Assembly: GCA_040882465.1 (NCBI GenBank)
Contig: JBBEBG010000022.1
Location: forward strand, 3,027-67,026
Length of the DNA stretch: 64,000 bases
Direction of reading: 5' to 3'
Source of the DNA: Gemmatimonadota bacterium
GTDB lineage: Bacteria; Gemmatimonadota; Gemmatimonadetes; Longimicrobiales; Gaopeijiaceae
Shown one piece after another: positions 1 to 64,000 of the stretch (position 1 is the first letter of the stretch; each line of letters starts with the position of its first letter). Position numbers and translations under genes: made by a program. The notes beneath the pieces were generated by a model. That model ran no database searches and was not told the origin of the DNA. It worked only from the letters and a program-made list of their open reading frames with translations.

Positions 1-16
1 GGGATCGTCAGATCCC
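1..16. terminator. Short inverted repeat, possible terminator stem
   Basis: A perfect 6-bp inverted repeat (GGGATC, 4-base loop, GATCCC) lies about 37 bases beyond the stop codon of the minus-strand lipoprotein gene. It could be the stem of a transcription terminator. Any following T-tract on the minus strand would lie outside the window, so this cannot be decided here. Confidence 0.25.
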
Positions 17-52
17 ACCCCCTCTGACTTGTGCGCGCCAGTCCGAGTCCCT

Positions 53-520
53 TCAACAGGCTCTTCCGCATCCGACGACTCTGACGGGAGAGTACTCCTG
101 GGAGTTCACGCTTGCCGCAGGGCGATCCCTCAGGGTCCAAACGAGGTCCATTCCCAGCACGGGTGCAAAGGGCTCGGATTGGTAGGATCCGGCCGCATTC
201 CACACGGCGTTCGGGCGCGCGACGAGCTGGACCATTCCAGTGGTCCATCCCAAGGGAATTCGAAACGTCCCGGCCTGCCGCGCCTCGACCCGCCCGAGGC
301 GCACCTCACTCCCGCCGGGCACGACCAAGAACACGCGGGCCACCGTGGTCCATTCATTCTCTACGAGAATCTCGGGGCTCGCTGCCGATCGTCGCGAGGA
401 TTCGGAAAAGGGAACGATCGCGCCGGGTACCGCACTCCTCTCGCCGGGGATTGCCGACGAACAGCCTGCTGCCAGGGTCAGCAAGATGCAGCCGGCCGCG
501 CCACCTCCAGGGACATTCAT
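53..520 (-). CDS. Small lipoprotein of unknown function
   Basis: The 155-residue product begins with a lipoprotein signal peptide: a hydrophobic stretch ending in a lipobox, LAAGC, with Cys at about residue 19. It is probably anchored in an outer or inner membrane. The mature part reads like a single compact beta domain (VENEWTTVARVFLV, then RLGRVEARQAGTFRIPL, ending VWTLRDR). I associate this pattern with small lipoproteins of Gemmatimonadota, whose function is unknown. The ATG at 520 has a good ribosome binding site (GAGGTG, 8 bases upstream). It stands alone, about 300 bases downstream of metY. Confidence 0.75.
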   Translation of the reverse strand: MNVPGGGAAGCILLTLAAGCSSAIPGERSAVPGAIVPFSESSRRSAASPEILVENEWTTVARVFLVVPGGSEVRLGRVEARQAGTFRIPLGWTTGMVQLVARPNAVWNAAGSYQSEPFAPVLGMDLVWTLRDRPAASVNSQEYSPVRVVGCGRAC

Positions 521-676
521 CGCTTTCTCACCTCTTATGGCCAGATGCGGAGCCGCGCCGGCCGCGCATCAGCATGACTGGATTCAGGTCCTGCGCGAAG
601 ACGTCCTAAGGCCAGTCCCGTGCCACGATTTCATGCCGCCCTGTATTTCGTTCGGTGAGAACCTCTTCCGCGCACT

Positions 677-693
677 GGGGGAGGTTATCCCCC
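677..693. terminator. Inverted repeat between metY and the lipoprotein gene
   Basis: A perfect 6-bp stem (GGGGGA / TCCCCC) with a 5-base loop sits in the 297-base gap 521-817. It has no T-tract on either side, so if it ends metY transcripts it is not a classical intrinsic terminator. The rest of the gap holds no gene that I can support. Confidence 0.25.
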
Positions 694-764
694 GGCCTTC
701 ACGGGGTACGGGGGAGTGGCTCGAGAGGAGACTCCTACAGGGAGGTGGGATGCGGACCCCGGGA

Positions 765-779
765 CGCGAAGAATTCGCG
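765..779. terminator. Inverted repeat just downstream of metY
   Basis: A perfect 6-bp stem (CGCGAA / TTCGCG) with a 3-base loop lies 38 bases past the metY stop codon on the minus strand. Its position suits a 3' end hairpin, but there is no following T run. Confidence 0.3.
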
Positions 780-817
780 AACCCACCGCCGGGAGGGTCG
801 GAAGCGGGAGGTCTCGC

Positions 818-2131
<1,314 letters not shown>

Positions 2132-2259
2132 TCATTTTGTGAAGCCATTGGGGCCCGGCGGGTTGGCGAGGGTAGCGCACGGAGGACTTCAAGTCTAGGG
2201 GGAACCCCTCTCTAAGGGCGCCTCCGCAACGATTTGGTCAATGACGGCCTGGGAACTCA

Positions 2260-2343
2260 CGGAGGGGGTGGGACTCGAACCCACAAGCCCTTTTGGGGCG
2301 CCGGTTTTCAAGACCGGTGCATTAGCCATTCTGCCACCCCTCC
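2260..2343 (-). tRNA. tRNA-Ser (anticodon UGA)
   Basis: Read on the minus strand, the sequence folds as a class II tRNA. The acceptor stem GGAGGGG pairs with CCCCTCC and is followed by a G discriminator, as expected for serine. The anticodon stem-loop has the 7-base loop CTTGAAA, giving anticodon TGA. There is a long variable arm (GCCCC..GGGC) and a T-arm with GGTTCGAGTCC. The 3' CCA is not encoded. It lies in the gap between metY (minus) and the potassium channel (plus). Confidence 0.96.
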
Positions 2344-2350
2344 AACGGGA

Positions 2351-2377
2351 AAGATACCATTTCAGGAAGCGAAATGG
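2351..2377 (-). promoter_or_regulatory. Candidate tRNA-Ser promoter with inverted repeat
   Basis: Immediately upstream of tRNA-Ser, the minus strand carries TGGTATCTT (extended -10 type, -10 at 2356-2351), placing the start site at about the tRNA 5' end. Overlapping the spacer is a perfect 7-bp inverted repeat, CCATTTC at 2357-2363 and GAAATGG at 2371-2377, with a 7-base centre. It could be an operator or a 5' leader hairpin. No convincing -35 hexamer is visible. Confidence 0.35.
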
Positions 2378-2553
2378 ATTCGCGGCCGCGCCGTCAACGG
2401 CCCGGCATTTGGACTTTCTTGCTGGCTCTCGTGGCCCTCGATACCTTGCTTCCGCCTCTCACGACCGGATGAACCCCACGTCCGTCTCCGTCCTGCGCGA
2501 CGGGCCTCGAGGATCCCCCTCGCCAAACCATTTTCCGTCCAGGCGACGCATTC

Positions 2554-4281
2554 GTGATCAAGACCCTCGGCACCCAACTCGCGCTCTTTTATCGGGAGCC
2601 CGAGGTTCGCCGAAATCTGCGGGCGCTGGCGAAGTACCTCATCCTTCTCGTCGCGGTCATCGCCCTCTACAGCATCCTCTTCCACGTCATCATGTCGCGC
2701 GCGGAAGGACAGGAGCACACCTGGTTCTCGGGTGTTTATTGGACGCTCGTCACGATGTCCACGCTGGGATTCGGGGACATCACCTTCCACACCGACCTCG
2801 GCCGTGCCTTCAGCATCCTCGTGCTCTTCTCGGGGGTGATCCTCCTTCTCGTCGTCCTCCCTTTCGCCTTCATTACTTACCTCTACGCGCCCTGGCTCCA
2901 GGCTCAGCTCCGCCTGCGCGCCCCCCGCTCCCTCCCCGGCGAGATTCGGGACCACGTCATTCTGTGTGACTACGACTCGGTGGCCGAGAGCGTCATCGAG
3001 CAGCTCGACCTCCACAAGATCCCCTACGTGATCCTCGATCCGGACCCCGAGCGTGCGAGCCGACGCCATGCCGACGGGCTCCGCATCGTGACGGGACCGC
3101 TCGATGCTGTCGAGACCTTCCGCGGCGTGGGCGCCGACCGGGCGAAACTGGTCGTGGTGAATGCGGACGACATCTCGAACACCAACGTGATTCTCACGGT
3201 ACGGGAGGTGTCGGCGACGGTGCCCATCGCGGCAGTCGCCTCCACCGAGGACACGATTGACGTCTTGCAGCTCGCCGGCGCCACGCACGTCTTCCCCCTG
3301 TGGCGACAACTCGGCGAGCGGCTCGCGAGCCGCATCAACGCGGGCCGGGCGCAGGTCCATGAAATCGGCCGGTTCCGGGACCTCGTCATCGGCGAGTTCC
3401 CGGTCCTGAACACCCCGCTCGCGGGGAAGCGGATCGAGGAAACGTCCATCAGGGAGTTGCTCGGGATCAACATCGTGGCCGTCTGGGACAGAGGAAAGCT
3501 CGTTCCATCCCATCCGAAGTATCTCCTCACGGAGCACTGCCTCCCGGTCATCATCGGGACCGCGGAGCAGCTGGAGGATCTGGACGAATTCCTTTTCATT
3601 TACGATACGAACTGGAATCCGGTGATCGTCCTCGGCGGCGGAAAGGTCGGACGCGCCGCGACGCGCCGGCTCAAGGCCCAGGGGGTGCCCGTCCACATCG
3701 TGGAGAGAAAGCCCGATCTGGCGGCGCGATGGTCCGGGCTTCCCGACCGGATGATCGTCGGGGACGCGTCGAGTCGAGAGGTGCTCCACGAAGCCGGGAT
3801 CGAGGAGGCGCCCGCGATCCTCCTGACGACGAACGACGACGCGATGAACGTATTCCTCGCGGTTTATTGCCGACGGCTCAATCCGTCGCTTCGAATCGTG
3901 AGCCGTGTGACCCACGAGCGGAATGTCGCCTCGATCCTACGGGCAGGCGCCGATCTCGTCCTTTCGTACGCGGCCCTGGGGATGGAGGCAATCATCTCGC
4001 TCGCTCGCGAGCGGACGCTCGTGCTCCTCGGGGAGGGAGTCGAGCTCTTCGAGGAGGCGCTTCCGAGCGCCCTCGCCGGCGCGACTCTCGCCGAGTCGGC
4101 GATCCGGGCCCGCACAGGTCTGAACGTGGTGGCGGTCGAAGCTGAGGGACGACTCATGCCCGCCCCGCGCGCCGGCGACGTGTTACAGCCGGGCTCCCGG
4201 CTCTACATGATCGGCACGCCCGAGCAACACTTCGAGTTTTCGAAGGAGTACGGACTGGGCTCCGGAGCCGGGGCGAACTAA
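2554..4281 (+). CDS. Two-helix potassium channel with two cytoplasmic RCK (TrkA-N/TrkA-C) modules
   Basis: The 575-residue protein has two membrane helices (about 27-46 and 86-111) flanking a pore loop with the K+ selectivity filter TLGFGD near residue 70-75. Two RCK modules follow in tandem. The first nucleotide-binding loop is degenerate (VILCDYDSVAESV, no GxGxxG). The second, near residue 358, is canonical (VIVLGGGKVGRAATRRL), and each is followed by a TrkA-C region. This is the arrangement of GsuK-like ligand-gated K+ channels, where four subunits suffice for a gating ring. The GTG start at 2554 precedes MIKTLG; no strong ribosome site is visible. It is one of only two plus-strand genes here, and its end lies 6 bases from the end of purH. 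Confidence 0.9.
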   Translation: MIKTLGTQLALFYREPEVRRNLRALAKYLILLVAVIALYSILFHVIMSRAEGQEHTWFSGVYWTLVTMSTLGFGDITFHTDLGRAFSILVLFSGVILLLVVLPFAFITYLYAPWLQAQLRLRAPRSLPGEIRDHVILCDYDSVAESVIEQLDLHKIPYVILDPDPERASRRHADGLRIVTGPLDAVETFRGVGADRAKLVVVNADDISNTNVILTVREVSATVPIAAVASTEDTIDVLQLAGATHVFPLWRQLGERLASRINAGRAQVHEIGRFRDLVIGEFPVLNTPLAGKRIEETSIRELLGINIVAVWDRGKLVPSHPKYLLTEHCLPVIIGTAEQLEDLDEFLFIYDTNWNPVIVLGGGKVGRAATRRLKAQGVPVHIVERKPDLAARWSGLPDRMIVGDASSREVLHEAGIEEAPAILLTTNDDAMNVFLAVYCRRLNPSLRIVSRVTHERNVASILRAGADLVLSYAALGMEAIISLARERTLVLLGEGVELFEEALPSALAGATLAESAIRARTGLNVVAVEAEGRLMPAPRAGDVLQPGSRLYMIGTPEQHFEFSKEYGLGSGAGAN

Positions 4282-4287
4282 GCGAAC

Positions 4288-5961
4288 TCAGTGCCGGAAG
4301 AGGCGCCGTCCCGTGAAGACCATGGCGATGCCCGCCTCGTCCGCCGCCCCGATCACCTCCTCGTCCCGCACGGATCCGCCCGGTTGCACGATCGCCCGGA
4401 CTCCCGCCGCGACCGCCGCATCCACCGCGTCCCGGAACGGAAAAAAGGCGTCGGACGCGAGGACGGCTCCCGCCAGTTCTAGCCCGGCGTCGGCGGCCTT
4501 TTGCACCGCGAGGCGCGAAGAGTCCACCCGGGACATCTGGCCCGCACCGATCCCGAGGGTGGCCCCGTCCCGCGCGAGGAGAATCGCGTTCGACTTGATC
4601 CCATAGACCGCCGCCCAAGCGAATTCGAGGTCGTTCATCTCCTCGTCTGTGGGTCTCCTCTTGGTTACGACCCTCCAGACGGAGTCCTCCGCTCCCAGGA
4701 AGGGGGGCGTGGGCGAGGACTGGAGCAGGAGCCCGCCATAGATCCCGCGCGCCGTCACCGGCTCGGGCTGGCGCCCATGCTCGGCGAGGAAACGCGCGGC
4801 GCGGCGGGCCGGTTCGTCCCCCGCGAAACGTGACTCGAAGGCGGCGAGGGCCTCCTCCGCGCCCCGAGGCACGTCCAGCTCTCCCCCCTGCTCGGGAAAG
4901 GTCAGGATGCGCACGTTTTTTCTCCGGGAGAGGATCTCCATGGCCTCATCCGAGAAGTCGGGAGCGACAAGGCACTCGGCGAAGAGATCCCCGATCGCCT
5001 CGGCCGCGGCTCGGTCCACCGTGCGGTTGAAGGCAATGACCGATCCGAAGGCGCTGGTCGGGTCGGTCCGGAGCGCCCGCGCGAAGGCATCGGCCGCGGA
5101 CTCGCCCACCCCGAGGCCGCAGGGCGTCGTGTGTTTGACGATCGCCACGGCGGGACGGGGCGAAAACGCGAAGGGAGAGAGCGCCAGAAGGGCGCCGTCG
5201 ATGTCGAGAAGGTTGTTATAGGAGAGCTCCTTTCCGTGATGCTGGGTCAGCGACGCGATCCCCTGCCGTTCCTCTCCCTCCACGGCGTAAAAAGCCGCCT
5301 CCTGATCGGGGTTTTCGCCGTAGCGCAAGGAAGAGACTTTCCGGAAGGCCGGTGTGAGCATCTCGGGGAAGGTCGTGTCGTCTTCGGAGAGGTAACGGGT
5401 GATCGCCTCGTCGTACGCTGAAGTGTGGCGGAAGACCTTGGCCGCCAGCTCGCGGCGGAGACCCGGACCGAAGGCCTCCCCCTCGAGGGCGGCGACGACA
5501 CGCGCATAATCCGCGGGGTCCACGACAACCCAGACGTGGGCGTGATTTTTCGCCGCGGCCCGGATCATCGTCGGGCCCCCGATGTCCACCTGCTTCATGG
5601 CGGCCGCGACGGGAACCCCTCCAGCGGCGATCGTCTCCCGGAACGGATAGAGATTCACGGCGACGACATCGATCGGTCGGTACCCCTGCGCCTCGAGGGC
5701 CTCCATATCTCCGGCGACATCGCGGCGCGCGAGAATTCCTCCATGGATCGCCGGGTGGAGCGTCTTCACCCGACCCCCCATGATCTCGGGGTGTCCCGTC
5801 ACTTCGGAAACGTCCAGAACCGCCAAGCCCGCTTCGCGGAGCGCCTTCGCGGTTCCTCCGGTGGAGAGAATCTCGAAGCCCATCTCGGAAAGGGAGCGGG
5901 CAAAGTCTTCGATCCCCGTCTTGTCCCAGACGGAGAGGAGCGCGCGGCGAGGGACTGTCAT
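4288..5961 (-). CDS. purH: Bifunctional AICAR formyltransferase / IMP cyclohydrolase
   Basis: The enzyme catalyses the last two steps of IMP synthesis in the cytoplasm. The 557-residue protein starts with the MGS-like cyclohydrolase domain (ALLSVWDKTGIEDFA, ILSTGGTAKALR, HPEIMGGRVKTLHP). It continues with the AICAR transformylase domain, including the catalytic Lys-His pair in VKHTTPCGLG, and ends in the family signature IAMVFTGRRLFRH. The ATG at 5961 was chosen because its first four bases ATGA overlap the purN stop. An upstream extension in the same frame reads as low-complexity Arg/Ser sequence inside purN and is rejected. It is the last gene of the erpA-MBL-purN-purH run. Confidence 0.97.
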   Translation of the reverse strand: MTVPRRALLSVWDKTGIEDFARSLSEMGFEILSTGGTAKALREAGLAVLDVSEVTGHPEIMGGRVKTLHPAIHGGILARRDVAGDMEALEAQGYRPIDVVAVNLYPFRETIAAGGVPVAAAMKQVDIGGPTMIRAAAKNHAHVWVVVDPADYARVVAALEGEAFGPGLRRELAAKVFRHTSAYDEAITRYLSEDDTTFPEMLTPAFRKVSSLRYGENPDQEAAFYAVEGEERQGIASLTQHHGKELSYNNLLDIDGALLALSPFAFSPRPAVAIVKHTTPCGLGVGESAADAFARALRTDPTSAFGSVIAFNRTVDRAAAEAIGDLFAECLVAPDFSDEAMEILSRRKNVRILTFPEQGGELDVPRGAEEALAAFESRFAGDEPARRAARFLAEHGRQPEPVTARGIYGGLLLQSSPTPPFLGAEDSVWRVVTKRRPTDEEMNDLEFAWAAVYGIKSNAILLARDGATLGIGAGQMSRVDSSRLAVQKAADAGLELAGAVLASDAFFPFRDAVDAAVAAGVRAIVQPGGSVRDEEVIGAADEAGIAMVFTGRRLFRH

Positions 5962-6620
5962 TTCGGAGTTGGTCGTTGGTCGGAGAGATGAAAGTGCCGG
6001 CCGATCGTGGGGATCGCCGAAGGTTCGACGCCGTCCACAATCGAGCGCGCGAGAAGATCCACGGCCGCGGGATAAAGGACGTGTTCGACTTCCTGAATTC
6101 GAGCGTACAGCGAATCGGGAGTATCGTCGGAAAGGACCGGTACGGGCCACTGCGCCAGAATCCGACCCCGATCGTATTCCTCATCCACGAAGTGGATCGT
6201 GGCCCCTGAGATCCGGGTGCCGGATGCGAGAACGGCCTGGTGGACACGGGCTCCGTACATCCCCTTCCCGCCGAAACCGGGAAGGAGCGCCGGATGGAGG
6301 TTCAACATTTTCCCGCGAAAACGCTCCACGACCGCCCGCGGCATGAGCCGTAGATACCCAGCCAGGAGAACGAAGTCGGTCCGGACCCCCTCGAGTTGCG
6401 TGAGGATTCGATCCGGAAAGGTGGCCGGATCCTCGGAAGGCATGATGACGATGCCCGGAATTCCCCTCCCAGGGGCGAGATTCAGGGCGCCCGCCCCCGG
6501 CCGGTCGACGACCAGAAGGACGACCTCCCACAAGGACTGCGCGGAGGCTGAAGCATGGTCCAAGAGAGCCTGGAAATTGGAGCCCCGTCCCGACGCAAAG
6601 ACGGCGGCTCGGAGCTTCAC
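5958..6620 (-). CDS. purN: Phosphoribosylglycinamide formyltransferase
   Basis: The 220-residue protein transfers a formyl group from 10-formyl-THF to GAR in purine synthesis. It shows the N-terminal AVFASGRGSNFQALL phosphate-binding motif. The catalytic Asn-His segment is NLHPALLPGFGGKGMYG, the following ATIHFVDEEYDRG carries the catalytic Asp, and the folate-contact segment is LLAGYLRLMP. The GTG start overlaps the end of the upstream hydrolase gene as GTGA, and its stop overlaps purH as ATGA. This points to translational coupling of purine steps 3 and 9-10. Confidence 0.96.
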   Translation of the reverse strand: MKLRAAVFASGRGSNFQALLDHASASAQSLWEVVLLVVDRPGAGALNLAPGRGIPGIVIMPSEDPATFPDRILTQLEGVRTDFVLLAGYLRLMPRAVVERFRGKMLNLHPALLPGFGGKGMYGARVHQAVLASGTRISGATIHFVDEEYDRGRILAQWPVPVLSDDTPDSLYARIQEVEHVLYPAAVDLLARSIVDGVEPSAIPTIGRHFHLSDQRPTPK

Positions 6621-7300
6621 GCGAAGCTGCCCGGAGCCTGCGAGATGAGGAAGGGGTTCCCCATCCGCTCCCGCGCGACCGTCGTCTCTGGTCCGTGCCC
6701 CGGGAGGAGGCGCGTCTCGTCCGGCAGCGTGAGGACTTCCTCGCGGATCGAGCGCATGAGCCTCAAGAAATCCCCGCCTGGAAGGTCGGTGCGCCCGACC
6801 GTCCCCGCGAAGATCACGTCTCCGACGAGAGCGAATCCGTCGTGCGCGGAGTAAAAGATCACGTGACCCGGCGCATGTCCCGGGGTAAAGCGAACCTCAA
6901 GCACGCCCTCCCCAACCCGGACGGCTTCACCCGGCACGAGGTCCCGGTCGGGAGGCGGAAGTGGGGCGAGCGGACCGAGTCCGACCCGATCGGCGATCTC
7001 GGGGGCATGATCGTAAAAGAGCCGCGCTTCGGGATGGAGATAGATGGGAGCATCGGTGAAGGCGCGGACCACCTCCACCCCCTCGACGTGGTCCACGTGA
7101 GCGTGCGTGAGATAGACGGCCTCGACCTCTTCCCCCGCCTCCTGGATTGTGCGGATCATGATGGACGCCGTCGCCCCGGGATCCACGAGGGCCACGCGGC
7201 CGGAAGCCGTACAGCGAAGGAGATAACCGGTTTGGGCGAGGGCCCCGCCGGTGAAAGGGAGGGCGCGGATCAGATCGTGAACGAGCTTCCGCACCCGCAA
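6617..7300 (-). CDS. MBL-fold metallo-hydrolase (glyoxalase II-like)
   Basis: The protein has the metallo-beta-lactamase fold metal-binding motif THAHVDHVEG, a second histidine in FTPGHAPGHV, the bridging Asp in LVGDVIFAGTVGRTDLPGGD, and a last His in LLPGHGPET. The pattern GDVIFAGTVGRTDLPGGD is typical of YcbL/glyoxalase II-like hydrolases that act on thioesters such as S-lactoylglutathione. The true substrate is not known. The start is uncertain: TTG at 7300 or GTG at 7294, both inside the end of erpA. It overlaps purN as GTGA. Confidence 0.85.
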   Translation of the reverse strand: MRVRKLVHDLIRALPFTGGALAQTGYLLRCTASGRVALVDPGATASIMIRTIQEAGEEVEAVYLTHAHVDHVEGVEVVRAFTDAPIYLHPEARLFYDHAPEIADRVGLGPLAPLPPPDRDLVPGEAVRVGEGVLEVRFTPGHAPGHVIFYSAHDGFALVGDVIFAGTVGRTDLPGGDFLRLMRSIREEVLTLPDETRLLPGHGPETTVARERMGNPFLISQAPGSFA

Positions 7301-7602
7301 CCACCGGTGGCGACGGGATTCTTGAAGGTGAACCCCGATCCCATCATGGAAGTCACGTAATCGATCTCAATGCCCTCGAGATACTGAGCGCTGAAAGGAT
7401 CCACGAAAACGCGGACTCCCTCCTCCAGATCGAGAATCTCGTCGTCTTCCTCGGGCGAATCCTCGATGTTCAGCCCGTACTGAAAACCTGAGCACCCCCC
7501 CGGGAGCACGGCGACGCGGAGCCCCGCGCCCCCACCCACCGCCTGGTCCTCAATGAACGACTGGACCTTGGCGAAGGCCGCGTCGGAAAGCTGAATCTTC
7601 AT
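7270..7602 (-). CDS. erpA: A-type iron-sulfur cluster insertion/carrier protein
   Basis: The 110-residue protein belongs to the HesB/IscA/ErpA family that carries Fe-S clusters to target proteins. The three conserved cysteines are visible: one in PGGCSGFQYG and two in the C-terminal GGCGCGSSF. The family's FVDPFSAQYLEG..IDYV region is also present. The ATG at 7602 (MKIQLSDAAF) is preceded by a purine-rich GGAT site and gives the normal family length. It is the first gene of a run that continues through the MBL hydrolase to purN and purH. No other SUF or ISC genes are in the window, so erpA versus iscA-type naming is provisional. Confidence 0.9.
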   Translation of the reverse strand: MKIQLSDAAFAKVQSFIEDQAVGGGAGLRVAVLPGGCSGFQYGLNIEDSPEEDDEILDLEEGVRVFVDPFSAQYLEGIEIDYVTSMMGSGFTFKNPVATGGCGCGSSFTI

Positions 7603-7767
7603 CTCATCCACACTCCGCCCCGGAACGGGGACTCTTAGCGGGTCCAACGGGGACGATGTCCCATTCATTTGGTACCCCATCCGCGGGTGTGGGTTCACCG
7701 GCGGGCACCTCTTGCGGCCTAGTGTACGGCCCTGTGGCTGAAAGCTATTCAGGGCGGCTGGAGGCGG

Positions 7768-8982
7768 TCAACCGGGGAGCGGATCCGCGGGGGGGAGGCC
7801 GGCCGGGAGGGTGTCTCCGGGAAGCGGGTCGGTGGGAGGAACACCCCCCGGAATGGGGCCTCCGGGAAGTGGGTCTGCCGGCGGGGCGGGCGCCGCCGGC
7901 GGCCCGGTCACTTCCCCTTCTCCTCCTCCCCCGGGAACCCCGTTCAGGTTCACCACTCCCTGGACCGCGACGCCGTACGTCACCTCCGGAAGGAGGGGGC
8001 GGGACAGGACGATCGCGAGGTCTCGCGCCGGCCGGACGGCGTCCGGGGGGGGAGGCGCGTCGGGATCGGCCTGGCGCACCCGCCAGAGGGCGACGCCCAG
8101 AATCTCCACGACTTCCGGCGCGTTCGCCCCTTCCCGGTTGAGGAGGGCTTCCGCCGTCCCCAGGTCGGAAAGGCTCAGGTAATCGTCGAAGGTCAGGCGC
8201 AGCGTCAACGAGTCCTGGATCGCCACGGCTTCCAAAACCGCGGCGGAGGTGTCCGGAGAGAGAAGCATGAGCTCGGGAACCACGAGGGTGTCCCCCCGAT
8301 TCATCCCCACCTCGAAGGAGGCTTGCGGCTCGGCGAAATCGGGCTCGCGGTTCCGATTTTGGTCCTCGTAGGCGACGACCGCATAACGCCCTGCCGGGAG
8401 ATGCGGGAGGGCGAACACGCCCGTGGAGTCCGACAGGGTCGAGCTGGGCGTCCCCCCTTCGGCCGGGACGAGGTCCACGCGGGCCCCGTCCGCCGCCGCC
8501 CCGGAGATACGATCCGTGACGATCCCGGCGAGGAAGTTCGGTTCCAGCTCGGGACCCGTCGAAAAAATCAGATCGAAGGCCCCGGTCATCACATTGTCGT
8601 ACCGGTCCCGGAATCGGGGAAGGACGGTGATCCGGTAGACCGTCCGCTCCAGGAATCCGCCTTCCATCGAGATTTCGATCCCTCCGCCGCCGGAGGTCAC
8701 CTGAAGGGGCCCGGCCTGCGGCGAGACCACTACCGCTTCGACGGGGGAGCCCCGAACAGGCCGCTCGCTCAGCCCCCGCTGGAATCGGATCCGGACGGGC
8801 CCGTCGAAGGGGTCGACGGTCGAAAAGGGCTCCGGATTGGTGGAGGTGATCTGGAGGGGCGTTTCGGGAACCTCTCCGCCGATCTGGCCGCTCGTGCGGG
8901 CGCACCCGGACACGGCGACCGTCCCCGCGACGAGGAATGCCGCGGCGACGCAGGTCCGGAGCGTTTCCCTGTCCGGACTCAC
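7768..8982 (-). CDS. Ig-like domain lipoprotein with Pro/Gly-rich repeat tail
   Basis: The 404-residue product starts with a lipoprotein signal peptide (VAAAFLVAGTVAVSGC). An N-terminal Big_5/SbsA-type Ig-like domain follows (ITSTNPEPFSTVDPFDGPVRIRFQ ... YRITVLPRFRDRYDN). Next comes a carboxypeptidase-regulatory-like beta module (LAGIVTDRISGAAADGARVDLV ... LPAGRYAVVAYEDQNRNREPD). The last ~40 residues repeat P-x-DPLPG units. The GTG start overlaps the valS stop as GTGA, fixing the start despite a much longer open frame inside valS. It is likely a surface or periplasmic protein of unknown function. Confidence 0.85.
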   Translation of the reverse strand: MSPDRETLRTCVAAAFLVAGTVAVSGCARTSGQIGGEVPETPLQITSTNPEPFSTVDPFDGPVRIRFQRGLSERPVRGSPVEAVVVSPQAGPLQVTSGGGGIEISMEGGFLERTVYRITVLPRFRDRYDNVMTGAFDLIFSTGPELEPNFLAGIVTDRISGAAADGARVDLVPAEGGTPSSTLSDSTGVFALPHLPAGRYAVVAYEDQNRNREPDFAEPQASFEVGMNRGDTLVVPELMLLSPDTSAAVLEAVAIQDSLTLRLTFDDYLSLSDLGTAEALLNREGANAPEVVEILGVALWRVRQADPDAPPPPDAVRPARDLAIVLSRPLLPEVTYGVAVQGVVNLNGVPGGGGEGEVTGPPAAPAPPADPLPGGPIPGGVPPTDPLPGDTLPAGLPPADPLPG

Positions 8983-11744
8983 TTCACCTCCAGCGTGGTG
9001 AGCTTCACGCGCAGCTTGTCGCGCTGGTCCCGGTAAGTGGAAGCTTTTTCGCGTTCCTTCTCGACCACGGCTTCGGGAGCCCGGGACACGAAGTTTTCGT
9101 TCGAGAGCTTCGCCTCCGTCCCCGAGAGCTGGCCCTCGAGCCTTCGGATTTCTTCGCGGAGCCGGCTCCGTTCCCTGTCGAGATCCACGAGGCCGTCCAG
9201 GCGGAGAAAGAGTTCGGTCCCGTCGCGCAGGACAGCGGTCGCGCCGGCGCCACGGGGCGGCACCTCCGCGAAGTCGAGTTGTCCAACCCGCGCGAGTTGA
9301 TCGAGCCGGACCTTCTCGCTCTCGATCGCCCCTCGCCTCGCCGGAGCCACGCCGGTGAGGACGAGAGAGACCCGGGCGCCCTCCCCCACTCCATATTCCT
9401 TCCGAAGGCTGCGGATGGCCGTGATCATCTCCTGGAAATGGCCCATGTACGCTTCGGCTTCGGCATTCTCGAGCTCCGCGCGCGGGCTCGGCCAGGGCGC
9501 CACGAGGAGGGACTCGGGCCGCTCGGCCCCATCCGGCCAGGGAATCCGATCCCAGAGAAATTCCGTGACGAAGGGGACGAGGGGGTGCAGCAGGCGAAGC
9601 ACCCCATCGAAGACATGCACGAGGACGGCGCGCGCGACTGCACGGCTCTCTTCGCCCTCTTCGCCCCGCAGGCGTCCCTTGGCCAGCTCGAGGTACCAGT
9701 CCGCGAAGTCCCCCCAGAAGAAGTGGTGCCCGCGCTCGACCGCTTCGTGCAGCCGGAATCTCTCGAGCCCGTCCGTCATCTCCCGGGTCGTGCGGGAGAG
9801 CCTCGAAAGGATCCAGCGGTCCGCCGCCTCCAGTTGCGCTTCCACGGCCGTGAGGGGGAGGACAGCATCCTCTCCCACGGACATGAGGGTGAAGCGACCC
9901 GCGTTCCAGAGCTTGTTCGCGAAGTTTCGCCCGGGGGCGAAGGCGGCCTGGAGATCCTCGTGGTCGAGGTGGATGTCCGTGCCGGCGCCGCACATTGAGA
10001 GAACCGTGTAACGGAGCGCGTCGGCGCCGAAGCGGTCCACGACCGCGAGGGGGTCGATCCCGTTCCCGAGGGACTTGGACATCTTCCGCCCCTTGGCGTC
10101 GCGCACCGTCCCATGGAGAAAAATGTCCCGGAAGGGGGCCTCCCCCTTGAACTCGTACCCGGCCATGATCATTCGCGCGACCCAGAAGAAGAGGATCTCG
10201 GGAGCCGTCACGAGCGTGTGCCCGGGATAAAAGGCCTCGAGGTCGTCGCTCTCGTCGGGCCAGCCGAAGACGGAAAAGGGCCAGAGCCAGGAGCTGAACC
10301 AGGTGTCGAGCACATCGGGATCCTGCTCGAGCTCGGCGGAGCCGCAGGCCGGACAGACCGAAGGATCTTCACGCAGGGCCATGGCCTCCCCGCACCCTTC
10401 CGCCCTGCAGGTCCAGACCGGGATGCGGTGGCCCCACCAGAGCTGGCGCGAGATGCACCAGTCGCGGATGTTCGCGAGCCATTCCTCGTAAACCTTGGTC
10501 CAGCGGTCCGGATGGAAGGTGATGTCTCCTTCGCGCGAGGCCCGGAGGGCCGGCTCGGCGAGGGGCTTCATCCGCACGAACCACTGGTCCGAGAGGCGCG
10601 GCTCCACCACCGTATCGCACCTGTAGCAGTGCGGGATGGAGTGGCGGTGGGGTTCGGCACCCCCGTAAAGGCCGGCCTCCTCCAGGGCATGCACGATGGC
10701 CGTGCGGGCCTCGAACCGGTCGAGCCCCCGGAACGGTTCAGGGACCGCATCGTTCGTAAAGGCATCCGGGGTGAGAACGTTTACGAAGGCAAGGCCGGTG
10801 CGCTTGGCGATCTCGAAGTCGTTCGGGTCGTGCGCCGGGGTGACCTTGACCATTCCGGTTCCAAACTCCGGATCCACCCATGCGTCGGCCACGACGGGGA
10901 TCTCCCGTTCGGCGAGCGGGAGGACGACCTTGGCGCCGACGAGGGGCGCGTACCGCGCGTCCTCGGGGTGGACGGCGACCCCGGTATCACCCAGCATCGT
11001 TTCGGGACGGGTCGTGGAAACGGTTAGGGTCCAACCCCCGGCATCGGTGCGTCCCACGGCCATCGCGCCCGCCGCCGCGGCCGCCGCGGCCGCTTCCCAC
11101 GACTCACGCGCGATCGGATACCGCAGCCGATGGAGCGCCCCCTCCACCTCTGTCCCCTCCGCTTCTTCATTGGAGAGCGCGGTGAGGCATCGGGGGCACC
11201 AGTTGATGATGTATTCGCCGCGGTAAATGAGCCCCTTCTCATACAGGCGGACGAAAACTTCGCGGACGGCCCGGGAGAGCTGCGGCTCGAGCGTAAAACG
11301 CGTGCGTTCCCAGTCGCAGCTCGCACCGATCGCCCCGAGTTGGTCCAGGATCGTCCCCCCCGTCTTCTCCACGAACTCCCAAACGCGGGCCACGAACGCC
11401 TCGCGCCCCAGGTCGTGGCGGGACTTCCCTTCGGCCGCGAGTACGCGCTCCACCGCGTTTTGGGTGGCGATCCCGGCGTGGTCGGTTCCCGGCACCCAAA
11501 GGGAGGCGCGCCCCTGCATCCGCCGCCAGCGGATCAACACGTCCTGGATCGTGTTGTTCAGGCCATGGCCCATGTGCAGGATGGCCGTCACGTTGGGGGG
11601 TGGGATGACGATCACGTACGGTTCGGCGTGCTCCTCGATGACCCTCGACGCCGGGACATGGAACGCCCCACGCTCCCGCGCCCGGGCGTAAAGGGGCGGT
11701 TCGATGGAGCTCGGTTCCAGACGGGTGGGGAGGGCTTCGGCCAC
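8979..11744 (-). CDS. valS: Valyl-tRNA synthetase
   Basis: The 921-residue class I synthetase charges tRNA-Val and edits Thr-tRNA. The HIGH signature appears as HMGHG near residue 55 after VIVIPPPNVTA. The editing domain contains VSTTRPETMLGDT. A CxxC-type zinc ribbon lies before VLDTWFSSWLWP, KMSKS is at about residue 553 (KGRKMSKSLGNGIDP), and a C-terminal coiled-coil arm is present. A run of eight alanines before the editing domain looks like low-complexity slippage. The GTG at 11744 (then AEALPTRLEPS) fits the family; an ATG 54 bases upstream is possible. The next gene is coupled by GTGA. Confidence 0.96.
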   Translation of the reverse strand: MAEALPTRLEPSSIEPPLYARARERGAFHVPASRVIEEHAEPYVIVIPPPNVTAILHMGHGLNNTIQDVLIRWRRMQGRASLWVPGTDHAGIATQNAVERVLAAEGKSRHDLGREAFVARVWEFVEKTGGTILDQLGAIGASCDWERTRFTLEPQLSRAVREVFVRLYEKGLIYRGEYIINWCPRCLTALSNEEAEGTEVEGALHRLRYPIARESWEAAAAAAAAGAMAVGRTDAGGWTLTVSTTRPETMLGDTGVAVHPEDARYAPLVGAKVVLPLAEREIPVVADAWVDPEFGTGMVKVTPAHDPNDFEIAKRTGLAFVNVLTPDAFTNDAVPEPFRGLDRFEARTAIVHALEEAGLYGGAEPHRHSIPHCYRCDTVVEPRLSDQWFVRMKPLAEPALRASREGDITFHPDRWTKVYEEWLANIRDWCISRQLWWGHRIPVWTCRAEGCGEAMALREDPSVCPACGSAELEQDPDVLDTWFSSWLWPFSVFGWPDESDDLEAFYPGHTLVTAPEILFFWVARMIMAGYEFKGEAPFRDIFLHGTVRDAKGRKMSKSLGNGIDPLAVVDRFGADALRYTVLSMCGAGTDIHLDHEDLQAAFAPGRNFANKLWNAGRFTLMSVGEDAVLPLTAVEAQLEAADRWILSRLSRTTREMTDGLERFRLHEAVERGHHFFWGDFADWYLELAKGRLRGEEGEESRAVARAVLVHVFDGVLRLLHPLVPFVTEFLWDRIPWPDGAERPESLLVAPWPSPRAELENAEAEAYMGHFQEMITAIRSLRKEYGVGEGARVSLVLTGVAPARRGAIESEKVRLDQLARVGQLDFAEVPPRGAGATAVLRDGTELFLRLDGLVDLDRERSRLREEIRRLEGQLSGTEAKLSNENFVSRAPEAVVEKEREKASTYRDQRDKLRVKLTTLEVK

Positions 11745-11895
11745 GCTCGAGTACGCTGGATGGTCGCTGAAGAAGCAAAGGTGCGGGGATCGGCCCATCC
11801 CGCATCAGGGAACGGCGTTTTCGCGGGTACGCCGGTGAAGCTGAGGGGTTCCCCGTCGCGCCGCCACGGGCGCGCCGGGCCCGTTCGATGGAGCG

Positions 11896-13272
11896 CTACT
11901 GAGGATTGTTCCCGCGCCCTCCCTCTACATGTTCGGCGTGGGAGGCGTGAAGCGCGCCGGCAAGGAGATCGAAATCTCGCACATCGTCACTCTCGAGGGT
12001 TTCGAACAGGCTCGATGGAAGGGAGAGAAAGGCGTCCGCTTCCTGAGGACCGAACTGGATCTTTCGATAGGTGCGGATCTCAGTGATGGCCGTCTCGTGC
12101 GTCAGGGCCGGGCGATAAGCGCGCGTGGACGTCATCGCGTCGTAAGCGTCGCAGATTCCGAGGACCCTCGCGACGAGAGGGATGTCCTCACCACCGATCC
12201 CTTCGGAATAGCCGCCCCCGTCCCAATGCTCGTGGTGGTAGCGGCAGGCCGGGGCGAAAGCACGGAGCGCGGGAATCTCTTCGAGGAGACGGGCCCCATC
12301 CCGCGCGTGTTCGCGCACGCGGTCGTTCTCATCCGGCGCGAGGCGATCGGGCTTTCGAAGGATCCTCGAGGGAACGGAGAGCTTCCCCAGGTCGTGGAGG
12401 TAACCGGCTACCCGCGCATGAGTCTGCAGGTCCTGACCGTGCCCGAGCACATCCATCATCGTGCCGGCGAGCCGGGCCACGCGGCGGGAGTGTCCCCCCG
12501 TGTAAGGATCCTTCGCGTCGATCAGGGAAGAAAAGAGCTCGAGAAGAACGCCCGCAGAAGTCACGGGAACTTCCCGCGGGACGAGGGCCTCCACCGCGTG
12601 GGTTCGGAGCATGCCGTACTCCAGACGCTGGTAGGGTTCCAGCTCGCCGGCCGCGTCCAATTCGAGCCAAAGCTTCGCCAGCTTGGGATCGAATTCTTTC
12701 CCGGCTCCGGCCCTGACCGTCTCGCGGATCTCCTCTTGCGAGAGAGCCGGGCGTTGCGGCCGGGGCTCCCCGAGCGCGGTCACGGTATCCGCAAGGCGGA
12801 GAATTCGCGCACCCAGCGGAATCTCCTCCCCGTGGAGATTGAAGGGATACCCGGAGCCGTCCCACCATTCGTGATGGTGGCGAATCAGCCGTTCCGAGCC
12901 GCCGAGGTACGGAATCGCGCTGGCCCCGGCCGCGCTTCTCAGGGGATGGCTCTGGACCTCATCTCTCGCGCGGGGGGGGAGGACCAGAACCGGCTGTTCC
13001 CACGCGTCCTCGACCAGGCCGATCATCCCGAGGTCCGCGAGGACGGCGCCGAAGAAGAGCTCGGCGAGCTCGTGGTCGTCCATCCCGACCCGAGCGCCAA
13101 GCGCATGGGCGAGCACTGCGGACCGGGGGCTGTGTTCGACGAGGTAGTCCTTCGCCGACCCCATTCCCTGCGCCATGGCCTCGAGGAGGCCCTGGTAGAA
13201 TGTTCGGCCCTCGATCGAGACCGTCTGGTCCACCGAGCCTCCATGCCCTTCGGGGGCGCGGGCATTCACCAC
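11896..13272 (-). CDS. Tandem HD-GYP domain protein
   Basis: The 458-residue protein contains two HD-GYP-like domains. HD-GYP domains hydrolyse cyclic di-GMP. The first (about 25-205) has lost the HD pair: the expected HDIG position reads ADLG near residue 80, though HHHEWWDGSGYP near 132-143 is kept. The second (about 240-420) has the HD motif HDLGK near residue 294 and HHEHWDGGGYS, where GYP reads GYS. One active and one degenerate domain are therefore likely, with the first perhaps sensory or structural. No membrane segment or receiver domain is visible, so it should be cytoplasmic. Confidence 0.85.
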   Translation of the reverse strand: MVNARAPEGHGGSVDQTVSIEGRTFYQGLLEAMAQGMGSAKDYLVEHSPRSAVLAHALGARVGMDDHELAELFFGAVLADLGMIGLVEDAWEQPVLVLPPRARDEVQSHPLRSAAGASAIPYLGGSERLIRHHHEWWDGSGYPFNLHGEEIPLGARILRLADTVTALGEPRPQRPALSQEEIRETVRAGAGKEFDPKLAKLWLELDAAGELEPYQRLEYGMLRTHAVEALVPREVPVTSAGVLLELFSSLIDAKDPYTGGHSRRVARLAGTMMDVLGHGQDLQTHARVAGYLHDLGKLSVPSRILRKPDRLAPDENDRVREHARDGARLLEEIPALRAFAPACRYHHEHWDGGGYSEGIGGEDIPLVARVLGICDAYDAMTSTRAYRPALTHETAITEIRTYRKIQFGPQEADAFLSLPSSLFETLESDDVRDFDLLAGALHASHAEHVEGGRGNNPQ

Positions 13273-13369
13273 CCGCGAGTCGCGTCAGGAATGGGGAAAC
13301 ATTTGAGGACCGGAGGGAATACGCAAGGCTGGCGTCGCGGCACCCGAAAGCGCCACCGATGGAGATCCG

Positions 13370-14215
13370 TCAGTCGCCGCCGCCTTCGTCCGCGCGCGCG
13401 CGGGACCGATTCCTCTCGGCCTCCATCCGCTCACGGATGATCCGGGCACGGTCCGACCACGTTTCCCGGAGGGCGGCCGATGCCGCGCCGCGCGCGAGGT
13501 CTCCGGCGATCCACCCGGCATCGAGCCGGTCCTCGATCAGGCCGGGCGCGAATTCGAATGCCGGAAGTGGAATCGAAAAATCCCCGAGATAGAGTCGGCC
13601 GGAACCGAGCCCCCAGCGCCGCCCCGAGGAATCGGTGTAGGTCCAATCGCGAGCCTGTTCGGAAAGCGCCTCGGCCACGGCCATCGAGTCGTTCCAGCTC
13701 TGGAGCATCCCGAGGAGGATGATCTCGGCCTGCTCGACCTCCGTGAGCTCGGTGTATTCAGACGGAATCGGAGCCCAGACCCGCAGGTCCCCGAGGCGCG
13801 GCTGGAGCCGCCCCGCGATCGTGAGCTCCGCCTCCACCTCCGCGGGTTCCACTTCCGCGTCGGAAGGCGATTCCTCGGCGGCGGGCGCTTCTGCCACCGG
13901 ACGATCCACGGGCGCGGACTCTGGAGGTGGCGATTCCTCGGGAAGAGGGGGCCGCACCACGAGGGCGGGATCGTTCGGGACGACCTCGCTGAGCTCGATC
14001 AACTCGATCCCACGGATCGCGGACCTTTCGGGCGGCGTGCTGGTCACCTGGAATTGCCCCGCCGGGACTCCGGTGAGTGCCGGGTAAAGCGCGAGCAGGA
14101 CGAGGTGGAGGATCGCGGAGGCGATGAGCCCAATTCGAACGGCGCGGCTTTCCCTCGTTTTGGGAGAGGGCGGGTGGGGGGAGTACGACCGGGACCGGGG
14201 ACCGGAGGGGGTCAT
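13370..14215 (-). CDS. TonB-like membrane-anchored periplasmic protein, unknown function
   Basis: The 281-residue protein begins with a basic cytoplasmic tail and one membrane helix (IGLIASAILHLVLLALYPAL). A Pro/Glu/Ala-rich linker of about 60 residues (PPLPEESPPPESAPVDRPV) follows. This N-terminal plan matches TonB and energy-transducing anchors. The C-terminal ~140 residues (WAPIPSEYTELTEVEQAEI to WTYTDSSGRRWGLGSG) do not show a recognisable TonB C-terminal domain. It lies between the HD-GYP gene and an FAH-family gene, with a gap of nearly 100 bases before it and none of the ExbB/ExbD partners in the window. Confidence 0.7.
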   Translation of the reverse strand: MTPSGPRSRSYSPHPPSPKTRESRAVRIGLIASAILHLVLLALYPALTGVPAGQFQVTSTPPERSAIRGIELIELSEVVPNDPALVVRPPLPEESPPPESAPVDRPVAEAPAAEESPSDAEVEPAEVEAELTIAGRLQPRLGDLRVWAPIPSEYTELTEVEQAEIILLGMLQSWNDSMAVAEALSEQARDWTYTDSSGRRWGLGSGRLYLGDFSIPLPAFEFAPGLIEDRLDAGWIAGDLARGAASAALRETWSDRARIIRERMEAERNRSRARADEGGGD

Positions 14216-14293
14216 CGTGGATTCTAACCCTCCTGGGAAGGGCAGTTCCGCGCGAAAGGCGTTCCCGCGCGAAGCTTGGCGCCTAGCTCCCCT

Positions 14294-14965
14294 TCAGCCG
14301 GCGCCCCCTCCGACCGAGTAGGGCCACGGCTCGCCGGGAGCCGCACGCACGGGATTCTTCACGGTCCCTACGCCAACCACGGTCACCTCGACCTCGTCCC
14401 AGGGGACGATCGGTCCAATCCCCGCCGGGGTCCCCGTCGCGATGAGGTCTCCCGGCTCGAGCGTCATGATCCGGGAGATGTGGGCGACGAGCGCCGGCAC
14501 GGAAAAGACCGCGTCCGCGAAGGGCGCGTCCTGCTTGAGCTCCCCATTGACGCGCGTCTGGACGCGGAGCGCCGCCAGATCGAGTCCGTCGAGGGGGACA
14601 ACCTTGCCGACCGGGCAGAAGGTGTCGAACCCCTTCGCCCGCGTCCACTGGCCGTCCCGATTTTGGAGGTCTCGCGCGGTGACGTCGTTCAGAGGAAGGA
14701 CTCCGGAGACGAATGCGAGGGCCTCGCTCTGGTGGACCCCCGACGCGCGTTTCCCGATCTGAATCGCCACCTCTCCTTCGAAGTCCACCCGTCCCACGCC
14801 CGGGGGGACCAGGATGGTGTCGCCGTCCGCGAGGAGGGCGGACACCGGCTTGAGGAAGATGAGCGGCTCGCTCGGAACCGTTCCGCCGAGCTCCTTCGCG
14901 TGATCGGCATAGTTTTTCCCGACGCAGACGATCTTCGTCGGGGGGGGATCGAGAGGAATCGCCAT
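14294..14965 (-). CDS. Fumarylacetoacetate hydrolase family protein
   Basis: The 223-residue protein is a compact FAH-fold enzyme, a family that includes acylpyruvate hydrolases, oxaloacetate tautomerase/decarboxylases and 2-keto-3-deoxy acid dehydratases. Family motifs are VCVGKNYADHAKELG, the metal-binding segment GRVDFEGEVAIQIGKR, the NDVTARDLQ segment and the closing GDLIATGTPAGIG. This small size matches YcgM-like enzymes rather than the degradation-pathway enzyme. The ATG at 14965 gives the family N-terminus MAIPLDPPPTKIVCVGKNY. The substrate cannot be read from the sequence. Confidence 0.9.
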   Translation of the reverse strand: MAIPLDPPPTKIVCVGKNYADHAKELGGTVPSEPLIFLKPVSALLADGDTILVPPGVGRVDFEGEVAIQIGKRASGVHQSEALAFVSGVLPLNDVTARDLQNRDGQWTRAKGFDTFCPVGKVVPLDGLDLAALRVQTRVNGELKQDAPFADAVFSVPALVAHISRIMTLEPGDLIATGTPAGIGPIVPWDEVEVTVVGVGTVKNPVRAAPGEPWPYSVGGGAG

Positions 14966-14976
14966 GGTCGCCGGCG

Positions 14977-15180
14977 CTACTTCTTCGGACCGGAGTGGCG
15001 GTGCCGCACGGTCCCCACAAGGGCGACGGTCGCCGCGATCGCGAGAAATGCCGCGATCACCGACCACCAGAAACCGATGTCCGAGTGACCCTCGGCCCAT
15101 CCGGCGGACGAATTGCGGTAGGAGAGGAAGGCGAAGCCGATCCAGACGATCCCGACTGCGAGTCCGGCAAGCTTGGTCAT
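14977..15180 (-). CDS. Small two-helix membrane protein
   Basis: The predicted 67-residue protein has two hydrophobic helices: LAGLAVGIVWIGFAFLSY and FWWSVIAAFLAIAATVALVG. A short polar loop with SSAGWAEGHSD separates them, and the tail is basic. The ATG at 15180 was chosen because longer forms add only polar low-complexity sequence. It sits 11 bases upstream of the FAH gene and is probably co-transcribed with it. I do not recognise a family. Confidence 0.6.
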   Translation of the reverse strand: MTKLAGLAVGIVWIGFAFLSYRNSSAGWAEGHSDIGFWWSVIAAFLAIAATVALVGTVRHRHSGPKK

Positions 15181-15299
15181 GGGTGAGATGAAGCGTTCGG
15201 GAGTGAGGACGACCCCGAATTCGGCGGCGCCGAAGCGGGGCCGGACGGGAAGCTCCGCCAAATCTACCCCCTGAGACCCCGGAAGCAACCGCCCCGCGG

Positions 15300-17900
15300 C
15301 TATTCGCCGTAGAAGCGAGAGAGTCCTCGGCGGAGCTCCTCCCAGGGACCCTTCGCAAGGGGCGAGGCGGGAAGGGCGCGGCGCAGAACCCGGCCGTAGC
15401 TGCGCGTGAGGATCCTGGAATCGAGGAGGACCACACCGCCGCGGTCCTCGCGAGACCGAATGAGCCGCCCGAAGCCCTGCTTCAGCCGGAGCGCCGCCAG
15501 AGGGAGGAGGTAGGAGTGGAAGGAGCTCCCGCCACGTCCTTCAATCGCCTCCATGCGCGCTTGTGTGATCGGTTCGGTGGGAACCCGGAAGGGGATTTTC
15601 TGGAGGACGAGTCCGCGGAGGGGCTCCCCCGGGACGTCCACCCCTTCCCAGAAGGACGAAGTGCCCAGGAGGACACCCCGCTCGGACCGGACGAAGTCGC
15701 GGAGGAGGCGAAACCGCGGCGCCTCCCCGTGAACGAAGAGCGGAAAGCGGCTCTCGATCCCCGCCTCGCGAGCCAGGCGGGCGACGGTGCGGAGCGCGCG
15801 GTGTGAGGTGAAGAGGACAAAAATCCCCCCTCCGGTGATCGCCGCGAGGTCCAGGACGACACGCGCCGTCGCTTCCTGAAAGGGAAGGCCCGAGTCGTGC
15901 GCCGGAAGGTCCGTGGGGACGCAAAAAACGGTTTGCGCGGCATAGTCGAAGGGGGAGGTGAGAAGAGTCTCCGTCACATGGAGCGGCACCTCTTCGTCCA
16001 TCCCGGATGGGAGCACTGCGACGTCACCGAAGGCCAACTCGGGCCCGCGCCGCGCCGCCGCCGCTCGCTCGGCCGACTCCACGGGGGATTCGAGGCCGAG
16101 ACGGCCCCGAACGAAGCGAAAGTCCGACCCGCCGACGGCGAGGGTGGCCGAGGTCACGATCGCGGTCTCCACCTGCTCGAAGAGCGAGGTCCGGAGGAGC
16201 TCCCCCGGCTCCACCGGAGCCGCCGCGAGGAGGACGTTGCGGAAGGGGGCCCCGGGACGGCCGCGCCCCTCGATCCAACGCACGAATAGGGTCGCCCCCT
16301 CTCTCGGATCGAGGACGAGGGTGAGCCCCCGCTCGCCGGACTCGATGCGCCGCTCGACGGCGTGGAGGTCGAGGAGACGCCCTTCGAATCGATCCGCGAG
16401 CGTCTCGTCCTCCTCGATCCCGACCCGCACCCCCTCGAGCTCACGGCGAAGCCTCGAGAAATTCGCGGTCAATCGGTCCAGAAGCTCGATGACGGCCGCG
16501 CTCTCCGAAGGATCGCGAGGATCGCCGCGTCCGAGGCGGAGGGGCTCCTCCTCGGCGTCGGGGACGTGTGGCTCGAGGGCGTCGAAAAAGGCCGCGAGCG
16601 CTTCGCGGGCGCGAGTCACCGCCGGACGGAGCCGGCCCTCCACCCGCTCCAGGATCCGGCCCGCCTCCCCATCCGGCGGCGCGGTCGTGAGCCCCTCCTC
16701 GACCGCGAGGAGGACCCCTTTCCCATTGCGATCGAGGCGATCGAGCGCGCGGAAAAGCCCCGAACGTGTCACCTCGGCCCCGAGATGGGACGTCGCGGCA
16801 TCCTCGACGTTGTGCCCCTCGTCGAGCACCACGTGGCGGTATGCGGGGAGGACGGCCGGTTGAGCCCAGTTGTCGGAGGCCCGGCGGAGCGACACGTCGG
16901 CGAGGAGGAGCGCGTGATTCGCCACGAGGAGCTCCGCCGCGCTCGCGACCCGGCGCGATTTCTGGTAGAAACAGGCCTGGAAGTGCGGACATCGCGCGCC
17001 CATGCAGATGTCGCCGTCCGACCGGACCTCTTCCCAGACTTCCTCGGAAAGCTGGACGGAGAGATCGGAGAGAGAGCCGTCCTCCGTCGTCCGGCTCCAG
17101 GCCACGAGCGCCTCCAGCTCGGAGCCGCGGTCCTCCTCGAACAGGGTGGGAGCTGCTTGTGCGGCGAGGAGGAGGCGCCGGATCGAGACATAGTTGCCCC
17201 TTCCCTTCACGAGCGCCCACCGGAGATCCTCGCCGAGAAGGTCGCGGACCAGGGGGAGATCCTTCCCGACGAGCTGCTCCTGAAGGTTGATCGTATTCGT
17301 CGAGATCACGGTCCGCTCCCCGTTGCGGAGCGCCCAGAGCGCGGCCGGAAGGAGGTAGGCGAGGGATTTCCCCGTCCCGGTTCCCGCCTCGACGACGGCG
17401 ATCCCCCCCTCGTTGTAACGCGCCACGACTTCCCTGAGCATCTCCCGCTGTGCCGGCCGGTCTTCATAACCCGGAAAACGCGCCGCCAGGGGGCCATCGG
17501 GCGAAAGGATGCGCTCTACGTCGTCTGGATCGAGGCGGGCCCGATGGCGGGGGGCCGGCGGCTCCACCACGACGTACAGGGCACGCGCGGCGTTGTCCAC
17601 GATCCCGGTCCCGAGCCCCTCCTCATAGACCCGTGCGGCGAGGACCAGATCGGCCTCGGAAGGCTCGAGAACGCCCGACGGGTGGTTGTGGAGAACGATT
17701 TCACCGGGCTCGGTGTCACGGGCCGCCGCGAGGACGGCCTGATGGTTTCCACGGGCCACCGCGCGGGGCTCGACGATGGTCCTCTGGGAAGTGACGCGGG
17801 CGACGAAGCACACCTCTCGCCCTCCGGCCTTTTCGATTTCCTGACGGATCGTCCGGGCCGCGCTGGGATCGAGGCTGAGGGGGTGGCCGGAAGTGGTCAG
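15300..17900 (-). CDS. DinG/XPD-family DNA helicase with N-terminal JAMM (RadC-like) domain
   Basis: This protein of about 866 residues fuses two modules. The N-terminal part carries a complete JAMM metal motif, HNHPSGVLEPSEAD (H-x-H-x7-S-x2-D), like RadC. The rest is a superfamily 2 DinG-type helicase with Walker A EAGTGTGKSLAYLLP, DEGHNVEDA as the DEAH box, and the C-terminal GVLLGTSSFWEGVDVPGE and QGFGRLIRSREDRG motifs. The Fe-S region keeps C-x4-C-x5-C but the first cysteine position reads Ser (GRGNYVS). The frame stays open upstream of the first GTG (17813). CTG at 17900, overlapping the previous stop as CTGA, restores a family-like N-terminus (TTSGHPLSLDPSAARTI). It probably acts on R-loops or damaged DNA. 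Confidence 0.88.
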   Translation of the reverse strand: MTTSGHPLSLDPSAARTIRQEIEKAGGREVCFVARVTSQRTIVEPRAVARGNHQAVLAAARDTEPGEIVLHNHPSGVLEPSEADLVLAARVYEEGLGTGIVDNAARALYVVVEPPAPRHRARLDPDDVERILSPDGPLAARFPGYEDRPAQREMLREVVARYNEGGIAVVEAGTGTGKSLAYLLPAALWALRNGERTVISTNTINLQEQLVGKDLPLVRDLLGEDLRWALVKGRGNYVSIRRLLLAAQAAPTLFEEDRGSELEALVAWSRTTEDGSLSDLSVQLSEEVWEEVRSDGDICMGARCPHFQACFYQKSRRVASAAELLVANHALLLADVSLRRASDNWAQPAVLPAYRHVVLDEGHNVEDAATSHLGAEVTRSGLFRALDRLDRNGKGVLLAVEEGLTTAPPDGEAGRILERVEGRLRPAVTRAREALAAFFDALEPHVPDAEEEPLRLGRGDPRDPSESAAVIELLDRLTANFSRLRRELEGVRVGIEEDETLADRFEGRLLDLHAVERRIESGERGLTLVLDPREGATLFVRWIEGRGRPGAPFRNVLLAAAPVEPGELLRTSLFEQVETAIVTSATLAVGGSDFRFVRGRLGLESPVESAERAAAARRGPELAFGDVAVLPSGMDEEVPLHVTETLLTSPFDYAAQTVFCVPTDLPAHDSGLPFQEATARVVLDLAAITGGGIFVLFTSHRALRTVARLAREAGIESRFPLFVHGEAPRFRLLRDFVRSERGVLLGTSSFWEGVDVPGEPLRGLVLQKIPFRVPTEPITQARMEAIEGRGGSSFHSYLLPLAALRLKQGFGRLIRSREDRGGVVLLDSRILTRSYGRVLRRALPASPLAKGPWEELRRGLSRFYGE

Positions 17901-19159
17901 GTCCGGAGGGGGCGAGGCCGCGCCGCGGGAAAGAGGACGTTGTTCAGGATCAGACGATACCCCGGCGAACCGGGGTGCAGGTCGAGATTCGTCGGCGGGT
18001 CCCCGATCTGGTGTTCGGGGTCCTCTGGATCGTGACCGCCGTAAAAGGTGAAGGTTCCCGCGCCATAAGAACCGTGGATGTACTTCGCCCAGCTTCCCTC
18101 CTCCGCGAGCACCGTGATCGAAGGCTTGAGGCGGGAGCGCCGGAAGGAAGTCGTGAGCCCGTAGAAGTCGGGGATCAGTGCCTCATGATTCTGAACCAGC
18201 ATCGTCGGCACGGGGTCGATCTTCGCTGAGAACTCGAAGAGAGTGAAATACCCGAGGCGCTCTCTCCGGTTCGTGTTCACCTGGTGGTAGTCAATGTCCG
18301 AAAAGGAGTTGACCGAGGGTGAAAGCTCCACGCGCGCGGCCGTGAACGCGAGCGCGGACTGCCAGTCCATCCGCTCGTTCGCGTTCGCATCCGGCGGCCT
18401 CCCGTTCGCGTAACTCGCCGTGATGTCGGTCGCGTGGCTCGCGAGCGAAAGGTCGAGGGTCTCCGTCGCGGAGCACATCGCGAACAAGAAGCCTCCTCCC
18501 TCGACGTACGCCCGGATCTCCTCGGCGACCGCTCTCTTGAGGGCGGGAACGTCCGAAAATCGGAAGCGGTCCGCCACCTCGCGGTTCCGGGCGACTTCCT
18601 CCTGAAGCCAGGCGGCGTCCTGGTAACTCAGGTAGAACTTCGAATACTGGCCCGTGAAGTCTTCGTGATGCAGGTGAAGCCACTCGTACTCCTCGAGTCC
18701 CCCCGTGAGGACCTCCGGATCCCAGATCGTCTCGTAGGGGATGTCCGCGTAGGTGAGCGCCATCGTGACCGCATCGTCCCACGGCGTCGCGTTCGGGGGC
18801 GTGTAAACGGCGATCTTCGGTGCCGTCTCGAGGGGAACCGACTCCATGTTCCCCGCCTGGATGATGCCGCGAATCCGCTCGAGCTCCTCTCCGTTCACCG
18901 CCTCGAAGTGAACCCCTCGGAGTGCGGCTTCGCGGCGCACCTGAGCCAGGTCCGGAAGGAGGAAGGAGCCGGCCCGGTAATTGAGGAGCCACTCCGCGGA
19001 CTCCCCCTGGCTGAGAAGCCAGTAGGTCAGCCCATACGCCTTCAGGTGGTTCGACTGCGCGGCGTCCATCGGGACGAGGAGGTGCTGCGCCCCCAGCGGG
19101 GAAACGAACGAGGCCCACGCCAGGAGCAGGAACGCGCAGATCCGGGAAAAAACGGTCAT
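17897..19159 (-). CDS. Secreted 'asparagine synthetase B-like' protein of unknown function
   Basis: The 420-residue protein has a Sec signal peptide (FLLLAWASFVSPLGAQ). It then shows MDAAQSNHLKAYGLTYWLL, AVYTPPNATPWDDAVTMAL, WLHLHHEDFTGQYSKFY, GGGFLFAMCSATETLDL and GHDPEDPEHQIGDPPT. I recall close relatives labelled 'asparagine synthetase B' in Gemmatimonadota and Bacteroidota, but no synthetase motifs are visible and that label is probably wrong. The GGGFLFAMCSATE segment resembles the nucleophile elbow of class I amidotransferase-like folds (inference). The ATG overlaps the previous stop by one base (TGATG). It sits in the DUF4159-DUF4175 operon. Confidence 0.75.
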   Translation of the reverse strand: MTVFSRICAFLLLAWASFVSPLGAQHLLVPMDAAQSNHLKAYGLTYWLLSQGESAEWLLNYRAGSFLLPDLAQVRREAALRGVHFEAVNGEELERIRGIIQAGNMESVPLETAPKIAVYTPPNATPWDDAVTMALTYADIPYETIWDPEVLTGGLEEYEWLHLHHEDFTGQYSKFYLSYQDAAWLQEEVARNREVADRFRFSDVPALKRAVAEEIRAYVEGGGFLFAMCSATETLDLSLASHATDITASYANGRPPDANANERMDWQSALAFTAARVELSPSVNSFSDIDYHQVNTNRRERLGYFTLFEFSAKIDPVPTMLVQNHEALIPDFYGLTTSFRRSRLKPSITVLAEEGSWAKYIHGSYGAGTFTFYGGHDPEDPEHQIGDPPTNLDLHPGSPGYRLILNNVLFPAARPRPLRT

Positions 19160-19872
19160 CAGCGGCGATTCGGGACCGGCGGACCCGAGGTCGAAGGGAG
19201 GACGGGACGCCCCTGGTCGCGGGCCCGCTCGATCTGGAGAAGGCGACGCGCCTCCGGCGCGATCGGGTGGTCTGGGCCATCCACGATCAGATCCTCGACA
19301 AGGCGGAACCCTTCCGCGCGCCGCGCGTCGATGCTGAGGAGCCAGCGGGCGTGCCGAAGCCTGATCTCGGGGATCTCGATCGCTTCCGGAGCCTCGTCCA
19401 TCACACGTACGCGTAACTCGGCGGCCCGCGTCGGATCGGCCGCTTCGGAAAGGAGCGCCGCCAGAGCGAGCAGGGAGCCGCGATCGTCCTCCGGAGCGGC
19501 GTCCACTCCGTCCACGATCACCTCGACCGCTGCCGGTTCGTCTCCCGCGTCCGCGTACGCGACCGCCCGGACCGCCAGGGGCGCAGACGCCGGCGTGATG
19601 CGGCCGAGAAGGGCGAGCAGATGCACCCAACTCGTGGCCTCGAGGGGCTCCCGGTCCGCGACGATCGCGCGGATCTCCTCGCTCGCTTTCGCAGGATCGC
19701 CACCGGGGCCGGCCCACTGGACGATCTCCGCCAGGTTGGAGATGGTGTCGGCCGCGGAGAATGGCGGGGGGTACGTCGCCGGGACCGGCCCCTCTCCCGA
19801 CGCGGCCGGCGCACCCGGCACGGCGAGGAGGACGAGGAGAGTGAGGCACGCCCGCCCCGGAGCGAGAGTCAT
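19159..19872 (-). CDS. Exported alpha-helical repeat protein, unknown
   Basis: The 237-residue product has an N-terminal signal peptide (CLTLLVLLAVPGAPAASG). The mature part is Ala/Glu-rich and helical, with a repeat-like rhythm (WVHLLALLGRI, APLAVRAVAYADAGDEPAAVEVI, SLLALAALLSEAADPTRAAEL). This suggests TPR-type repeats without a clear match. The ATG overlaps the end of the upstream DUF4175-like gene as ATGA. Its place between the DUF4175-like protein and the AsnB-like protein suggests a periplasmic scaffold role, which is inference only. Confidence 0.65.
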   Translation of the reverse strand: MTLAPGRACLTLLVLLAVPGAPAASGEGPVPATYPPPFSAADTISNLAEIVQWAGPGGDPAKASEEIRAIVADREPLEATSWVHLLALLGRITPASAPLAVRAVAYADAGDEPAAVEVIVDGVDAAPEDDRGSLLALAALLSEAADPTRAAELRVRVMDEAPEAIEIPEIRLRHARWLLSIDARRAEGFRLVEDLIVDGPDHPIAPEARRLLQIERARDQGRPVLPSTSGPPVPNRR

Positions 19873-22800
19873 GGATTCCCCTCCGCCGCCTGACGCCTGT
19901 TCACCCTCTCGAAGTAGTCGAGGACGAGGCGCCGCTGGCCGGGTGTGAGGGCATCCAACTCCGAGGGCGCGGGAATCGGGAGGGCGAGAACCTCGAGGAG
20001 ATAGTCCGGGAGCGGCGAGACGATGCGCCGTTCCACCGCTCCCGCCGTGGTTCCCTCGCGCTCCTCGGTCGGACCGTCGCGCTCGAGCGTGCGTCCCGCC
20101 GAGAGGAGCCGGTCGAGGAAGTGGTCCTGACGGTCCAGCGTCGTCCCGTCGATTCGTCCCCCATTCAACTCCTCGGCAATCTGCTGAGCTTCCTCAGCGA
20201 GTGCTTCGAGGCTCCCGGGAATCTGGCCGGCTCCCGGCTCGCGGGAGAGGTCCCCGAGCGAGCTCGCGATGGACTCCTGCGTGCGCGCCAGTTCTTCGAG
20301 CCGGGCCGTGCGCCCGTCCGTCCCCGGATCCTGACCGAGCGCGCGTGAATCCCGGTTGATGGACTGCTGCGCCTGGGCGAGTGCTTCCATCTGGGCGAGA
20401 ATCTCCTCGGCCGAAGCGCCCGCCTCGGCGGGGGATCCCCCACTCTGCTGTCCCGCCCCCGAAAGGGCGAGGAGAGCCATATCCTGAAGTGCGGCCTGGA
20501 TATTCCCGGCCGCGGCATCGGTCGCGGGCTGGACCGAAGGGCTCCCGCGGAGCCCGTCGATCGCGCGTTCCGCGGCTTCCGTCGCACGTCCCGCCGCCAG
20601 GGAGATGGCGCCTCCGAGCGCGGGATTTTGGAGTGTGGCGGCGGCGAGCTCGTTCGCCAGATTTCTCAGCCCCTCGAGGAGCGCGACCTCGTCTCCCTCG
20701 AACTCTCCGCGCCGGTTTGGTCCGGCGTTGGGGAATTCCTCTCGAAGCTCCCCCTGGCGCCGCGCGAGGGAAAGGGCGTTGTGCGCTCCGCGCCGAAGCG
20801 CCTCCTCCATCGCGGCCTGGAGATCGTCGCCGAAGTCCTCGCGGGCTTCCTGAAGCTCCTGGAGCGCGCTCTGGAGCTCCTCCGCGGCGCGCTGGGCTTC
20901 TTCGCGGGCCTGAGAGTCGTTTCCCTGCCGGTTCTGGCGGGCGGCCTCCTCCATCGCCTCCCGCGCCGCCGCCATCTCCCGGTTGGCCTGTTCTGCTCGA
21001 TCCGCCGGCGCCTCGTCTCCCCCGGTTCTCAGCCTCTCCTCGAGCTGGGCGACGCGATCCTCGACCGACTCCGTGCGGCGCGCCAACTCCTCCTGCGTCT
21101 CCGATCCCTGTCCCGCGGCGAGGCTATCCGCCACCTCCGCCTGCGTTTCCATGAGGGACTGGATCTCCTCCTCCGTCGCCCTCATGGATTCCTCGAGCGC
21201 GCTCCGGCGCAGCCGCTCGAGCGCCTGTTCGAGCCGGCTCTGCATCTCTTCCTGGCGCTGGGCGATTTCGTCGAGGATCTGGCCGGGAGTCTGAGGCATC
21301 TCCCCCTGGCGAAGGCGCTCCAGAAGCTCTTCGAGGCGCTCCCGCCCTTCGGGCCCGAGGACCTCCTCCAGGAGCTTCTCGAGCTCCTCGATCCGCTCCT
21401 GGAGGGAGGACTCGGCTCCTTCCTCCTCTTCCGCCTCTTCCGCGAGGGCTTCGCGTAACTCCTCGAGCCTCTCCCGGACCTCATCCGTGTCCTGCGCGAG
21501 GGTGGACTGCCGTTCGAGCGCCTGGGTGAGCTCCTCTCGCTGCTCGAATTGGTCCCGCGGTGTGGATGGATTGGCCCGCGCGCGCTGGAGCTCCTCCTCC
21601 CGCTGCAGGGAGTGGATCTCGGCAGCTTCGCGGGCGGCCCGGTCGAGAAGCTCCTCCGTCCGCGAGGCCGCCTCGTCAATCTGCACGCGTGCGAGCTCCC
21701 GGAGCTCCGACTCCGCGGGCATCCTGAGGGTGATCCAGGCGCTCTCCACGATGTGGGGCGACGGCGCGTTGTCGGCGGCTCGCGCGCGGAGTTGAATTTC
21801 TTCGCCTGGGAGAATCCCCCAGGCGTTGAAGTCGAGGACCGAGCGGAGCGTCACCGTGGGTCGCTCCCCCGTCTCCACCCGATCGCGAACCGGCTCCCGC
21901 GTCGTTCCGTCGGAGCCCCGGAGCATGGACTCGAGCTCGATCCAGGCGACCCCGTAGTCGTCCGTCGCCTCGACGAGGATCGGGAGGCGAAGGGAGAGGG
22001 GAAGCACTCCATCGGCGCCGGGGACAGGGAAGGCGATGGCGGGCGTCGCGTCAGGGACGATTTCGATGTCGAGCGGGGGCGGGAGAAGCGCACCTTCCCT
22101 TCCCCCGCTCACCACCCATTCCAAACGCTCCGAGCGGAGTGGCCGCCAGCGCCCCGTGAAGCGATTCCCCTCCACGGCAAGACGAACGGCCACCGCGTCG
22201 CCCTCCCCGACGAGGGAGACTTCGCCTCCCGAGCCTTCGACGCTCCCCGTGATCGAGAGGGTGGTCCCCTCGGGAAGGAGGAGCGACTCCGGAGCGCCGC
22301 GGACGAGCTCCGAGGCAAGCCGGGTGTGCGGTGGATAAAAGACCTCGATCAGAAGGTCGGCCACGAGAGAGGGATCCACCGGGGTGAGGAGAAACTCCCC
22401 CGTCTGAGCCCCGTCCACCGCCGTGGCCCAGTACCGCGTCTCCGATTCGAGGGGCGGGAGGTCCGCGGTTGCGGCGCCGCCCCCGACGGGAAGGGTACGG
22501 GACTCGACGAGGGCACCGACTTCCTGCCAATGCAGCGTGACGGAATCCCGCCCGTCTGCCACGATCTCGACGCGGGGCGCCTCACCCCGCGGGAGGCGGG
22601 CGTCACCCGGGCGGAGCTCGAGTGGCGCGAGCGGCGGTGGCCGAAGGAGCGCCGCGGGGGTCGTGAGACCGGCCCAGGCCATTCTCGTGCGATCGGGCGT
22701 CAGCGCCACCAGGGCGGCAACGATGACGACCGCGACCACGGAAGTGACTCCGGCGACCCGGAGCCAGCGTCCGACGATACGCCCCGGCTCGCCCGCGAGC

Positions 22801-23213
22801 TGCCCCACGCTTCCTTGCAGCCGCGAGAGGAGCACGCCCTCCCCGGCTCTCGCGAGGGGCCCTGAGACGCCCCGCGGGAGCGCGGTGAGGAGCTCGGCCT
22901 GTGCGCGCACCGAGCCGTCGGGGAGGTGGGCCGAGCGTTCGATTTCCCCCGAGATCCCGGCCTCGCCGGTCCACCGCGCGAGGCGAGAAAAGACGAGGAG
23001 TCCGATCCCGGCCAGCGCGATCCCGCCACCGAGGAGGAGGAGGAGGGGAATCGGGGTGCCTGGTGTCCAGCCATCGGTCCCCGCAAGGAACCAGGCCAGG
23101 ACGAGCACGAGTCCCACGATGCCGGCCGCGGTGCAGGCCAACGCGGCCCCCGCCCGCCTGCGGAGTGTCGCGCGGATCTGCGCGAGAATCCCGAGGAGCG
23201 AGGGGTGGGTCAT
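19869..23213 (-). CDS. Giant DUF4175-like membrane-anchored coiled-coil protein
   Basis: The 1114-residue protein begins with two close membrane helices (about 24-43 and 54-74) and a third near 150-170 (VTSVVAVVIVAALVAL). A periplasmic beta-rich region of roughly 300 residues follows, with PLELRPGDARLPRGE and VSLVGEGDAVAVRLA. From about residue 490 a very long Glu/Gln/Arg-rich coiled coil runs for some 400 residues (LQERIEELEKLLEEVLG, then many QxEM/ELL repeats). The end is Gly/Ser/Ala-rich. The layout matches DUF4175 (TIGR02302-type) proteins, usually next to DUF4159 genes. The ATG overlaps the DUF4159 stop as ATGA. Its molecular function is unknown. Confidence 0.8.
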   Translation of the reverse strand: MTHPSLLGILAQIRATLRRRAGAALACTAAGIVGLVLVLAWFLAGTDGWTPGTPIPLLLLLGGGIALAGIGLLVFSRLARWTGEAGISGEIERSAHLPDGSVRAQAELLTALPRGVSGPLARAGEGVLLSRLQGSVGQLAGEPGRIVGRWLRVAGVTSVVAVVIVAALVALTPDRTRMAWAGLTTPAALLRPPPLAPLELRPGDARLPRGEAPRVEIVADGRDSVTLHWQEVGALVESRTLPVGGGAATADLPPLESETRYWATAVDGAQTGEFLLTPVDPSLVADLLIEVFYPPHTRLASELVRGAPESLLLPEGTTLSITGSVEGSGGEVSLVGEGDAVAVRLAVEGNRFTGRWRPLRSERLEWVVSGGREGALLPPPLDIEIVPDATPAIAFPVPGADGVLPLSLRLPILVEATDDYGVAWIELESMLRGSDGTTREPVRDRVETGERPTVTLRSVLDFNAWGILPGEEIQLRARAADNAPSPHIVESAWITLRMPAESELRELARVQIDEAASRTEELLDRAAREAAEIHSLQREEELQRARANPSTPRDQFEQREELTQALERQSTLAQDTDEVRERLEELREALAEEAEEEEGAESSLQERIEELEKLLEEVLGPEGRERLEELLERLRQGEMPQTPGQILDEIAQRQEEMQSRLEQALERLRRSALEESMRATEEEIQSLMETQAEVADSLAAGQGSETQEELARRTESVEDRVAQLEERLRTGGDEAPADRAEQANREMAAAREAMEEAARQNRQGNDSQAREEAQRAAEELQSALQELQEAREDFGDDLQAAMEEALRRGAHNALSLARRQGELREEFPNAGPNRRGEFEGDEVALLEGLRNLANELAAATLQNPALGGAISLAAGRATEAAERAIDGLRGSPSVQPATDAAAGNIQAALQDMALLALSGAGQQSGGSPAEAGASAEEILAQMEALAQAQQSINRDSRALGQDPGTDGRTARLEELARTQESIASSLGDLSREPGAGQIPGSLEALAEEAQQIAEELNGGRIDGTTLDRQDHFLDRLLSAGRTLERDGPTEEREGTTAGAVERRIVSPLPDYLLEVLALPIPAPSELDALTPGQRRLVLDYFERVNRRQAAEGNP

Positions 23214-23938
23214 GGAGCCGCCCTGCTCACGGCGTAGAGAAACAGGTTCACGCCCATCCTGAGGGCGGCCTCACGGAGCTCCGGAGGGTTGTCGTGCACC
23301 TGCGGATCCTCCCATCCGTCCCCGAGATCCGATTCGAAGGAGTAAAAGACGACGAGGCGTCCCTCGTGGAAGATGCCGAATGCCTGCGGGGGAGCTCCCG
23401 TGTGCTCGTGAATCTTCGGAAGCCCGCCAGGGAGCTCGTAGAAGAGGTGGAAGACGGGATGGTCCGGCGGAAGCTCGGTGAGGGGACGGTCGGGAAAGAG
23501 GAGCGCCATTTCCCGCCGAAACGATTCGTCCAGCCCGTACGTGTCGTCGGCCAGGAGGAATCCGCCCGACTCGAGGTAGCTCCGGAGCGCTTGGCGCTCA
23601 TCCGCCGCGAAGGCGACCTCGCCGTGTCCAGTCAGGAAGAGGAAGGGGTGATCCCGAAGTCCTGGATCCAGGGGGGTGATCACGACCTCCCGATCGGCGA
23701 CGGGGAGCCCCGTCCGCAGGCGGACCGCTTCGAGGAGGTTGGGAAGCGCGGACGGATTCGCGTACCAATCGCCACCGCCGCCGTATTGGAGCCGGGCCAC
23801 ACCGAGGGGAGCAAGGTGCGGCACCGCCGCGGGCGCGATGACCCGCGCGGTGGCCGGCGCGGCCGCGGACGCGGCCCGCCGATCCAGTCCTCCCGCCCCT
23901 CCAAAAAGGAGCGCCAACACCAGGGAAAACAAGCTCAA
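23210..23938 (-). CDS. DUF4159 domain protein
   Basis: The 242-residue exported protein carries the DUF4159 pattern almost end to end: ARLQYGGGGDWYANPSALP, FLFLTGHGEVAFAADE, LRSYLESGGFLLADDTYGLD, and LPGGLPKIHEHTGAPPQ followed by GIFHEGRLVVFYSFESDLGDGWED. DUF4159 is thought to adopt a class I amidotransferase-like fold and often sits beside MoxR/DUF58/BatA and DUF4175 genes in envelope operons. MoxR and DUF58 are not in this window. The TTG start overlaps the rsmI stop as TTGA, so the module is coupled to rsmI. Confidence 0.88.
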   Translation of the reverse strand: MSLFSLVLALLFGGAGGLDRRAASAAAPATARVIAPAAVPHLAPLGVARLQYGGGGDWYANPSALPNLLEAVRLRTGLPVADREVVITPLDPGLRDHPFLFLTGHGEVAFAADERQALRSYLESGGFLLADDTYGLDESFRREMALLFPDRPLTELPPDHPVFHLFYELPGGLPKIHEHTGAPPQAFGIFHEGRLVVFYSFESDLGDGWEDPQVHDNPPELREAALRMGVNLFLYAVSRAAP

Positions 23939-24840
23939 TCTGAATCGCTCTCGGCTTCGAGCCCTGAGTGTGGGGCGACAGGTGCCCCGGTTGAAACGCC
24001 CTCTCCTACCAACTCCTGCACCAAAGCATACGCCCGGTTCCGCGAGATTCCGAGCCTCCGTGAAAGGTCGTGCGCCGCCCGGCTCGGAGAACTCCCGCTC
24101 CGAAGGAGCGCCTCGGCCAGGACGCGTCCGGCCTCCTCGTCCACCCGTTGGGATACCCCGTCCCCCTCGGCCGGGGCCACGACCAGGGTCACTTCGCCCT
24201 TCGGGTCCTCACTCGTGGCGTAGGAGCCGGCGAGCTCTTCGAGGGTTCCGCGCCGGAATTCCTCGTGGAGCTTGGTGAGCTCCCGGGCCACGGCGGCCCG
24301 CCGGCCCGCTCCGCAGCGACCCTCGAGGTCGGCCAACGTCCTCGCGGTGCGCTCGGGGGATTCGAAGAAGACGACCGTCTCTCGGGACAGCGCGACCCGG
24401 TCCAGCGCCTCGTCTCGCTCCTTCCCCTTACGCGGAAGGAATCCGAGAAAGGTGAAGGGGACGGGGGGAAGCCCGGAGCCGACCAGGGCGTGGAGGATCG
24501 CCGAGGGACCCGGGATCGGCACCACTTCCTGACCCTCATCGAGGGCTCGCCGAACGAGGCGCTCACCCGGGTCGGAAACCAGTGGTGTTCCGGCGTCCGA
24601 AACGAGGGCGAGGGCGGCCCCGGACCGGAGGCGGTGAAGCACTTCGTCCCCCCTCCCTTCTTCGTTGTGCGCGTGAAGGGAGAGTAGGGGCGTCGAAAGT
24701 CCAAGGTGGCGAAGGAGGATTCCGGTTCGGCGAGTGTCCTCGGCGAGCACGGTTTCGACCTCTCCAAGTATCCGCGCGGCGCGCGGGGAGAGGTCCTCCA
24801 GATTCCCGATCGGGGTGGTGACGAGGTACAGGGTGCCCAT
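23935..24840 (-). CDS. rsmI: 16S rRNA (cytidine-1402 2'-O)-methyltransferase
   Basis: The 301-residue tetrapyrrole-methylase-fold protein methylates the 2'-O of C1402 in 16S rRNA. Signature segments are GTLYLVTTPIGNLEDLSPRA at the start, VLAEDTRRTGILLRHL, LVSDAGTPLVSDPGERLV, VVPIPGPSAILHALVGSG and FFESPERTARTLADL. The C-terminal ~60 residues form a helix-turn-helix-like extension (SRRLGISRNRAYALVQELV). The ATG at 24840 gives the standard N-terminus. It leads the overlapped chain rsmI to helicase. Confidence 0.96.
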   Translation of the reverse strand: MGTLYLVTTPIGNLEDLSPRAARILGEVETVLAEDTRRTGILLRHLGLSTPLLSLHAHNEEGRGDEVLHRLRSGAALALVSDAGTPLVSDPGERLVRRALDEGQEVVPIPGPSAILHALVGSGLPPVPFTFLGFLPRKGKERDEALDRVALSRETVVFFESPERTARTLADLEGRCGAGRRAAVARELTKLHEEFRRGTLEELAGSYATSEDPKGEVTLVVAPAEGDGVSQRVDEEAGRVLAEALLRSGSSPSRAAHDLSRRLGISRNRAYALVQELVGEGVSTGAPVAPHSGLEAESDSD

Positions 24841-24950
24841 GACCCTGAAGATAGGCCGAAACGGAGGGGTATAACATCCTGCCCGCAATCCCGCGCAATC
24901 GGGGAGACGTGTCGCCGCCGGGGGGAGTTGCGGAACGGGCTCGCACCACG

Positions 24951-24983
24951 CCGGGCGGCCGCGACAATGCGCGGGCCGCCCGG
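24951..24983. terminator. Strong GC hairpin downstream of trxA
   Basis: A perfect 10-bp inverted repeat (CCGGGCGGCC at 24951-24960 and GGCCGCCCGG at 24974-24983) flanks a 13-base loop. It lies 26 bases past the trxA stop on the minus strand, in the 168-base gap before rsmI. No T-tract follows, so it may be an RNA 3'-end stabiliser or a Rho-assisted stop rather than a classical terminator. Confidence 0.45.
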
Positions 24984-25008
24984 ACGCGGGGCCGCCTGCT
25001 CCACTACC

Positions 25009-25344
25009 CTAAAGGTGCTCTTGGATCTTTCGCGCCAGATAGGGCTTCGGCACCGCGCCGACCACGGTGTCCACGTGTTTCCCGCTCTTGAAGAAGAGGA
25101 TGGAGGGGATGGAGCGCACACCGAACCGGACGGCCGTTCCCGGATTCTGGTCCACGTCTAGTTTTCCGACCACGACGCCCTTATCCGCGTATTCCAGCGC
25201 GAGCTCATCCACGATGGGGCCGACGATCCGGCAGGGACCGCACCAGGCGGCCCAGAAGTCCACTAGGACCAGCCCTTCAGCGCCCTCTACCGCCGTGCCG
25301 AAAGTGTCGTCGGTCACCGTTACCGTGCTCGTTCCCTGCGTCAT
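25009..25344 (-). CDS. trxA: Thioredoxin
   Basis: The 111-residue protein is a single-domain thioredoxin. It shows the redox site WCGPC in LVDFWAAWCGPCRIVGPI at about residues 34-38, the KLDVDQNP segment, cis-proline in RFGVRSIPSILFF, and the C-terminal GAVPKPYLARKI. No signal peptide is present, so it acts in the cytoplasm. The ATG overlaps the stop of the upstream lipoprotein gene as ATGA. The order clpB, lipoprotein, trxA on the same strand suggests a shared stress or folding unit. Confidence 0.96.
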   Translation of the reverse strand: MTQGTSTVTVTDDTFGTAVEGAEGLVLVDFWAAWCGPCRIVGPIVDELALEYADKGVVVGKLDVDQNPGTAVRFGVRSIPSILFFKSGKHVDTVVGAVPKPYLARKIQEHL

Positions 25345-25952
25345 GCGTCACTTCTCCTTGTGTTGGCCTGAATCGGTGGCGCCCTCACAACCGATCGCGT
25401 GGCCGCCATAATAAGGAAACTCCCGCGAAGCCTCGGAGGTTCCCGGAAGGCCGTCATCTTCTCGAGTTCGGCCTGCTCCACGAGCCAGCGGCCATCCGAC
25501 GTCTGGACCACGAAGAAGCCAACGTCCGGGTATTGGTTGCCGGCCCGGACCAGGTCCACTCCGATGCGCGTCGTGGGACGGGTGCGGCCCGCCACCGACG
25601 ACTCGGAGCGCACGCGGTAATCGTCGTGGCGGAGGATCGCCGCGATCGCATCCATCCGGAGCTCGATCTCGCTCCAGGAGAGGCAGGGATCCCCGATCCG
25701 GATCCAGGATCCGATTCGCTTGAAGGCGCAAGAGAACCCATTCCCGGTGGCGTCCGCGATCGGCCCGTCCGCGGTTCCGAAAATCCGGGCCATCGCCTCG
25801 AGGTCGCGCGTGTTCGCGGCCTGCAGGAATCGCTCCACCGAAAGCATCGGAGCGACCCCCGCCATGCGAGTGGAGGAGAGGGGCGGACCCGACGCACATC
25901 CGGCGGCGATCCCGAGGAGCGCCAGCGCGGAAAGCATCGGCAACCGGGACAT
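25341..25952 (-). CDS. Lipoprotein with NTF2-like/SnoaL-type domain, unknown
   Basis: The 203-residue protein has a lipoprotein signal peptide (MLSALALLGIAAGC). The mature domain starts APMLSVERFLQAANTRDLEAMARIFG, a pattern typical of NTF2-like folds, and continues with a conserved central cysteine region (GFSCAFKRIGSWIRIGDPC) and RVRSESSVAGRTRPTTRIGVDLV. No enzymatic residues can be named. The ATG at 25952 was chosen to place the signal peptide at the N-terminus. It lies 68 bases after clpB and overlaps trxA by ATGA. Confidence 0.7.
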   Translation of the reverse strand: MSRLPMLSALALLGIAAGCASGPPLSSTRMAGVAPMLSVERFLQAANTRDLEAMARIFGTADGPIADATGNGFSCAFKRIGSWIRIGDPCLSWSEIELRMDAIAAILRHDDYRVRSESSVAGRTRPTTRIGVDLVRAGNQYPDVGFFVVQTSDGRWLVEQAELEKMTAFREPPRLRGSFLIMAATRSVVRAPPIQANTRRSDA

Positions 25953-26020
25953 GAGCGGCCCTGCGACGGAGGAGGGCAGACCGGGCGACGGCCGGAACTT
26001 CGAGGAGGTCCCGATCGGCG

Positions 26021-28642
26021 TCAAGCGGCCCCGGCCTCACGCCCGTGGCCGAATTCGAATCGAATCTCCCCTCCGGGCTGGAGGGGTGGAAGGACCCGCA
26101 CGACCGCTTCCTCCCCAGGCTCCTCTTCCAGGAGCCTCAGGGCGAGCGGATTCTGGATGCGCTGTTGGATCACGCGCTTGAGGGGGCGGGCACCAAAAAC
26201 CGGATCGAAGCCCTCTTCCCCCAGGAGATCCTTTACCCGGTCCTCGACGAAAAGAGTGACCCCAAGCTCCGCCGCGAGCGTTCCCACACGCTCGAGCTGG
26301 AGATCCACTATTCGCCGGAGGTCCTCCCTTCCCAGAGGGCGGAAGACGACGATGTCATCCACCCGATTCAGGAATTCGGGGCGGAAGTGTTGGTGCAGCT
26401 CCTTCCGGACCCGCTCGCCCACGGTCTCCCAGCCGGCGCCGGCCTCGGCCTGCTCGAGGATGTATTGGCTCCCGATATTCGAGGTCATGATGACGACGGC
26501 GTTTCGGAAGTCCACGGTGCGCCCTTGCGAGTCGGTGAGCCGGCCGTCGTCGAGGATCTGGAGGAGGACGTTGAAGACGTCGTGGTGAGCTTTCTCGATT
26601 TCGTCGAAGAGGATCACCGCGTGGGGGCGACGCCGGATCGCTTCGGTGAGTTGCCCGCCCTCTTCATAACCGACGTATCCGGGAGGCGCACCGATCAAGC
26701 GAGCGACCGCGTGTTTCTCCATGTATTCGGACATGTCTATGCGGACCATCGCCCGTTCATCGTCGAAAAGGAATTCCGAGAGGGCGCGCGCCGTTTCCGT
26801 CTTTCCGACTCCCGTCGGTCCGAGGAAGATGAAGGAGCCGACCGGACGATGCGGATCCTGGAGCCCAGCGCGCGCGCGGCGCACCGCGTTCGCGATAGCG
26901 CGAATCGCCTCCTCCTGGCCGACCACGCGCGCTCCCAGGAGCTCCTCCAGGTGCGTGAGACGCTGCCGCTCCGACTCCAGGAGGCGGGAAACCGGGATTC
27001 CGGTCCACTCTCCCACGACTTCCGCGATGTCGTCGGCGGCGACCTCTTCGCGGAGGAACTTCCCCTCCACCTGGAGCTCGCCCAACCGCACCGCGGCCGC
27101 TTCGGACTCCTTCATCGCCCGGGGGATCTCGCCGTATTGGAGCTCCGCGGCGCGCTCGAGATCCCCGGTTCGGGTCGCGCGCTCCACCTCGGAGCGGAGC
27201 TCGTCGAGGCGCTCCTTGAGACTCTGAATCCTAGAGATCGCCTCCTTCTCGGCCTGCCACTCCGCCTTCATCCCCGAGCTCTTTTCCTTCAACTCGGCGA
27301 GCTCGGCCTCGATCGCGGTCCGACGCTCCACCGCGGAGCGGTCATCTTCTCCCGAGAGGGCCTGTCGCTCGATCTCGAGCTGGATGATTCGGCGCTCCAC
27401 CTCGTCGATCTCTTGAGGGAGCGACTCGATCTCCATGCGAAGCCGGCTCGCAGCCTCGTCCACGAGATCGATCGCCTTATCGGGGAGGAAGCGCCCGCCG
27501 ATGTACCGGTCCGAGAGCTTCGCCGCCGCCACGAGCGCCTCGTCGAGGATCCGCACGCCGTGATGCACCTCGTAACGCTCCTTGAGCCCGCGGAGAATGG
27601 CGATCGCATCCTCAACGGAGGGGGGCGCGACGTAGACCGGTTGAAAGCGCCGCTCCAGCGCGGCGTCTTTTTCGATGTGCTTGCGGTATTCGTCGAGCGT
27701 CGTGGCACCGACAAGTCGGAGCTCCCCGCGGGCCAGCATCGGCTTCAGCATGTTCCCGGCATCCACCGCCCCTTCCGCAGCGCCTGCGCCGACAATCGTG
27801 TGGAGTTCGTCAATGAAGACGACGAAGCGCCCCTGCGACTCCGTGATCTCCTTGAGGACCGCCTTCATTCGCTCTTCGAACTCACCCCGGTACTTCGCCC
27901 CAGCGAGCATGGCGGAGATGTCGAGAGCGATCAGCCGCTTTTCGGCGAGGGAGGAGGGGACGTCGCCGGCCACGATGCGTTGGGCGAGCCCCTCCACGAT
28001 GGCGGTCTTCCCGACGCCCGGCTCCCCGATCAGGACGGGATTGTTCTTCGTCCTGCGCCCGAGGACCTTGATGACCCGGCGCACCTCCTCGTCCCGCCCG
28101 ATGACCGGATCGAGCTTCCCCTCGCGGGCCAGCGACGTCAGGTCTCTGGAGAAGCGTTCGAGCGCCTGGTATTTCTCCTCCGGGGTCGGATCGGTCACGC
28201 GGTGTGATCCACGCACCTGTTCCAGCGCCTGGAGGATGAGGTCGCGGGTGATCCCGGTCTCCTTGAGCACCCGACCAGCGTCGTTTTTCTCCTGAATGAG
28301 GCCGAGGAGGAGGTGCTCGGAGGAGACGTATTGGTCTTCGAGTGCCGCGGCCTCTTTTTCGGCCACTTCGAGCGCCCGCCGGAGGTCGCGGGCGAGGGTG
28401 GCCTCGCCACCTCCCTCGACCCGGGCATAACGCGCGAGTGCGTCGGTCAGCCGGTCGCGCAGGAGAGGGACCCGAACGCCGGATTTTTCGAGGACCGGAC
28501 GAACGATACCCTCTTCCTTGGCGAGGAGCGCCGACAGGAGGTGGACGCCCGCGATCTCCGGGTGCCCCATCTCCCGGGCCAGGCGCGCCGCGGATTGGAC
28601 GGCCTCTCCGGCCTTGACGGTGAACCTCTCGAAATCGGCCAT
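26021..28642 (-). CDS. clpB: ATP-dependent disaggregase ClpB
   Basis: The 873-residue Hsp100 chaperone rescues proteins from aggregates with DnaK. Domains in order: N-terminal Clp repeats (about 1-150), first AAA+ module with Walker A GEPGVGKT near residue 209, the middle coiled-coil domain (about 400-530), and a second AAA+ module with [12 protein letters not shown] near residue 610. The ClpB-type middle domain and lack of an IGF/L loop separate it from ClpA/ClpC. The C-terminus ends GREAGAA. No CIRCE or heat-shock promoter was seen in the 20-base gap behind the M48 gene, so it is probably transcribed from further upstream. Confidence 0.97.
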
Positions 28643-28662
28643 CAGGCTTTCTTATCCGGCGC

Positions 28663-30126
28663 TCAAGGGGTTCCCGCCACGACGCGCTTCACGAGGGCTC
28701 CGGCGGGGATCGTTTGCCCGGACCCGAGGTGATTGATCGTTGCGACGGTCGCGAGCGGGACCCGCGATGGAAAGCGTTGGTGGAACTCCTCGAGTGTCAT
28801 GGCACGGTCCGTCCGCACCAGCGCGAGCCGGTCGGGCTGGACGCCGAGGACCGAGGCATCGGTGACCGGGCGGAAAGAATCGAGCGCCGCCCGCACGACC
28901 CCGGCGCGCGCCTGCCAGCGTGCATCAGGCGCGTACCCGAGGATCAGGAAGACCAGCCCGCGATGCTCGTAGAAGGCGGCCTCGCCGACGAGGACCCCAC
29001 TTTCGGTGTTCGCCGCGAAGCTCGCGCGCGAGCTTCTCAGGCCGTTCAGTGTCTCATCACGCAAGTTCGATGTCGTGATTCCCTGCTCGGCGGCGAAGGC
29101 ATCGCGACCGGCACGGGCGGAAGCCGCTTCGGCGATCGTGAGGACGATTGCCGCGTCCGACTCGGCACTCAGGCCTCGCACCGCGATCTTCTGGTTCACG
29201 GTCTGCCACCCGTCCGGGAAGTCGAGCTGGAACGCGAGGTCGGGGTGGAGGAAGGAGCTCTCGCGGAAAAATCCTTCGCGGGGATTCGCGCCGAACATCA
29301 TCCCTTCGATGCGCCGCAAGTAACTCTCGCGCTCGACCCGCGTGCCGGAGGCTTCGCCGGCCGAGATCCTGCGCAGGATCTCGTCTCGCCGGGAAAGGGG
29401 ATCGGGGTGGGTGGAGAGGAAACCGGGGATTCGCTCGCCGTCCTGGGCGCCGGAGGCGGCGGCCAACATGCCGAAGGTGGCGGCCATCTCGCGCGGGTCG
29501 TAACCCTGGCGCGTCATGTACCCAAGCCCGAGATCGTCGGCTTGCCGTTCGGCGTCGCGGCCGTAAGAGAGGAAGAGGAGGCCGAGGCCGGTGCTGGCCA
29601 GATCCGCGTACGGGGCCAGATCCGGCGCCAGAATCGTCCCGACGCCGAGCCCGAGCTGCGCAAGCTGGGTGCGGCTCATCTGGCTCACCGAGTGGCGGGC
29701 CGTCACGTGTCCGATCTCATGCCCGAGGACGCCGGCGAGCTCGGCTTCCGAGGAGAAGTGGGCGAGAATTCCGCGAGTGACGTAAATGAATCCACCCGGC
29801 ACCGCGAACGCGTTCACGGTCGCGTCGTCCACGATCCGGAAGGTCCACGGGAGGTTCGGGCGCTCGGAGGCGAGCGCCATCCGATTGCCCAGCTCCTGGA
29901 CGTAGCGCTGGAGGCCTTCGTCTTCGTAGAGCCCCAAAGAAGCCGCGATCTGGGGATCCGCGTCCCTCCCCATCTGGATTTCCTGCGACTCGCTGATGAG
30001 GACGAACTGTCTTTCCCCGGTCACCGGGTTGATCGCGCAGCTCGCCGCGGCCGCAAAGAGGATCAGCGGAGCGGCGAGGCGTTTTATCCCAAGGGAGCCC
30101 TGGAATCTGCGCGTGATATCTCGCAT
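28663..30126 (-). CDS. M48-family metalloprotease lipoprotein (BepA/LoiP-like)
   Basis: The 487-residue protein carries a lipoprotein-type signal (LILFAAAASC) and the M48 zinc motif HEIGH near residue 133. The third ligand sits in ERQADDLG near 198. The typical AVPGGFIYVTRGIL precedes the motif. A second region (about 280-430) and a C-terminal LysM-like stretch (VATINHLGSGQTIPAGALV) suggest envelope attachment. The ATG at 30126 has an AGGAG ribosome site. Relatives such as BepA and LoiP handle outer-membrane protein quality control. It directly precedes clpB by 20 bases. Confidence 0.9.
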   Translation of the reverse strand: MRDITRRFQGSLGIKRLAAPLILFAAAASCAINPVTGERQFVLISESQEIQMGRDADPQIAASLGLYEDEGLQRYVQELGNRMALASERPNLPWTFRIVDDATVNAFAVPGGFIYVTRGILAHFSSEAELAGVLGHEIGHVTARHSVSQMSRTQLAQLGLGVGTILAPDLAPYADLASTGLGLLFLSYGRDAERQADDLGLGYMTRQGYDPREMAATFGMLAAASGAQDGERIPGFLSTHPDPLSRRDEILRRISAGEASGTRVERESYLRRIEGMMFGANPREGFFRESSFLHPDLAFQLDFPDGWQTVNQKIAVRGLSAESDAAIVLTIAEAASARAGRDAFAAEQGITTSNLRDETLNGLRSSRASFAANTESGVLVGEAAFYEHRGLVFLILGYAPDARWQARAGVVRAALDSFRPVTDASVLGVQPDRLALVRTDRAMTLEEFHQRFPSRVPLATVATINHLGSGQTIPAGALVKRVVAGTP

Positions 30127-30187
30127 GAGTCTCTCCTACCCGTTCCGCAGGGGAGGGTTCATAACGGCCTCAGCCCCCCCGCACTCG

Positions 30188-32728
30188 TCAGAAGGCCGGC
30201 GCCACCAGGATGGCGTTGGCGAAGATCTGGAATCCGGAGTACCAGAAGCCGCGAAAGAGGGGGTCGTCCGCGAAGAGAATCACCTTGCCGGAGCCCCGCG
30301 TCCGTTCGACCAGCCAGGCGCTCCGCGCGAGGCGATCGAGCGTCTCGTCCGAGACCACGCCGCTGATCCGGTCGAGCCCCTCCGGGAAATAGGCCACAGA
30401 CTCGAAGGCCTCGTCCGGCTCGAACCCGACCCCGGAAGAGAGGACGAAGAACCGCCCCGCGAGGCTCCCCGCATCCGCGCCGAAGGCGAGGGGATGGGCC
30501 GGATCGAGGGTGAGCTGAAAGATCGTCCCGGGAGTCTCCTCCCTCCACCGGTCGAGCTCCCGCTCCTCTCGTGTTCGCAGCGCCCGCTCGAGGCGCTCGT
30601 CCCGGTCGGGGTCCACCTCCTCCTCGAGCTCGGTGCGCTCCACCACTTCGGCGAGAGGCTCGGCGAGATCGCGGGCCGCGGCCCCTGCGGCGACGAGCGT
30701 CCCTCCGGCACGGATCCAGCTGTCGAGCCGCTCGATCCCGGACTCCCCGAGGACGCTTTCGGGGCTCCCGGGCGGGACGACGATTACGTCGTAGTCGTCC
30801 AGCGCGACTCCGGAGAGACCTTCGACAGCCAGGATGTCGAAGGGAATGTCCAGAACTCTCTCCAAGAAGTGCCAGTGCGCCCCAAAGCCGGTCGGAGATG
30901 TCCCCTCTCCCCCGAGAAGTCCGATCCGGGGGAGGGTGAGAGGCGCGGCGTCGTCGGTCCCCAGGTCCGGGCCGGAGATGGTGAGTCCGGAAGAAATCGG
31001 GATCGCGACCCCCGCGAGCCCGGCCGCCGCGAGTCGCTCGTCCAGCCCTTCATTTCGGCTCCGCGGAAAAAAGAGCGTCCCCCTCGGGAACGAGGTGCCC
31101 GCCACCGAAAAGGTGTCCGCGAGGGCCACCACGCGTCCCTCCGCCTCCAGGAAACGAATTAGCCCGGGGACGTTCGAGAAGGAGGGGGGCATGAGAGAAC
31201 CGTAACTTCCGGCCCCGGCGCCCCCGGGCGCGGACTCGGAACGCGTCGCCACCGGAGCCCAGTTCCCGCCCGCCGGACGGAGCGCGCTATGCGCCTCCAC
31301 CCCGTAAGCGTAGGGGAGCGCCCATGCCGTGATGTCGTAGGCCGAGCTCGCGTCGAGGGAGTTGTCCGGACGGAGGAGCGCACCCGCAAGAAGTCCCCGC
31401 GGCTGACGCGCCCGGACCCGGTAACTCCCAAGAGGAAGGACCTCCCGGCTCTGAAAACCGACGTGTGGGATCGACTCGGCCGGGACGTCCTCTTCGGCCC
31501 GCTCGACCTCGATGCCCTGTTCACGCAGGAGAGACACGAGGGCCTCGGCGCGGCTCGGATCCGGCCCGGGGATCAGGTAGACGTCGCTGAGACCCGAATC
31601 CACGGCACGGTGAAGGGCGGCGAAGCCGAGGAGGAGGTCGGTTTTTCCATCCGCCGCGGCACGGAGGGTCGCGTTCCCGGTCGTGCGATGACCAAACGCG
31701 CGGTCGCGGAGAGTCAGCACGGACCCGTCCGGGCGCTCGATCTCGGTTCCCGCCGCTCCGCCACCCCCTTGCTCGTAAGTCATCCCGATGGCGCCGAGGA
31801 GTGACGGCCAGGAGTCGCCGTATCCGGGATAAAAAAGGTCGTAGTTCTGCCCCGTGTAATAGAGTAGTCCTTCGCGGTCCATCGCCGCCGCATTCGCCTG
31901 GCCGAACCGCTCCCCCCACTCGAGCACGTGCGAGGGAATGATCGTGTTGATGGGGTCGGCGGCGGGAAAGAAGAAGTAGGTGGACCCGGAACCCATCTCG
32001 TGAAAGTCCACGTGGACCTGCGGGAGGTACCGGTGATACCGCTCGAGACGTCCGCGGGTCTCGATCTGGGTGAGCCACGCCCAGTCCCGGTTCAGGTCGA
32101 AGAGGTAGTGGTTGAACCTTCCGCCGGGCCAAGGCTGCCTCCGTTCGCGGAGCTCGGGGTTGGGGTTCGGGCGCGCCTGCGCCGCCTGACGAAACCAGTT
32201 CACGTAGCGGTCGCGGCCGTCGGGGTTCGCGACCGGGTCCATCACGACCACGACCGAATCGAGGACGCCGGCGAGCGCCCCGCTTCCCGACGCGAGATCG
32301 TACGCCGTCCAGATCGCGGCCTCGGAGGAGGCGCTTTCGTCTCCATGCACGCCGTAGGTCAGATAAACGATCGCGGGATTGGAAGCGGAGATCTCGGCGG
32401 CGCGAACTTCCGAGGTCTCCGGATCGGCGAGCTCTCGATTCATGCCCAGGATCTCGTCGAGCCGCGTGCGATGCCGGGGAAGGGCGAAAAGAACCTGGAC
32501 GAGGGGCCGTCCTTCCGAGGTCGTTCCGTAGCTGTCCACGGTCACGCGGTCCGATGCGTCCGCGAGCGCGCGCATGTACCGTTCCACGCCGGCCGCGTCG
32601 GTGAAGCGCTCCCCCACCTCGTATCCGAGCACTGCTTCGGGCGCCGGTACGGCCTGCGCCATTCCGAGGGACGGAAGGAGGAAAAGCAGGGTCGCGAGAA
32701 CGAGGCTCTCGCGCGGGGTCGGCTTCAT
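30188..32728 (-). CDS. Secreted M14 zinc carboxypeptidase-like protein
   Basis: The 846-residue protein has a Sec signal peptide (ESLVLATLLFLLPSLGMAQA). An M14 peptidase domain follows, with zinc ligands H and E in YGVHGDESASSEA and a third His in HVDFHEMGSGSTYF; PVANPDGRDRY and NHYLFDLNRDWAW are also family-like. The C-terminal ~300 residues (RIGLLGGEGTSPTGFGAHW, DYDVIVVPPGSPESVLG) look like an added amidotransferase-like fold domain of the kind found in large M14 proteins. The ATG at 32728 was preferred to longer Arg-rich extensions. Its cleavage specificity is unknown. Confidence 0.88.
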   Translation of the reverse strand: MKPTPRESLVLATLLFLLPSLGMAQAVPAPEAVLGYEVGERFTDAAGVERYMRALADASDRVTVDSYGTTSEGRPLVQVLFALPRHRTRLDEILGMNRELADPETSEVRAAEISASNPAIVYLTYGVHGDESASSEAAIWTAYDLASGSGALAGVLDSVVVVMDPVANPDGRDRYVNWFRQAAQARPNPNPELRERRQPWPGGRFNHYLFDLNRDWAWLTQIETRGRLERYHRYLPQVHVDFHEMGSGSTYFFFPAADPINTIIPSHVLEWGERFGQANAAAMDREGLLYYTGQNYDLFYPGYGDSWPSLLGAIGMTYEQGGGGAAGTEIERPDGSVLTLRDRAFGHRTTGNATLRAAADGKTDLLLGFAALHRAVDSGLSDVYLIPGPDPSRAEALVSLLREQGIEVERAEEDVPAESIPHVGFQSREVLPLGSYRVRARQPRGLLAGALLRPDNSLDASSAYDITAWALPYAYGVEAHSALRPAGGNWAPVATRSESAPGGAGAGSYGSLMPPSFSNVPGLIRFLEAEGRVVALADTFSVAGTSFPRGTLFFPRSRNEGLDERLAAAGLAGVAIPISSGLTISGPDLGTDDAAPLTLPRIGLLGGEGTSPTGFGAHWHFLERVLDIPFDILAVEGLSGVALDDYDVIVVPPGSPESVLGESGIERLDSWIRAGGTLVAAGAAARDLAEPLAEVVERTELEEEVDPDRDERLERALRTREERELDRWREETPGTIFQLTLDPAHPLAFGADAGSLAGRFFVLSSGVGFEPDEAFESVAYFPEGLDRISGVVSDETLDRLARSAWLVERTRGSGKVILFADDPLFRGFWYSGFQIFANAILVAPAF

Positions 32729-32959
32729 CGTGTTCGCCGGGATGGAGGGGAGACGGCCCTCAAGGTATTTCCGGACGCGATCCGGGGGCAACGGGCCCGG
32801 CTCCCGGAAGGCGGGCCCAAGCGCCCGCGGGAGGTGCGGTCCAAGGGCCCGGGGTTGACCCTCCTTCCCTCCCCTTTCAGCTTCCGCTCCATAAACGGGG
32901 CCGGTGAGGGGCCGCGCCGGCGCCGCGCCCGGACCCCGACCCCGAACCGCAGGATTCCC

Positions 32960-33373
32960 ATGCTCGCCAATCGGTCGCGTACGCAGTGTCGCCCGACCCC
33001 AGTCCGCCTCCGGCACGGAGCGGCCCTCCTTGCGTGCGCGACGCTCCTCGCCGGCTGCGACCACCGCATCCCTACCTCTAGGGACGAGGAAACCATCCCC
33101 CGGGAGAGTTTTATCGCGACGATGGTCGAGCTTCGCACGGCGGCGGTGCGCACCCAGATGGGACTCGTCACCCAGGAGCAGCGCGACCGCATCCTGAGCC
33201 GGCATGGAGTCTCAGAGGAGGAGCTGCGCCAGTTCGCGGACGTCCATGGAGCCAACGTCCCCATGATGAGCGAACTCTGGAGCGAGGTCGAACGCCGCAT
33301 CGCGGAGGAACTCGGCGTTGACTTGGCGCCGGAAGGGGAACCCCAGGGGGAACCCGCCGAGCCGCTCCCCTAG
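32960..33373 (+). CDS. Small lipoprotein, unknown (DUF4296-like layout)
   Basis: The 137-residue product has a lipobox at LLACATLLAGC, so it should be a lipoprotein. The mature part is a short helical domain: FIATMVELRTAAVRTQMGL, RDRILSRHGVSEEELRQFADVHG, and MSELWSEVERRIAEEL. The layout is similar to DUF4296 lipoproteins, but the match is only by feel. ATG at 32960 follows AGGA. It is divergent from the M14 gene across a 231-base gap, in which no firm promoter could be identified, and converges on the barrel-like gene 10 bases away. Confidence 0.7.
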   Translation: MLANRSRTQCRPTPVRLRHGAALLACATLLAGCDHRIPTSRDEETIPRESFIATMVELRTAAVRTQMGLVTQEQRDRILSRHGVSEEELRQFADVHGANVPMMSELWSEVERRIAEELGVDLAPEGEPQGEPAEPLP

Positions 33374-33378
33374 GGGAG
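33365..33378. repeat. 14-bp perfect palindrome at convergent gene ends
   Basis: The sequence CTCCCCTAGGGGAG is a perfect palindrome spanning the stop codon of the plus-strand lipoprotein and lies 6 bases before the end of the minus-strand barrel gene. It could form a small stem for both transcripts. There is no T-tract. Confidence 0.35.
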
Positions 33379-33383
33379 GGGCC

Positions 33384-33986
33384 TCAGAAGACCTGGAAGT
33401 TGATTCCGATCGCGAGCGCTTCGCGGTCGCCCACCGACCCGCCGAACCGGATCGTCCACCCCGATTCGAAGGCCACGTCGAACCCCAGGTCGAAGGCGAA
33501 CTCGAGGTCGAGAGCGTCACGGGGCCGATCGTCGCCGAGGTAGGCGTCGAGAATGACGCGCGGCGTGACGTAAGGGGTGAACCGCACGTTATCCGCGAAG
33601 AGCTCCCGGCCGATGGAAGCGCCGAATGGGAAGCTCAGGACCGTGAAGTCGCCGATTCCGAATCCCGCCCCCACCACCCAGCTCACGTCGAGGGGGAAGT
33701 CCTCCGTCACGCGAAGGAGTTCACCGCTGACGTCCATCCCACCAAAAACCGCCAGGTCATCGCTGAAGTCTTCCGCGAGCCCCATCCGAAAGCCGAAGGT
33801 ATCTTCCGGGCGCCAGGTCGTGAAGACGCCGATGCCCGAGCCTTCGGACGGATCCGACAAAAATACCCCCCAACCGGAGGGCGTCGACGGACCCACCATG
33901 AGGGGAGCATCCCACGGGACTTGTGCGGGCAAAGCAGCGGGAAAGGCGAACAACCCCATCGCTACGGCAAGCCGTAAATTTTTCAT
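33384..33986 (-). CDS. Small exported beta-barrel-like protein
   Basis: The 200-residue protein has a signal peptide (VAMGLFAFPAALPAQ). Repeated amphipathic beta strands with aromatic ends follow (GIGVFTTWRPEDTFGFRMGLA, VSWVVGAGFGIGDFTVLSF, FDVAFESGWTIRFGGSVGD), closing with INFQVF. A terminal Phe is usual for outer-membrane barrels recognised by BAM. This supports an 8-to-10-strand outer-membrane barrel, function unknown. The ATG at 33986 has a clear AAGGAG site. Upstream, near 34061-34072, there is a small TACAA/TTGTA inverted repeat. Confidence 0.72.
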   Translation of the reverse strand: MKNLRLAVAMGLFAFPAALPAQVPWDAPLMVGPSTPSGWGVFLSDPSEGSGIGVFTTWRPEDTFGFRMGLAEDFSDDLAVFGGMDVSGELLRVTEDFPLDVSWVVGAGFGIGDFTVLSFPFGASIGRELFADNVRFTPYVTPRVILDAYLGDDRPRDALDLEFAFDLGFDVAFESGWTIRFGGSVGDREALAIGINFQVF

Positions 33987-34134
33987 CCCGTCGCTCTCCT
34001 TGAGTCTTGCCCGTCCTGGTCGCGGGTCTCGGGGCGTACGGACGTGACCGGCACTCCCGTTACAAAGTTGTACGGCTCAGCCGGGTGGGAGAAGGGGTCC
34101 GGTCGGCGCGATGCCCATCCAGGCGACCCCCTCC

Positions 34135-35685
34135 TCACTCCCACTCGATTGTCGCGGGAGGTTTCGAGCTGACGTCATAGGTGACGCGATTGACGCCACG
34201 CACCTCGTTGATGATCCGGGTCGAGATGCGGCCGAGAACTTCGTGCGGGAATGGAAACCAATCGGCGGTCATCCCGTCGCGGGAGGTCACCGCCCGAAGC
34301 GCGACGACGTTTTCGTAGGTTCGGCCGTCCCCCATCACCCCGACGGAGCGCACCGGAAGGAGTACGGCGAAAGCCTGCCAGATCTCGTCGTAGAGGCCTG
34401 CCGTCCGAATTTCGTCCAGGTAGATGGCGTCCGCCTCGCGGAGGACATCCAGCCGCTCCTCCGACACCTCGCCGAGTACGCGGATGGCGAGACCCGGTCC
34501 CGGGAAGGGATGGCGCCCCACGAATTCCTCGGGGAGGCCGAGCTCACGCCCCACGTTTCGTACCTCGTCCTTGAAGAGCTCGCGGAGGGGTTCGATGAGC
34601 TCGAAGGGCATCCGCTCGGGGAGCCCTCCGACGTTGTGGTGGGTCTTGATCGTGGCGGAAGGGCCGCCCGTCGAAACCGACTCGATCACGTCGGGATAGA
34701 GAGTTCCCTGAACGAGGAATTTCGCCTCGTTCCCCTCCTCGCGGGCGGTCTGCGCGAAGACTTCGATGAAGGTGTTTCCGATGGCCCTCCGCTTCCGCTC
34801 AGGATCGGTGATTCCTGCGAGGGCCGTCAGGAATCGCTCCCGGGCGTCCACCACCACGAGCGGGATTCCCATGTGGAGGCGGAAGGCGCGCTCCACCCCC
34901 TCGCGCTCGTTTTTCCGGAGAAGCCCGTTGTCCACGAAGATGCAGGTGAGGCGGTCACCGACCGCCCGGTGCACGAGGGCGGCGGCGACCGAGGAGTCCA
35001 CGCCGCCCGAGAGACCGCAGATGACCTGCGCATCGCCGGCGCGCTCCCGGATGCTCGCCACGGACTCGTCCACGAACGCCCCTGGAGTCCAGGTCGGCGC
35101 GCAGCCGGCCACGCGGAAGAGAAAATTCGAGAGGATCTCGTCCCCTCTCGACGTGTGCGCGACTTCCGGGTGGAATTGGACGCCGTAGATCTCGCGGTCC
35201 TCGGCGCGAAAGGCCGCGACCGGGAGGGTCGAGGTCGAGGCGAGAGCACGGTAACCGGGCGGCGGGACGTCCACATGGTCGCCGTGCGAACACCAGACCC
35301 TGGTCGTCTCTTCCGTCGAGAAACCGTGGAAGAGGAGATCGGGGTCGAGGATGCGGAGCTCGGCCCGGCCGTATTCGCGCGGGCCCGGATTGACCTTTCC
35401 GCCTCGCACATGCCCGATGAGCTGCATTCCGTAACAGATTCCGAGAATCGGGATCCCTTCGTCGAGGAGCGCGGGATCGAGCGTGGGCACCCCTTCGTCG
35501 TAGACCGAGGCGGGACCCCCCGAGAGGATGATCCCTTTGGGCCGCCATCTCCTGATCCACTCCAGCGGTCGAGTGGGCGGGTGGATCTCGCAGAATACTC
35601 GCTCTTCTCGAATCCGCCGCGCGATGAGCTGCGTGAACTGGGATCCGTAGTCGAGGATGAGCACCCGGTCGGGAGTCTGGGTCAT
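34135..35685 (-). CDS. guaA: GMP synthase (glutamine-hydrolysing)
   Basis: The 516-residue enzyme converts XMP to GMP. The N-terminal class I amidotransferase domain has the nucleophile in [11 protein letters not shown] (about residue 84) and the catalytic His-Glu near GVQFHPEV. The ATP-pyrophosphatase domain shows the PP-loop [14 protein letters not shown] near residue 225, and the C-terminal dimerisation domain ends in KPPATIEWE, the family's conserved tail. The ATG at 35685 follows a purine-rich stretch and gives [17 protein letters not shown]. It lies 16 bases downstream of lysA. Confidence 0.97.
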
Positions 35686-35701
35686 CGGCTCGCGCCGGGG
35701 C

Positions 35702-37012
35702 TCATCGTTTCTCCCCCGGGCTCGGCACCTGTGTCTCACCTCGACGCGCCGGGATCTCTTCTCCACGCACGAGGTCGTCGAAGGACTCGCGACGCCGGAT
35801 CAGGATGGCCCCTCCGGCCTCGACCATTACTTCGGCAGGGCGGCGGCGCGCGTTGTAGTTCGACGCCATCGCGAAGCCGTACGCGCCGGATGTCTCCACC
35901 GCGAGGAGGTCGCCGGGCTCGGGGAGGGCGATCGGGCGGTCGAGCGCGAGGAAGTCCCCGGTCTCGCAGATGGGACCCACGATGTCGGCGATCACCTCGG
36001 CCGCACCTTCGCGCTCCCGAACGGGAACGATGCGGTGGAATCCGCCATAGTGCGAGGGGCGTAGCAGCTCGGTCATCCCTCCGTCGGTCACGATGAAGGT
36101 CTTCGCTCCCGAACGCTTTACGTAGAGGACCCGGGTCAGAAGGATCCCCGCCTCACCGACGATTGCGCGCCCGGGCTCGAGGATTAGCCGCAGGCCGCGA
36201 GGCTCGACGCGCGCGGCCACTTCCTGCGCGAGTGCGTCGAGATCGAAGCTGGGCTCTCCGTCGTACCCGACGCCGAATCCCCCGCCGAGGTCGAGGTACT
36301 CCAGGCGAATCCCCTCCTCGGCGAGCCGGTCCACCAGCCCGATCACCGTGTCCAGCGCGCGGAGATAGGGGGCGAGGTCCACGATCTGCGATCCGATGTG
36401 GACGGCGATTCCGCGGAAGGCCAGCCGCGCATCGCCCCGCCGCGAGATGTAAAGGGCCTCCGCCTCACCGAGGGGAATTCCGAACTTGGACGCGGCATGG
36501 CCGGTCCGCGTGTAGGCATGCGGCGTGGGGGAGTCAACGTCCGGATTCACACGAAGGCTCACCGGCGCGGCCATCCCCCGGCGCCCCGCCACCTCCGCGA
36601 GGAGGTCCAGCTCCCCCGCGCTTTCCGCATGGAAGGCGAAGATGCCGGCGTCGAGCCCGGCCTCCATCTCTTCGGCGGTTTTTCCCACTCCCGCGAAGAC
36701 GATGCGATCGGGCGGAACCCCCGCTCGGATCGCCCGCCGAAGCTCGCCGAGTGAGACGATGTCGGCACCGGCGCCCAGACCCGCGATCCGGTTGAGAAGC
36801 GCGAGGGCACCGTTCGCTTTCACCGCGTAGGCGAGGAGGAAAGGAACGGCCCGGAAAGCCTCCTGGAAGCGGCGGACGTGCGCCTCGATTCCCTCCACGT
36901 CATACACATAGAGCGGAGTTCCGAAGTCGGCGGCGGTCCGCTCGAGCGACAGCCCTCGGCAAGCGAGAACCCCGCCTTCACGAGCGAACCCGTTCAGTAC
37001 GCTTTGGCCCAC
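35702..37012 (-). CDS. lysA: Diaminopimelate decarboxylase
   Basis: The 436-residue PLP enzyme makes lysine from meso-DAP in the last step of that pathway. The PLP lysine is in [15 protein letters not shown] (about residue 62). Other family motifs are [25 protein letters not shown] and [11 protein letters not shown], and the active-site dimer segment is [11 protein letters not shown]. The start is ambiguous: GTG at 37012 gives a 19-base overlap with proS, whereas CTG at 36997 would give a CTGA overlap. The reported coordinates use the GTG. Confidence 0.95.
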
Positions 37013-38454
37013 ACCACCTCCATCCTGGATTCACTACCGCCCAGGCACTTATCCGGGGTGTTGGCGGAACGAAACTCCGGACCCGGAATGCACCTGAGCG
37101 TCCCCTTCGTCTCCTCCTTCACCCGTTCCTCGACGGCGGGATCCCCGCTCCATCCGGTATAGACGAAGCCACCCGGGCCCTCGAGGATCTCCTTCAGCTC
37201 TCCGAGGCTCTTCACACCGCGATGCGAGTTCGCTTCGCGAAAGGCTAGAGCCCGCTCCAGAAGCTCCCGCTGGAAGGCATCGAGCCGCGACGGCATCTCT
37301 TCGACGGCCGTGGCCTCGCCGAGAAAGGCCTTTCGGTCCTCCCCTTCCCCCGTGACCCGCTTGACGAGGACCACCTGTTCCTTCACGAGGTCGCGGGGAC
37401 CGATTTCGATGCGGAACGGGACGCCTTTTCGTTCCCACTCGTAATACTTCGCGCCGGGATTCAGATGGTCGCGGTCGTCCACCTTCGCCCTTACGCCCTT
37501 CTCGGTGAGCCGCGCGCGGAGCTGGTGCGCTTTCTCCACCACGGGTCCACGTTCGTCGTCCTTCTTGTGAATGGGGACGATCACGACCTGCACGGGCGCG
37601 AGTCGCGGCGGAACGACGACGCCCTGGTCGTCCCCGTGCGTCATGACCATCGCGCCGACGAGCCTGGTGGACACCCCCCACGAGGTGTTCCAGGCGTATT
37701 CCTCTTCCCCGGCTTCGCTCTGGAAAGTGAAGTCGAACTGACGCGAGAAGTTCTGACCGAGGTGGTGCGACGTTCCCGCCTGGAGGGCGCGCCGGTCCTG
37801 CATCATCGCTTCGCAGCTGTACGTGCGGACCGCGCCCGCGAACTTTTCGGACTCCGACTTGAGGCCGGTCACCACGGGCATTCCGATCCACTCTTCCATG
37901 AAAGTCCGGTAAACTCCGAGCATTCGGAGTGTCTCCTCTTCGGCCTCGGCCTCCGTGGCGTGCGCCGTGTGCCCCTCCTGCCAGAGGAACTCCGCCGTCC
38001 GGAGGAAGAGCCGGGTTCGCAGCTCCCACCGCATGACGTTCGCCCACTGGTTCATGAGGATCGGAAGATCCCGGTACGATTGCACCCACTTCGCGTACAT
38101 CGCGTAAATGATGGTCTCGGAGGTGGGGCGGATGACGAGAGGTTCTTCGAGCTCCTTCCCCCCGGCGTGGGTCACCACCGCGAGCTCGGGCTTGAAGCCC
38201 GCGACGTGTTCCTTTTCCTTCTCGATGAAGCTCATGGGAATGAGAAGCGGGAAGTAGGCGTTTTCATGCCCGGTCGCCTTGAACATGTCGTCCAGGGCGC
38301 GCTGCATGTGTTCCCAGATCCCGTATCCCCAAGGACGGATCACCATGCTCCCACGCACGGGGGAATAGTCGGCCATCTCCGCCCGCAGGATCGCCTCGTT
38401 GTACCAGGCGCTGAAATCCTCGCTCCTGGGTGTGAGGGCCCGGTCCTCCGCCAT
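36994..38454 (-). CDS. proS: Prolyl-tRNA synthetase (short, type 3)
   Basis: The 486-residue class II synthetase charges tRNA-Pro. It is the short form found in archaea, eukaryotes and some bacteria, without the bacterial INS editing insertion. Motifs include RPWGYGIWEHMQ, PLLIPMSFIEKE, VIRPTSETIIYAMYAKW, the motif 2 loop RWELRTRLFLRTAEFLWQEGHTAH and GVSTRLVGAMVMTHGDDQG. The C-terminal zinc-type domain ends in the conserved VWAKAY. The ATG at 38454 matches the family start. Confidence 0.96.
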   Translation of the reverse strand: MAEDRALTPRSEDFSAWYNEAILRAEMADYSPVRGSMVIRPWGYGIWEHMQRALDDMFKATGHENAYFPLLIPMSFIEKEKEHVAGFKPELAVVTHAGGKELEEPLVIRPTSETIIYAMYAKWVQSYRDLPILMNQWANVMRWELRTRLFLRTAEFLWQEGHTAHATEAEAEEETLRMLGVYRTFMEEWIGMPVVTGLKSESEKFAGAVRTYSCEAMMQDRRALQAGTSHHLGQNFSRQFDFTFQSEAGEEEYAWNTSWGVSTRLVGAMVMTHGDDQGVVVPPRLAPVQVVIVPIHKKDDERGPVVEKAHQLRARLTEKGVRAKVDDRDHLNPGAKYYEWERKGVPFRIEIGPRDLVKEQVVLVKRVTGEGEDRKAFLGEATAVEEMPSRLDAFQRELLERALAFREANSHRGVKSLGELKEILEGPGGFVYTGWSGDPAVEERVKEETKGTLRCIPGPEFRSANTPDKCLGGSESRMEVVWAKAY

Positions 38455-38472
38455 GCCTGATTCGTTCCGTCG

Positions 38473-38751
38473 TTAGGGGTGATGCGAATCGCGCGAGTCG
38501 GCGCGCCGGCTCAGGCGGTCCTTCCCGACAAAAATCGCCGTGGGGACGACGAGGAGGATCACCGATGTGATGCCCCAGGTGAGCCGGAATGGAAGCGCGG
38601 TCCCGGAGCTGAGGACGAAGGCCACGAGCGCTCCGCCGCCGATGGCGAGCCCCACCGCGGCCAGACCGATCACGACTTCGAGAATCCTCAGGCGGCGAAT
38701 CGCCCGGTCCATCTCTTCCCGAGTGCCTTCGAATTCGTTCCCGTCAGCCAC
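38473..38751 (-). CDS. Small two-helix membrane protein
   Basis: The predicted 92-residue protein has a short acidic N-terminus (GNEFEGTREEMDRAIRRLRI), two membrane helices (VVIGLAAVGLAIGGGALVAFVL and WGITSVILLVVPTAIFVG) and a basic histidine-containing tail. The GTG start at 38751 overlaps the end of hisS by 8 bases, and its stop lies 18 bases before proS, so it is probably translated with the synthetases. No family is recognised. Confidence 0.6.
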   Translation of the reverse strand: MADGNEFEGTREEMDRAIRRLRILEVVIGLAAVGLAIGGGALVAFVLSSGTALPFRLTWGITSVILLVVPTAIFVGKDRLSRRADSRDSHHP

Positions 38752-40054
38752 CCGGCTTCGCCTCCTCGAGCTGACGCAGCGCCACTTCCCGTTCTCCACC
38801 ACTTTCCATGTTTCGAATGACGGCGACGCCGCGCCCGACTTCTTCCGGCCCGAGGATGATGACTTCGCGCGCACCTTCTGTGGCCGCCGCCGAAAACTGC
38901 TTGCGCACCGATTGGTTCTTCAACGGATACAGGACGGTGTGCCCCTCGGCGCGGAGCGCTCCGCCGATCTTCCGAGCGAGCGGAGCCTGGGCCTCGTCCA
39001 CCGACACGATGAAGTAGTCCGTGTGGCGCGCGTACGGGGGCGCGAGACCGCGTTCATGAAGGATCTCGCCGACGACCACATCGCCCATCCCGAACCCCAC
39101 GGCCGGGAGTGGATCGCCACCCACGAGCTCGAGGAGCCGGTCGTACCGCCCTCCCCCGCAAATGGCGCGGAACTCTCCCTTCCGGTCGAAGATTTCGAAG
39201 ACGATCCCCGTGTAGTAGGCGAGCCCGCGGACGATGGAGAGGTCGAACTCCACGTACTCCGCGAACCCGAGATCGTCGAGGATCGCGAGGAAGCGCCAGA
39301 CTTCACCGGCGCGCTCGACGACCGCCGTAGAGCCCGAAAAAGCAGCCGCCACGGCATCGAGCCCAGGGGCCGCGAAGAGGTCAAGAATGCGTCGTGCCTC
39401 CCCTTCCGTGACCCCGACTTCCGCGGGGTCCCGAAGCCGTGCGAGTGTCCGATCGGCCGGCTCGCGCTCGATCTTGTCGACCACGGCGAAGGCGCGTCCC
39501 AACGCCTCCGGCGGAACACCCGCGCTCTCGAGGACCGCGGAGAGGAGAACCCGGTCGGAGACCCGCGCCCGCACGTCCGAGGGTCCAAGACCGAGCTCCC
39601 GCAGCCCCGCGAGGGCGACGGCGAGGACCTCAGCATCCGCCTCGACTCCTTCTTCGCCGACGAGATCCACGTTCCACTGAAAGTGTTCTCGAAGCCGCCC
39701 CCTCTGCTGGCGCTCGTAACGGAAAAGCTGCGGAACACTAAACCAGCGGATCGGCTTCGGGAGCGCCTTGCTCCGTTCGCCGAGGATGCGCGCGAGGGAA
39801 GGCGTCATCTCCGGCCGGAGGGCGACGTGCCGATCTCCTTTGTCCACGAAGTCATAGAGCTGGCCGACGATCTCGTCCCCGCTCTTCTGCGTATAGAGTT
39901 CGAGAGGCTCTAACGGGGGTCCGTCATACTCCAGAAAGCCGTAGCGCCGGGAGACCCGGCGCCAGGACTCGAACAAGAAATTTCGGAAGGCGAGCTCTTC
40001 GGGAGGAAAGTCTCGAAAACCCGGGAGTTTCGCCAGATTTCTGGCCTTCGGCAT
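38744..40054 (-). CDS. hisS: Histidyl-tRNA synthetase
   Basis: The 436-residue class II enzyme charges tRNA-His. Motif 1 is near GFRDFPPEELAFRNFLFESW. Motif 2 is LRPEMTPSLARIL followed by FSVPQLFRYERQQRGRLREHFQW. The histidine-specific loops are GLAYYTGIVFEIFD and GGGRYDRLLELVGG, with motif 3 at AVGFGMGDVVVGEIL. A C-terminal anticodon-binding domain (VLYPLKNQSVRKQFSAA) follows. The ATG at 40054 is unambiguous. It lies 9 bases downstream of folC. Confidence 0.97.
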   Translation of the reverse strand: MPKARNLAKLPGFRDFPPEELAFRNFLFESWRRVSRRYGFLEYDGPPLEPLELYTQKSGDEIVGQLYDFVDKGDRHVALRPEMTPSLARILGERSKALPKPIRWFSVPQLFRYERQQRGRLREHFQWNVDLVGEEGVEADAEVLAVALAGLRELGLGPSDVRARVSDRVLLSAVLESAGVPPEALGRAFAVVDKIEREPADRTLARLRDPAEVGVTEGEARRILDLFAAPGLDAVAAAFSGSTAVVERAGEVWRFLAILDDLGFAEYVEFDLSIVRGLAYYTGIVFEIFDRKGEFRAICGGGRYDRLLELVGGDPLPAVGFGMGDVVVGEILHERGLAPPYARHTDYFIVSVDEAQAPLARKIGGALRAEGHTVLYPLKNQSVRKQFSAAATEGAREVIILGPEEVGRGVAVIRNMESGGEREVALRQLEEAKPGG

Positions 40055-40063
40055 GGCGCGAAT

Positions 40064-41410
40064 CTACCCGGAATCGAAGGACCCGGGCAAGGCTTCCGCG
40101 GGGATCCAACCGCGGCGCTTCATAGCGTCTCCGACCGTGTGTGAGGAACCCGCGACGACGATCGTCCCGGAGGGGGCGGCGAGGCGCGAGACCGTCTCGA
40201 GGGCCTCCCCGAAGTCGGGAACGACGACCGTCCGGCCGGGGGGAAGAGCGGCTGCCGCCTCGGCCGGATTCCAGCGCCGTGGAACCGGCGCGGACTCGGG
40301 CACGGTGAGGACGAAATGGTCGGCGCTCGAGGAAAGCGCCTGGAGGATGCCGGCCCCATCCTTGTCCGCAAGCACACCGAGAAGCGCCACGCGGGGGCGG
40401 GGCAAGGAGACCGATGCCAGAGTCCGCGCGAGCGCCTCCGCCCCGCCCGGGTTGTGCGCGGCGTCCAAGACCCAGAGGAGCTCCCCTTCCCGCTCCATCT
40501 GAAACCGGCCGGGGACCCTCGTGCGAAGAACGCCCTCGCGGACGGCGGACTCCGGAAGGGAAAGCTCCGCGGGAAGCGCCTCGAGCGTCCCGACCGCCAG
40601 GGCGATGTTGCGCATCTGGTGGGTGCCCACGAGAGACGACGCAAGCTCCAAGCCGCCCCAACGCTCCGTTTCGACGCGGAGGCGGGAACCGTCGAGCGTC
40701 GTGCGCCCCGAGGGGGCGACGACTCCGCGGAGGGTCGTGCCTACTTCCTGCGCGGACCCCTCCAAGACTTCCAAGACCGCGGGATCGTCACTCGCGGTGA
40801 AGGCCGGAACGTCCCTCTTGAAGATCCCCGCCTTCTCGCGGGCGATTTCGACGACCGTCGCACCGAGCATCTCACCGTGGTCCATCGAGACGTTCGTGAC
40901 CGCGGTCATGAGCGGGGCAATGACGTTCGTCGCGTCGAGTCTTCCCCCAAGCCCGACTTCGACAACGGCGATCTCCGCCCCGGCGCGAGCGAAGGCGAGG
41001 AAGGCGAGGGCGGTCGCGGCCTCGAAGAAGGAGGGCGACTCCCGCTCGAAGTGGGGCCTCAACTCATCCGCGCACGAAACGAGCAGGTCGTCCGGCACGG
41101 GCCTCCCATTCACGAGAATCCGTTCGCGGAATGAGACGAGGTGGGGAGAAGTATAAAGCGCGGTGCGGTGTCCCGCGGCGCGGAGGATCTCCGCCCAGAT
41201 CCGGGCCACTGAACCCTTCCCGTTCGTCCCGCCCACGTGAAGGGTCGGGTAGGATCGGTGCGGATCCCCGACCGCCGCGAGGATTCGCTCGGTGCGCTCG
41301 AGCCCCCACTTCACCGTCCCCGGAAGTGGGGGAAAGAGCCGGGCGGTGAGCGCGTCCTCCTCCGGCCCCCCGAAGTCCTGCGCTTTCTTAGGGAAACTCT
41401 GCACGGCCAT
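40064..41410 (-). CDS. folC: Folylpolyglutamate synthase / dihydrofolate synthase
   Basis: The 448-residue Mur-ligase-family protein adds glutamate to folates, and in many bacteria also makes dihydrofolate from dihydropteroate. The ATP loop is HVGGTNGKGSVARIWAE (about residue 60), followed by TSPHLVSFRERI, the metal/ATP site EVGLGGRLDATN, SMDHGEMLG and the C-terminal-domain entry LDAAHNPGGAEALA. The ATG at 41410 leads a short variable N-terminus. It lies 48 bases downstream of accD, a pairing seen in many bacteria. Confidence 0.96.
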   Translation of the reverse strand: MAVQSFPKKAQDFGGPEEDALTARLFPPLPGTVKWGLERTERILAAVGDPHRSYPTLHVGGTNGKGSVARIWAEILRAAGHRTALYTSPHLVSFRERILVNGRPVPDDLLVSCADELRPHFERESPSFFEAATALAFLAFARAGAEIAVVEVGLGGRLDATNVIAPLMTAVTNVSMDHGEMLGATVVEIAREKAGIFKRDVPAFTASDDPAVLEVLEGSAQEVGTTLRGVVAPSGRTTLDGSRLRVETERWGGLELASSLVGTHQMRNIALAVGTLEALPAELSLPESAVREGVLRTRVPGRFQMEREGELLWVLDAAHNPGGAEALARTLASVSLPRPRVALLGVLADKDGAGILQALSSSADHFVLTVPESAPVPRRWNPAEAAAALPPGRTVVVPDFGEALETVSRLAAPSGTIVVAGSSHTVGDAMKRRGWIPAEALPGSFDSG

Positions 41411-41458
41411 CCAGTTGCACGCCCACGGCCCCGCGTTTTGGGTGGGAGCTCCCCGAGG

Positions 41459-42319
41459 TCACCCCGCGCCGTCCGAAGAGGGCGCGAACATGTGCCTGAG
41501 AAGACGCGTCGTCGTGACGCGGAGCTCGCGCCGATCCACGACGAGGTCCACGATCCCGTGCTCCAGGAGGAATTCGGCGCGCTGGAACCCGTCGGGGAGC
41601 TCCTGCTTGATCGTCTCTTCGATCACCCGCGGTCCCGCGAATCCGATGAGGGCGCCCGGCTCGGCGATGTTGACGTCCCCCAGCATCGCGAATGATGCCG
41701 TGACCCCCCCGGTCGTAGGGTCCGTAAGGATGCTGACGAATGGAATCCCCGCTTCATGCAGGCGGGCGAGGACGGCGGAGGTTTTCGCCATCTGCATGAG
41801 GGAGTAAATCCCCTCCATCATCCGCGCCCCGCCAGAGGCGGAGACGAGGATGAGGGGACGTTCCTCGTCCAGGGCGCGGCGCCCCACGCGGGCAATCTTT
41901 TCACCCACGACGGAACCCATGGAGCCCCCGATGAAGTCGAAATCCATCACGGCGAGCGCGATCGGGATCGCTTCGAGCGCGGCGACACCCGTGATAACGG
42001 CGTCTCCACGTCCCGTCTCCTTTTCCGCCGTTTCAAGCCGCTGGCGGTACGGCTTCAGATCATGGAAGCCGAGGGGATCAGCGCTCCGGAGTTCCCGATC
42101 GGTCTCACGAAAACTCCCGGGATCGGAAAGGATTTGGAGGTATAGCTCCGGACCCACGCGGAAGTGATACCCGCACTTCGGACAGACATGGAGGTTCTGG
42201 GCGAGTTTCTCCCGATAGAGAATCTCTCCGCACCCGTCACACTTGTCGAAGAGGTCCGCGGGGAGATCCCGGCGAGTTTCCGCCGTGAGCGGCTTTTTCT
42301 CTTTGCGGAACCAGGCCAT
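41459..42319 (-). CDS. accD: Acetyl-CoA carboxylase carboxyltransferase subunit beta
   Basis: The 286-residue subunit transfers the carboxyl group to acetyl-CoA in fatty-acid synthesis, together with AccA (not in this window). The N-terminal zinc ribbon is visible as CDGCG and, 17 residues later, CPKCG. The carboxyltransferase core shows FIGGSMGSVVGEKI, LVSASGGARMMEG and DPTTGGVTASFAMLGD, with IGFAGPRVIEETI and PDGFQRAEFLLEHG further on. The ATG at 42319 (MAWFRKEK) is the family start; longer upstream sequence is Arg-rich. Confidence 0.97.
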   Translation of the reverse strand: MAWFRKEKKPLTAETRRDLPADLFDKCDGCGEILYREKLAQNLHVCPKCGYHFRVGPELYLQILSDPGSFRETDRELRSADPLGFHDLKPYRQRLETAEKETGRGDAVITGVAALEAIPIALAVMDFDFIGGSMGSVVGEKIARVGRRALDEERPLILVSASGGARMMEGIYSLMQMAKTSAVLARLHEAGIPFVSILTDPTTGGVTASFAMLGDVNIAEPGALIGFAGPRVIEETIKQELPDGFQRAEFLLEHGIVDLVVDRRELRVTTTRLLRHMFAPSSDGAG

Positions 42320-42371
42320 GGCGTGGCGCCCTCCCGGGAATCGAGGTCGGTCCGTCCTCCCCTTCCGAGGG

Positions 42372-43607
42372 CTACCCGCCCTCCTCCCCCAAACGCACCG
42401 CAAGCGCGGTCATGGTCCAGCAGGTGAGGAGGAAGGTGCCTCCGTAACTCACAAAGGGAAGAGGGATTCCGGTGATGGGGACGACCCCGATGGTCATTCC
42501 CACATTCACGAAGATGTGGACCGTCCAGGCCCCGAAGATACCGAACAGGACCAGGCCGGCAAAGGGATCCGCGGCCCTCTCCGCGAGGCGCACCAGGCGG
42601 TAAAGAAGAAAGGAGAAGGCGGCGATCGCGAGGACGGCACCGATAAAGCCGAGCTCCTCCCCGACCACGCTGAAGATGAAGTCGGTGTGTTGTTCCGGGA
42701 GAAAGTCGAGCCGTTTCTGCGTCCCCTCCGTGAATCCCTTCCCGAACAGGCCCCCGCTCCCGATCGCAACCTTGGACTGGACCAGGTTCCACCCGGCGCC
42801 CCGCGGGTCCGTGGTGGGATCCAGGAAGACGAGGAGGCGGTTCTGCTGATAGGGAGAAAGGGTGTTCCAGAGCGGGAACGCGATCGTTCCGGCCGCCACG
42901 TTTCCCAGGAGGACGGCGAAGGACTCGGCGAGGTAGAGCCGGTACCGATAGACATACAGGAAGAAGGCGAGCCCGACGACGTAGACGGACCAGACGCGCG
43001 TGTCGAAAGAAAGGATCAGCGCGAACCCGGGGCTGGCAAGCAAAAAGAGGTGGAAGAGGGGCGCGCCCGCCCAGAAGAGCACGGCGAAGAGGATGCCGAC
43101 GAAGGCGAGGGCGGTGCCCAGGTCCGGTTGGAGGACCACCAGGGCGAGCGGCGCCGCCACGAGTGCGGAGGGCGCGAGGAGGTCCCGCAAGTTCCGGGGC
43201 GGGTTGTCCCGCGTCGAAAGCACGCGCGCCAGCCCGAGGATTCCGGCAATCTTCGCGAATTCCGACGGCTGAAAGCCGAAGCCGCCGAATACGATCCTAC
43301 TGCTCGTCCCCTCCGCGGTTCCGGCTCCGGTTCCGATCGCGAGAGTCGCGGCGAGCAGGACGAGCGAAAGGACGTAGGCAGGAAGTGCGGTCCACTCGAT
43401 CCAACCCGTCTTGATACGAGTGACGACGGTAAATGCGAGAAGCGAGGCACCGAACCAGGCGAGCTGACGGAGCCAGGCACCCTCTGTGATCGAACTCGGG
43501 ACGTTGAGAACGCCGGCCGAGTAGATCATCGCGATCCCAAAAATGGTGAGGAGGAGTGCGATCGACACGAGGGCTGGATCGCGTGCCCACCTCCGGTACC
43601 GGCTCAT
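42372..43607 (-). CDS. rodA: Rod-shape SEDS glycosyltransferase RodA
   Basis: The 411-residue integral membrane protein polymerises peptidoglycan during elongation with PBP2. About ten helices are visible. SEDS hallmarks include IVFGGFGFQPSEFAKIAGIL, LVVLQPDLGTALAF, the large loop with PYQQNRLLVFLDPTTDPRGAGW and SKVAIGSGGLFGKGF, and LPEQHTDFIFSVVGEELGF, with PLPFVSYGGTFLL at the end. Its ATG overlaps the mrdA stop as ATGA. It is the last gene of the mreBCD-mrdA-rodA operon. Confidence 0.95.
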   Translation of the reverse strand: MSRYRRWARDPALVSIALLLTIFGIAMIYSAGVLNVPSSITEGAWLRQLAWFGASLLAFTVVTRIKTGWIEWTALPAYVLSLVLLAATLAIGTGAGTAEGTSSRIVFGGFGFQPSEFAKIAGILGLARVLSTRDNPPRNLRDLLAPSALVAAPLALVVLQPDLGTALAFVGILFAVLFWAGAPLFHLFLLASPGFALILSFDTRVWSVYVVGLAFFLYVYRYRLYLAESFAVLLGNVAAGTIAFPLWNTLSPYQQNRLLVFLDPTTDPRGAGWNLVQSKVAIGSGGLFGKGFTEGTQKRLDFLPEQHTDFIFSVVGEELGFIGAVLAIAAFSFLLYRLVRLAERAADPFAGLVLFGIFGAWTVHIFVNVGMTIGVVPITGIPLPFVSYGGTFLLTCWTMTALAVRLGEEGG

Positions 43608-45484
43608 CCGCCTTCCTCGGGTGAGGCGGGATCGGCCGCGACCCGCCCTGCCCAGGGCGGCGAAATTCCGGCATCGAGGTGCTCGCCGAGCGTCTGGAGG
43701 GAGTCCTGGGGAATCCCGTATTTGTAGCGGAGATAGAAGTCCACCGCCTTCGCGCCGATGGGCGCGGCCCTCTGCGAGCCCGACTCCCCCTCCTCCACGA
43801 TGACCGCCACCGCGACCTCCGGTAGCATCCCCCAGGGTCCGGCGAGGCCGAGGAACCATGCGTCCGCACGGTCCTGGCCGGCGCGCTGCGCGGTTCCGGT
43901 TTTCCCGAGGAGATCGAAGTGTTCGAGAGAGGAACGAAAAGCGGTTCCGCCGGCCGCAGTCACCTCTCGCAGGCCCTGACGGAGCGCTCGCAGGAACTCG
44001 GGTTCGGTATGCAGCTCCCAGGGCGGAAGAGAACCTTCGTCACCGACCCCTCGGGCGAGGCGGGGAGTCGGCGCGACACCATCGTCCCGCCCTAGAGCGG
44101 CATAAAATTGTGCCATCCGCAGGGGCGTCTGGTCGTTCGGGCCCTGACCGATGGAGAGGGGCATGACCTCGTTCGCGGCTGGGCGGTACCCGAAGCGGGT
44201 TTCCCAGAACGTGAGCGCCTCGGGAAAGACCCCCTGCGACTCGGCGGGAAGGTCCACTCCACAGAGCCCACCGAATCCGAGTCGAGACCCGCCCTGGACC
44301 AGGCGCTCGAGGCCGATCCGAATCCCCACCTGATAAAAGTAGACGTTGCAGGAGTTCGCGATCGCGCCGGCCAGGTCCTGGTAGCCATGCCCATTCGCAT
44401 TCCAGCAGAGACGGTTGACTCCGAGCGCGGTGAGCGACCCGTTGCAAGGAACCGGCATCACCTCCCCCTCGTGAAGGACGCCGAGCTCCAGTCCAACGAT
44501 CCCGGTCGCAAGCTTCCAGGTCGAGGCTGGGGGGTACCGCCCGACGACCGCCCGGTTGAAGAGAGGGCGGTCCGGGTCCTGGTTGAGCGAGTTCCAGAGC
44601 GATGCGGGAATCCCGCCCACAAACTCGTTGGGGTCGAACGAGGGGGCCGAATAAAGCGCTAGAATCCCGCCATCCTCGATATTCAACACGACGACGGCAC
44701 CGCGCTCTCCCGCCGGGAAGACTCGGTGAATGAACTCCTGGAGGTCGAGGTCCAAATTCAGGTGGAGGTCTTCGCCCGGGACCGCTGGCGCCGCCGCTTG
44801 TCCTTCGAAGGAACCGACGATCCTCCCCACCGCGTCCACCTCGACGTAACGGACCCCCTGCTCCCCCTGGAGCCCGGCCTCGTACTGCCGTTCCAGACCA
44901 TCCTTGCCGACAATCATACGGGGCTCGTATTCCGCGAAAAGCGGGGTTTCCAACTCATCCCCCGAGATCTCTCCGACGTACCCCAGGACGTGACCGAGCG
45001 CGGGGCCGCCCATGTACCTCCTTTTCGGCCGAACCTCCAGAAATGCCTCGGGGAAGTCCGCCCGCCGCTCCTCGAGGGCCGCGACGACCTCGAAATCCGC
45101 GTCGCGGAGCACGAGAAGTGGCTGCCGCCGATCGGCCTCCGCCTGTGCAACGAGCTCCTCCAGCCGATCCCCTTCGAGCCGGAGGAAGGGTTGGAGCCGC
45201 ACGAGCGTGGCGCGGATGGAGTCGATCGGCGCGGGAAACAGAGAAATCGAATACCCTGGAATGTTGTCCGCGATGACCCGGCCGTACCGGTCGAAAATCG
45301 TTCCTCGGGGCGCCGGAGTCGGGAGCACGCGCAGGCGATTCGAGTCGGATTGGAGGGCCCACGCCGTGCCGCGAATGACCTGAGCCCGAAAAAATGCGCC
45401 CGCGAGGATCCCCATGAGGGCGAGGAGCGCGAGTGTCGCGACTCGCGCGCGGTGCCGCCGAACGGTGGGGTGGGCCGTTTTCAT
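43604..45484 (-). CDS. mrdA: Penicillin-binding protein 2 (elongasome transpeptidase)
   Basis: The 626-residue class B PBP cross-links side-wall peptidoglycan. An N-terminal membrane helix (ATLALLALMGILAGAFF) is followed by the pedestal domain (RGTIFDRYGRVIADN, YVGEISGDEL). The transpeptidase domain has SxxK as STWK near residue 321, SCN near 378 and GKTGTAQ near 528. Start ATG overlaps mreD as ATGA and the stop overlaps rodA the same way, so stoichiometric expression is likely. Confidence 0.96.
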   Translation of the reverse strand: MKTAHPTVRRHRARVATLALLALMGILAGAFFRAQVIRGTAWALQSDSNRLRVLPTPAPRGTIFDRYGRVIADNIPGYSISLFPAPIDSIRATLVRLQPFLRLEGDRLEELVAQAEADRRQPLLVLRDADFEVVAALEERRADFPEAFLEVRPKRRYMGGPALGHVLGYVGEISGDELETPLFAEYEPRMIVGKDGLERQYEAGLQGEQGVRYVEVDAVGRIVGSFEGQAAAPAVPGEDLHLNLDLDLQEFIHRVFPAGERGAVVVLNIEDGGILALYSAPSFDPNEFVGGIPASLWNSLNQDPDRPLFNRAVVGRYPPASTWKLATGIVGLELGVLHEGEVMPVPCNGSLTALGVNRLCWNANGHGYQDLAGAIANSCNVYFYQVGIRIGLERLVQGGSRLGFGGLCGVDLPAESQGVFPEALTFWETRFGYRPAANEVMPLSIGQGPNDQTPLRMAQFYAALGRDDGVAPTPRLARGVGDEGSLPPWELHTEPEFLRALRQGLREVTAAGGTAFRSSLEHFDLLGKTGTAQRAGQDRADAWFLGLAGPWGMLPEVAVAVIVEEGESGSQRAAPIGAKAVDFYLRYKYGIPQDSLQTLGEHLDAGISPPWAGRVAADPASPEEGG

Positions 45485-45969
45485 CGGACCCGGTCCGCGG
45501 ACCAAGCGCCCGTGGCTCGGAGAAGGACGATTCCCACCCCAGCGGCGTAGAGGGCCGCCACGGGCGCCTGGACGAGGAGGACTTGCGCGGCCGGTGCACG
45601 CGGGCCTCCTTCGCCTCCCACCAGCCACTGGAGGGCGAAGCGAAGCCAGGTTCCGAGGCCGAGATAGGACACCAGAAAGGTCAACGACTCCCCCACGAAG
45701 AGGTCGCGGGACCGGGCCCCGAGGATCCCGACGATGGTCAGCGCCACGGCGTTCGCCCCGAAGGCGAGGATCGAGAAGGCATCCTCCAGGAGTCCGAAGG
45801 CGAAACCCACCCCCGCGGCCACGCCGATCCGCACCTCACGCGCGAGCATGAGGAGCCCTACCGTGAGAAGGTCCGGCGCCCACGCGCCGAGCCCGAACCC
45901 CACATGGAGAAGGAAATGCAGAAAGGCGAGGCTGAGCGCAACTCCCCAGATGAGGGTTGAGCGCTTCAA
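45481..45969 (-). CDS. mreD: Rod shape-determining protein MreD
   Basis: The 162-residue membrane protein has about five hydrophobic helices (IWGVALSLAFLHFLLHVGF, DLLTVGLLMLAREVRIGVA, AVALTIVGILGARSR and others). It keeps the MreD-type segment GFAFGLLEDAFSILAFGANA. Its main support is position: it lies exactly between mreC and mrdA with ATGA overlaps on both sides. It works with MreC and RodA/PBP2 at the elongasome. Confidence 0.9.
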   Translation of the reverse strand: MKRSTLIWGVALSLAFLHFLLHVGFGLGAWAPDLLTVGLLMLAREVRIGVAAGVGFAFGLLEDAFSILAFGANAVALTIVGILGARSRDLFVGESLTFLVSYLGLGTWLRFALQWLVGGEGGPRAPAAQVLLVQAPVAALYAAGVGIVLLRATGAWSADRVR

Positions 45970-46877
45970 GGCTCACCCTCCGGCGGCTCCGACGCGGCGG
46001 AGTCGGCGTCGAGGGGCACCCAGAGGGTTTCGGTGCGCGCCGCGCCCTCCTCGGTCCGGGTCGCCCCCGTCAGGACGAGAACGTGGGTGGCGTTCCCTGG
46101 GTAGGCCGCCGGCTCGATCCAATAACTCCGCCGCCACCCGGCGTCTCCGGCCTCCGACTCGGCGAGTCCGGAGACCTTCCCGACGAGAATACCCCTCGGA
46201 TAGAGAAGCCCGGGGCCCCCGCTCGTCACGACCGGGACATCGGAGTCCACCGGCTCGTGGTAAGGGACAGACATGAAGAGGCGGGTCTCCTCCCGAAAAT
46301 CGCCGCTCCGCGGCTCGACGATGCCGAAGGTCTCCCCATCCACCGTCATGACGCTGACGCGGAAGTCCGGATGGGTCCAATCCATGACGGTGGAGGTCCG
46401 GGCATTCACCTCCCGAACCAAGCCGACGAGCCCGTCGGTAACAACGACCGGATCATTGACCTGGACGCCATCCGCCACACCGACGTCAATGAGAAACATG
46501 CTCTCCGAGCCGGGCGTCCCGGGATAAAGCGCACTCGCGCCGATGAAGCCGGGTCCCGCGCGCTCCTGGAGCTCGAGGAGTCCGCGCAACCGGTCGTTTT
46601 CCTCTCCGAGGGTGCGATGTTCCGCGAGGGCGGCCACCGCGGAGTCCAAACGAGCCTGAAGCGCAGCAAGGTCCTGCGCGCGGACCCCCGCCTGATTCAG
46701 GCTCTCCTGCGTCCAGATGAAGGGACTAAGGACGGAGCCCCTCAGGACCGAGGAAATTCGCTGCTGCACGGGCATCGGGAGAACGAGGAGGAGAAAAGAA
46801 AGAAGGACGAAGACGAGGGGAAGGACGAGTGCCCGTCGGTCCCGGGCTTCGATCTTGTCCGGTTCGAATGGAGGCAT
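45966..46877 (-). CDS. mreC: Rod shape-determining protein MreC
   Basis: The protein of about 303 residues has one N-terminal membrane helix (LPLVFVLLSFLLLVLPM), a periplasmic coiled coil (LAALQARLDSAVAALAEHRTL to LLELQERA) and a two-barrel beta domain. MreC-type segments are DPVVVTDGLVGLVREV, STVMDWTHPDFRVSV and VVTSGGPGLLYPRGILVG. ATG at 46877 is preferred; a GTG 18 bases upstream is possible. It links MreB to PBP2. The tail ends in an acidic linker. Confidence 0.93.
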   Translation of the reverse strand: MPPFEPDKIEARDRRALVLPLVFVLLSFLLLVLPMPVQQRISSVLRGSVLSPFIWTQESLNQAGVRAQDLAALQARLDSAVAALAEHRTLGEENDRLRGLLELQERAGPGFIGASALYPGTPGSESMFLIDVGVADGVQVNDPVVVTDGLVGLVREVNARTSTVMDWTHPDFRVSVMTVDGETFGIVEPRSGDFREETRLFMSVPYHEPVDSDVPVVTSGGPGLLYPRGILVGKVSGLAESEAGDAGWRRSYWIEPAAYPGNATHVLVLTGATRTEEGAARTETLWVPLDADSAASEPPEGEP

Positions 46878-46935
46878 GGACCGGGCCGGTCCCACGGCCC
46901 CGACAGGTCACTGGAAGTGTCTGAGTCGTCGTCCC

Positions 46936-47979
46936 TCAGGTAACGAGCACGTTTCTGTACTTCTGAAGGTCGTCCAGGATTCGGCCGGCGCCCCGCACAA
47001 CACACGTCAGCGGCTCTTCATCCACATGGATCGGAAGATTCGTTTCGGCCGAAAGTAGCCGGTCGAGCCCTCGGATCATCGCGCCCCCTCCGGTCATGAC
47101 GATGCCGCGGTCCACGATGTCGGACGCGAGCTCGGGAGGCGTGATCTCGAGGGCGCGCCGGACCGCTTCGACGATCGCCTGGATCGGCTCGAGCGTACAC
47201 TCTCGAATCTCGTCGGAATGGACGCGCACCGTCTTGGGGATTCCGCTCACGAGGTCGCGGCCCTTCACATCCATCGTCCGCTCTTCCCCGAAGTCGTAGG
47301 CAGAACCGATCTGAATCTTGACCGCTTCGGCGGTCGGTTCTCCGATGAGGAGGTTGTAATTCTTGCGTAGGAAGGTCACGATGGCGGCGTCGAGTTCGTC
47401 CCCCCCGACCCGGATCGAGGTGTTCGAGACGATCCCTGAGAGCGCGATGACCGCGATCTCGGTCGTCCCGCCTCCGATATCGATGACCATGTTTCCTGTG
47501 GGTGTCTCGATCGGGAGCCCCACGCCGATCGCTGCCGCGGTGGGTTCGGCGACCATGTACACAGCTTTTGCACCGGCCGCCATCGCGGAGGAGCGGACCG
47601 CCCTTCGCTCGAGCTCGGTGATCCCCGAGGGAACGCCCACGACCACGCGCGGCTTGATACGGAAGATTCGTTTCGAGGTGACCTGCTTGAGAAAGTGGCG
47701 GAGCATCATCTCCGTCACGTCCACGTCGGCGATGACGCCGTCCTTGAGGGGACGGACCGCCTCGATGTTTTCGGGGGTTCGGCCGAGCATTCGCTTCGCT
47801 TCGAGCCCGATCCCGAGAATCCTTCGCGAGCTCTTCTCGACGGCCACCACCGAGGGTTCGTTGAGGACGATCCCCTCACCCTTTACGTAAACCAGGGTGT
47901 TCGCCGTCCCCAGATCCACGGCGAGATCGTTCACCGGAACCAGGGAACCGGAATTAAACCATTTCGTGAACGAGGCCAC
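46936..47979 (-). CDS. mreB: Actin-like rod shape protein MreB
   Basis: The 347-residue cytoskeletal ATPase organises side-wall synthesis. The phosphate 1 motif is VDLGTANTLVYVKGEGIVL near the N-terminus; other actin-fold motifs are VVGVPSGITELERRAV, VAEPTAAAIGVGLPI, MVIDIGGGTTEIAVIALSG and VMTGGGAMIRGLDRLL. The GTG at 47979 gives the short amphipathic N-terminus ASFTKWFNSGSL, which fits membrane association. It is first in the mreBCD-mrdA-rodA operon, 120 bases downstream of a good promoter. Confidence 0.97.
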   Translation of the reverse strand: MASFTKWFNSGSLVPVNDLAVDLGTANTLVYVKGEGIVLNEPSVVAVEKSSRRILGIGLEAKRMLGRTPENIEAVRPLKDGVIADVDVTEMMLRHFLKQVTSKRIFRIKPRVVVGVPSGITELERRAVRSSAMAAGAKAVYMVAEPTAAAIGVGLPIETPTGNMVIDIGGGTTEIAVIALSGIVSNTSIRVGGDELDAAIVTFLRKNYNLLIGEPTAEAVKIQIGSAYDFGEERTMDVKGRDLVSGIPKTVRVHSDEIRECTLEPIQAIVEAVRRALEITPPELASDIVDRGIVMTGGGAMIRGLDRLLSAETNLPIHVDEEPLTCVVRGAGRILDDLQKYRNVLVT

Positions 47980-47982
47980 GGC

Positions 47983-48111
47983 CTAACAGGCTTTTGAAGA
48001 AAGTGGGAGGGCAGCCGCGCCTACGATCACGATGGCACCAATGAAGGTCAGGTACGCCAGAACGGCGGATCCGGAAAAAAGCGCCTGGAATGCCCCCGAT
48101 TGTACCGTCAA
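47983..48111 (-). CDS. Possible small membrane-peptide ORF upstream of mreB
   Basis: A 42-codon frame starts with TTG at 48111 and ends with TAG 3 bases before the mreB start. It encodes one hydrophobic helix (VLAYLTFIGAIVIVGAAALPL), unlike the Arg-rich frames usual for non-coding GC-rich DNA. However, the only TTG start overlaps the promoter between -35 and -10, so translation from that TTG would need an upstream transcript. It is listed as uncertain. Confidence 0.25.
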   Translation of the reverse strand: MTVQSGAFQALFSGSAVLAYLTFIGAIVIVGAAALPLSSKAC

Positions 48112-48127
48112 AGCCTACAGACGGCAA
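48099..48127 (-). promoter_or_regulatory. Sigma-70 type promoter for mreB operon
   Basis: On the minus strand, -35 TTGCCG (48127-48122) and -10 TACAAT (48104-48099) are separated by exactly 17 bases. They match the consensus at 4 and 5 of 6 positions. The start site would be near 48092, leaving a leader of about 113 bases before the mreB GTG. No other gene start lies between. Confidence 0.6.
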
Positions 48128-48179
48128 GCTTTGGGCCGTAAAGGGCCGCGCCGGGGAAACGGATGGCGGCCGGGGTGCG

Positions 48180-48644
48180 CTACCCCCTTCCGGTGGACCC
48201 GAACCCCCCACTTCCGCGCTCGCTCGCCGAGAGGGAGGGCGCCTCTTCCACTCCGGGCGTCTCGAAACGCGCGAAGACGAGCTGGGCGATCCGCTCTCCC
48301 CGCCCGATCCGCACCGGTTCCTTCCCGAGATTCTGGAGGATCACCTTCACCTCTCCGCGGAAGTCGGGGTCGATCGTTCCGGGAGAGTTCGGCAAGGTGA
48401 TCCCGTGCCGCAGGGCGAGCCCCGACCGGGGGCGGACCTGGCATTCGATTCCCGCGGAAAGCTCCATTTCGAGCCCGGTCGAGACGGCTCGCCGCTCTCC
48501 GGGCTCCAATACGAAGTCGGGTTCCCCGGAGCGGATATCGTACCCGGCGGACTCGGGGGTGGCACGGGATGGAAGGGGGAGGTCCGGATTGTGGGGAAGG
48601 CGCCGGAATCGGACGGCCGGGGGCGCGGAGGGCCCGACGCTCAT
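48180..48644 (-). CDS. dut: dUTP diphosphatase
   Basis: The 154-residue trimeric dUTPase removes dUTP and supplies dUMP. All five motifs are visible: PESAGYDI (1), RPRSGLAL (2), GTIDPDFRGEVKV (3), GERIAQLVF (4) and the C-terminal glycine-rich ERGSGGFGSTGRG (5). The start ATG overlaps the stop of the M16 peptidase gene as ATGA. It is the last gene of the superoperon that begins at rimP. Confidence 0.96.
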   Translation of the reverse strand: MSVGPSAPPAVRFRRLPHNPDLPLPSRATPESAGYDIRSGEPDFVLEPGERRAVSTGLEMELSAGIECQVRPRSGLALRHGITLPNSPGTIDPDFRGEVKVILQNLGKEPVRIGRGERIAQLVFARFETPGVEEAPSLSASERGSGGFGSTGRG

Positions 48645-49933
48645 GCGACCCCCGGGCCGAGCCGAACCACCGTCTGGCGATCCGGGCTGAAGAAGCGGGC
48701 CGCGACCTCGGCGACCTCCTCGCGCGTCACCCCCTCGATCGTCGCCAGGAGCTCGTCGAGTGTCAGCGTCGGCTGGTCGTAGAGAGCAAAGCCCGCCAGC
48801 CGGAAGAGGCGGGACCCCGTGGACTCGAGAGAGAGCATGACCTGTCCCTTCACCTGATCCTTGACCTCGCGAAACTCCAATTCCCCGAGCCCTTCGACGG
48901 CAAGCTTTCGGTACTCCTCGGTCACCGCGGCCGCGGCCTTGTCCGCCCACTCGGGACGGGTGCCGACGTAGACACCGGCGATCCCCGCACGGGAGTGGAA
49001 GGACTGGAAGGAGTACACCGTGTACCCGAGCGCGAGCTCCTCCCTGACCTTCTGGAAGAGGCGCGACCCCATCCCACCCCCGAAGGCGGCGGAGAGAAGG
49101 ATCAGCGGGTAACGCACGGGGTCGGCGCGCGGCGGCGTCCGCGCCCCGAAAACGAGGTGTGTCTGCGCGCCCTCGCGCGGAATCCGGACCTCGCGTCCCG
49201 GGAAGTCCTGTGCGACGTCGGGAATGCCAGGGAGCTCCGCATCGTTCCTCGTGCCGAAGCTCCTCGCCACGTCTTCCACGAAGCTTTCGTGTTCGAGGTA
49301 GCCCGCGGCTGCCACGACCAGGGGACCCCGGAGGTACCTCTCACGGTGGAGCCCCGCGAGGGCCGCGACGCCCATCCCTCCCACCGTCTCCCTCGTCCCG
49401 AGAATGGAGCGGCCGTAGGGATGGCTCCCCCAAAGCGCCTCTCCGTGAAGCTCGAAGACGAGGTCGTCGGGCGTGTCTTCAACGGTAGAGATCTCCTCCA
49501 GCACGACCTCGCGCTCGAGGTCCAGATCCTCCTCGCGGAGAAGAGGCTTCAGGACGAGGTCCGCGAGGACGTCCACCGCGATGGGAAGGTGCTCGGGAAG
49601 CACCTTCGCCTGGAAGGCAGTGTGCTCCTTCGAGGTAAAGGCGTCGAGGGAGCCCCCGAGCCGCTCCAGGGCGAGCGCGATGTCACGCGCGCTCCTGGAC
49701 TCCGTCCCCTTGAAGACGAGGTGCTCGAGCAGGTGACTGACCCCCGAGAGGTCATCGCTTTCGTGTGCCGACCCGTGCCGGATCCAGACGCCGGCGCTGA
49801 CCGACCGCACGCCCGGAATGTGCTCGGTGAGGATCCGGATCCCGCCGGGGAGGAGCGTTTCCCGGAATTCGCCCCGGACCGGATGCGGAACCACCTCACC
49901 CGCGCTCCGCACCCCGGCCCCGGAACGGCGCAT
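48641..49933 (-). CDS. M16-family zinc peptidase (processing peptidase-like)
   Basis: The 430-residue protein has the inverted zinc motif HLLEH in GVSHLLEHLVFKGT at about residue 68. The downstream glutamate lies in LDLEREVVLEEIS. The second M16 half contains the substrate-side segment GGGMGSRLFQKVREELALGYTVYSF. There is no clear signal peptide. Genes of this PqqL/processing-peptidase type commonly follow pnp, as here (4-base gap). Its role in bacteria is not settled. Confidence 0.93.
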   Translation of the reverse strand: MRRSGAGVRSAGEVVPHPVRGEFRETLLPGGIRILTEHIPGVRSVSAGVWIRHGSAHESDDLSGVSHLLEHLVFKGTESRSARDIALALERLGGSLDAFTSKEHTAFQAKVLPEHLPIAVDVLADLVLKPLLREEDLDLEREVVLEEISTVEDTPDDLVFELHGEALWGSHPYGRSILGTRETVGGMGVAALAGLHRERYLRGPLVVAAAGYLEHESFVEDVARSFGTRNDAELPGIPDVAQDFPGREVRIPREGAQTHLVFGARTPPRADPVRYPLILLSAAFGGGMGSRLFQKVREELALGYTVYSFQSFHSRAGIAGVYVGTRPEWADKAAAAVTEEYRKLAVEGLGELEFREVKDQVKGQVMLSLESTGSRLFRLAGFALYDQPTLTLDELLATIEGVTREEVAEVAARFFSPDRQTVVRLGPGVA

Positions 49934-49937
49934 CGCC

Positions 49938-52076
49938 TCAGCCTCGGGAAGAAGCCGCCTCGACCTCTTCGACCTTGGAGCCTTCTTCCTCGATCGCGGC
50001 CTTCCGAGAGAGGCGGAGGCGCCCCTTCTCGTCGACAGAGAGAAGCTTGACCCGCGTGACCATCCCGCGCCTCAAAACCTCCTCCGTATTCTCCGTGCGC
50101 CCCTGGCGAAGCTCCGAGATATGACACAGCCCCTCGACGCCGGGGAGGATCTCGATGAAGGCGCCGAAGGTCGTGACGTTCTTCACCGGTCCCTGATAGA
50201 CGCGCCCGACCTCGGGCTCCTGCACGATCGCCTCGATCATCTCGCGCGCCCGGGCCGCCGCCTCACCGGAAACCGCCGCGATCTTCACGATCCCCGAGTC
50301 CTCGATTTCGATCTTCGCGCCGGTCTCGTCCTGGATCGCGCGAATCGTCTTCCCCTTGGGCCCGATGATCTCGCCGAGCTTCTCCGGATTCACCTGGATG
50401 GAGGTGATGCGCGGAGCGTGAGGCGAAAGCTCCTCTCTCGGCTCCGCGATCGTCTGGTCCATGATGTCGAGGATGTGCATCCGCGCCGTATTCGCGCGTT
50501 CCAGGGCCTCCTGGAGGATCTCGCGAGTGAGGCCGTCCACCTTGATGTCCATCTGAATGGAGGTGACTCCCTTCCGGGTCCCCGCGATCTTGAAGTCCAT
50601 GTCTCCGAGGGCGTCTTCGAGTCCGAGAATGTCGGTCAGGACAGCGACGCGGTCTCCCTCTTTGATAAGCCCCATCGCGACCCCGGCGCAGGCGGCCCTC
50701 ACCGGCACCCCCGCCCCCATGAGGGCGAGAGACGAGCCGCAGACCGTGGCCATCGAGGAAGAGCCGTTCGACTCGAGGACATCCGAGACTATCCGAATCG
50801 TATAGGGGAAGTCGTCGTACGACGGGAGGAGGGGCTGGATCGCCCGCTCGGCGAGCGCCCCGTGCCCGATCTCACGACGCGATGTGCCGCGCATCGGCTT
50901 CGCTTCCCCCGTGCTGAAGGGGGGAAAGTTGTAGTGGAGCATGAAGGACTTCGTGATCTCTTGGGCCTGGTCGATGGACTCGATCCGCTGCTCGTCGCGC
51001 GACGTCCCCAGGGTCGCAACACAAAGGGCTTGCGTCTGCCCGCGGGTGAAGAGTGCGGAGCCGTGCGTGCGCGGGAGGAGGCCGATCTCACAGGAAATGT
51101 CGCGGACCGTGCTCAGCTCGCGCCCGTCCGCACGGATTCCTTCGTCGAGGATGCGGTTTCGCATGCTCGACTTCTCGATCCCTCGGAGAATCTCGCCGAC
51201 CTGGTCGCGCGAGCTTTCCATCTCATCGTCGGAGAGCTCGTCCTGGAGGCGCTCCTCGACATCTTCCTTCACCGACGCGAGCGCCTGACTGCGCTCCTGC
51301 TTTTCGCGGAGCGCCATTGCAGCCGCCACCCTCGACCGGGCCAGGTCCTCGACGCGCGCCGCCAGGCTCGCGTCCGGGAGGCGAGGAGTCCAAGCCATAT
51401 CGGGCTGGCGGCGCTCTGCGATCAACTCCTCCTGGATCTTCACGAGCTGGCGAATCCCCTCGTGCGCGACCTCGAGCCCCTCGAGCACTTCGGCTTCGGG
51501 AACTTCGACGGCGCCTCCTTCGACCATGAGCAGGGCGTCCGCCGAGCCGGCCACGACGATGTCCACGTCGGAATAGGCGAGCTGCTGGAAGGTCGGATTG
51601 AGGATCCAGTTTCCGCGAACCCTCCCGACCCGGACGGCGGCGATGGGAACCTGGAAGGGGATCTTGGACATGTTCAGAGCCGCCGACGCACCGAAGAGCG
51701 CCAGGACATCCGCATCGTTTTCCTGGTCGGCCGAAAGCACCGTGCAAACGACCTGTGTTTCGTAGAGGAAGCCGTCGGGAAAGAGCGGTCGCAGGGAGCG
51801 ATCGATCAGGCGGCAGGTGAGAGTCTCCTTCTCGCCCAGGCGCCCCTCCCGCTTGAAGAACCCTCCGGGGATCTTCCCCGCGGCGTAACTCTTCTCCCGG
51901 TATTCCACCGTCATGGGGAAAAAGGGGAGGTGGGTCGGCCGGTCCTGCACGGTCACCGCGCAGAGCACCACCGTCTCACCGAACTGTACCAGGCATGATC
52001 CGTGGGCCAACTTGGCGAGGCGCCCTGTCTCGAGCGTCAGCGTGCGCCCCGCGAACTCGCGTTCAATTCTTTGCAT
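49938..52076 (-). CDS. pnp: Polyribonucleotide nucleotidyltransferase (PNPase)
   Basis: The 712-residue 3'-5' phosphorolytic exonuclease has two RNase PH domains: first GETVVLCAVTVQDRP; second RTHGSALFTRGQTQALCVATLG and the catalytic DMDFKIAGTRKGVTSIQMDIK. An alpha-helical linker lies between. The KH domain (KLGEIIGPKGKTIRAI) and S1 domain (GRVYQGPVKNVTTFGAFIEILPG) follow. The ATG has a GGAG site 5 bases upstream. It lies 270 bases after rpsO, with a hairpin in between that could allow post-transcriptional autoregulation as in other bacteria. Confidence 0.97.
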   Translation of the reverse strand: MQRIEREFAGRTLTLETGRLAKLAHGSCLVQFGETVVLCAVTVQDRPTHLPFFPMTVEYREKSYAAGKIPGGFFKREGRLGEKETLTCRLIDRSLRPLFPDGFLYETQVVCTVLSADQENDADVLALFGASAALNMSKIPFQVPIAAVRVGRVRGNWILNPTFQQLAYSDVDIVVAGSADALLMVEGGAVEVPEAEVLEGLEVAHEGIRQLVKIQEELIAERRQPDMAWTPRLPDASLAARVEDLARSRVAAAMALREKQERSQALASVKEDVEERLQDELSDDEMESSRDQVGEILRGIEKSSMRNRILDEGIRADGRELSTVRDISCEIGLLPRTHGSALFTRGQTQALCVATLGTSRDEQRIESIDQAQEITKSFMLHYNFPPFSTGEAKPMRGTSRREIGHGALAERAIQPLLPSYDDFPYTIRIVSDVLESNGSSSMATVCGSSLALMGAGVPVRAACAGVAMGLIKEGDRVAVLTDILGLEDALGDMDFKIAGTRKGVTSIQMDIKVDGLTREILQEALERANTARMHILDIMDQTIAEPREELSPHAPRITSIQVNPEKLGEIIGPKGKTIRAIQDETGAKIEIEDSGIVKIAAVSGEAAARAREMIEAIVQEPEVGRVYQGPVKNVTTFGAFIEILPGVEGLCHISELRQGRTENTEEVLRRGMVTRVKLLSVDEKGRLRLSRKAAIEEEGSKVEEVEAASSRG

Positions 52077-52272
52077 TGTTCTCCGTTCCGTTCACCGCAT
52101 GTGATCGTTGTACGCGGGATGCGGAGGGTGTTCCGCCCGCGCGCCTTGCCTTCGCTTCAACGATTCCGCGGATCCGGATCGGTGCGACCGCCGTTCCGCC
52201 GGGGGATCCCATTCGGGTCCGCCGGGGGTCCAGCTTCAGTGCGGGTCGACCTGTCCGGTCCGGGAACACTCA

Positions 52273-52290
52273 CAGGTCTACGAAGACCTG
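52273..52290. promoter_or_regulatory. Hairpin in the rpsO-pnp gap
   Basis: A perfect 7-bp stem (CAGGTCT / AGACCTG on either strand) with a 4-base loop lies in the 270-base gap between rpsO and pnp. No T-tract follows. In Escherichia coli this gap carries a processed stem-loop involved in pnp autocontrol; a similar role here is inference. The gap has no supported gene. Confidence 0.4.
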
Positions 52291-52346
52291 CCAAAGAAGA
52301 AGCGGCGACCAGGGATCCCCGGGCCGCCGCGTCTCCGGCCTTCCAC

Positions 52347-52619
52347 CTATTTCCGGAGCCCCAACTCGTCAATGAGGCGCCGGTAATGGTCGAGGTCCGT
52401 TCGCTTCAGATACTCCAGTAGGCGCCGCCTGCGCCCCACCATCTTGAGGAGGCCCTGCCGGGAGTGGTGATCGGCCTTGTGTTTCTCGAAGTGGTCCCGC
52501 AGATGATCGATCCGCTGGGTGAGAAGCGCGATCTGAACCGCCGTGCTGCCGCGGTCGTTCTCGTGCGATTGATGCTTCTGGACCACCTTCTGCCGTGCTT
52601 CGGCGCTCACACTGGACAT
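52347..52619 (-). CDS. rpsO: 30S ribosomal protein S15
   Basis: The 90-residue protein binds 16S rRNA early in 30S assembly. The sequence is typical throughout: KHQSHENDRGSTAVQIALLTQRI, HLRDHFEKHKADHHSRQGLL, MVGRRRRLLEYLKRTD and YRRLIDELGLRK. The ATG at 52619 gives the usual family length. It precedes pnp as in most bacteria, but here it is separated from ribF by the lipoprotein-transporter pair. Confidence 0.97.
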   Translation of the reverse strand: MSSVSAEARQKVVQKHQSHENDRGSTAVQIALLTQRIDHLRDHFEKHKADHHSRQGLLKMVGRRRRLLEYLKRTDLDHYRRLIDELGLRK

Positions 52620-52713
52620 GACGTCGCTCGTTTACCCTGGTTCTTCGACCGGTCGGCGGGCGCCGCCGGGGCGTGGTTGTTCACTAATCCTCAGGCCGTA
52701 TTAGCCTTGAAAA

Positions 52714-54288
52714 CTATCTCGATCCCTCATCGGCAACAACCCCGGACCCTCCCCTCCTGGCAGGCATTCCCCAGAGCTCCGCGGGTCTCTCGAGCCGTCC
52801 CCCGCCGATTCCGATGGCGATGAGCGCGGCCATGCCCATGACGATCCCCGCCGTGATGAACACTTCCCGGAAAGTCGCAACCTGCGCCTCGGAAACGAGA
52901 TCCAGGAATTCTGGTGAACCAAAATCGAGGGCGCCGGCGCGCGCGTAGAAGCGCCCCAGCCCGTGGGAGGTCAGGAGGGCCGCCCCCACCAGCATTCCCG
53001 CCATCCGGGCCAGGGTGAGCCAGGCGGCGGCGGTCGCTCTCTCCTCCTCCGCGACCCGCTGCAGGACCGCCGCGCCCAAAGGCGCCAACACCAATCCGAA
53101 GCCGAGCCCGCCGACGAGTTGGGGGACGGATCGCATGAGCTGGGTGAGCTCCGCATCCCATCCCTGAAGCCCCGCGAACCCCGCAGCGATGAGGACACAC
53201 CCGGCGACGGCGGTCGGGCGAAGGCCCATGCGGCCGCCGAGCCATCCTCCCAGGAGAGCGCCCAGCGGCACCGCAATCGTCAGCCGCATGAGGGTGAGGC
53301 CGCCCTCGAGCGCGCCTTCGACGAGGACGAGGTTCACGAAAAGGGGAACGCCCATGAGCGCGGTGATGAGCCCCGCCCCAACCAGAAACATCGTCAGGTT
53401 CGCGCAGGCGGTGCGCGGCTCGCTGAGGGCGCCGAGCCGCACCATGGGGTACCCGCCTCGTGCCTCCAGGCGGAGCTCGTGGAGGACGAACCCCATTGCG
53501 AGGGCGGCAGCGACCGCAAGGATCGCGAGCGTCCAAGAAAGGGGCCTGGGAAAGATCGGGTCGTTCACGAGCCCGTACGTCAGGACCGCGAGGGCGAGTC
53601 CCAGGAGGGCCGCGCCCGCCCAATCAATGCGCCCCTCGCGTCGCGTTCCGGTCGCGAGCCACCAGGCGCCAATGAGCGTCGGGAGGACGAGGGGGAGGTT
53701 CACCCAGAAGACGGCCCTCCACCCCCACCACTCGGTGATCACCCCCCCCCACGCCGGACCGATGAGCGCCCCGGCCTCGGTGGCGGCTGCGATCGCGCCG
53801 AGCCCCATGAGGCGGCGCTCCGGTGGGAGTTGATCTACGACGATCGCCATCGCGACCGGGACGACCCCTCCCCCGCCAACCGCCTGGAGCGCCCGGGCGG
53901 TCACGATCCAAGGGAAGGAGGGCGCCAACGCGACCAGCGTGCTCCCGATCATGAAAACCAAGAGGGTCACGGCAAAGATCCGCGCGAGTCCGTAGACGTC
54001 CGCGATCCTCCCTACGATCGGAAGGGCGACGAGGTATCCGAGGAGGTAGCCGTTCACGACCCAGGACGACTGGTAGAACTGGTCCACCGTGAGCCCCACG
54101 TCAGTGATCAGGGCAGGGAGGACGACGACGATGGAGGTCTGGTCGTTCGCGCTGTGGAAGACGCCCCAGGCGACCAGGAGGAGGAGAAGATTTCCTCGCG
54201 ACGGATCAACGCCGCGCCGCAGGAGCCACCCGGACTGGAGCCAGTCGGGGACGCGCCTGATCCGTGCGGCGGCGAAGCCGTCGGTCAC
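52714..54288 (-). CDS. MFS transporter, 14-helix DHA2-like (P55/EmrB type)
   Basis: The 524-residue protein has about 14 membrane helices. DHA2-family motifs are visible: motif A-like GRIADVYGLARIFA after helix 2, the antiporter-type segment RALQAVGGGGVVPVAMAIV, and GPAWGGVITEWWGWRAVFWVNLP (motif C region). The gene lies 25 bases downstream of a LppX/LprG-type lipoprotein gene, as P55 does in mycobacteria. That suggests export of a lipid or amphiphile rather than simple drug efflux. This is inference from order and family. The GTG start at 54288 follows a purine-rich site. Confidence 0.88.
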   Translation of the reverse strand: MTDGFAAARIRRVPDWLQSGWLLRRGVDPSRGNLLLLLVAWGVFHSANDQTSIVVVLPALITDVGLTVDQFYQSSWVVNGYLLGYLVALPIVGRIADVYGLARIFAVTLLVFMIGSTLVALAPSFPWIVTARALQAVGGGGVVPVAMAIVVDQLPPERRLMGLGAIAAATEAGALIGPAWGGVITEWWGWRAVFWVNLPLVLPTLIGAWWLATGTRREGRIDWAGAALLGLALAVLTYGLVNDPIFPRPLSWTLAILAVAAALAMGFVLHELRLEARGGYPMVRLGALSEPRTACANLTMFLVGAGLITALMGVPLFVNLVLVEGALEGGLTLMRLTIAVPLGALLGGWLGGRMGLRPTAVAGCVLIAAGFAGLQGWDAELTQLMRSVPQLVGGLGFGLVLAPLGAAVLQRVAEEERATAAAWLTLARMAGMLVGAALLTSHGLGRFYARAGALDFGSPEFLDLVSEAQVATFREVFITAGIVMGMAALIAIGIGGGRLERPAELWGMPARRGGSGVVADEGSR

Positions 54289-54313
54289 GCTCCCCTACCC
54301 GCGACAGGTCGCC

Positions 54314-55003
54314 TCAAAGGGGCGCGGTGATCTCGAAGGTGGCGCCGAACTGGGAGAGCGTGAGGCGGCGAACGACCGTCGAATCGTCGCCGTCGGCAAG
54401 CGTGCCGCGGATCTCGATCCGGTGCACGACAGGGTCCTCGCTTCCGATCCAGGTTCGCGCGGTCAAGGGGCGGCCGGCAGGGACGCCGGGGATGAGCAGG
54501 GCGAGCGCCCCAGAGTCCAGACTACCGTCGACGATATGGGTCTCGACACCCCCCACGACCTCGGTCCCGGTCAGAGTCGGCGTGCCGATCCCGCGAATGA
54601 CCGCGGTCACTCCCGTCGCTGGATCGAAGAACTCAGAGATGCTGAGCGCCTGGGGAGTCCACGCGCCAGTGAGCGGGTTCGTCATCCATGCGCCCTCCGG
54701 CACGATAATCAGCTGCAAATTGACGGCGAGAGGGCCGGTTCTTCCCATCACGTCGGCGCGGAGGCGCTCGCCGTTTGCGATCTCCCCCTCAGCGCGCTCC
54801 ATGGCGAGCCCTCCAACGATCATCGTGGTTCCGTTTTCGTGCTCGAGAAGAAAGGCGAAGGAATTGACCTCGCTCATTCGGTCCGCGGATGACGCAACGA
54901 GCTCAGCCGGATCCGGCGCTCCTCCGTCCCCGTCCCCACCGCAAGAGGCCAGGAGGGCGAAAGCGAGAAGAGAGGTGGCCCGCATCTTGGTCCGCATGAA
55001 CAT
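54314..55003 (-). CDS. LppX/LprG-family lipoprotein
   Basis: The product of about 229 residues has a lipoprotein signal ending in the lipobox LLASC, followed by a Gly/Asp linker. The mature domain reads like LppX_LprAFG: ADRMSEVNSFAFLLEHENGT, a central ERLRADVMGRTGPLAVNLQLIIV, WMTNPLTGAWTPQALSISEFFDPATGV, and a C-terminal half ending SQFGATFEITAPL. In mycobacteria this fold carries acylated lipids in a hydrophobic pocket. ATG at 55003 has a GGAG site; an upstream ATG at 55045 in the same frame is possible. It pairs with the MFS gene. Confidence 0.8.
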   Translation of the reverse strand: MFMRTKMRATSLLAFALLASCGGDGDGGAPDPAELVASSADRMSEVNSFAFLLEHENGTTMIVGGLAMERAEGEIANGERLRADVMGRTGPLAVNLQLIIVPEGAWMTNPLTGAWTPQALSISEFFDPATGVTAVIRGIGTPTLTGTEVVGGVETHIVDGSLDSGALALLIPGVPAGRPLTARTWIGSEDPVVHRIEIRGTLADGDDSTVVRRLTLSQFGATFEITAPL

Positions 55004-55052
55004 GGAGGTTGTCTCCAACGGAAGGGTCTTTTTCATCGAGGGCATCGGTCTC

Positions 55053-56024
55053 TTATCGCTCCGGACCTTCCACCGTTCCGCGGTCCGCAGCGAGAACCTC
55101 CCGGGCGGCGGCCACGTCGGCCTCCATCTGGCGCACGAGCGCCTGCGCCGACTCGAAGGCGCCCACGGGACGCAAGTACCGGATCAGGTCCACCCGCACT
55201 TCCTCTCCGTACACGTCTCGGTCGAAGTCCAGGACATGGAGCTCGATCGTGGGCGGCGATCCCCGGAAGGTCGGCCGCGGGCCCAGATGAAGTGCCCCGC
55301 AGAATACGCCATCCCGGAAAGCGGCGCGAACCGCATAGATCCCGGCCGGGGGAAGCGCCTTCTCCTGGCTCCCGATCTCGAGGTTCGCGGTCGGAAAACC
55401 GAGCGTCCGTCCGCGCCTGTCTCCATGCACCACGAAGCCGCGCATCGAATAGGGACGGCCGAGCCCTTCTCGAGCGGCATCCATGTCTCCCGCCGAGACC
55501 GCGTCCCGGATCCGACTGGACGAGATGGGTCCGCCCCCCATCTCCACCGGTCCCACCACAGCGACCTCGAAGCCCAGCTCATCCCCGATTTCCCGGAGCG
55601 TGTCCACGTCGCCGGACCGACCGCGCCCAAACCCATGATCGTACCCGATCACGAGTTCTTCAACTCCCAGGCGGCCCACCAGGATTTCTTCGACGAAGCG
55701 CCGGGGGGAGTAACGCGAAAGCGCCTGCGTGAAGCTCAGGAAAACCGCGTAGTCGAGGCCGCTTTCGGCGAGGATTTCCTTCTTCTCGACCGGGGTCGTC
55801 AGGAGGCGCGGCGCCGCCTCCGGCCGGACGATGCGGAGCGGATGGGGATGAAAGGTGAGGAGGACCGCGCGCCGTCCCGTGACGCGTGCGCGTTCCTGGA
55901 TCTCCAGGAGAACGGCCCAGTGACCCCGATGCACGCCGTCGAAGGTGCCGACCGTCGCCACAGTGCCCCGGCCATCAGCCGGAAGCCCAGGAGGAAGGGT
56001 CAGGTCGATCGCGGATTCGCTCAA
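55053..56024 (-). CDS. ribF: Bifunctional riboflavin kinase / FAD synthetase
   Basis: The 323-residue enzyme makes FMN and FAD. The N-terminal nucleotidyltransferase domain has TVGTFDGVHRGHWAVL, LTFHPHPLRIV and GYDHGFGRGRSGD with ISSSRIRDAV. The C-terminal kinase domain has GDRRGRTLGFPTANLEI and GVFCGALHLGPRPTF, with the Glu in TIELHVLDFDRDVYGEEV. The TTG start overlaps the truB stop as TTGA. Its place after truB is conserved in bacteria. Confidence 0.96.
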   Translation of the reverse strand: MSESAIDLTLPPGLPADGRGTVATVGTFDGVHRGHWAVLLEIQERARVTGRRAVLLTFHPHPLRIVRPEAAPRLLTTPVEKKEILAESGLDYAVFLSFTQALSRYSPRRFVEEILVGRLGVEELVIGYDHGFGRGRSGDVDTLREIGDELGFEVAVVGPVEMGGGPISSSRIRDAVSAGDMDAAREGLGRPYSMRGFVVHGDRRGRTLGFPTANLEIGSQEKALPPAGIYAVRAAFRDGVFCGALHLGPRPTFRGSPPTIELHVLDFDRDVYGEEVRVDLIRYLRPVGAFESAQALVRQMEADVAAAREVLAADRGTVEGPER

Positions 56025-56914
56025 GCGATGAACACCTTTTTCGGGCGAATCAGGTCTCCGTCGCGCTCGGCCACCGCGACGAGGGCGTCGCCGCGGGCCA
56101 CGGCGATCGGTCCAGCCTCCTCGGGGACACCATATTCGCCCGCCGCGAGCGCCTGGCCCATCGCGAGCTTCCCTGCCTCCTCGTCACCCACGTCGATCCG
56201 CGTGAGGTGCGCGAGAGCGCCGAGGGGCGGGAGCCAAGCCTCCGCGACGCGGGCCGCGTCCCCCAGGAGATCATAGGGAAGCGCTTCCTCGATGCGGAAC
56301 GGTCCGATCGCGAGCCGCCGGAGCTCTACGAGGTGGGCTCCAACCCCGAGACGCTCGCCGAGATCCCGGGCGAGGGCACGCACGTACGTTCCGGTCGAGC
56401 AACGCACTCGAAAGCGCACGTCCGGGAGCGCCAGCTCCTCGATTACGATTTCGTGGATCGTCACGGAAACGGCCGCGAGCTCGACGGTTTCGCCCGCCCG
56501 CACGCGCCGATGCGCGGGGCGTCCACCCACCTTCTTCGCGGAATAGGCGGGGGGGACTTGCACGATCTCTCGCCGAAAGGAGGCCATCGTCTCCTCGATC
56601 ACCGCCGGCTCGAGATCCACCCAGGCATCGGAGACAGCGACCACTTCACCTTCCCGGTCGTCCGTGGTCGTGCATATCCCCAATCTCGCCGTCGCGCGGT
56701 ACTCCTTCGCGAATCCGTCGAAGTATTCGGCGAGCCGGGTGGTCGTCCCGAGAAGGAGAAGGAGGAGTCCCGACGCGAAGGGGTCGAGGGTCCCGGTGTG
56801 CCCGATCCGGCGGAGGCCGAGGGCCCGCCTCGCGGAGGCAACCACATCGTGGGAGGTCAGGCCCATGGGCTTGTCCACAGGGAGGAGCCCATCCGCCAAC
56901 GGGGCACCCTTCAC
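56021..56914 (-). CDS. truB: tRNA pseudouridine-55 synthase
   Basis: The 297-residue enzyme modifies U55 in the T-loop of tRNAs. The catalytic Asp lies in RIGHTGTLDPFASGLLLLLLG; other motifs are LLPVDKPMGLTSHDVV, KEYRATARLGICTTTDD, QVPPAYSAKKVGGRPAHRR and VRCSTGTYVRALARDLG, with a short C-terminal PUA-like domain. The GTG start overlaps the rbfA stop as GTGA. Confidence 0.97.
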   Translation of the reverse strand: MKGAPLADGLLPVDKPMGLTSHDVVASARRALGLRRIGHTGTLDPFASGLLLLLLGTTTRLAEYFDGFAKEYRATARLGICTTTDDREGEVVAVSDAWVDLEPAVIEETMASFRREIVQVPPAYSAKKVGGRPAHRRVRAGETVELAAVSVTIHEIVIEELALPDVRFRVRCSTGTYVRALARDLGERLGVGAHLVELRRLAIGPFRIEEALPYDLLGDAARVAEAWLPPLGALAHLTRIDVGDEEAGKLAMGQALAAGEYGVPEEAGPIAVARGDALVAVAERDGDLIRPKKVFIA

Positions 56915-57351
56915 TCTTCGCCCTCGGCGTCGGGATCGCCCACCTCGGGCACCGCCGAAGAGGCCTCGCCATCCCCCGAAGTCTCGTCCGGCTCCCCCGC
57001 CGCATGCGGAAGGACCTCCTGCAGGATGCGTTCGATGCGGCTGGCCGTCTCCATCGTGGTATCCGGTTCGAAGCGCAGCTCGGGCACCCGGCGCGCCCGT
57101 AGCACCTTCCCCAGTTCCCGTCGGATGAAGGGGGCGGCGTGGTCGAGTCCCTCGAGGACGCCCTCGAGATCGCCCTCCGTCTTCGTGGGGTCTGGACGCA
57201 CGAAGATCCGCGCCATCCAGAGGTCGGGCGTTACATTGACCGCGGTCACCGTGGGGAGCCCCACGCGGGGGTCTCGAACCTCCGTGCGCAAGATTTCGGA
57301 GACCTCACGGCGGATCTGCTCATTGAGCCTCGCAAGTCGCCTGTTCGCCAT
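56911..57351 (-). CDS. rbfA: Ribosome-binding factor A
   Basis: The 146-residue KH-type protein helps mature the 30S subunit. It shows RLARLNEQIRREVSEILRTEVRDPRV, TVTAVNVTPDLWMARIFV and FIRRELGKVLRARRVPELRF. The last ~30 residues form an acidic tail (EPDETSGDGEASS) beyond the usual family end. The ATG at 57351 is clear. It lies between ylxP and truB. Confidence 0.95.
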   Translation of the reverse strand: MANRRLARLNEQIRREVSEILRTEVRDPRVGLPTVTAVNVTPDLWMARIFVRPDPTKTEGDLEGVLEGLDHAAPFIRRELGKVLRARRVPELRFEPDTTMETASRIERILQEVLPHAAGEPDETSGDGEASSAVPEVGDPDAEGEE

Positions 57352-57399
57352 CGCGGGGCCCCAAGGTGTGGAATGTGAGGGGGCCCGCCGGCCCCGGGG

Positions 57400-57687
57400 T
57401 CAGAGGATCTCGCGTTTGGAACGCGATACGACCGCGCCACTTCGCTCCACGACGAACCGGTCGATCTTGTCCGCTACGGACTGGGCGAGGTGCCCGTCGG
57501 AAACGACCAGGGCGACAGTGACCTCCGCGCGGTCGTGCTCGTCCTGGTAGCCCGTCTCCGCAACCGAGACGTTGAACCCGTGGCGAAGGCGGTCTTTGAG
57601 CGACCGAACGACGGTCCTTTTTCCCTTGAGGGAACGGCACCCCGGGATTCGCAGCTCCCAGGTCAGTACGAGGACGGTGGAGGGGAT
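57400..57687 (-). CDS. ylxP: DUF503 (YlxP) family protein with non-canonical start
   Basis: The product of about 95 residues matches DUF503: LTWELRIPGCRSLKGKRTVVRS, LKDRLRHGFNVSVAET, and a C-terminal DHLAQ-like segment before VADKIDRFVVE. YlxP-type proteins are associated with ribosome maturation, consistent with its site between infB and rbfA. No ATG, GTG or TTG lies near the expected start. An AGGAG (57702-57698) lies 10 bases before an ATC (57687) that gives a family-like N-terminus, so ATC is proposed. The only standard start, TTG at 57747, would lie 46 bases inside infB. Confidence 0.8.
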   Translation of the reverse strand: MPSTVLVLTWELRIPGCRSLKGKRTVVRSLKDRLRHGFNVSVAETGYQDEHDRAEVTVALVVSDGHLAQSVADKIDRFVVERSGAVVSRSKREIL

Positions 57688-57700
57688 TCCGGGGAAGCTC

Positions 57701-60358
57701 CTAACCCTTCCCGGCGGCCGACCCTGCAGTCGCGAGAGTGCGGGCAAACTCCTCTACGATAAACGACTCGATCAGGTCGCCGACCTTGAGATCGTTGAAG
57801 TTCGCGATCCCGATTCCGCATTCGAATCCTTCCCGCACTTCCTTCACGTCATCCTTGAAGCGCTTGAGCGAAACAATGTCGCCCGTATACACCACCGATC
57901 CGTCGCGGATGATGCGGACCTTCCCCTTCCGGTCGATCGTTCCGTGAGTGACGTAACACCCCGCAATCGTCCCCACCTTGGAAATCCGGAAGAGCTCCCG
58001 AACCTCGGCCACGCCCGTGATCTTCTCGCGCTCTTCAGGAGAAAGAAGTCCCTCCATCGCCTTGGTGATGTCGTCCACGGCCTCGTAAATGACGTCGTAG
58101 AGGTGGATTTCCACCCCGTCCCGTTCCGCGAGCACTCTCGCGTTGGCGTCGGGACGCACCCGGAAGCAAATGATGATCGCGCCCGCCGTCTCCGCGAGGA
58201 GGACGTCGGACTCGTTTACCGCGCCGACGCCGCGATGGATGATCTCGACCTTGACCTCCGGGGTGGAAAGCTGCTCGAGCGAGTCCGAAACCGCCTGGAC
58301 CGAACCGTCCGCGTCTGCTTTCACGACGATCGGGAGCGTGACGACTTTACCCTCGCGCATGTAGTGGGCTAGGTCGCCGAGCTTCACGCCACGCTCACGA
58401 ATGCGGAGCTGCTTCTCCCGTTCGAGTCGCTGCCGGGTCTGAGCCACTTCCCCGGCGCGGACCGCGTCCAGTACCTGAAGCGTGTCCCCCGCCTGCGGAA
58501 CGCCTGCGACGCCGAGCACCAGAGCAGGAATCCCGGGACGAGCTTCCTTCAACGACTTGCCCCGCTCGTCGAGCATCGCCCGCACGCGGCCGTCGAACTT
58601 CCCGCAGACGAAGGCATCGCCCACCCGGAGCGTTCCCCGCATCACGAGCACGGTGACGACCGGTCCCTTCCCGACGTCCAGCTTCGCCTCGATGACCGCC
58701 GCCGTCGCATCGCGGTCTGGATTCGCGGAGAGCTCGAGGACCTCCGCCTGTAACAAGATCTTTTCGAGGAGCTCGTCGATCCCCTTCCCCGACTTCGCCG
58801 AAACCTCGGCCGAGAGGACGTCGCCCCCGAATTCCTCCAGCGTCACGCCGTGCTTGAGAAGCTCCTGCTTCACCTTCATGGCGTTGGCCGAGGGGAGATC
58901 CACCTTGTTGATCGCCACGACGATCGGGACGCCCGCGTTTCGCGCGTGCGAGATCGCCTCCACCGTCTGGGGCATCACCGAGTCGTCGGCCGCGACCACG
59001 AGAACGACGATGTCCGTCACGTCCGCACCCCGGGCGCGCATCGCGGTGAAGGCGGCGTGACCCGGAGTGTCGAGGAAAGAAATCGTCCGCCCATCGTCCA
59101 GCACGACGTGGTAGGCGCCGATGTGCTGGGTGATTCCACCCGACTCGGCGGCGACGACGTTGGTCTTCCGGATCGAGTCGAGGAGGAGTGTCTTCCCGTG
59201 GTCTACGTGTCCCATGACCGTGACGACCGGGGGACGCGCGACGAGCTCGGACGGATCGTCCTCCTCGAGTTCTTCCCCCTCCTCGGCATCAGCGTAACCT
59301 TCCTCGCGAACCGCTCGGAAATTGAAGGCTTCGAGGAGGAGCTCCAGCTGGTCGAAGTCGAGGCGTTGATTGATCGTGACCGGAAGGCCGAGGTTCTTGA
59401 ATGCGGCGCCGACCAGCTCGGTCGACGAAACGTCGATGAGCTCGGAGAGCTCGGCGACGGTGAGGAACTCGTTCACCTTGACCGTCTTGGCTTCCTGCTC
59501 GGCCACGACGCGATCCTCCTCTTCCTGCGCCTCCCTCTCCTCACGCGTCGGTCCGCCCGCGCCTTTCTTCCGGCGCTTCTTTCCCCCTCCCTTCAGCTCC
59601 GCCATGACGCGCGTGATGTTGTCCTGCACGGCGTCCTGATCGACACGTTGGCGCTTCTTTCCCTTCTTCTTGACCTTCTTGCGGCCGTCCGGCGTGAACC
59701 CGTCCGCCTGAATGCGCACTTGCCCGCCCGGACCCGCGCTGGCGGCCGGAGTGGGGCGAACGGCGGGGGGCTCGGGTTGGACCGGCTCCACGCGGACGCG
59801 TCGCGCCGGCCCACGATCGGCCGCGGCGGGGAGCGGGCTCATCTCCGGCATGCGCAGGCGCCGGCGGGGCTTGGCATCCTCCGCGTCGGCCTCGGCCGGC
59901 TCTCCGATTTCGGCCGAGATCGTCCCGTCGGGAACCTTCGCAGGCTCTTCGGATCCGGACCCGGCCTCGACGGCGGCTTCGTGCCCGACCGCCGCCGAGA
60001 CCTCCACAGCCTCATCCTGAGGAGCTTCGTCCCGGCGGGGCCCCTCGACCAGGTCCGACATGGACGTTTCCTCGACCGCGGGCGCTTCCAGTTCCGGCGG
60101 CGCGACGTCTTCTTCGGCCTTTCGGCGACGGCGGCGCTTCGCGGGCCCCTGGGACTCCTCCAAAGCGGCCTGGACGGCCGCGGAGGCCTCGCGCTTCCCG
60201 GCGCGGCGTTCCCGCTCGACACGGGCGAGGACGCGAGCGACATCCGCGTCACTCACGGGCGCGTCCCCATCGGGCACGGGTATCCCCATCGCCCTCAGGA
60301 GGGCGAGGATCTCCTCGGAGGAGACCTTCAGCTCATCGGCTAGCTCAACGACCCGCAT
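57701..60358 (-). CDS. infB: Translation initiation factor IF-2
   Basis: The 885-residue GTPase places initiator tRNA on the 30S subunit. A small N-terminal IF2 domain (RVVELADELKVSSEEILALL) is followed by a long charged linker rich in Lys/Arg/Glu and Pro, and a second conserved N-domain (TVAELSELIDVSSTELVGAAF). The G domain has GHVDHGKT near residue 388, DTPGH near 429 and NKVD near 484. Domains II-IV follow and the end is Ala/Gly-rich. The ATG at 60358 removes an Arg-rich upstream extension that overlaps ylxQ. Confidence 0.97.
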   Translation of the reverse strand: MRVVELADELKVSSEEILALLRAMGIPVPDGDAPVSDADVARVLARVERERRAGKREASAAVQAALEESQGPAKRRRRRKAEEDVAPPELEAPAVEETSMSDLVEGPRRDEAPQDEAVEVSAAVGHEAAVEAGSGSEEPAKVPDGTISAEIGEPAEADAEDAKPRRRLRMPEMSPLPAAADRGPARRVRVEPVQPEPPAVRPTPAASAGPGGQVRIQADGFTPDGRKKVKKKGKKRQRVDQDAVQDNITRVMAELKGGGKKRRKKGAGGPTREEREAQEEEDRVVAEQEAKTVKVNEFLTVAELSELIDVSSTELVGAAFKNLGLPVTINQRLDFDQLELLLEAFNFRAVREEGYADAEEGEELEEDDPSELVARPPVVTVMGHVDHGKTLLLDSIRKTNVVAAESGGITQHIGAYHVVLDDGRTISFLDTPGHAAFTAMRARGADVTDIVVLVVAADDSVMPQTVEAISHARNAGVPIVVAINKVDLPSANAMKVKQELLKHGVTLEEFGGDVLSAEVSAKSGKGIDELLEKILLQAEVLELSANPDRDATAAVIEAKLDVGKGPVVTVLVMRGTLRVGDAFVCGKFDGRVRAMLDERGKSLKEARPGIPALVLGVAGVPQAGDTLQVLDAVRAGEVAQTRQRLEREKQLRIRERGVKLGDLAHYMREGKVVTLPIVVKADADGSVQAVSDSLEQLSTPEVKVEIIHRGVGAVNESDVLLAETAGAIIICFRVRPDANARVLAERDGVEIHLYDVIYEAVDDITKAMEGLLSPEEREKITGVAEVRELFRISKVGTIAGCYVTHGTIDRKGKVRIIRDGSVVYTGDIVSLKRFKDDVKEVREGFECGIGIANFNDLKVGDLIESFIVEEFARTLATAGSAAGKG

Positions 60359-60369
60359 GCCCGCTCCCT

Positions 60370-60738
60370 CTATTTCTCCTGCGCTTCGATGGATTCCCGG
60401 GCTTCCCCAGGTCCCGGCGGCGTCGGGGAAAGGCTCTCCAGGAGCCGCGCCGAAAAACCGCTTCTCCTGACCCCCGCGGCCGAGATCGGCCCGCCGCCGA
60501 GCGCCCTTCCGAGCGTCGCCCTTCCGGAGATCCATCGCACCGGCACCGTTCGGTGCCGCAGCATCCCCTGGATCTTCTCCAACTGCGTCGGGGAGGCGTC
60601 TCCGGCGAAGACTACAAGCGCCAATTCGCCCGCCCCGAGTGCCCGTCTCGTCTCCGCGACTCCCATCACCACCATTCCCGCCCTGTGGGCAAGACCCAAA
60701 AGCCCCAGGGCGTCAGCCTCCCCGGGGCTCCTCGGCAT
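60370..60738 (-). CDS. ylxQ: L7Ae-family RNA-binding protein (YlxQ-like)
   Basis: The 122-residue protein has the ribosomal L7Ae/L30e/Gadd45 fold: LGLLGLAHRAGMVVMGVAET, LALVVFAGDASPTQLEKIQ and VPVRWISGRATLGRALGG. The last ~25 residues are Pro/Glu-rich. The ATG at 60738 lies inside the end of nusA (26-base overlap) and infB follows 11 bases later. YlxQ lies in this operon in many bacteria. The usual neighbour ylxR was not found. Confidence 0.85.
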   Translation of the reverse strand: MPRSPGEADALGLLGLAHRAGMVVMGVAETRRALGAGELALVVFAGDASPTQLEKIQGMLRHRTVPVRWISGRATLGRALGGGPISAAGVRRSGFSARLLESLSPTPPGPGEARESIEAQEK

Positions 60739-62137
60739 CTCCCGCTTCCTTCTGGTCGGCTGCGCGATCTGCGGACTCCGCCAGGGCGGCGGCGGAACGC
60801 TCGGCGCCTTCGAAGCTGGACGCCGCTTCCTCCTCCGCCGGTTCGTCAAGGACGGTGAGCTCGTCGATGATCCCAACGACCGTCTCCACCGCGTCCGGCG
60901 GGAATCCCTCGATCCCGCGGAAGTCCTCGTCCTCAAGATCGATGATGTCCAGAAACGTACTATATCCGGCACTTTTCAGGGCCGCCAGAGCTTCATCGGG
61001 GAGGGTGAGCTCGGAGAGCGGGAAGTCCGAAGTTTCGAGGCTCTCCTCCTCGGGACGCCGCCCGAAGAGCGCCGCGCCGGCCCCCCTCTCGAGCCACTCC
61101 CGCGACCCGTACAGGTCGATCTGCCATCCAATGAGCTGGGAAGCCAAGCGCACGTTTTGGCCGTTCCGTCCGATCGCCAGCGAAAGTTGATCCTCGTCCA
61201 CGATGGCCGTGATCACCTGGCGTTCCGAATCGGAGATCACCTTGGAAACCCGCGCCGGGGCGAGCGCTCGCCGCGCGAAAACCTCCGGATCAGGGTGCCA
61301 GGGAACGATGTCAATGCGCTCTCCCCCGAGCTCCGAGACGACGGCCTGGACGCGGGAGCCCTTGAGCCCGACGCATGCCCCGACGGGGTCAATAGACTCG
61401 TCGCGGGACCAGACGGCGATCTTCGTGCGGCCACCCACCTCGCGGGCGCGCTCCTTGATCTCGACGATTCCTTGGTAAATCTCAGGCACCTCGAGCCGGA
61501 ACAGCGCCTCCACGAAAAGTGGATCCGCGCGGGAGAGAATGAGCCTTGGCCCCTTCGGAGTTTCCTCGACCTTCTTGAGGACGGCCCGGATCGGATCGCC
61601 CTGGCGGAAGCGCTCCCGCGGGTTTTGGTCTTTCCAGGGAATGATCGCCTCGGCGTCGCGCGCCCGGTTCAGCATCACGACGATCTTGCCGCGTTCGATC
61701 TGCTGGACCTCGCCGGAGAGGAGTTCACCGACCCGGTGCGCGAACTCTTCCCGCACCCGATCGCGCTCCCCTTCCCGCACGCGCTGGACGATGCGCTGTT
61801 TCGTCGCCATCACCGCGTTTCGACCGAACTCCGAGAAGTCCACCGGGATCTCCATGACATCGCCGACCTCGAAGGTCGAGTCGTCCCAGCGGGCCTTTTC
61901 GAGCGAGATCTCGGCCGACGGGTCCTCTACGACCTCGACGACCCGCTTCAGCACGACGATGTCAATCTCCCCGCTGTCGTCGTCCAACTCGATCTCTGCC
62001 CGCACATTCGGACCGTGAATTCGAATGAGGCCGGCGAGGATCCCGTCCCTGATGAGGTCGTTCATCTCCTCGTTGGAGAGGCTCTTCGTGGCGGCCATGT
62101 CTCGAATGGCGGCGACAATTTGTCCGGCATTGGCCAT
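60713..62137 (-). CDS. nusA: Transcription termination/antitermination factor NusA
   Basis: The 474-residue protein binds RNA polymerase and nascent RNA. The N-terminal domain (MANAGQIVAAIRDMAATKS) is followed by S1 (ERGKIVVMLNRARDAEAIIP), KH1 (GACVGLKGSRVQAVVSELGG) and KH2 (QLSLAIGRNGQNVRLASQLIG). A C-terminal helix-hairpin-helix-like repeat (LKSAGYSTFLDIIDLEDEDF) and an acidic tail close it. A very strong GGAGGAGGGG ribosome site lies before the ATG at 62137. It follows rimP. Confidence 0.97.
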   Translation of the reverse strand: MANAGQIVAAIRDMAATKSLSNEEMNDLIRDGILAGLIRIHGPNVRAEIELDDDSGEIDIVVLKRVVEVVEDPSAEISLEKARWDDSTFEVGDVMEIPVDFSEFGRNAVMATKQRIVQRVREGERDRVREEFAHRVGELLSGEVQQIERGKIVVMLNRARDAEAIIPWKDQNPRERFRQGDPIRAVLKKVEETPKGPRLILSRADPLFVEALFRLEVPEIYQGIVEIKERAREVGGRTKIAVWSRDESIDPVGACVGLKGSRVQAVVSELGGERIDIVPWHPDPEVFARRALAPARVSKVISDSERQVITAIVDEDQLSLAIGRNGQNVRLASQLIGWQIDLYGSREWLERGAGAALFGRRPEEESLETSDFPLSELTLPDEALAALKSAGYSTFLDIIDLEDEDFRGIEGFPPDAVETVVGIIDELTVLDEPAEEEAASSFEGAERSAAALAESADRAADQKEAGDAEEPRGG

Positions 62138-62165
62138 GTGATCCCCTCCTCCCCAGATATTCGCG

Positions 62166-62675
62166 CTACTCTTCTGCGTCGCCCCAGCGGAAGACCAGGT
62201 TGGCGCGAACGATTTCGCTTCCCGGCACACGCACGAGGCCACCGCCGGCCTCGCGGACGGCAACCTCGAAGCCCTTCCCGTCGCTTCCTTCGTGCACTCC
62301 CTCGAGCATCCCTTCGAGCGCGCGCGGGGACGCTCGCCCCGTCGTGCGCAAGCGAACCTCCCGTCCCACGAAGCGCCGAAAGTCACGCTCACGCGTGAGC
62401 GGCCTTTCCACGCCCGGCGACGAAACCTCCAGCACATAGCGCTCCGGCACCGCCGGATGGCCGTCGAGCCACTCTTCGAGCGCCCTGCTCGCGCGGACGC
62501 AATCCGCGACCGTCACCCCCCTTCCCGGCTCCGAGGCCGGAAGGTCCACCCGAATGCGGAGAAGGGGCCGCCGCGGCGTCCCCCCCCATTCGGCCTCTAC
62601 CAACTCGAGCCCGAGCGCCTCGATTCGGCGATCGAGCCCGTCCGCCACCTCCGCAATCGGTTCCACCGGCCCCAT
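62166..62675 (-). CDS. rimP: Ribosome maturation factor RimP
   Basis: The 169-residue protein assists 30S assembly. Family segments are EALGLELVEAEWGG, PLLRIRVDLPASEPGRGVTVADCVRASRALE, YVLEVSSPGVERPLTRERDF and a C-terminal SH3-like domain ending VPGSEIVRANLVFRW. The ATG at 62675 was chosen over longer starts because they read through the leader. It heads the operon behind the promoter-terminator leader. Confidence 0.93.
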   Translation of the reverse strand: MGPVEPIAEVADGLDRRIEALGLELVEAEWGGTPRRPLLRIRVDLPASEPGRGVTVADCVRASRALEEWLDGHPAVPERYVLEVSSPGVERPLTRERDFRRFVGREVRLRTTGRASPRALEGMLEGVHEGSDGKGFEVAVREAGGGLVRVPGSEIVRANLVFRWGDAEE

Positions 62676-62725
62676 TCCCCGGCTCCCCGCCGCCCTCTCC
62701 CGGCGTCCACCCGGACACCAGAGGT

Positions 62726-62749
62726 AAAAAAAAGCGGGGGCCACCCGCT
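62726..62749 (-). terminator. Intrinsic terminator in the rimP leader
   Basis: On the minus strand, AGCGGG, a 5-base loop and CCCGCT form a 6-bp stem, followed directly by a run of T residues (seen as eight A at 62726-62733 on the plus strand). This is the strongest intrinsic terminator seen in the window. It lies between the promoter at 62799-62827 and rimP, so it can act on murA read-through and on the operon's own leader. A second, imperfect hairpin (62767-62783, one G-U pair) precedes it. Confidence 0.8.
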
Positions 62750-62798
62750 CCCCCACTCACGAAACAGCCGCCAGAACGGCAGCCTGTGATTGGACACT

Positions 62799-62827
62799 AT
62801 GATACGCGAATCGGGTCCGCCTTTCAA
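62799..62827 (-). promoter_or_regulatory. Near-consensus sigma-70 promoter for rimP-nusA operon
   Basis: On the minus strand, -35 TTGAAA (62827-62822) and -10 TATCAT (62804-62799) each match five of six consensus bases and are exactly 17 bases apart. The promoter overlaps the last codons of murA. The predicted start near 62792 gives a leader of about 117 bases that contains the intrinsic terminator before rimP. Confidence 0.7.
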
Positions 62828-64000
62828 CCCCCGTCAATGCGTTGAATCTTCGCCCCGACGCCGCGCAGGCGCTCGTCAATTCGTTCATAACCGCGCTCGA
62901 TCTGCCGGATATTCTGGATTCGGCTCGTCCCTTCGGCAGCCAGCGCCGCCAAAAGCATGGCCATGCCGGCGCGGATATCGGGGCTCTCCAGCGGAGCGGC
63001 CCGGAGGGGAGCCGGACCGACCACCACGGCCCGGTGCGGGTCGCAAAGAATGATCTGAGCCCCCATCGCGACGAGCTTGTCGGTGAAGTACATCCGAGAC
63101 TCGAACATTTTCTCGTGGATCAGGACCGTACCCCGGCATTGGGTCGCGGTCACGAGTGCGATCGAAGTGAGGTCCGCCGGGAAGGCGGGCCAAGGACCGT
63201 CGTCGATTTTCGGCAGGTGCCCGAAGGCGTCGTGTCGGATCTCGCGGTCCCGATCTCCATGGACGACGAGGTCGTTCCCCGATACCTCGCATGCAACGCC
63301 GAGCCTCTGGAACGCGAGGAGAATCGAATCCAGGTGCGGAAGCGGCGCATCCTTTACGGTGAGGACGCTCCCGGTCACCGCCGCGAGCCCGATGAAGGAG
63401 CCCGTTTCGATGTGGTCCGCCTGAAGGTGATAGTCCGCGCCTCCCAGCCGGGAGACCCCTTCAATCTCGAGGACGTGGGTGCCGACGCCTTCGATATGGG
63501 CGCCCATCGCCTGAAGGAGGGCACAAAGGTCCTGAACATGCGGCTCCGCGGCCGCGTTTCTGAGACGCGTTTCCCCCTCCGCCAGGACTGCCGCCATCAC
63601 CGCGTTTTCCGTCGCGGTCACGGAGGGTTCGTCCAGGAAGATATCGGCGCCCTTGAGCTTTCCCGTGACCTCGAAGCCGTGCGAATCCAGGGTCACTTGC
63701 GCCCCCAGACCGCGGAAGGCGACAAAGTGCGTGTCGAGACGCCGCCTCCCGATCACGTCTCCCCCCGGGGGTGCGAGCGATGCCCTCCCCATCCGTGCGA
63801 GGAGGGGACCGGCGGCGAGAATCGAGGCACGGATCCGCTCCGCGAATCGTGCGTCCGGGGTGGAGCTCTCGATGTCGCGGGCCTCGATGCGCACGGCATT
63901 CGGGCCGACCCACTCCACGAACGCACCGAGCGACGCGATCATCTCGAGGAGCGTCTCTACGTCGCGGATCCGCGGCACGTTTTCGAGGGTGACCGGCTCG
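62824..64000 (-). CDS. murA: UDP-N-acetylglucosamine 1-carboxyvinyltransferase (partial)
   Basis: The gene runs off the right edge; about 391 C-terminal residues are present. It is an EPSP-synthase-fold enzyme that adds enolpyruvate to UDP-GlcNAc in peptidoglycan synthesis. Support comes from RIRASILAAGPLLARMG, ATENAVMAAVLAEGETRLRNAA, EPHVQDLCALLQAMGA and the C-terminal DIRAGMAMLLAALAAEG with IERGYERIDERLRG. The position of the usual catalytic Cys (PGGC) reads Asp in LAPPGGDVIGRRRLD. Asp at this place is known from other MurA enzymes and gives fosfomycin insensitivity. Confidence 0.93.
   Translation of the reverse strand, partial: EPVTLENVPRIRDVETLLEMIASLGAFVEWVGPNAVRIEARDIESSTPDARFAERIRASILAAGPLLARMGRASLAPPGGDVIGRRRLDTHFVAFRGLGAQVTLDSHGFEVTGKLKGADIFLDEPSVTATENAVMAAVLAEGETRLRNAAAEPHVQDLCALLQAMGAHIEGVGTHVLEIEGVSRLGGADYHLQADHIETGSFIGLAAVTGSVLTVKDAPLPHLDSILLAFQRLGVACEVSGNDLVVHGDRDREIRHDAFGHLPKIDDGPWPAFPADLTSIALVTATQCRGTVLIHEKMFESRMYFTDKLVAMGAQIILCDPHRAVVVGPAPLRAAPLESPDIRAGMAMLLAALAAEGTSRIQNIRQIERGYERIDERLRGVGAKIQRIDGG

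Follow-up and report, generated by a model that had tools for sequence, protein, structure and literature searches.

In the literature that we examined, the pair formed by the lipoprotein LprG and the MFS transporter Rv1410 is treated as belonging to mycobacteria, where it seals the mycomembrane. LprG binds and moves triacylglyceride (TAG), and it also binds triacylated PIM and LAM (PMC4709180). Four M. tuberculosis members of its family, PF07161, are listed in the literature. The transporter was originally described as a drug pump (PMC10576003). In its homologue MHAS2168, Remm et al. 2023 (PMC10576003) drew attention to D35, R118, Q121 and N184, to an ion lock formed by E157 and R426, and to D83 of motif A; the ion-lock glutamate was reported to be absent from 46 characterised MFS transporters. 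Here we describe a pair of this kind in a Gemmatimonadota bacterium, within a stretch of 64,000 nucleotides (the window, by which we mean the whole stretch analysed). Its family, fold, functional residues, gene linkage, insertion site, rarity in the host phylum and closest relatives lead us to read it as a bona fide LprG/Rv1410-type lipid-handover pair, acquired laterally from a Chloroflexota lineage and sitting at the ribF–rpsO junction. We give this reading a probability of about 0.72.

The two genes occupy positions 52714–55003 on the minus strand, placed between ribF and rpsO; re-calling the open reading frames returned the bounds given in a first-pass annotation. Along that strand the gene order is nusA, infB, DUF503, rbfA, truB, ribF, lipoprotein, MFS transporter, rpsO, pnp, M16 peptidase and dut, where the housekeeping genes were named by eye and the same genes were re-found in relatives by tblastn. 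The intergenic gaps are short, with ~49 bases between ribF and the lipoprotein ATG at 55003, 25 bases between the lipoprotein and the MFS gene downstream of it, and 94 bases from there to rpsO. An alternative in-frame start for the lipoprotein is the ATG at 55045. Co-transcription of the pair with the ribF–rpsO operon is likely. Scans of the locus showed no promoter-like sites and one terminator-like site that was not above chance. The RNA-family search returned tRNA only, distant from the pair, and models of anti-phage defence gave no match. The features are collected in Table 1.

Table 1. Positions of the gene pair, its key codons and the flanking genes in the window.
Feature	Coordinates	Strand	Remarks
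Lipoprotein gene (LprG-like, PF07161 LppX_LprAFG)	54314..55003	-	229 aa from ATG 55003; PF07161, AF2, LprG 3mh9, lipobox
MFS transporter gene (Rv1410/P55-like, 14-helix DHA2-type)	52714..54288	-	524 aa; GTG start; 8PNL match, AF2
Glu171 codon	53776..53778	-	E157 of MHAS2168, E147 of Rv1410; ion lock; alignment to 8PNL
Arg428 codon	53005..53007	-	R426 of MHAS2168, R417 of Rv1410; ion lock; alignment to 8PNL
Asp49 codon	54142..54144	-	D35 of MHAS2168, D22 of Rv1410; proton site in TM1; alignment to 8PNL
ribF	55053..56024	-	upstream flank of insertion; tblastn matches 51-78% in 58 family genomes
rpsO	52347..52619	-	downstream flank of insertion; tblastn in relatives
pnp	49938..52076	-	next conserved-operon gene; re-found in relatives

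The lipoprotein matches PF07161 (LppX_LprAFG) at 54.6 bits (E 1.6e-14) over profile positions 1–188 of 192, the curated cut-off being 24 bits. Its lipobox is LLASC. To judge from the sequence only, the cysteine (codon 54943–54941) would begin the mature part, and it is invariant in 19 relatives. Among solved structures the best relatives by phmmer are LppX, LprG and LprF, and a 19-sequence profile places LprG first (E 2e-14). The AF2 model of the mature protein has a pLDDT of 90.8 and a pTM of 0.86. Foldseek and VIA-align 2 both rank M. tuberculosis LprG top; the 3mh9 structure superimposes with Z 23.8 and 2.6 Å over 193 residues, TAG-bound LprG (4zra) gives Z 22.7, and PIM-bound LprG (3mha) is also among the nearest solved structures (LprG range Z 22.7–23.8). 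LprF follows at Z 22.0 and LppX at Z 16.7, and there is a clear drop to LolA- and RseB-like folds, at Z 11 or below. On the predicted structure, the protein is a member of the LppX_LprAFG family with the LprG/LppX half-barrel fold, as the first-pass annotation had proposed; a model lacking the half-barrel, set beforehand as the outcome that would speak against the proposal, did not occur.

General libraries identify the downstream protein by general MFS models only, with drug-pump models falling below threshold. Its best NCBIfam models are drug pumps (EmrB-type TIGR00711, 166 bits), all under their cut-offs. Against solved structures the first match is 8PNL (MHAS2168) at 171.8 bits, with EfpA next at 71.5, and a profile-based search gives 333 bits for 8PNL against 176 for the next structure. 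The AF2 model (pLDDT 86.8) has 14 long helices, in agreement with the earlier description, and helices 223–240 and 250–276, lying between TM6 and TM7, correspond in the model to the TMA/TMB linker helices. By fold 8PNL again ranks first at a TM score of 0.80, with EfpA (0.77) and QacA (0.76) so close behind that fold by itself does not pick out Rv1410. Helices 414–451 and 459–494 (TM11 and TM12) are long in the model and may extend into the periplasm. The spacing from TM11 to TM12 was tried as a marker of Rv1410-type transporters and rejected, since it did not separate paired from unpaired transporters (medians 57 and 54.5, p 0.82; several loci end early).

Following Remm et al. 2023 (PMC10576003) we checked seven positions that are proton sites, their contacts, part of the ion lock or part of motif A. 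In the alignment to 8PNL all seven are kept, as D49 (D35 in MHAS2168), D97 (D83), R132 (R118), Q135 (Q121), N197 (N184) and the lock pair E171–R428 (E157–R426). As a control, a P55 from Mycobacterium was handled in the same way and has identical letters at all seven. The evidence from sequence, residues and fold rank supports an Rv1410-like transporter rather than a DHA2 pump of unspecified kind.

Is the ion-lock glutamate linked to the lipoprotein partner? We surveyed the column across all the related transporters available to us and weeded out duplicate loci manually. Glutamate stands at position 171 in 22 distinct lipoprotein-paired transporters and threonine in 15 other paired ones. None of 61 transporters without an adjacent LprG-like gene has glutamate there, in a set that was collected by shared peptide motifs and is no random sample. 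Four rows that appeared to be unpaired with glutamate were explained on inspection; two (L024 and L129) represent a single locus, where the lipoprotein and the stop-to-stop frame overlap, and the other two contigs (L029 and L041) start within the transporter, so that the upstream gene lies off the contig. The link offers a testable marker for Rv1410-type transporters. Paired Chloroflexota transporters with Thr171 form a subfamily (L132–L147) whose lipoproteins match PF07161 at up to 184 bits, and which may have a different coupling mechanism.

How general is the pair outside mycobacteria? The nearest relatives of the transporter are Chloroflexota records, at 59–67% identity, and their lipoproteins (e.g. 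L018–L031) are 40–51% identical to that of the window, in the same gene order. Among L018–L033, every Chloroflexota locus that extends far enough has the lipoprotein immediately before the transporter. PF07161 is present in 115 of 301 Chloroflexota genomes surveyed, and in 27 of the best 30 loci a related MFS gene directly follows the lipoprotein. In Dehalococcoidia-type genomes (L018–L031) the pair sits between selD-like and groEL-like genes, as judged by eye, across many loci. As clues to cargo the recurrent Chloroflexota neighbours were uninformative: by eye they resemble groEL, argJ, an acetyltransferase and selD, with no lipid genes among them. The order of lipoprotein followed by transporter is shared by the window, two further genomes of the host phylum (below), Chloroflexota and a Mycobacterium genome, which bears out the earlier comparison with lprG–Rv1410c; the pair stays together in related and distant genomes alike, so that a separation of the two genes in related genomes, the second outcome set beforehand as speaking against the proposal, did not occur either. 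An LprG–Rv1410-type pair is widespread in Chloroflexota, apparently unremarked. Our search of open-access journal papers found nothing linking LprG with Chloroflexi or Gemmatimonadota, and an earlier description may exist elsewhere.

The host phylum presents a different picture, with PF07161 found in 3 of 395 Gemmatimonadota genomes and 392 lacking it. In the survey of that phylum the pair occurs at the ribF–rpsO junction in the window and in one other genome, Baikal-deep-G154 (filed as Gemmatimonadetes; hereafter G154). Both copies are intact with their functional residues kept, and the transporters are 71–73% identical across two genera. The lipoprotein diverges much faster, at 45% identity between the window and G154 (L005 7922–8623). 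A third genome (Ast373_bin6, G364), from another family of the order, carries a divergent pair at a different site (L007 8998–11279, G364:C11); its transporter is of the Thr171 type, lacks the ion-lock glutamate, and the pair adjoins an M3-type peptidase-like gene. The first-pass annotation had taken ribF and rpsO to be normally adjacent, and so they are. There are 30 family-level ribF loci, with rpsO readable after ribF in 26 others, and the two genes are 93–366 bases apart in 25 of these 26 and 1063 in one. That one (L102 921–1981, G031) has a 1063-base gap after ribF, without such a pair. Elsewhere (L117 2439–3921, G021) the junction is broken, with ribF followed by an ORF that by eye resembles a transposase, and again no pair.

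In transporter trees the window and G154 are grouped with support of 100/100, within a clade of the same support whose other 14 members are Chloroflexota; further Chloroflexota lie outside it. The lipoprotein tree agrees. The two hosts are mutually nearest rows in a tree of ribF, with the fork drawn open. A single insertion in the common ancestor of the window genome and G154 is the simplest account. Under an AU test the Gemmatimonadota pair may still be sister to the 14-row Chloroflexota clade rather than nested in it (p 0.55), so the transporter tree alone does not fix the donor or the direction of transfer, and these rest mainly on the distribution and on the undisturbed ribF–rpsO junction in relatives. 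Lateral acquisition from the Chloroflexota side is the best reading; we infer its direction.

The mechanism that we envisage begins with that transfer. The ancestor of the window genome and G154 would have acquired the pair from Chloroflexota, in particular from a lineage close to the Dehalococcoidia-type clade, and the insertion between ribF and rpsO probably placed it under transcription with that operon. The MFS protein would take a strongly hydrophobic multi-acyl lipid from the inner membrane into its own cavity, transport that is presumably coupled to protons. The LprG-like lipoprotein, anchored in the inner or the outer membrane, would receive the lipid at the periplasmic side in its pocket, and then carry or release it towards the outer envelope. 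By analogy with LprG, a multi-acyl lipid is a plausible class of cargo. The host has LpxC and LolA and is an LPS-type diderm, and both genes are absent from the Chloroflexota tested; the pair, if it works, thus works in quite different envelopes. The earlier description of the host as a Gemmatimonadota-type diderm therefore stands, being borne out by LpxC, LolA and its relationships, but the pair is not a trait of Gemmatimonadota; it is a rare arrival in that phylum, with its nearest relatives and its wide distribution in Chloroflexota.

Could the pair instead be ancestral to Gemmatimonadota, and lost nearly everywhere with no lateral transfer? The second, divergent pair, that of Ast373_bin6, would fit such a history. 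Yet its transporter has Thr171, its site is a different one, and the present tree puts it a long way from the window's pair; the two are not sisters there, and the window's pair lies among sequences from Chloroflexota. With 392 of 395 genomes lacking PF07161 as well, we consider an ancestral pair very improbable. We give slightly less credence still to a passenger cassette that landed in the operon by chance and serves no selected role. Occupation of the site in two genomes only is what such an event might leave, but in both the copies are intact, with every functional residue kept, at 71–73% identity across two genera.

The remaining alternatives concern function. One is the version suggested by the first-pass annotation, in which the pair exports triacylglyceride and its place in the translation operon couples that export to growth. 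TAG binding and transfer by LprG (PMC4709180), the presence of TAG-bound LprG among the best fold matches, and the short gaps that separate the pair from ribF and rpsO on the same strand all speak for it. Against this, WS/DGAT synthase was not found in the window's genome, in G154 or in the Chloroflexota tested, while seven were found in the Mycobacterium control; this counts against WS/DGAT-made TAG as the main cargo, in a search limited to the WS/DGAT route. Moreover the LprG pocket also takes triacylated PIM and LAM (PMC4709180) and so does not fix the cargo, making another multi-acyl lipid plausible. The tie to growth was drawn from gene position alone and is unproved, and the pair has other gene settings in Chloroflexota and in Ast373_bin6. 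TAG as a cargo is possible, and gained no support in this analysis; the growth-tied export route as a whole is unlikely. Slightly less likely is that we are dealing with an ordinary DHA2 pump for the efflux of drugs or toxins, to which the lipoprotein is loosely attached as an accessory. That would agree with the drug pumps at the head of the NCBIfam models, below cut-off as they are, and with the original description of Rv1410 (PMC10576003). It fits poorly with the wide sequence margin by which an Rv1410 homologue is the best solved relative, with the linkage to a lipid-pocket lipoprotein kept across phyla, and with an ion-lock glutamate confined to the lipoprotein-paired transporters surveyed and absent from the 46 characterised MFS transporters (PMC10576003).

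If the lipid-handover reading is right, the Chloroflexota spread and the LPS-diderm host imply a core job that is independent of the mycomembrane and of WS/DGAT triacylglyceride. We would go further only tentatively: it is possible, but rather doubtful, that in an LPS diderm the acquired pair is an inner-to-outer-membrane route carrying a multi-acyl lipid distinct from WS/DGAT-made TAG, and that the same pair, common in Chloroflexota without LpxC, plays an unrecognised general part in lipid export far beyond mycobacteria. Homologues of the LprG–Rv1410 pair in harmless bacteria are natural material for working out the cargo.

Comparison with known systems places the pair closest to those of Chloroflexota (e.g. 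L018–L031), which are its nearest relatives and have the same gene order, but whose neighbourhood lacks ribF and rpsO and whose hosts lack LpxC. The DHA2 transporters EfpA, QacA and EmrB share the overall fold and motif A, but score lower (71 bits or less), and the unpaired transporters surveyed lack the ion-lock glutamate. The mycobacterial LppX–MmpL7 system has a lipoprotein of the same fold family; however, its transporter is of the RND/MmpL type and not MFS, and LppX scores lower (Z 16.7). In a Mycobacterium genome (L166 4266–11257) the lprG–P55 pair lies between ribE-like and ribD-like genes, as judged by eye. Since the Chloroflexota pairs lack rib genes, the proximity to such genes both there and in the window (ribF) is probably a coincidence. 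The transporter is only ~29–32% identical to Rv1410c/P55 and MHAS2168 (8PNL), and its TM11–TM12 region is ~16 residues shorter than in 8PNL as counted on the printed alignment; it nevertheless shares with them 14 helices, the seven functional residues including the Glu–Arg lock, and, in the model, the long TM11 and TM12. Identity of the lipoprotein to M. tuberculosis LprG (Rv1411c) is similarly low, at ~18%, and the hosts differ, one a mycomembrane organism and the other an LPS-type diderm. Yet the two proteins have in common their family, their fold (Z 23.8 over 193 residues, from the model), a lipobox, and a transporter gene directly downstream.
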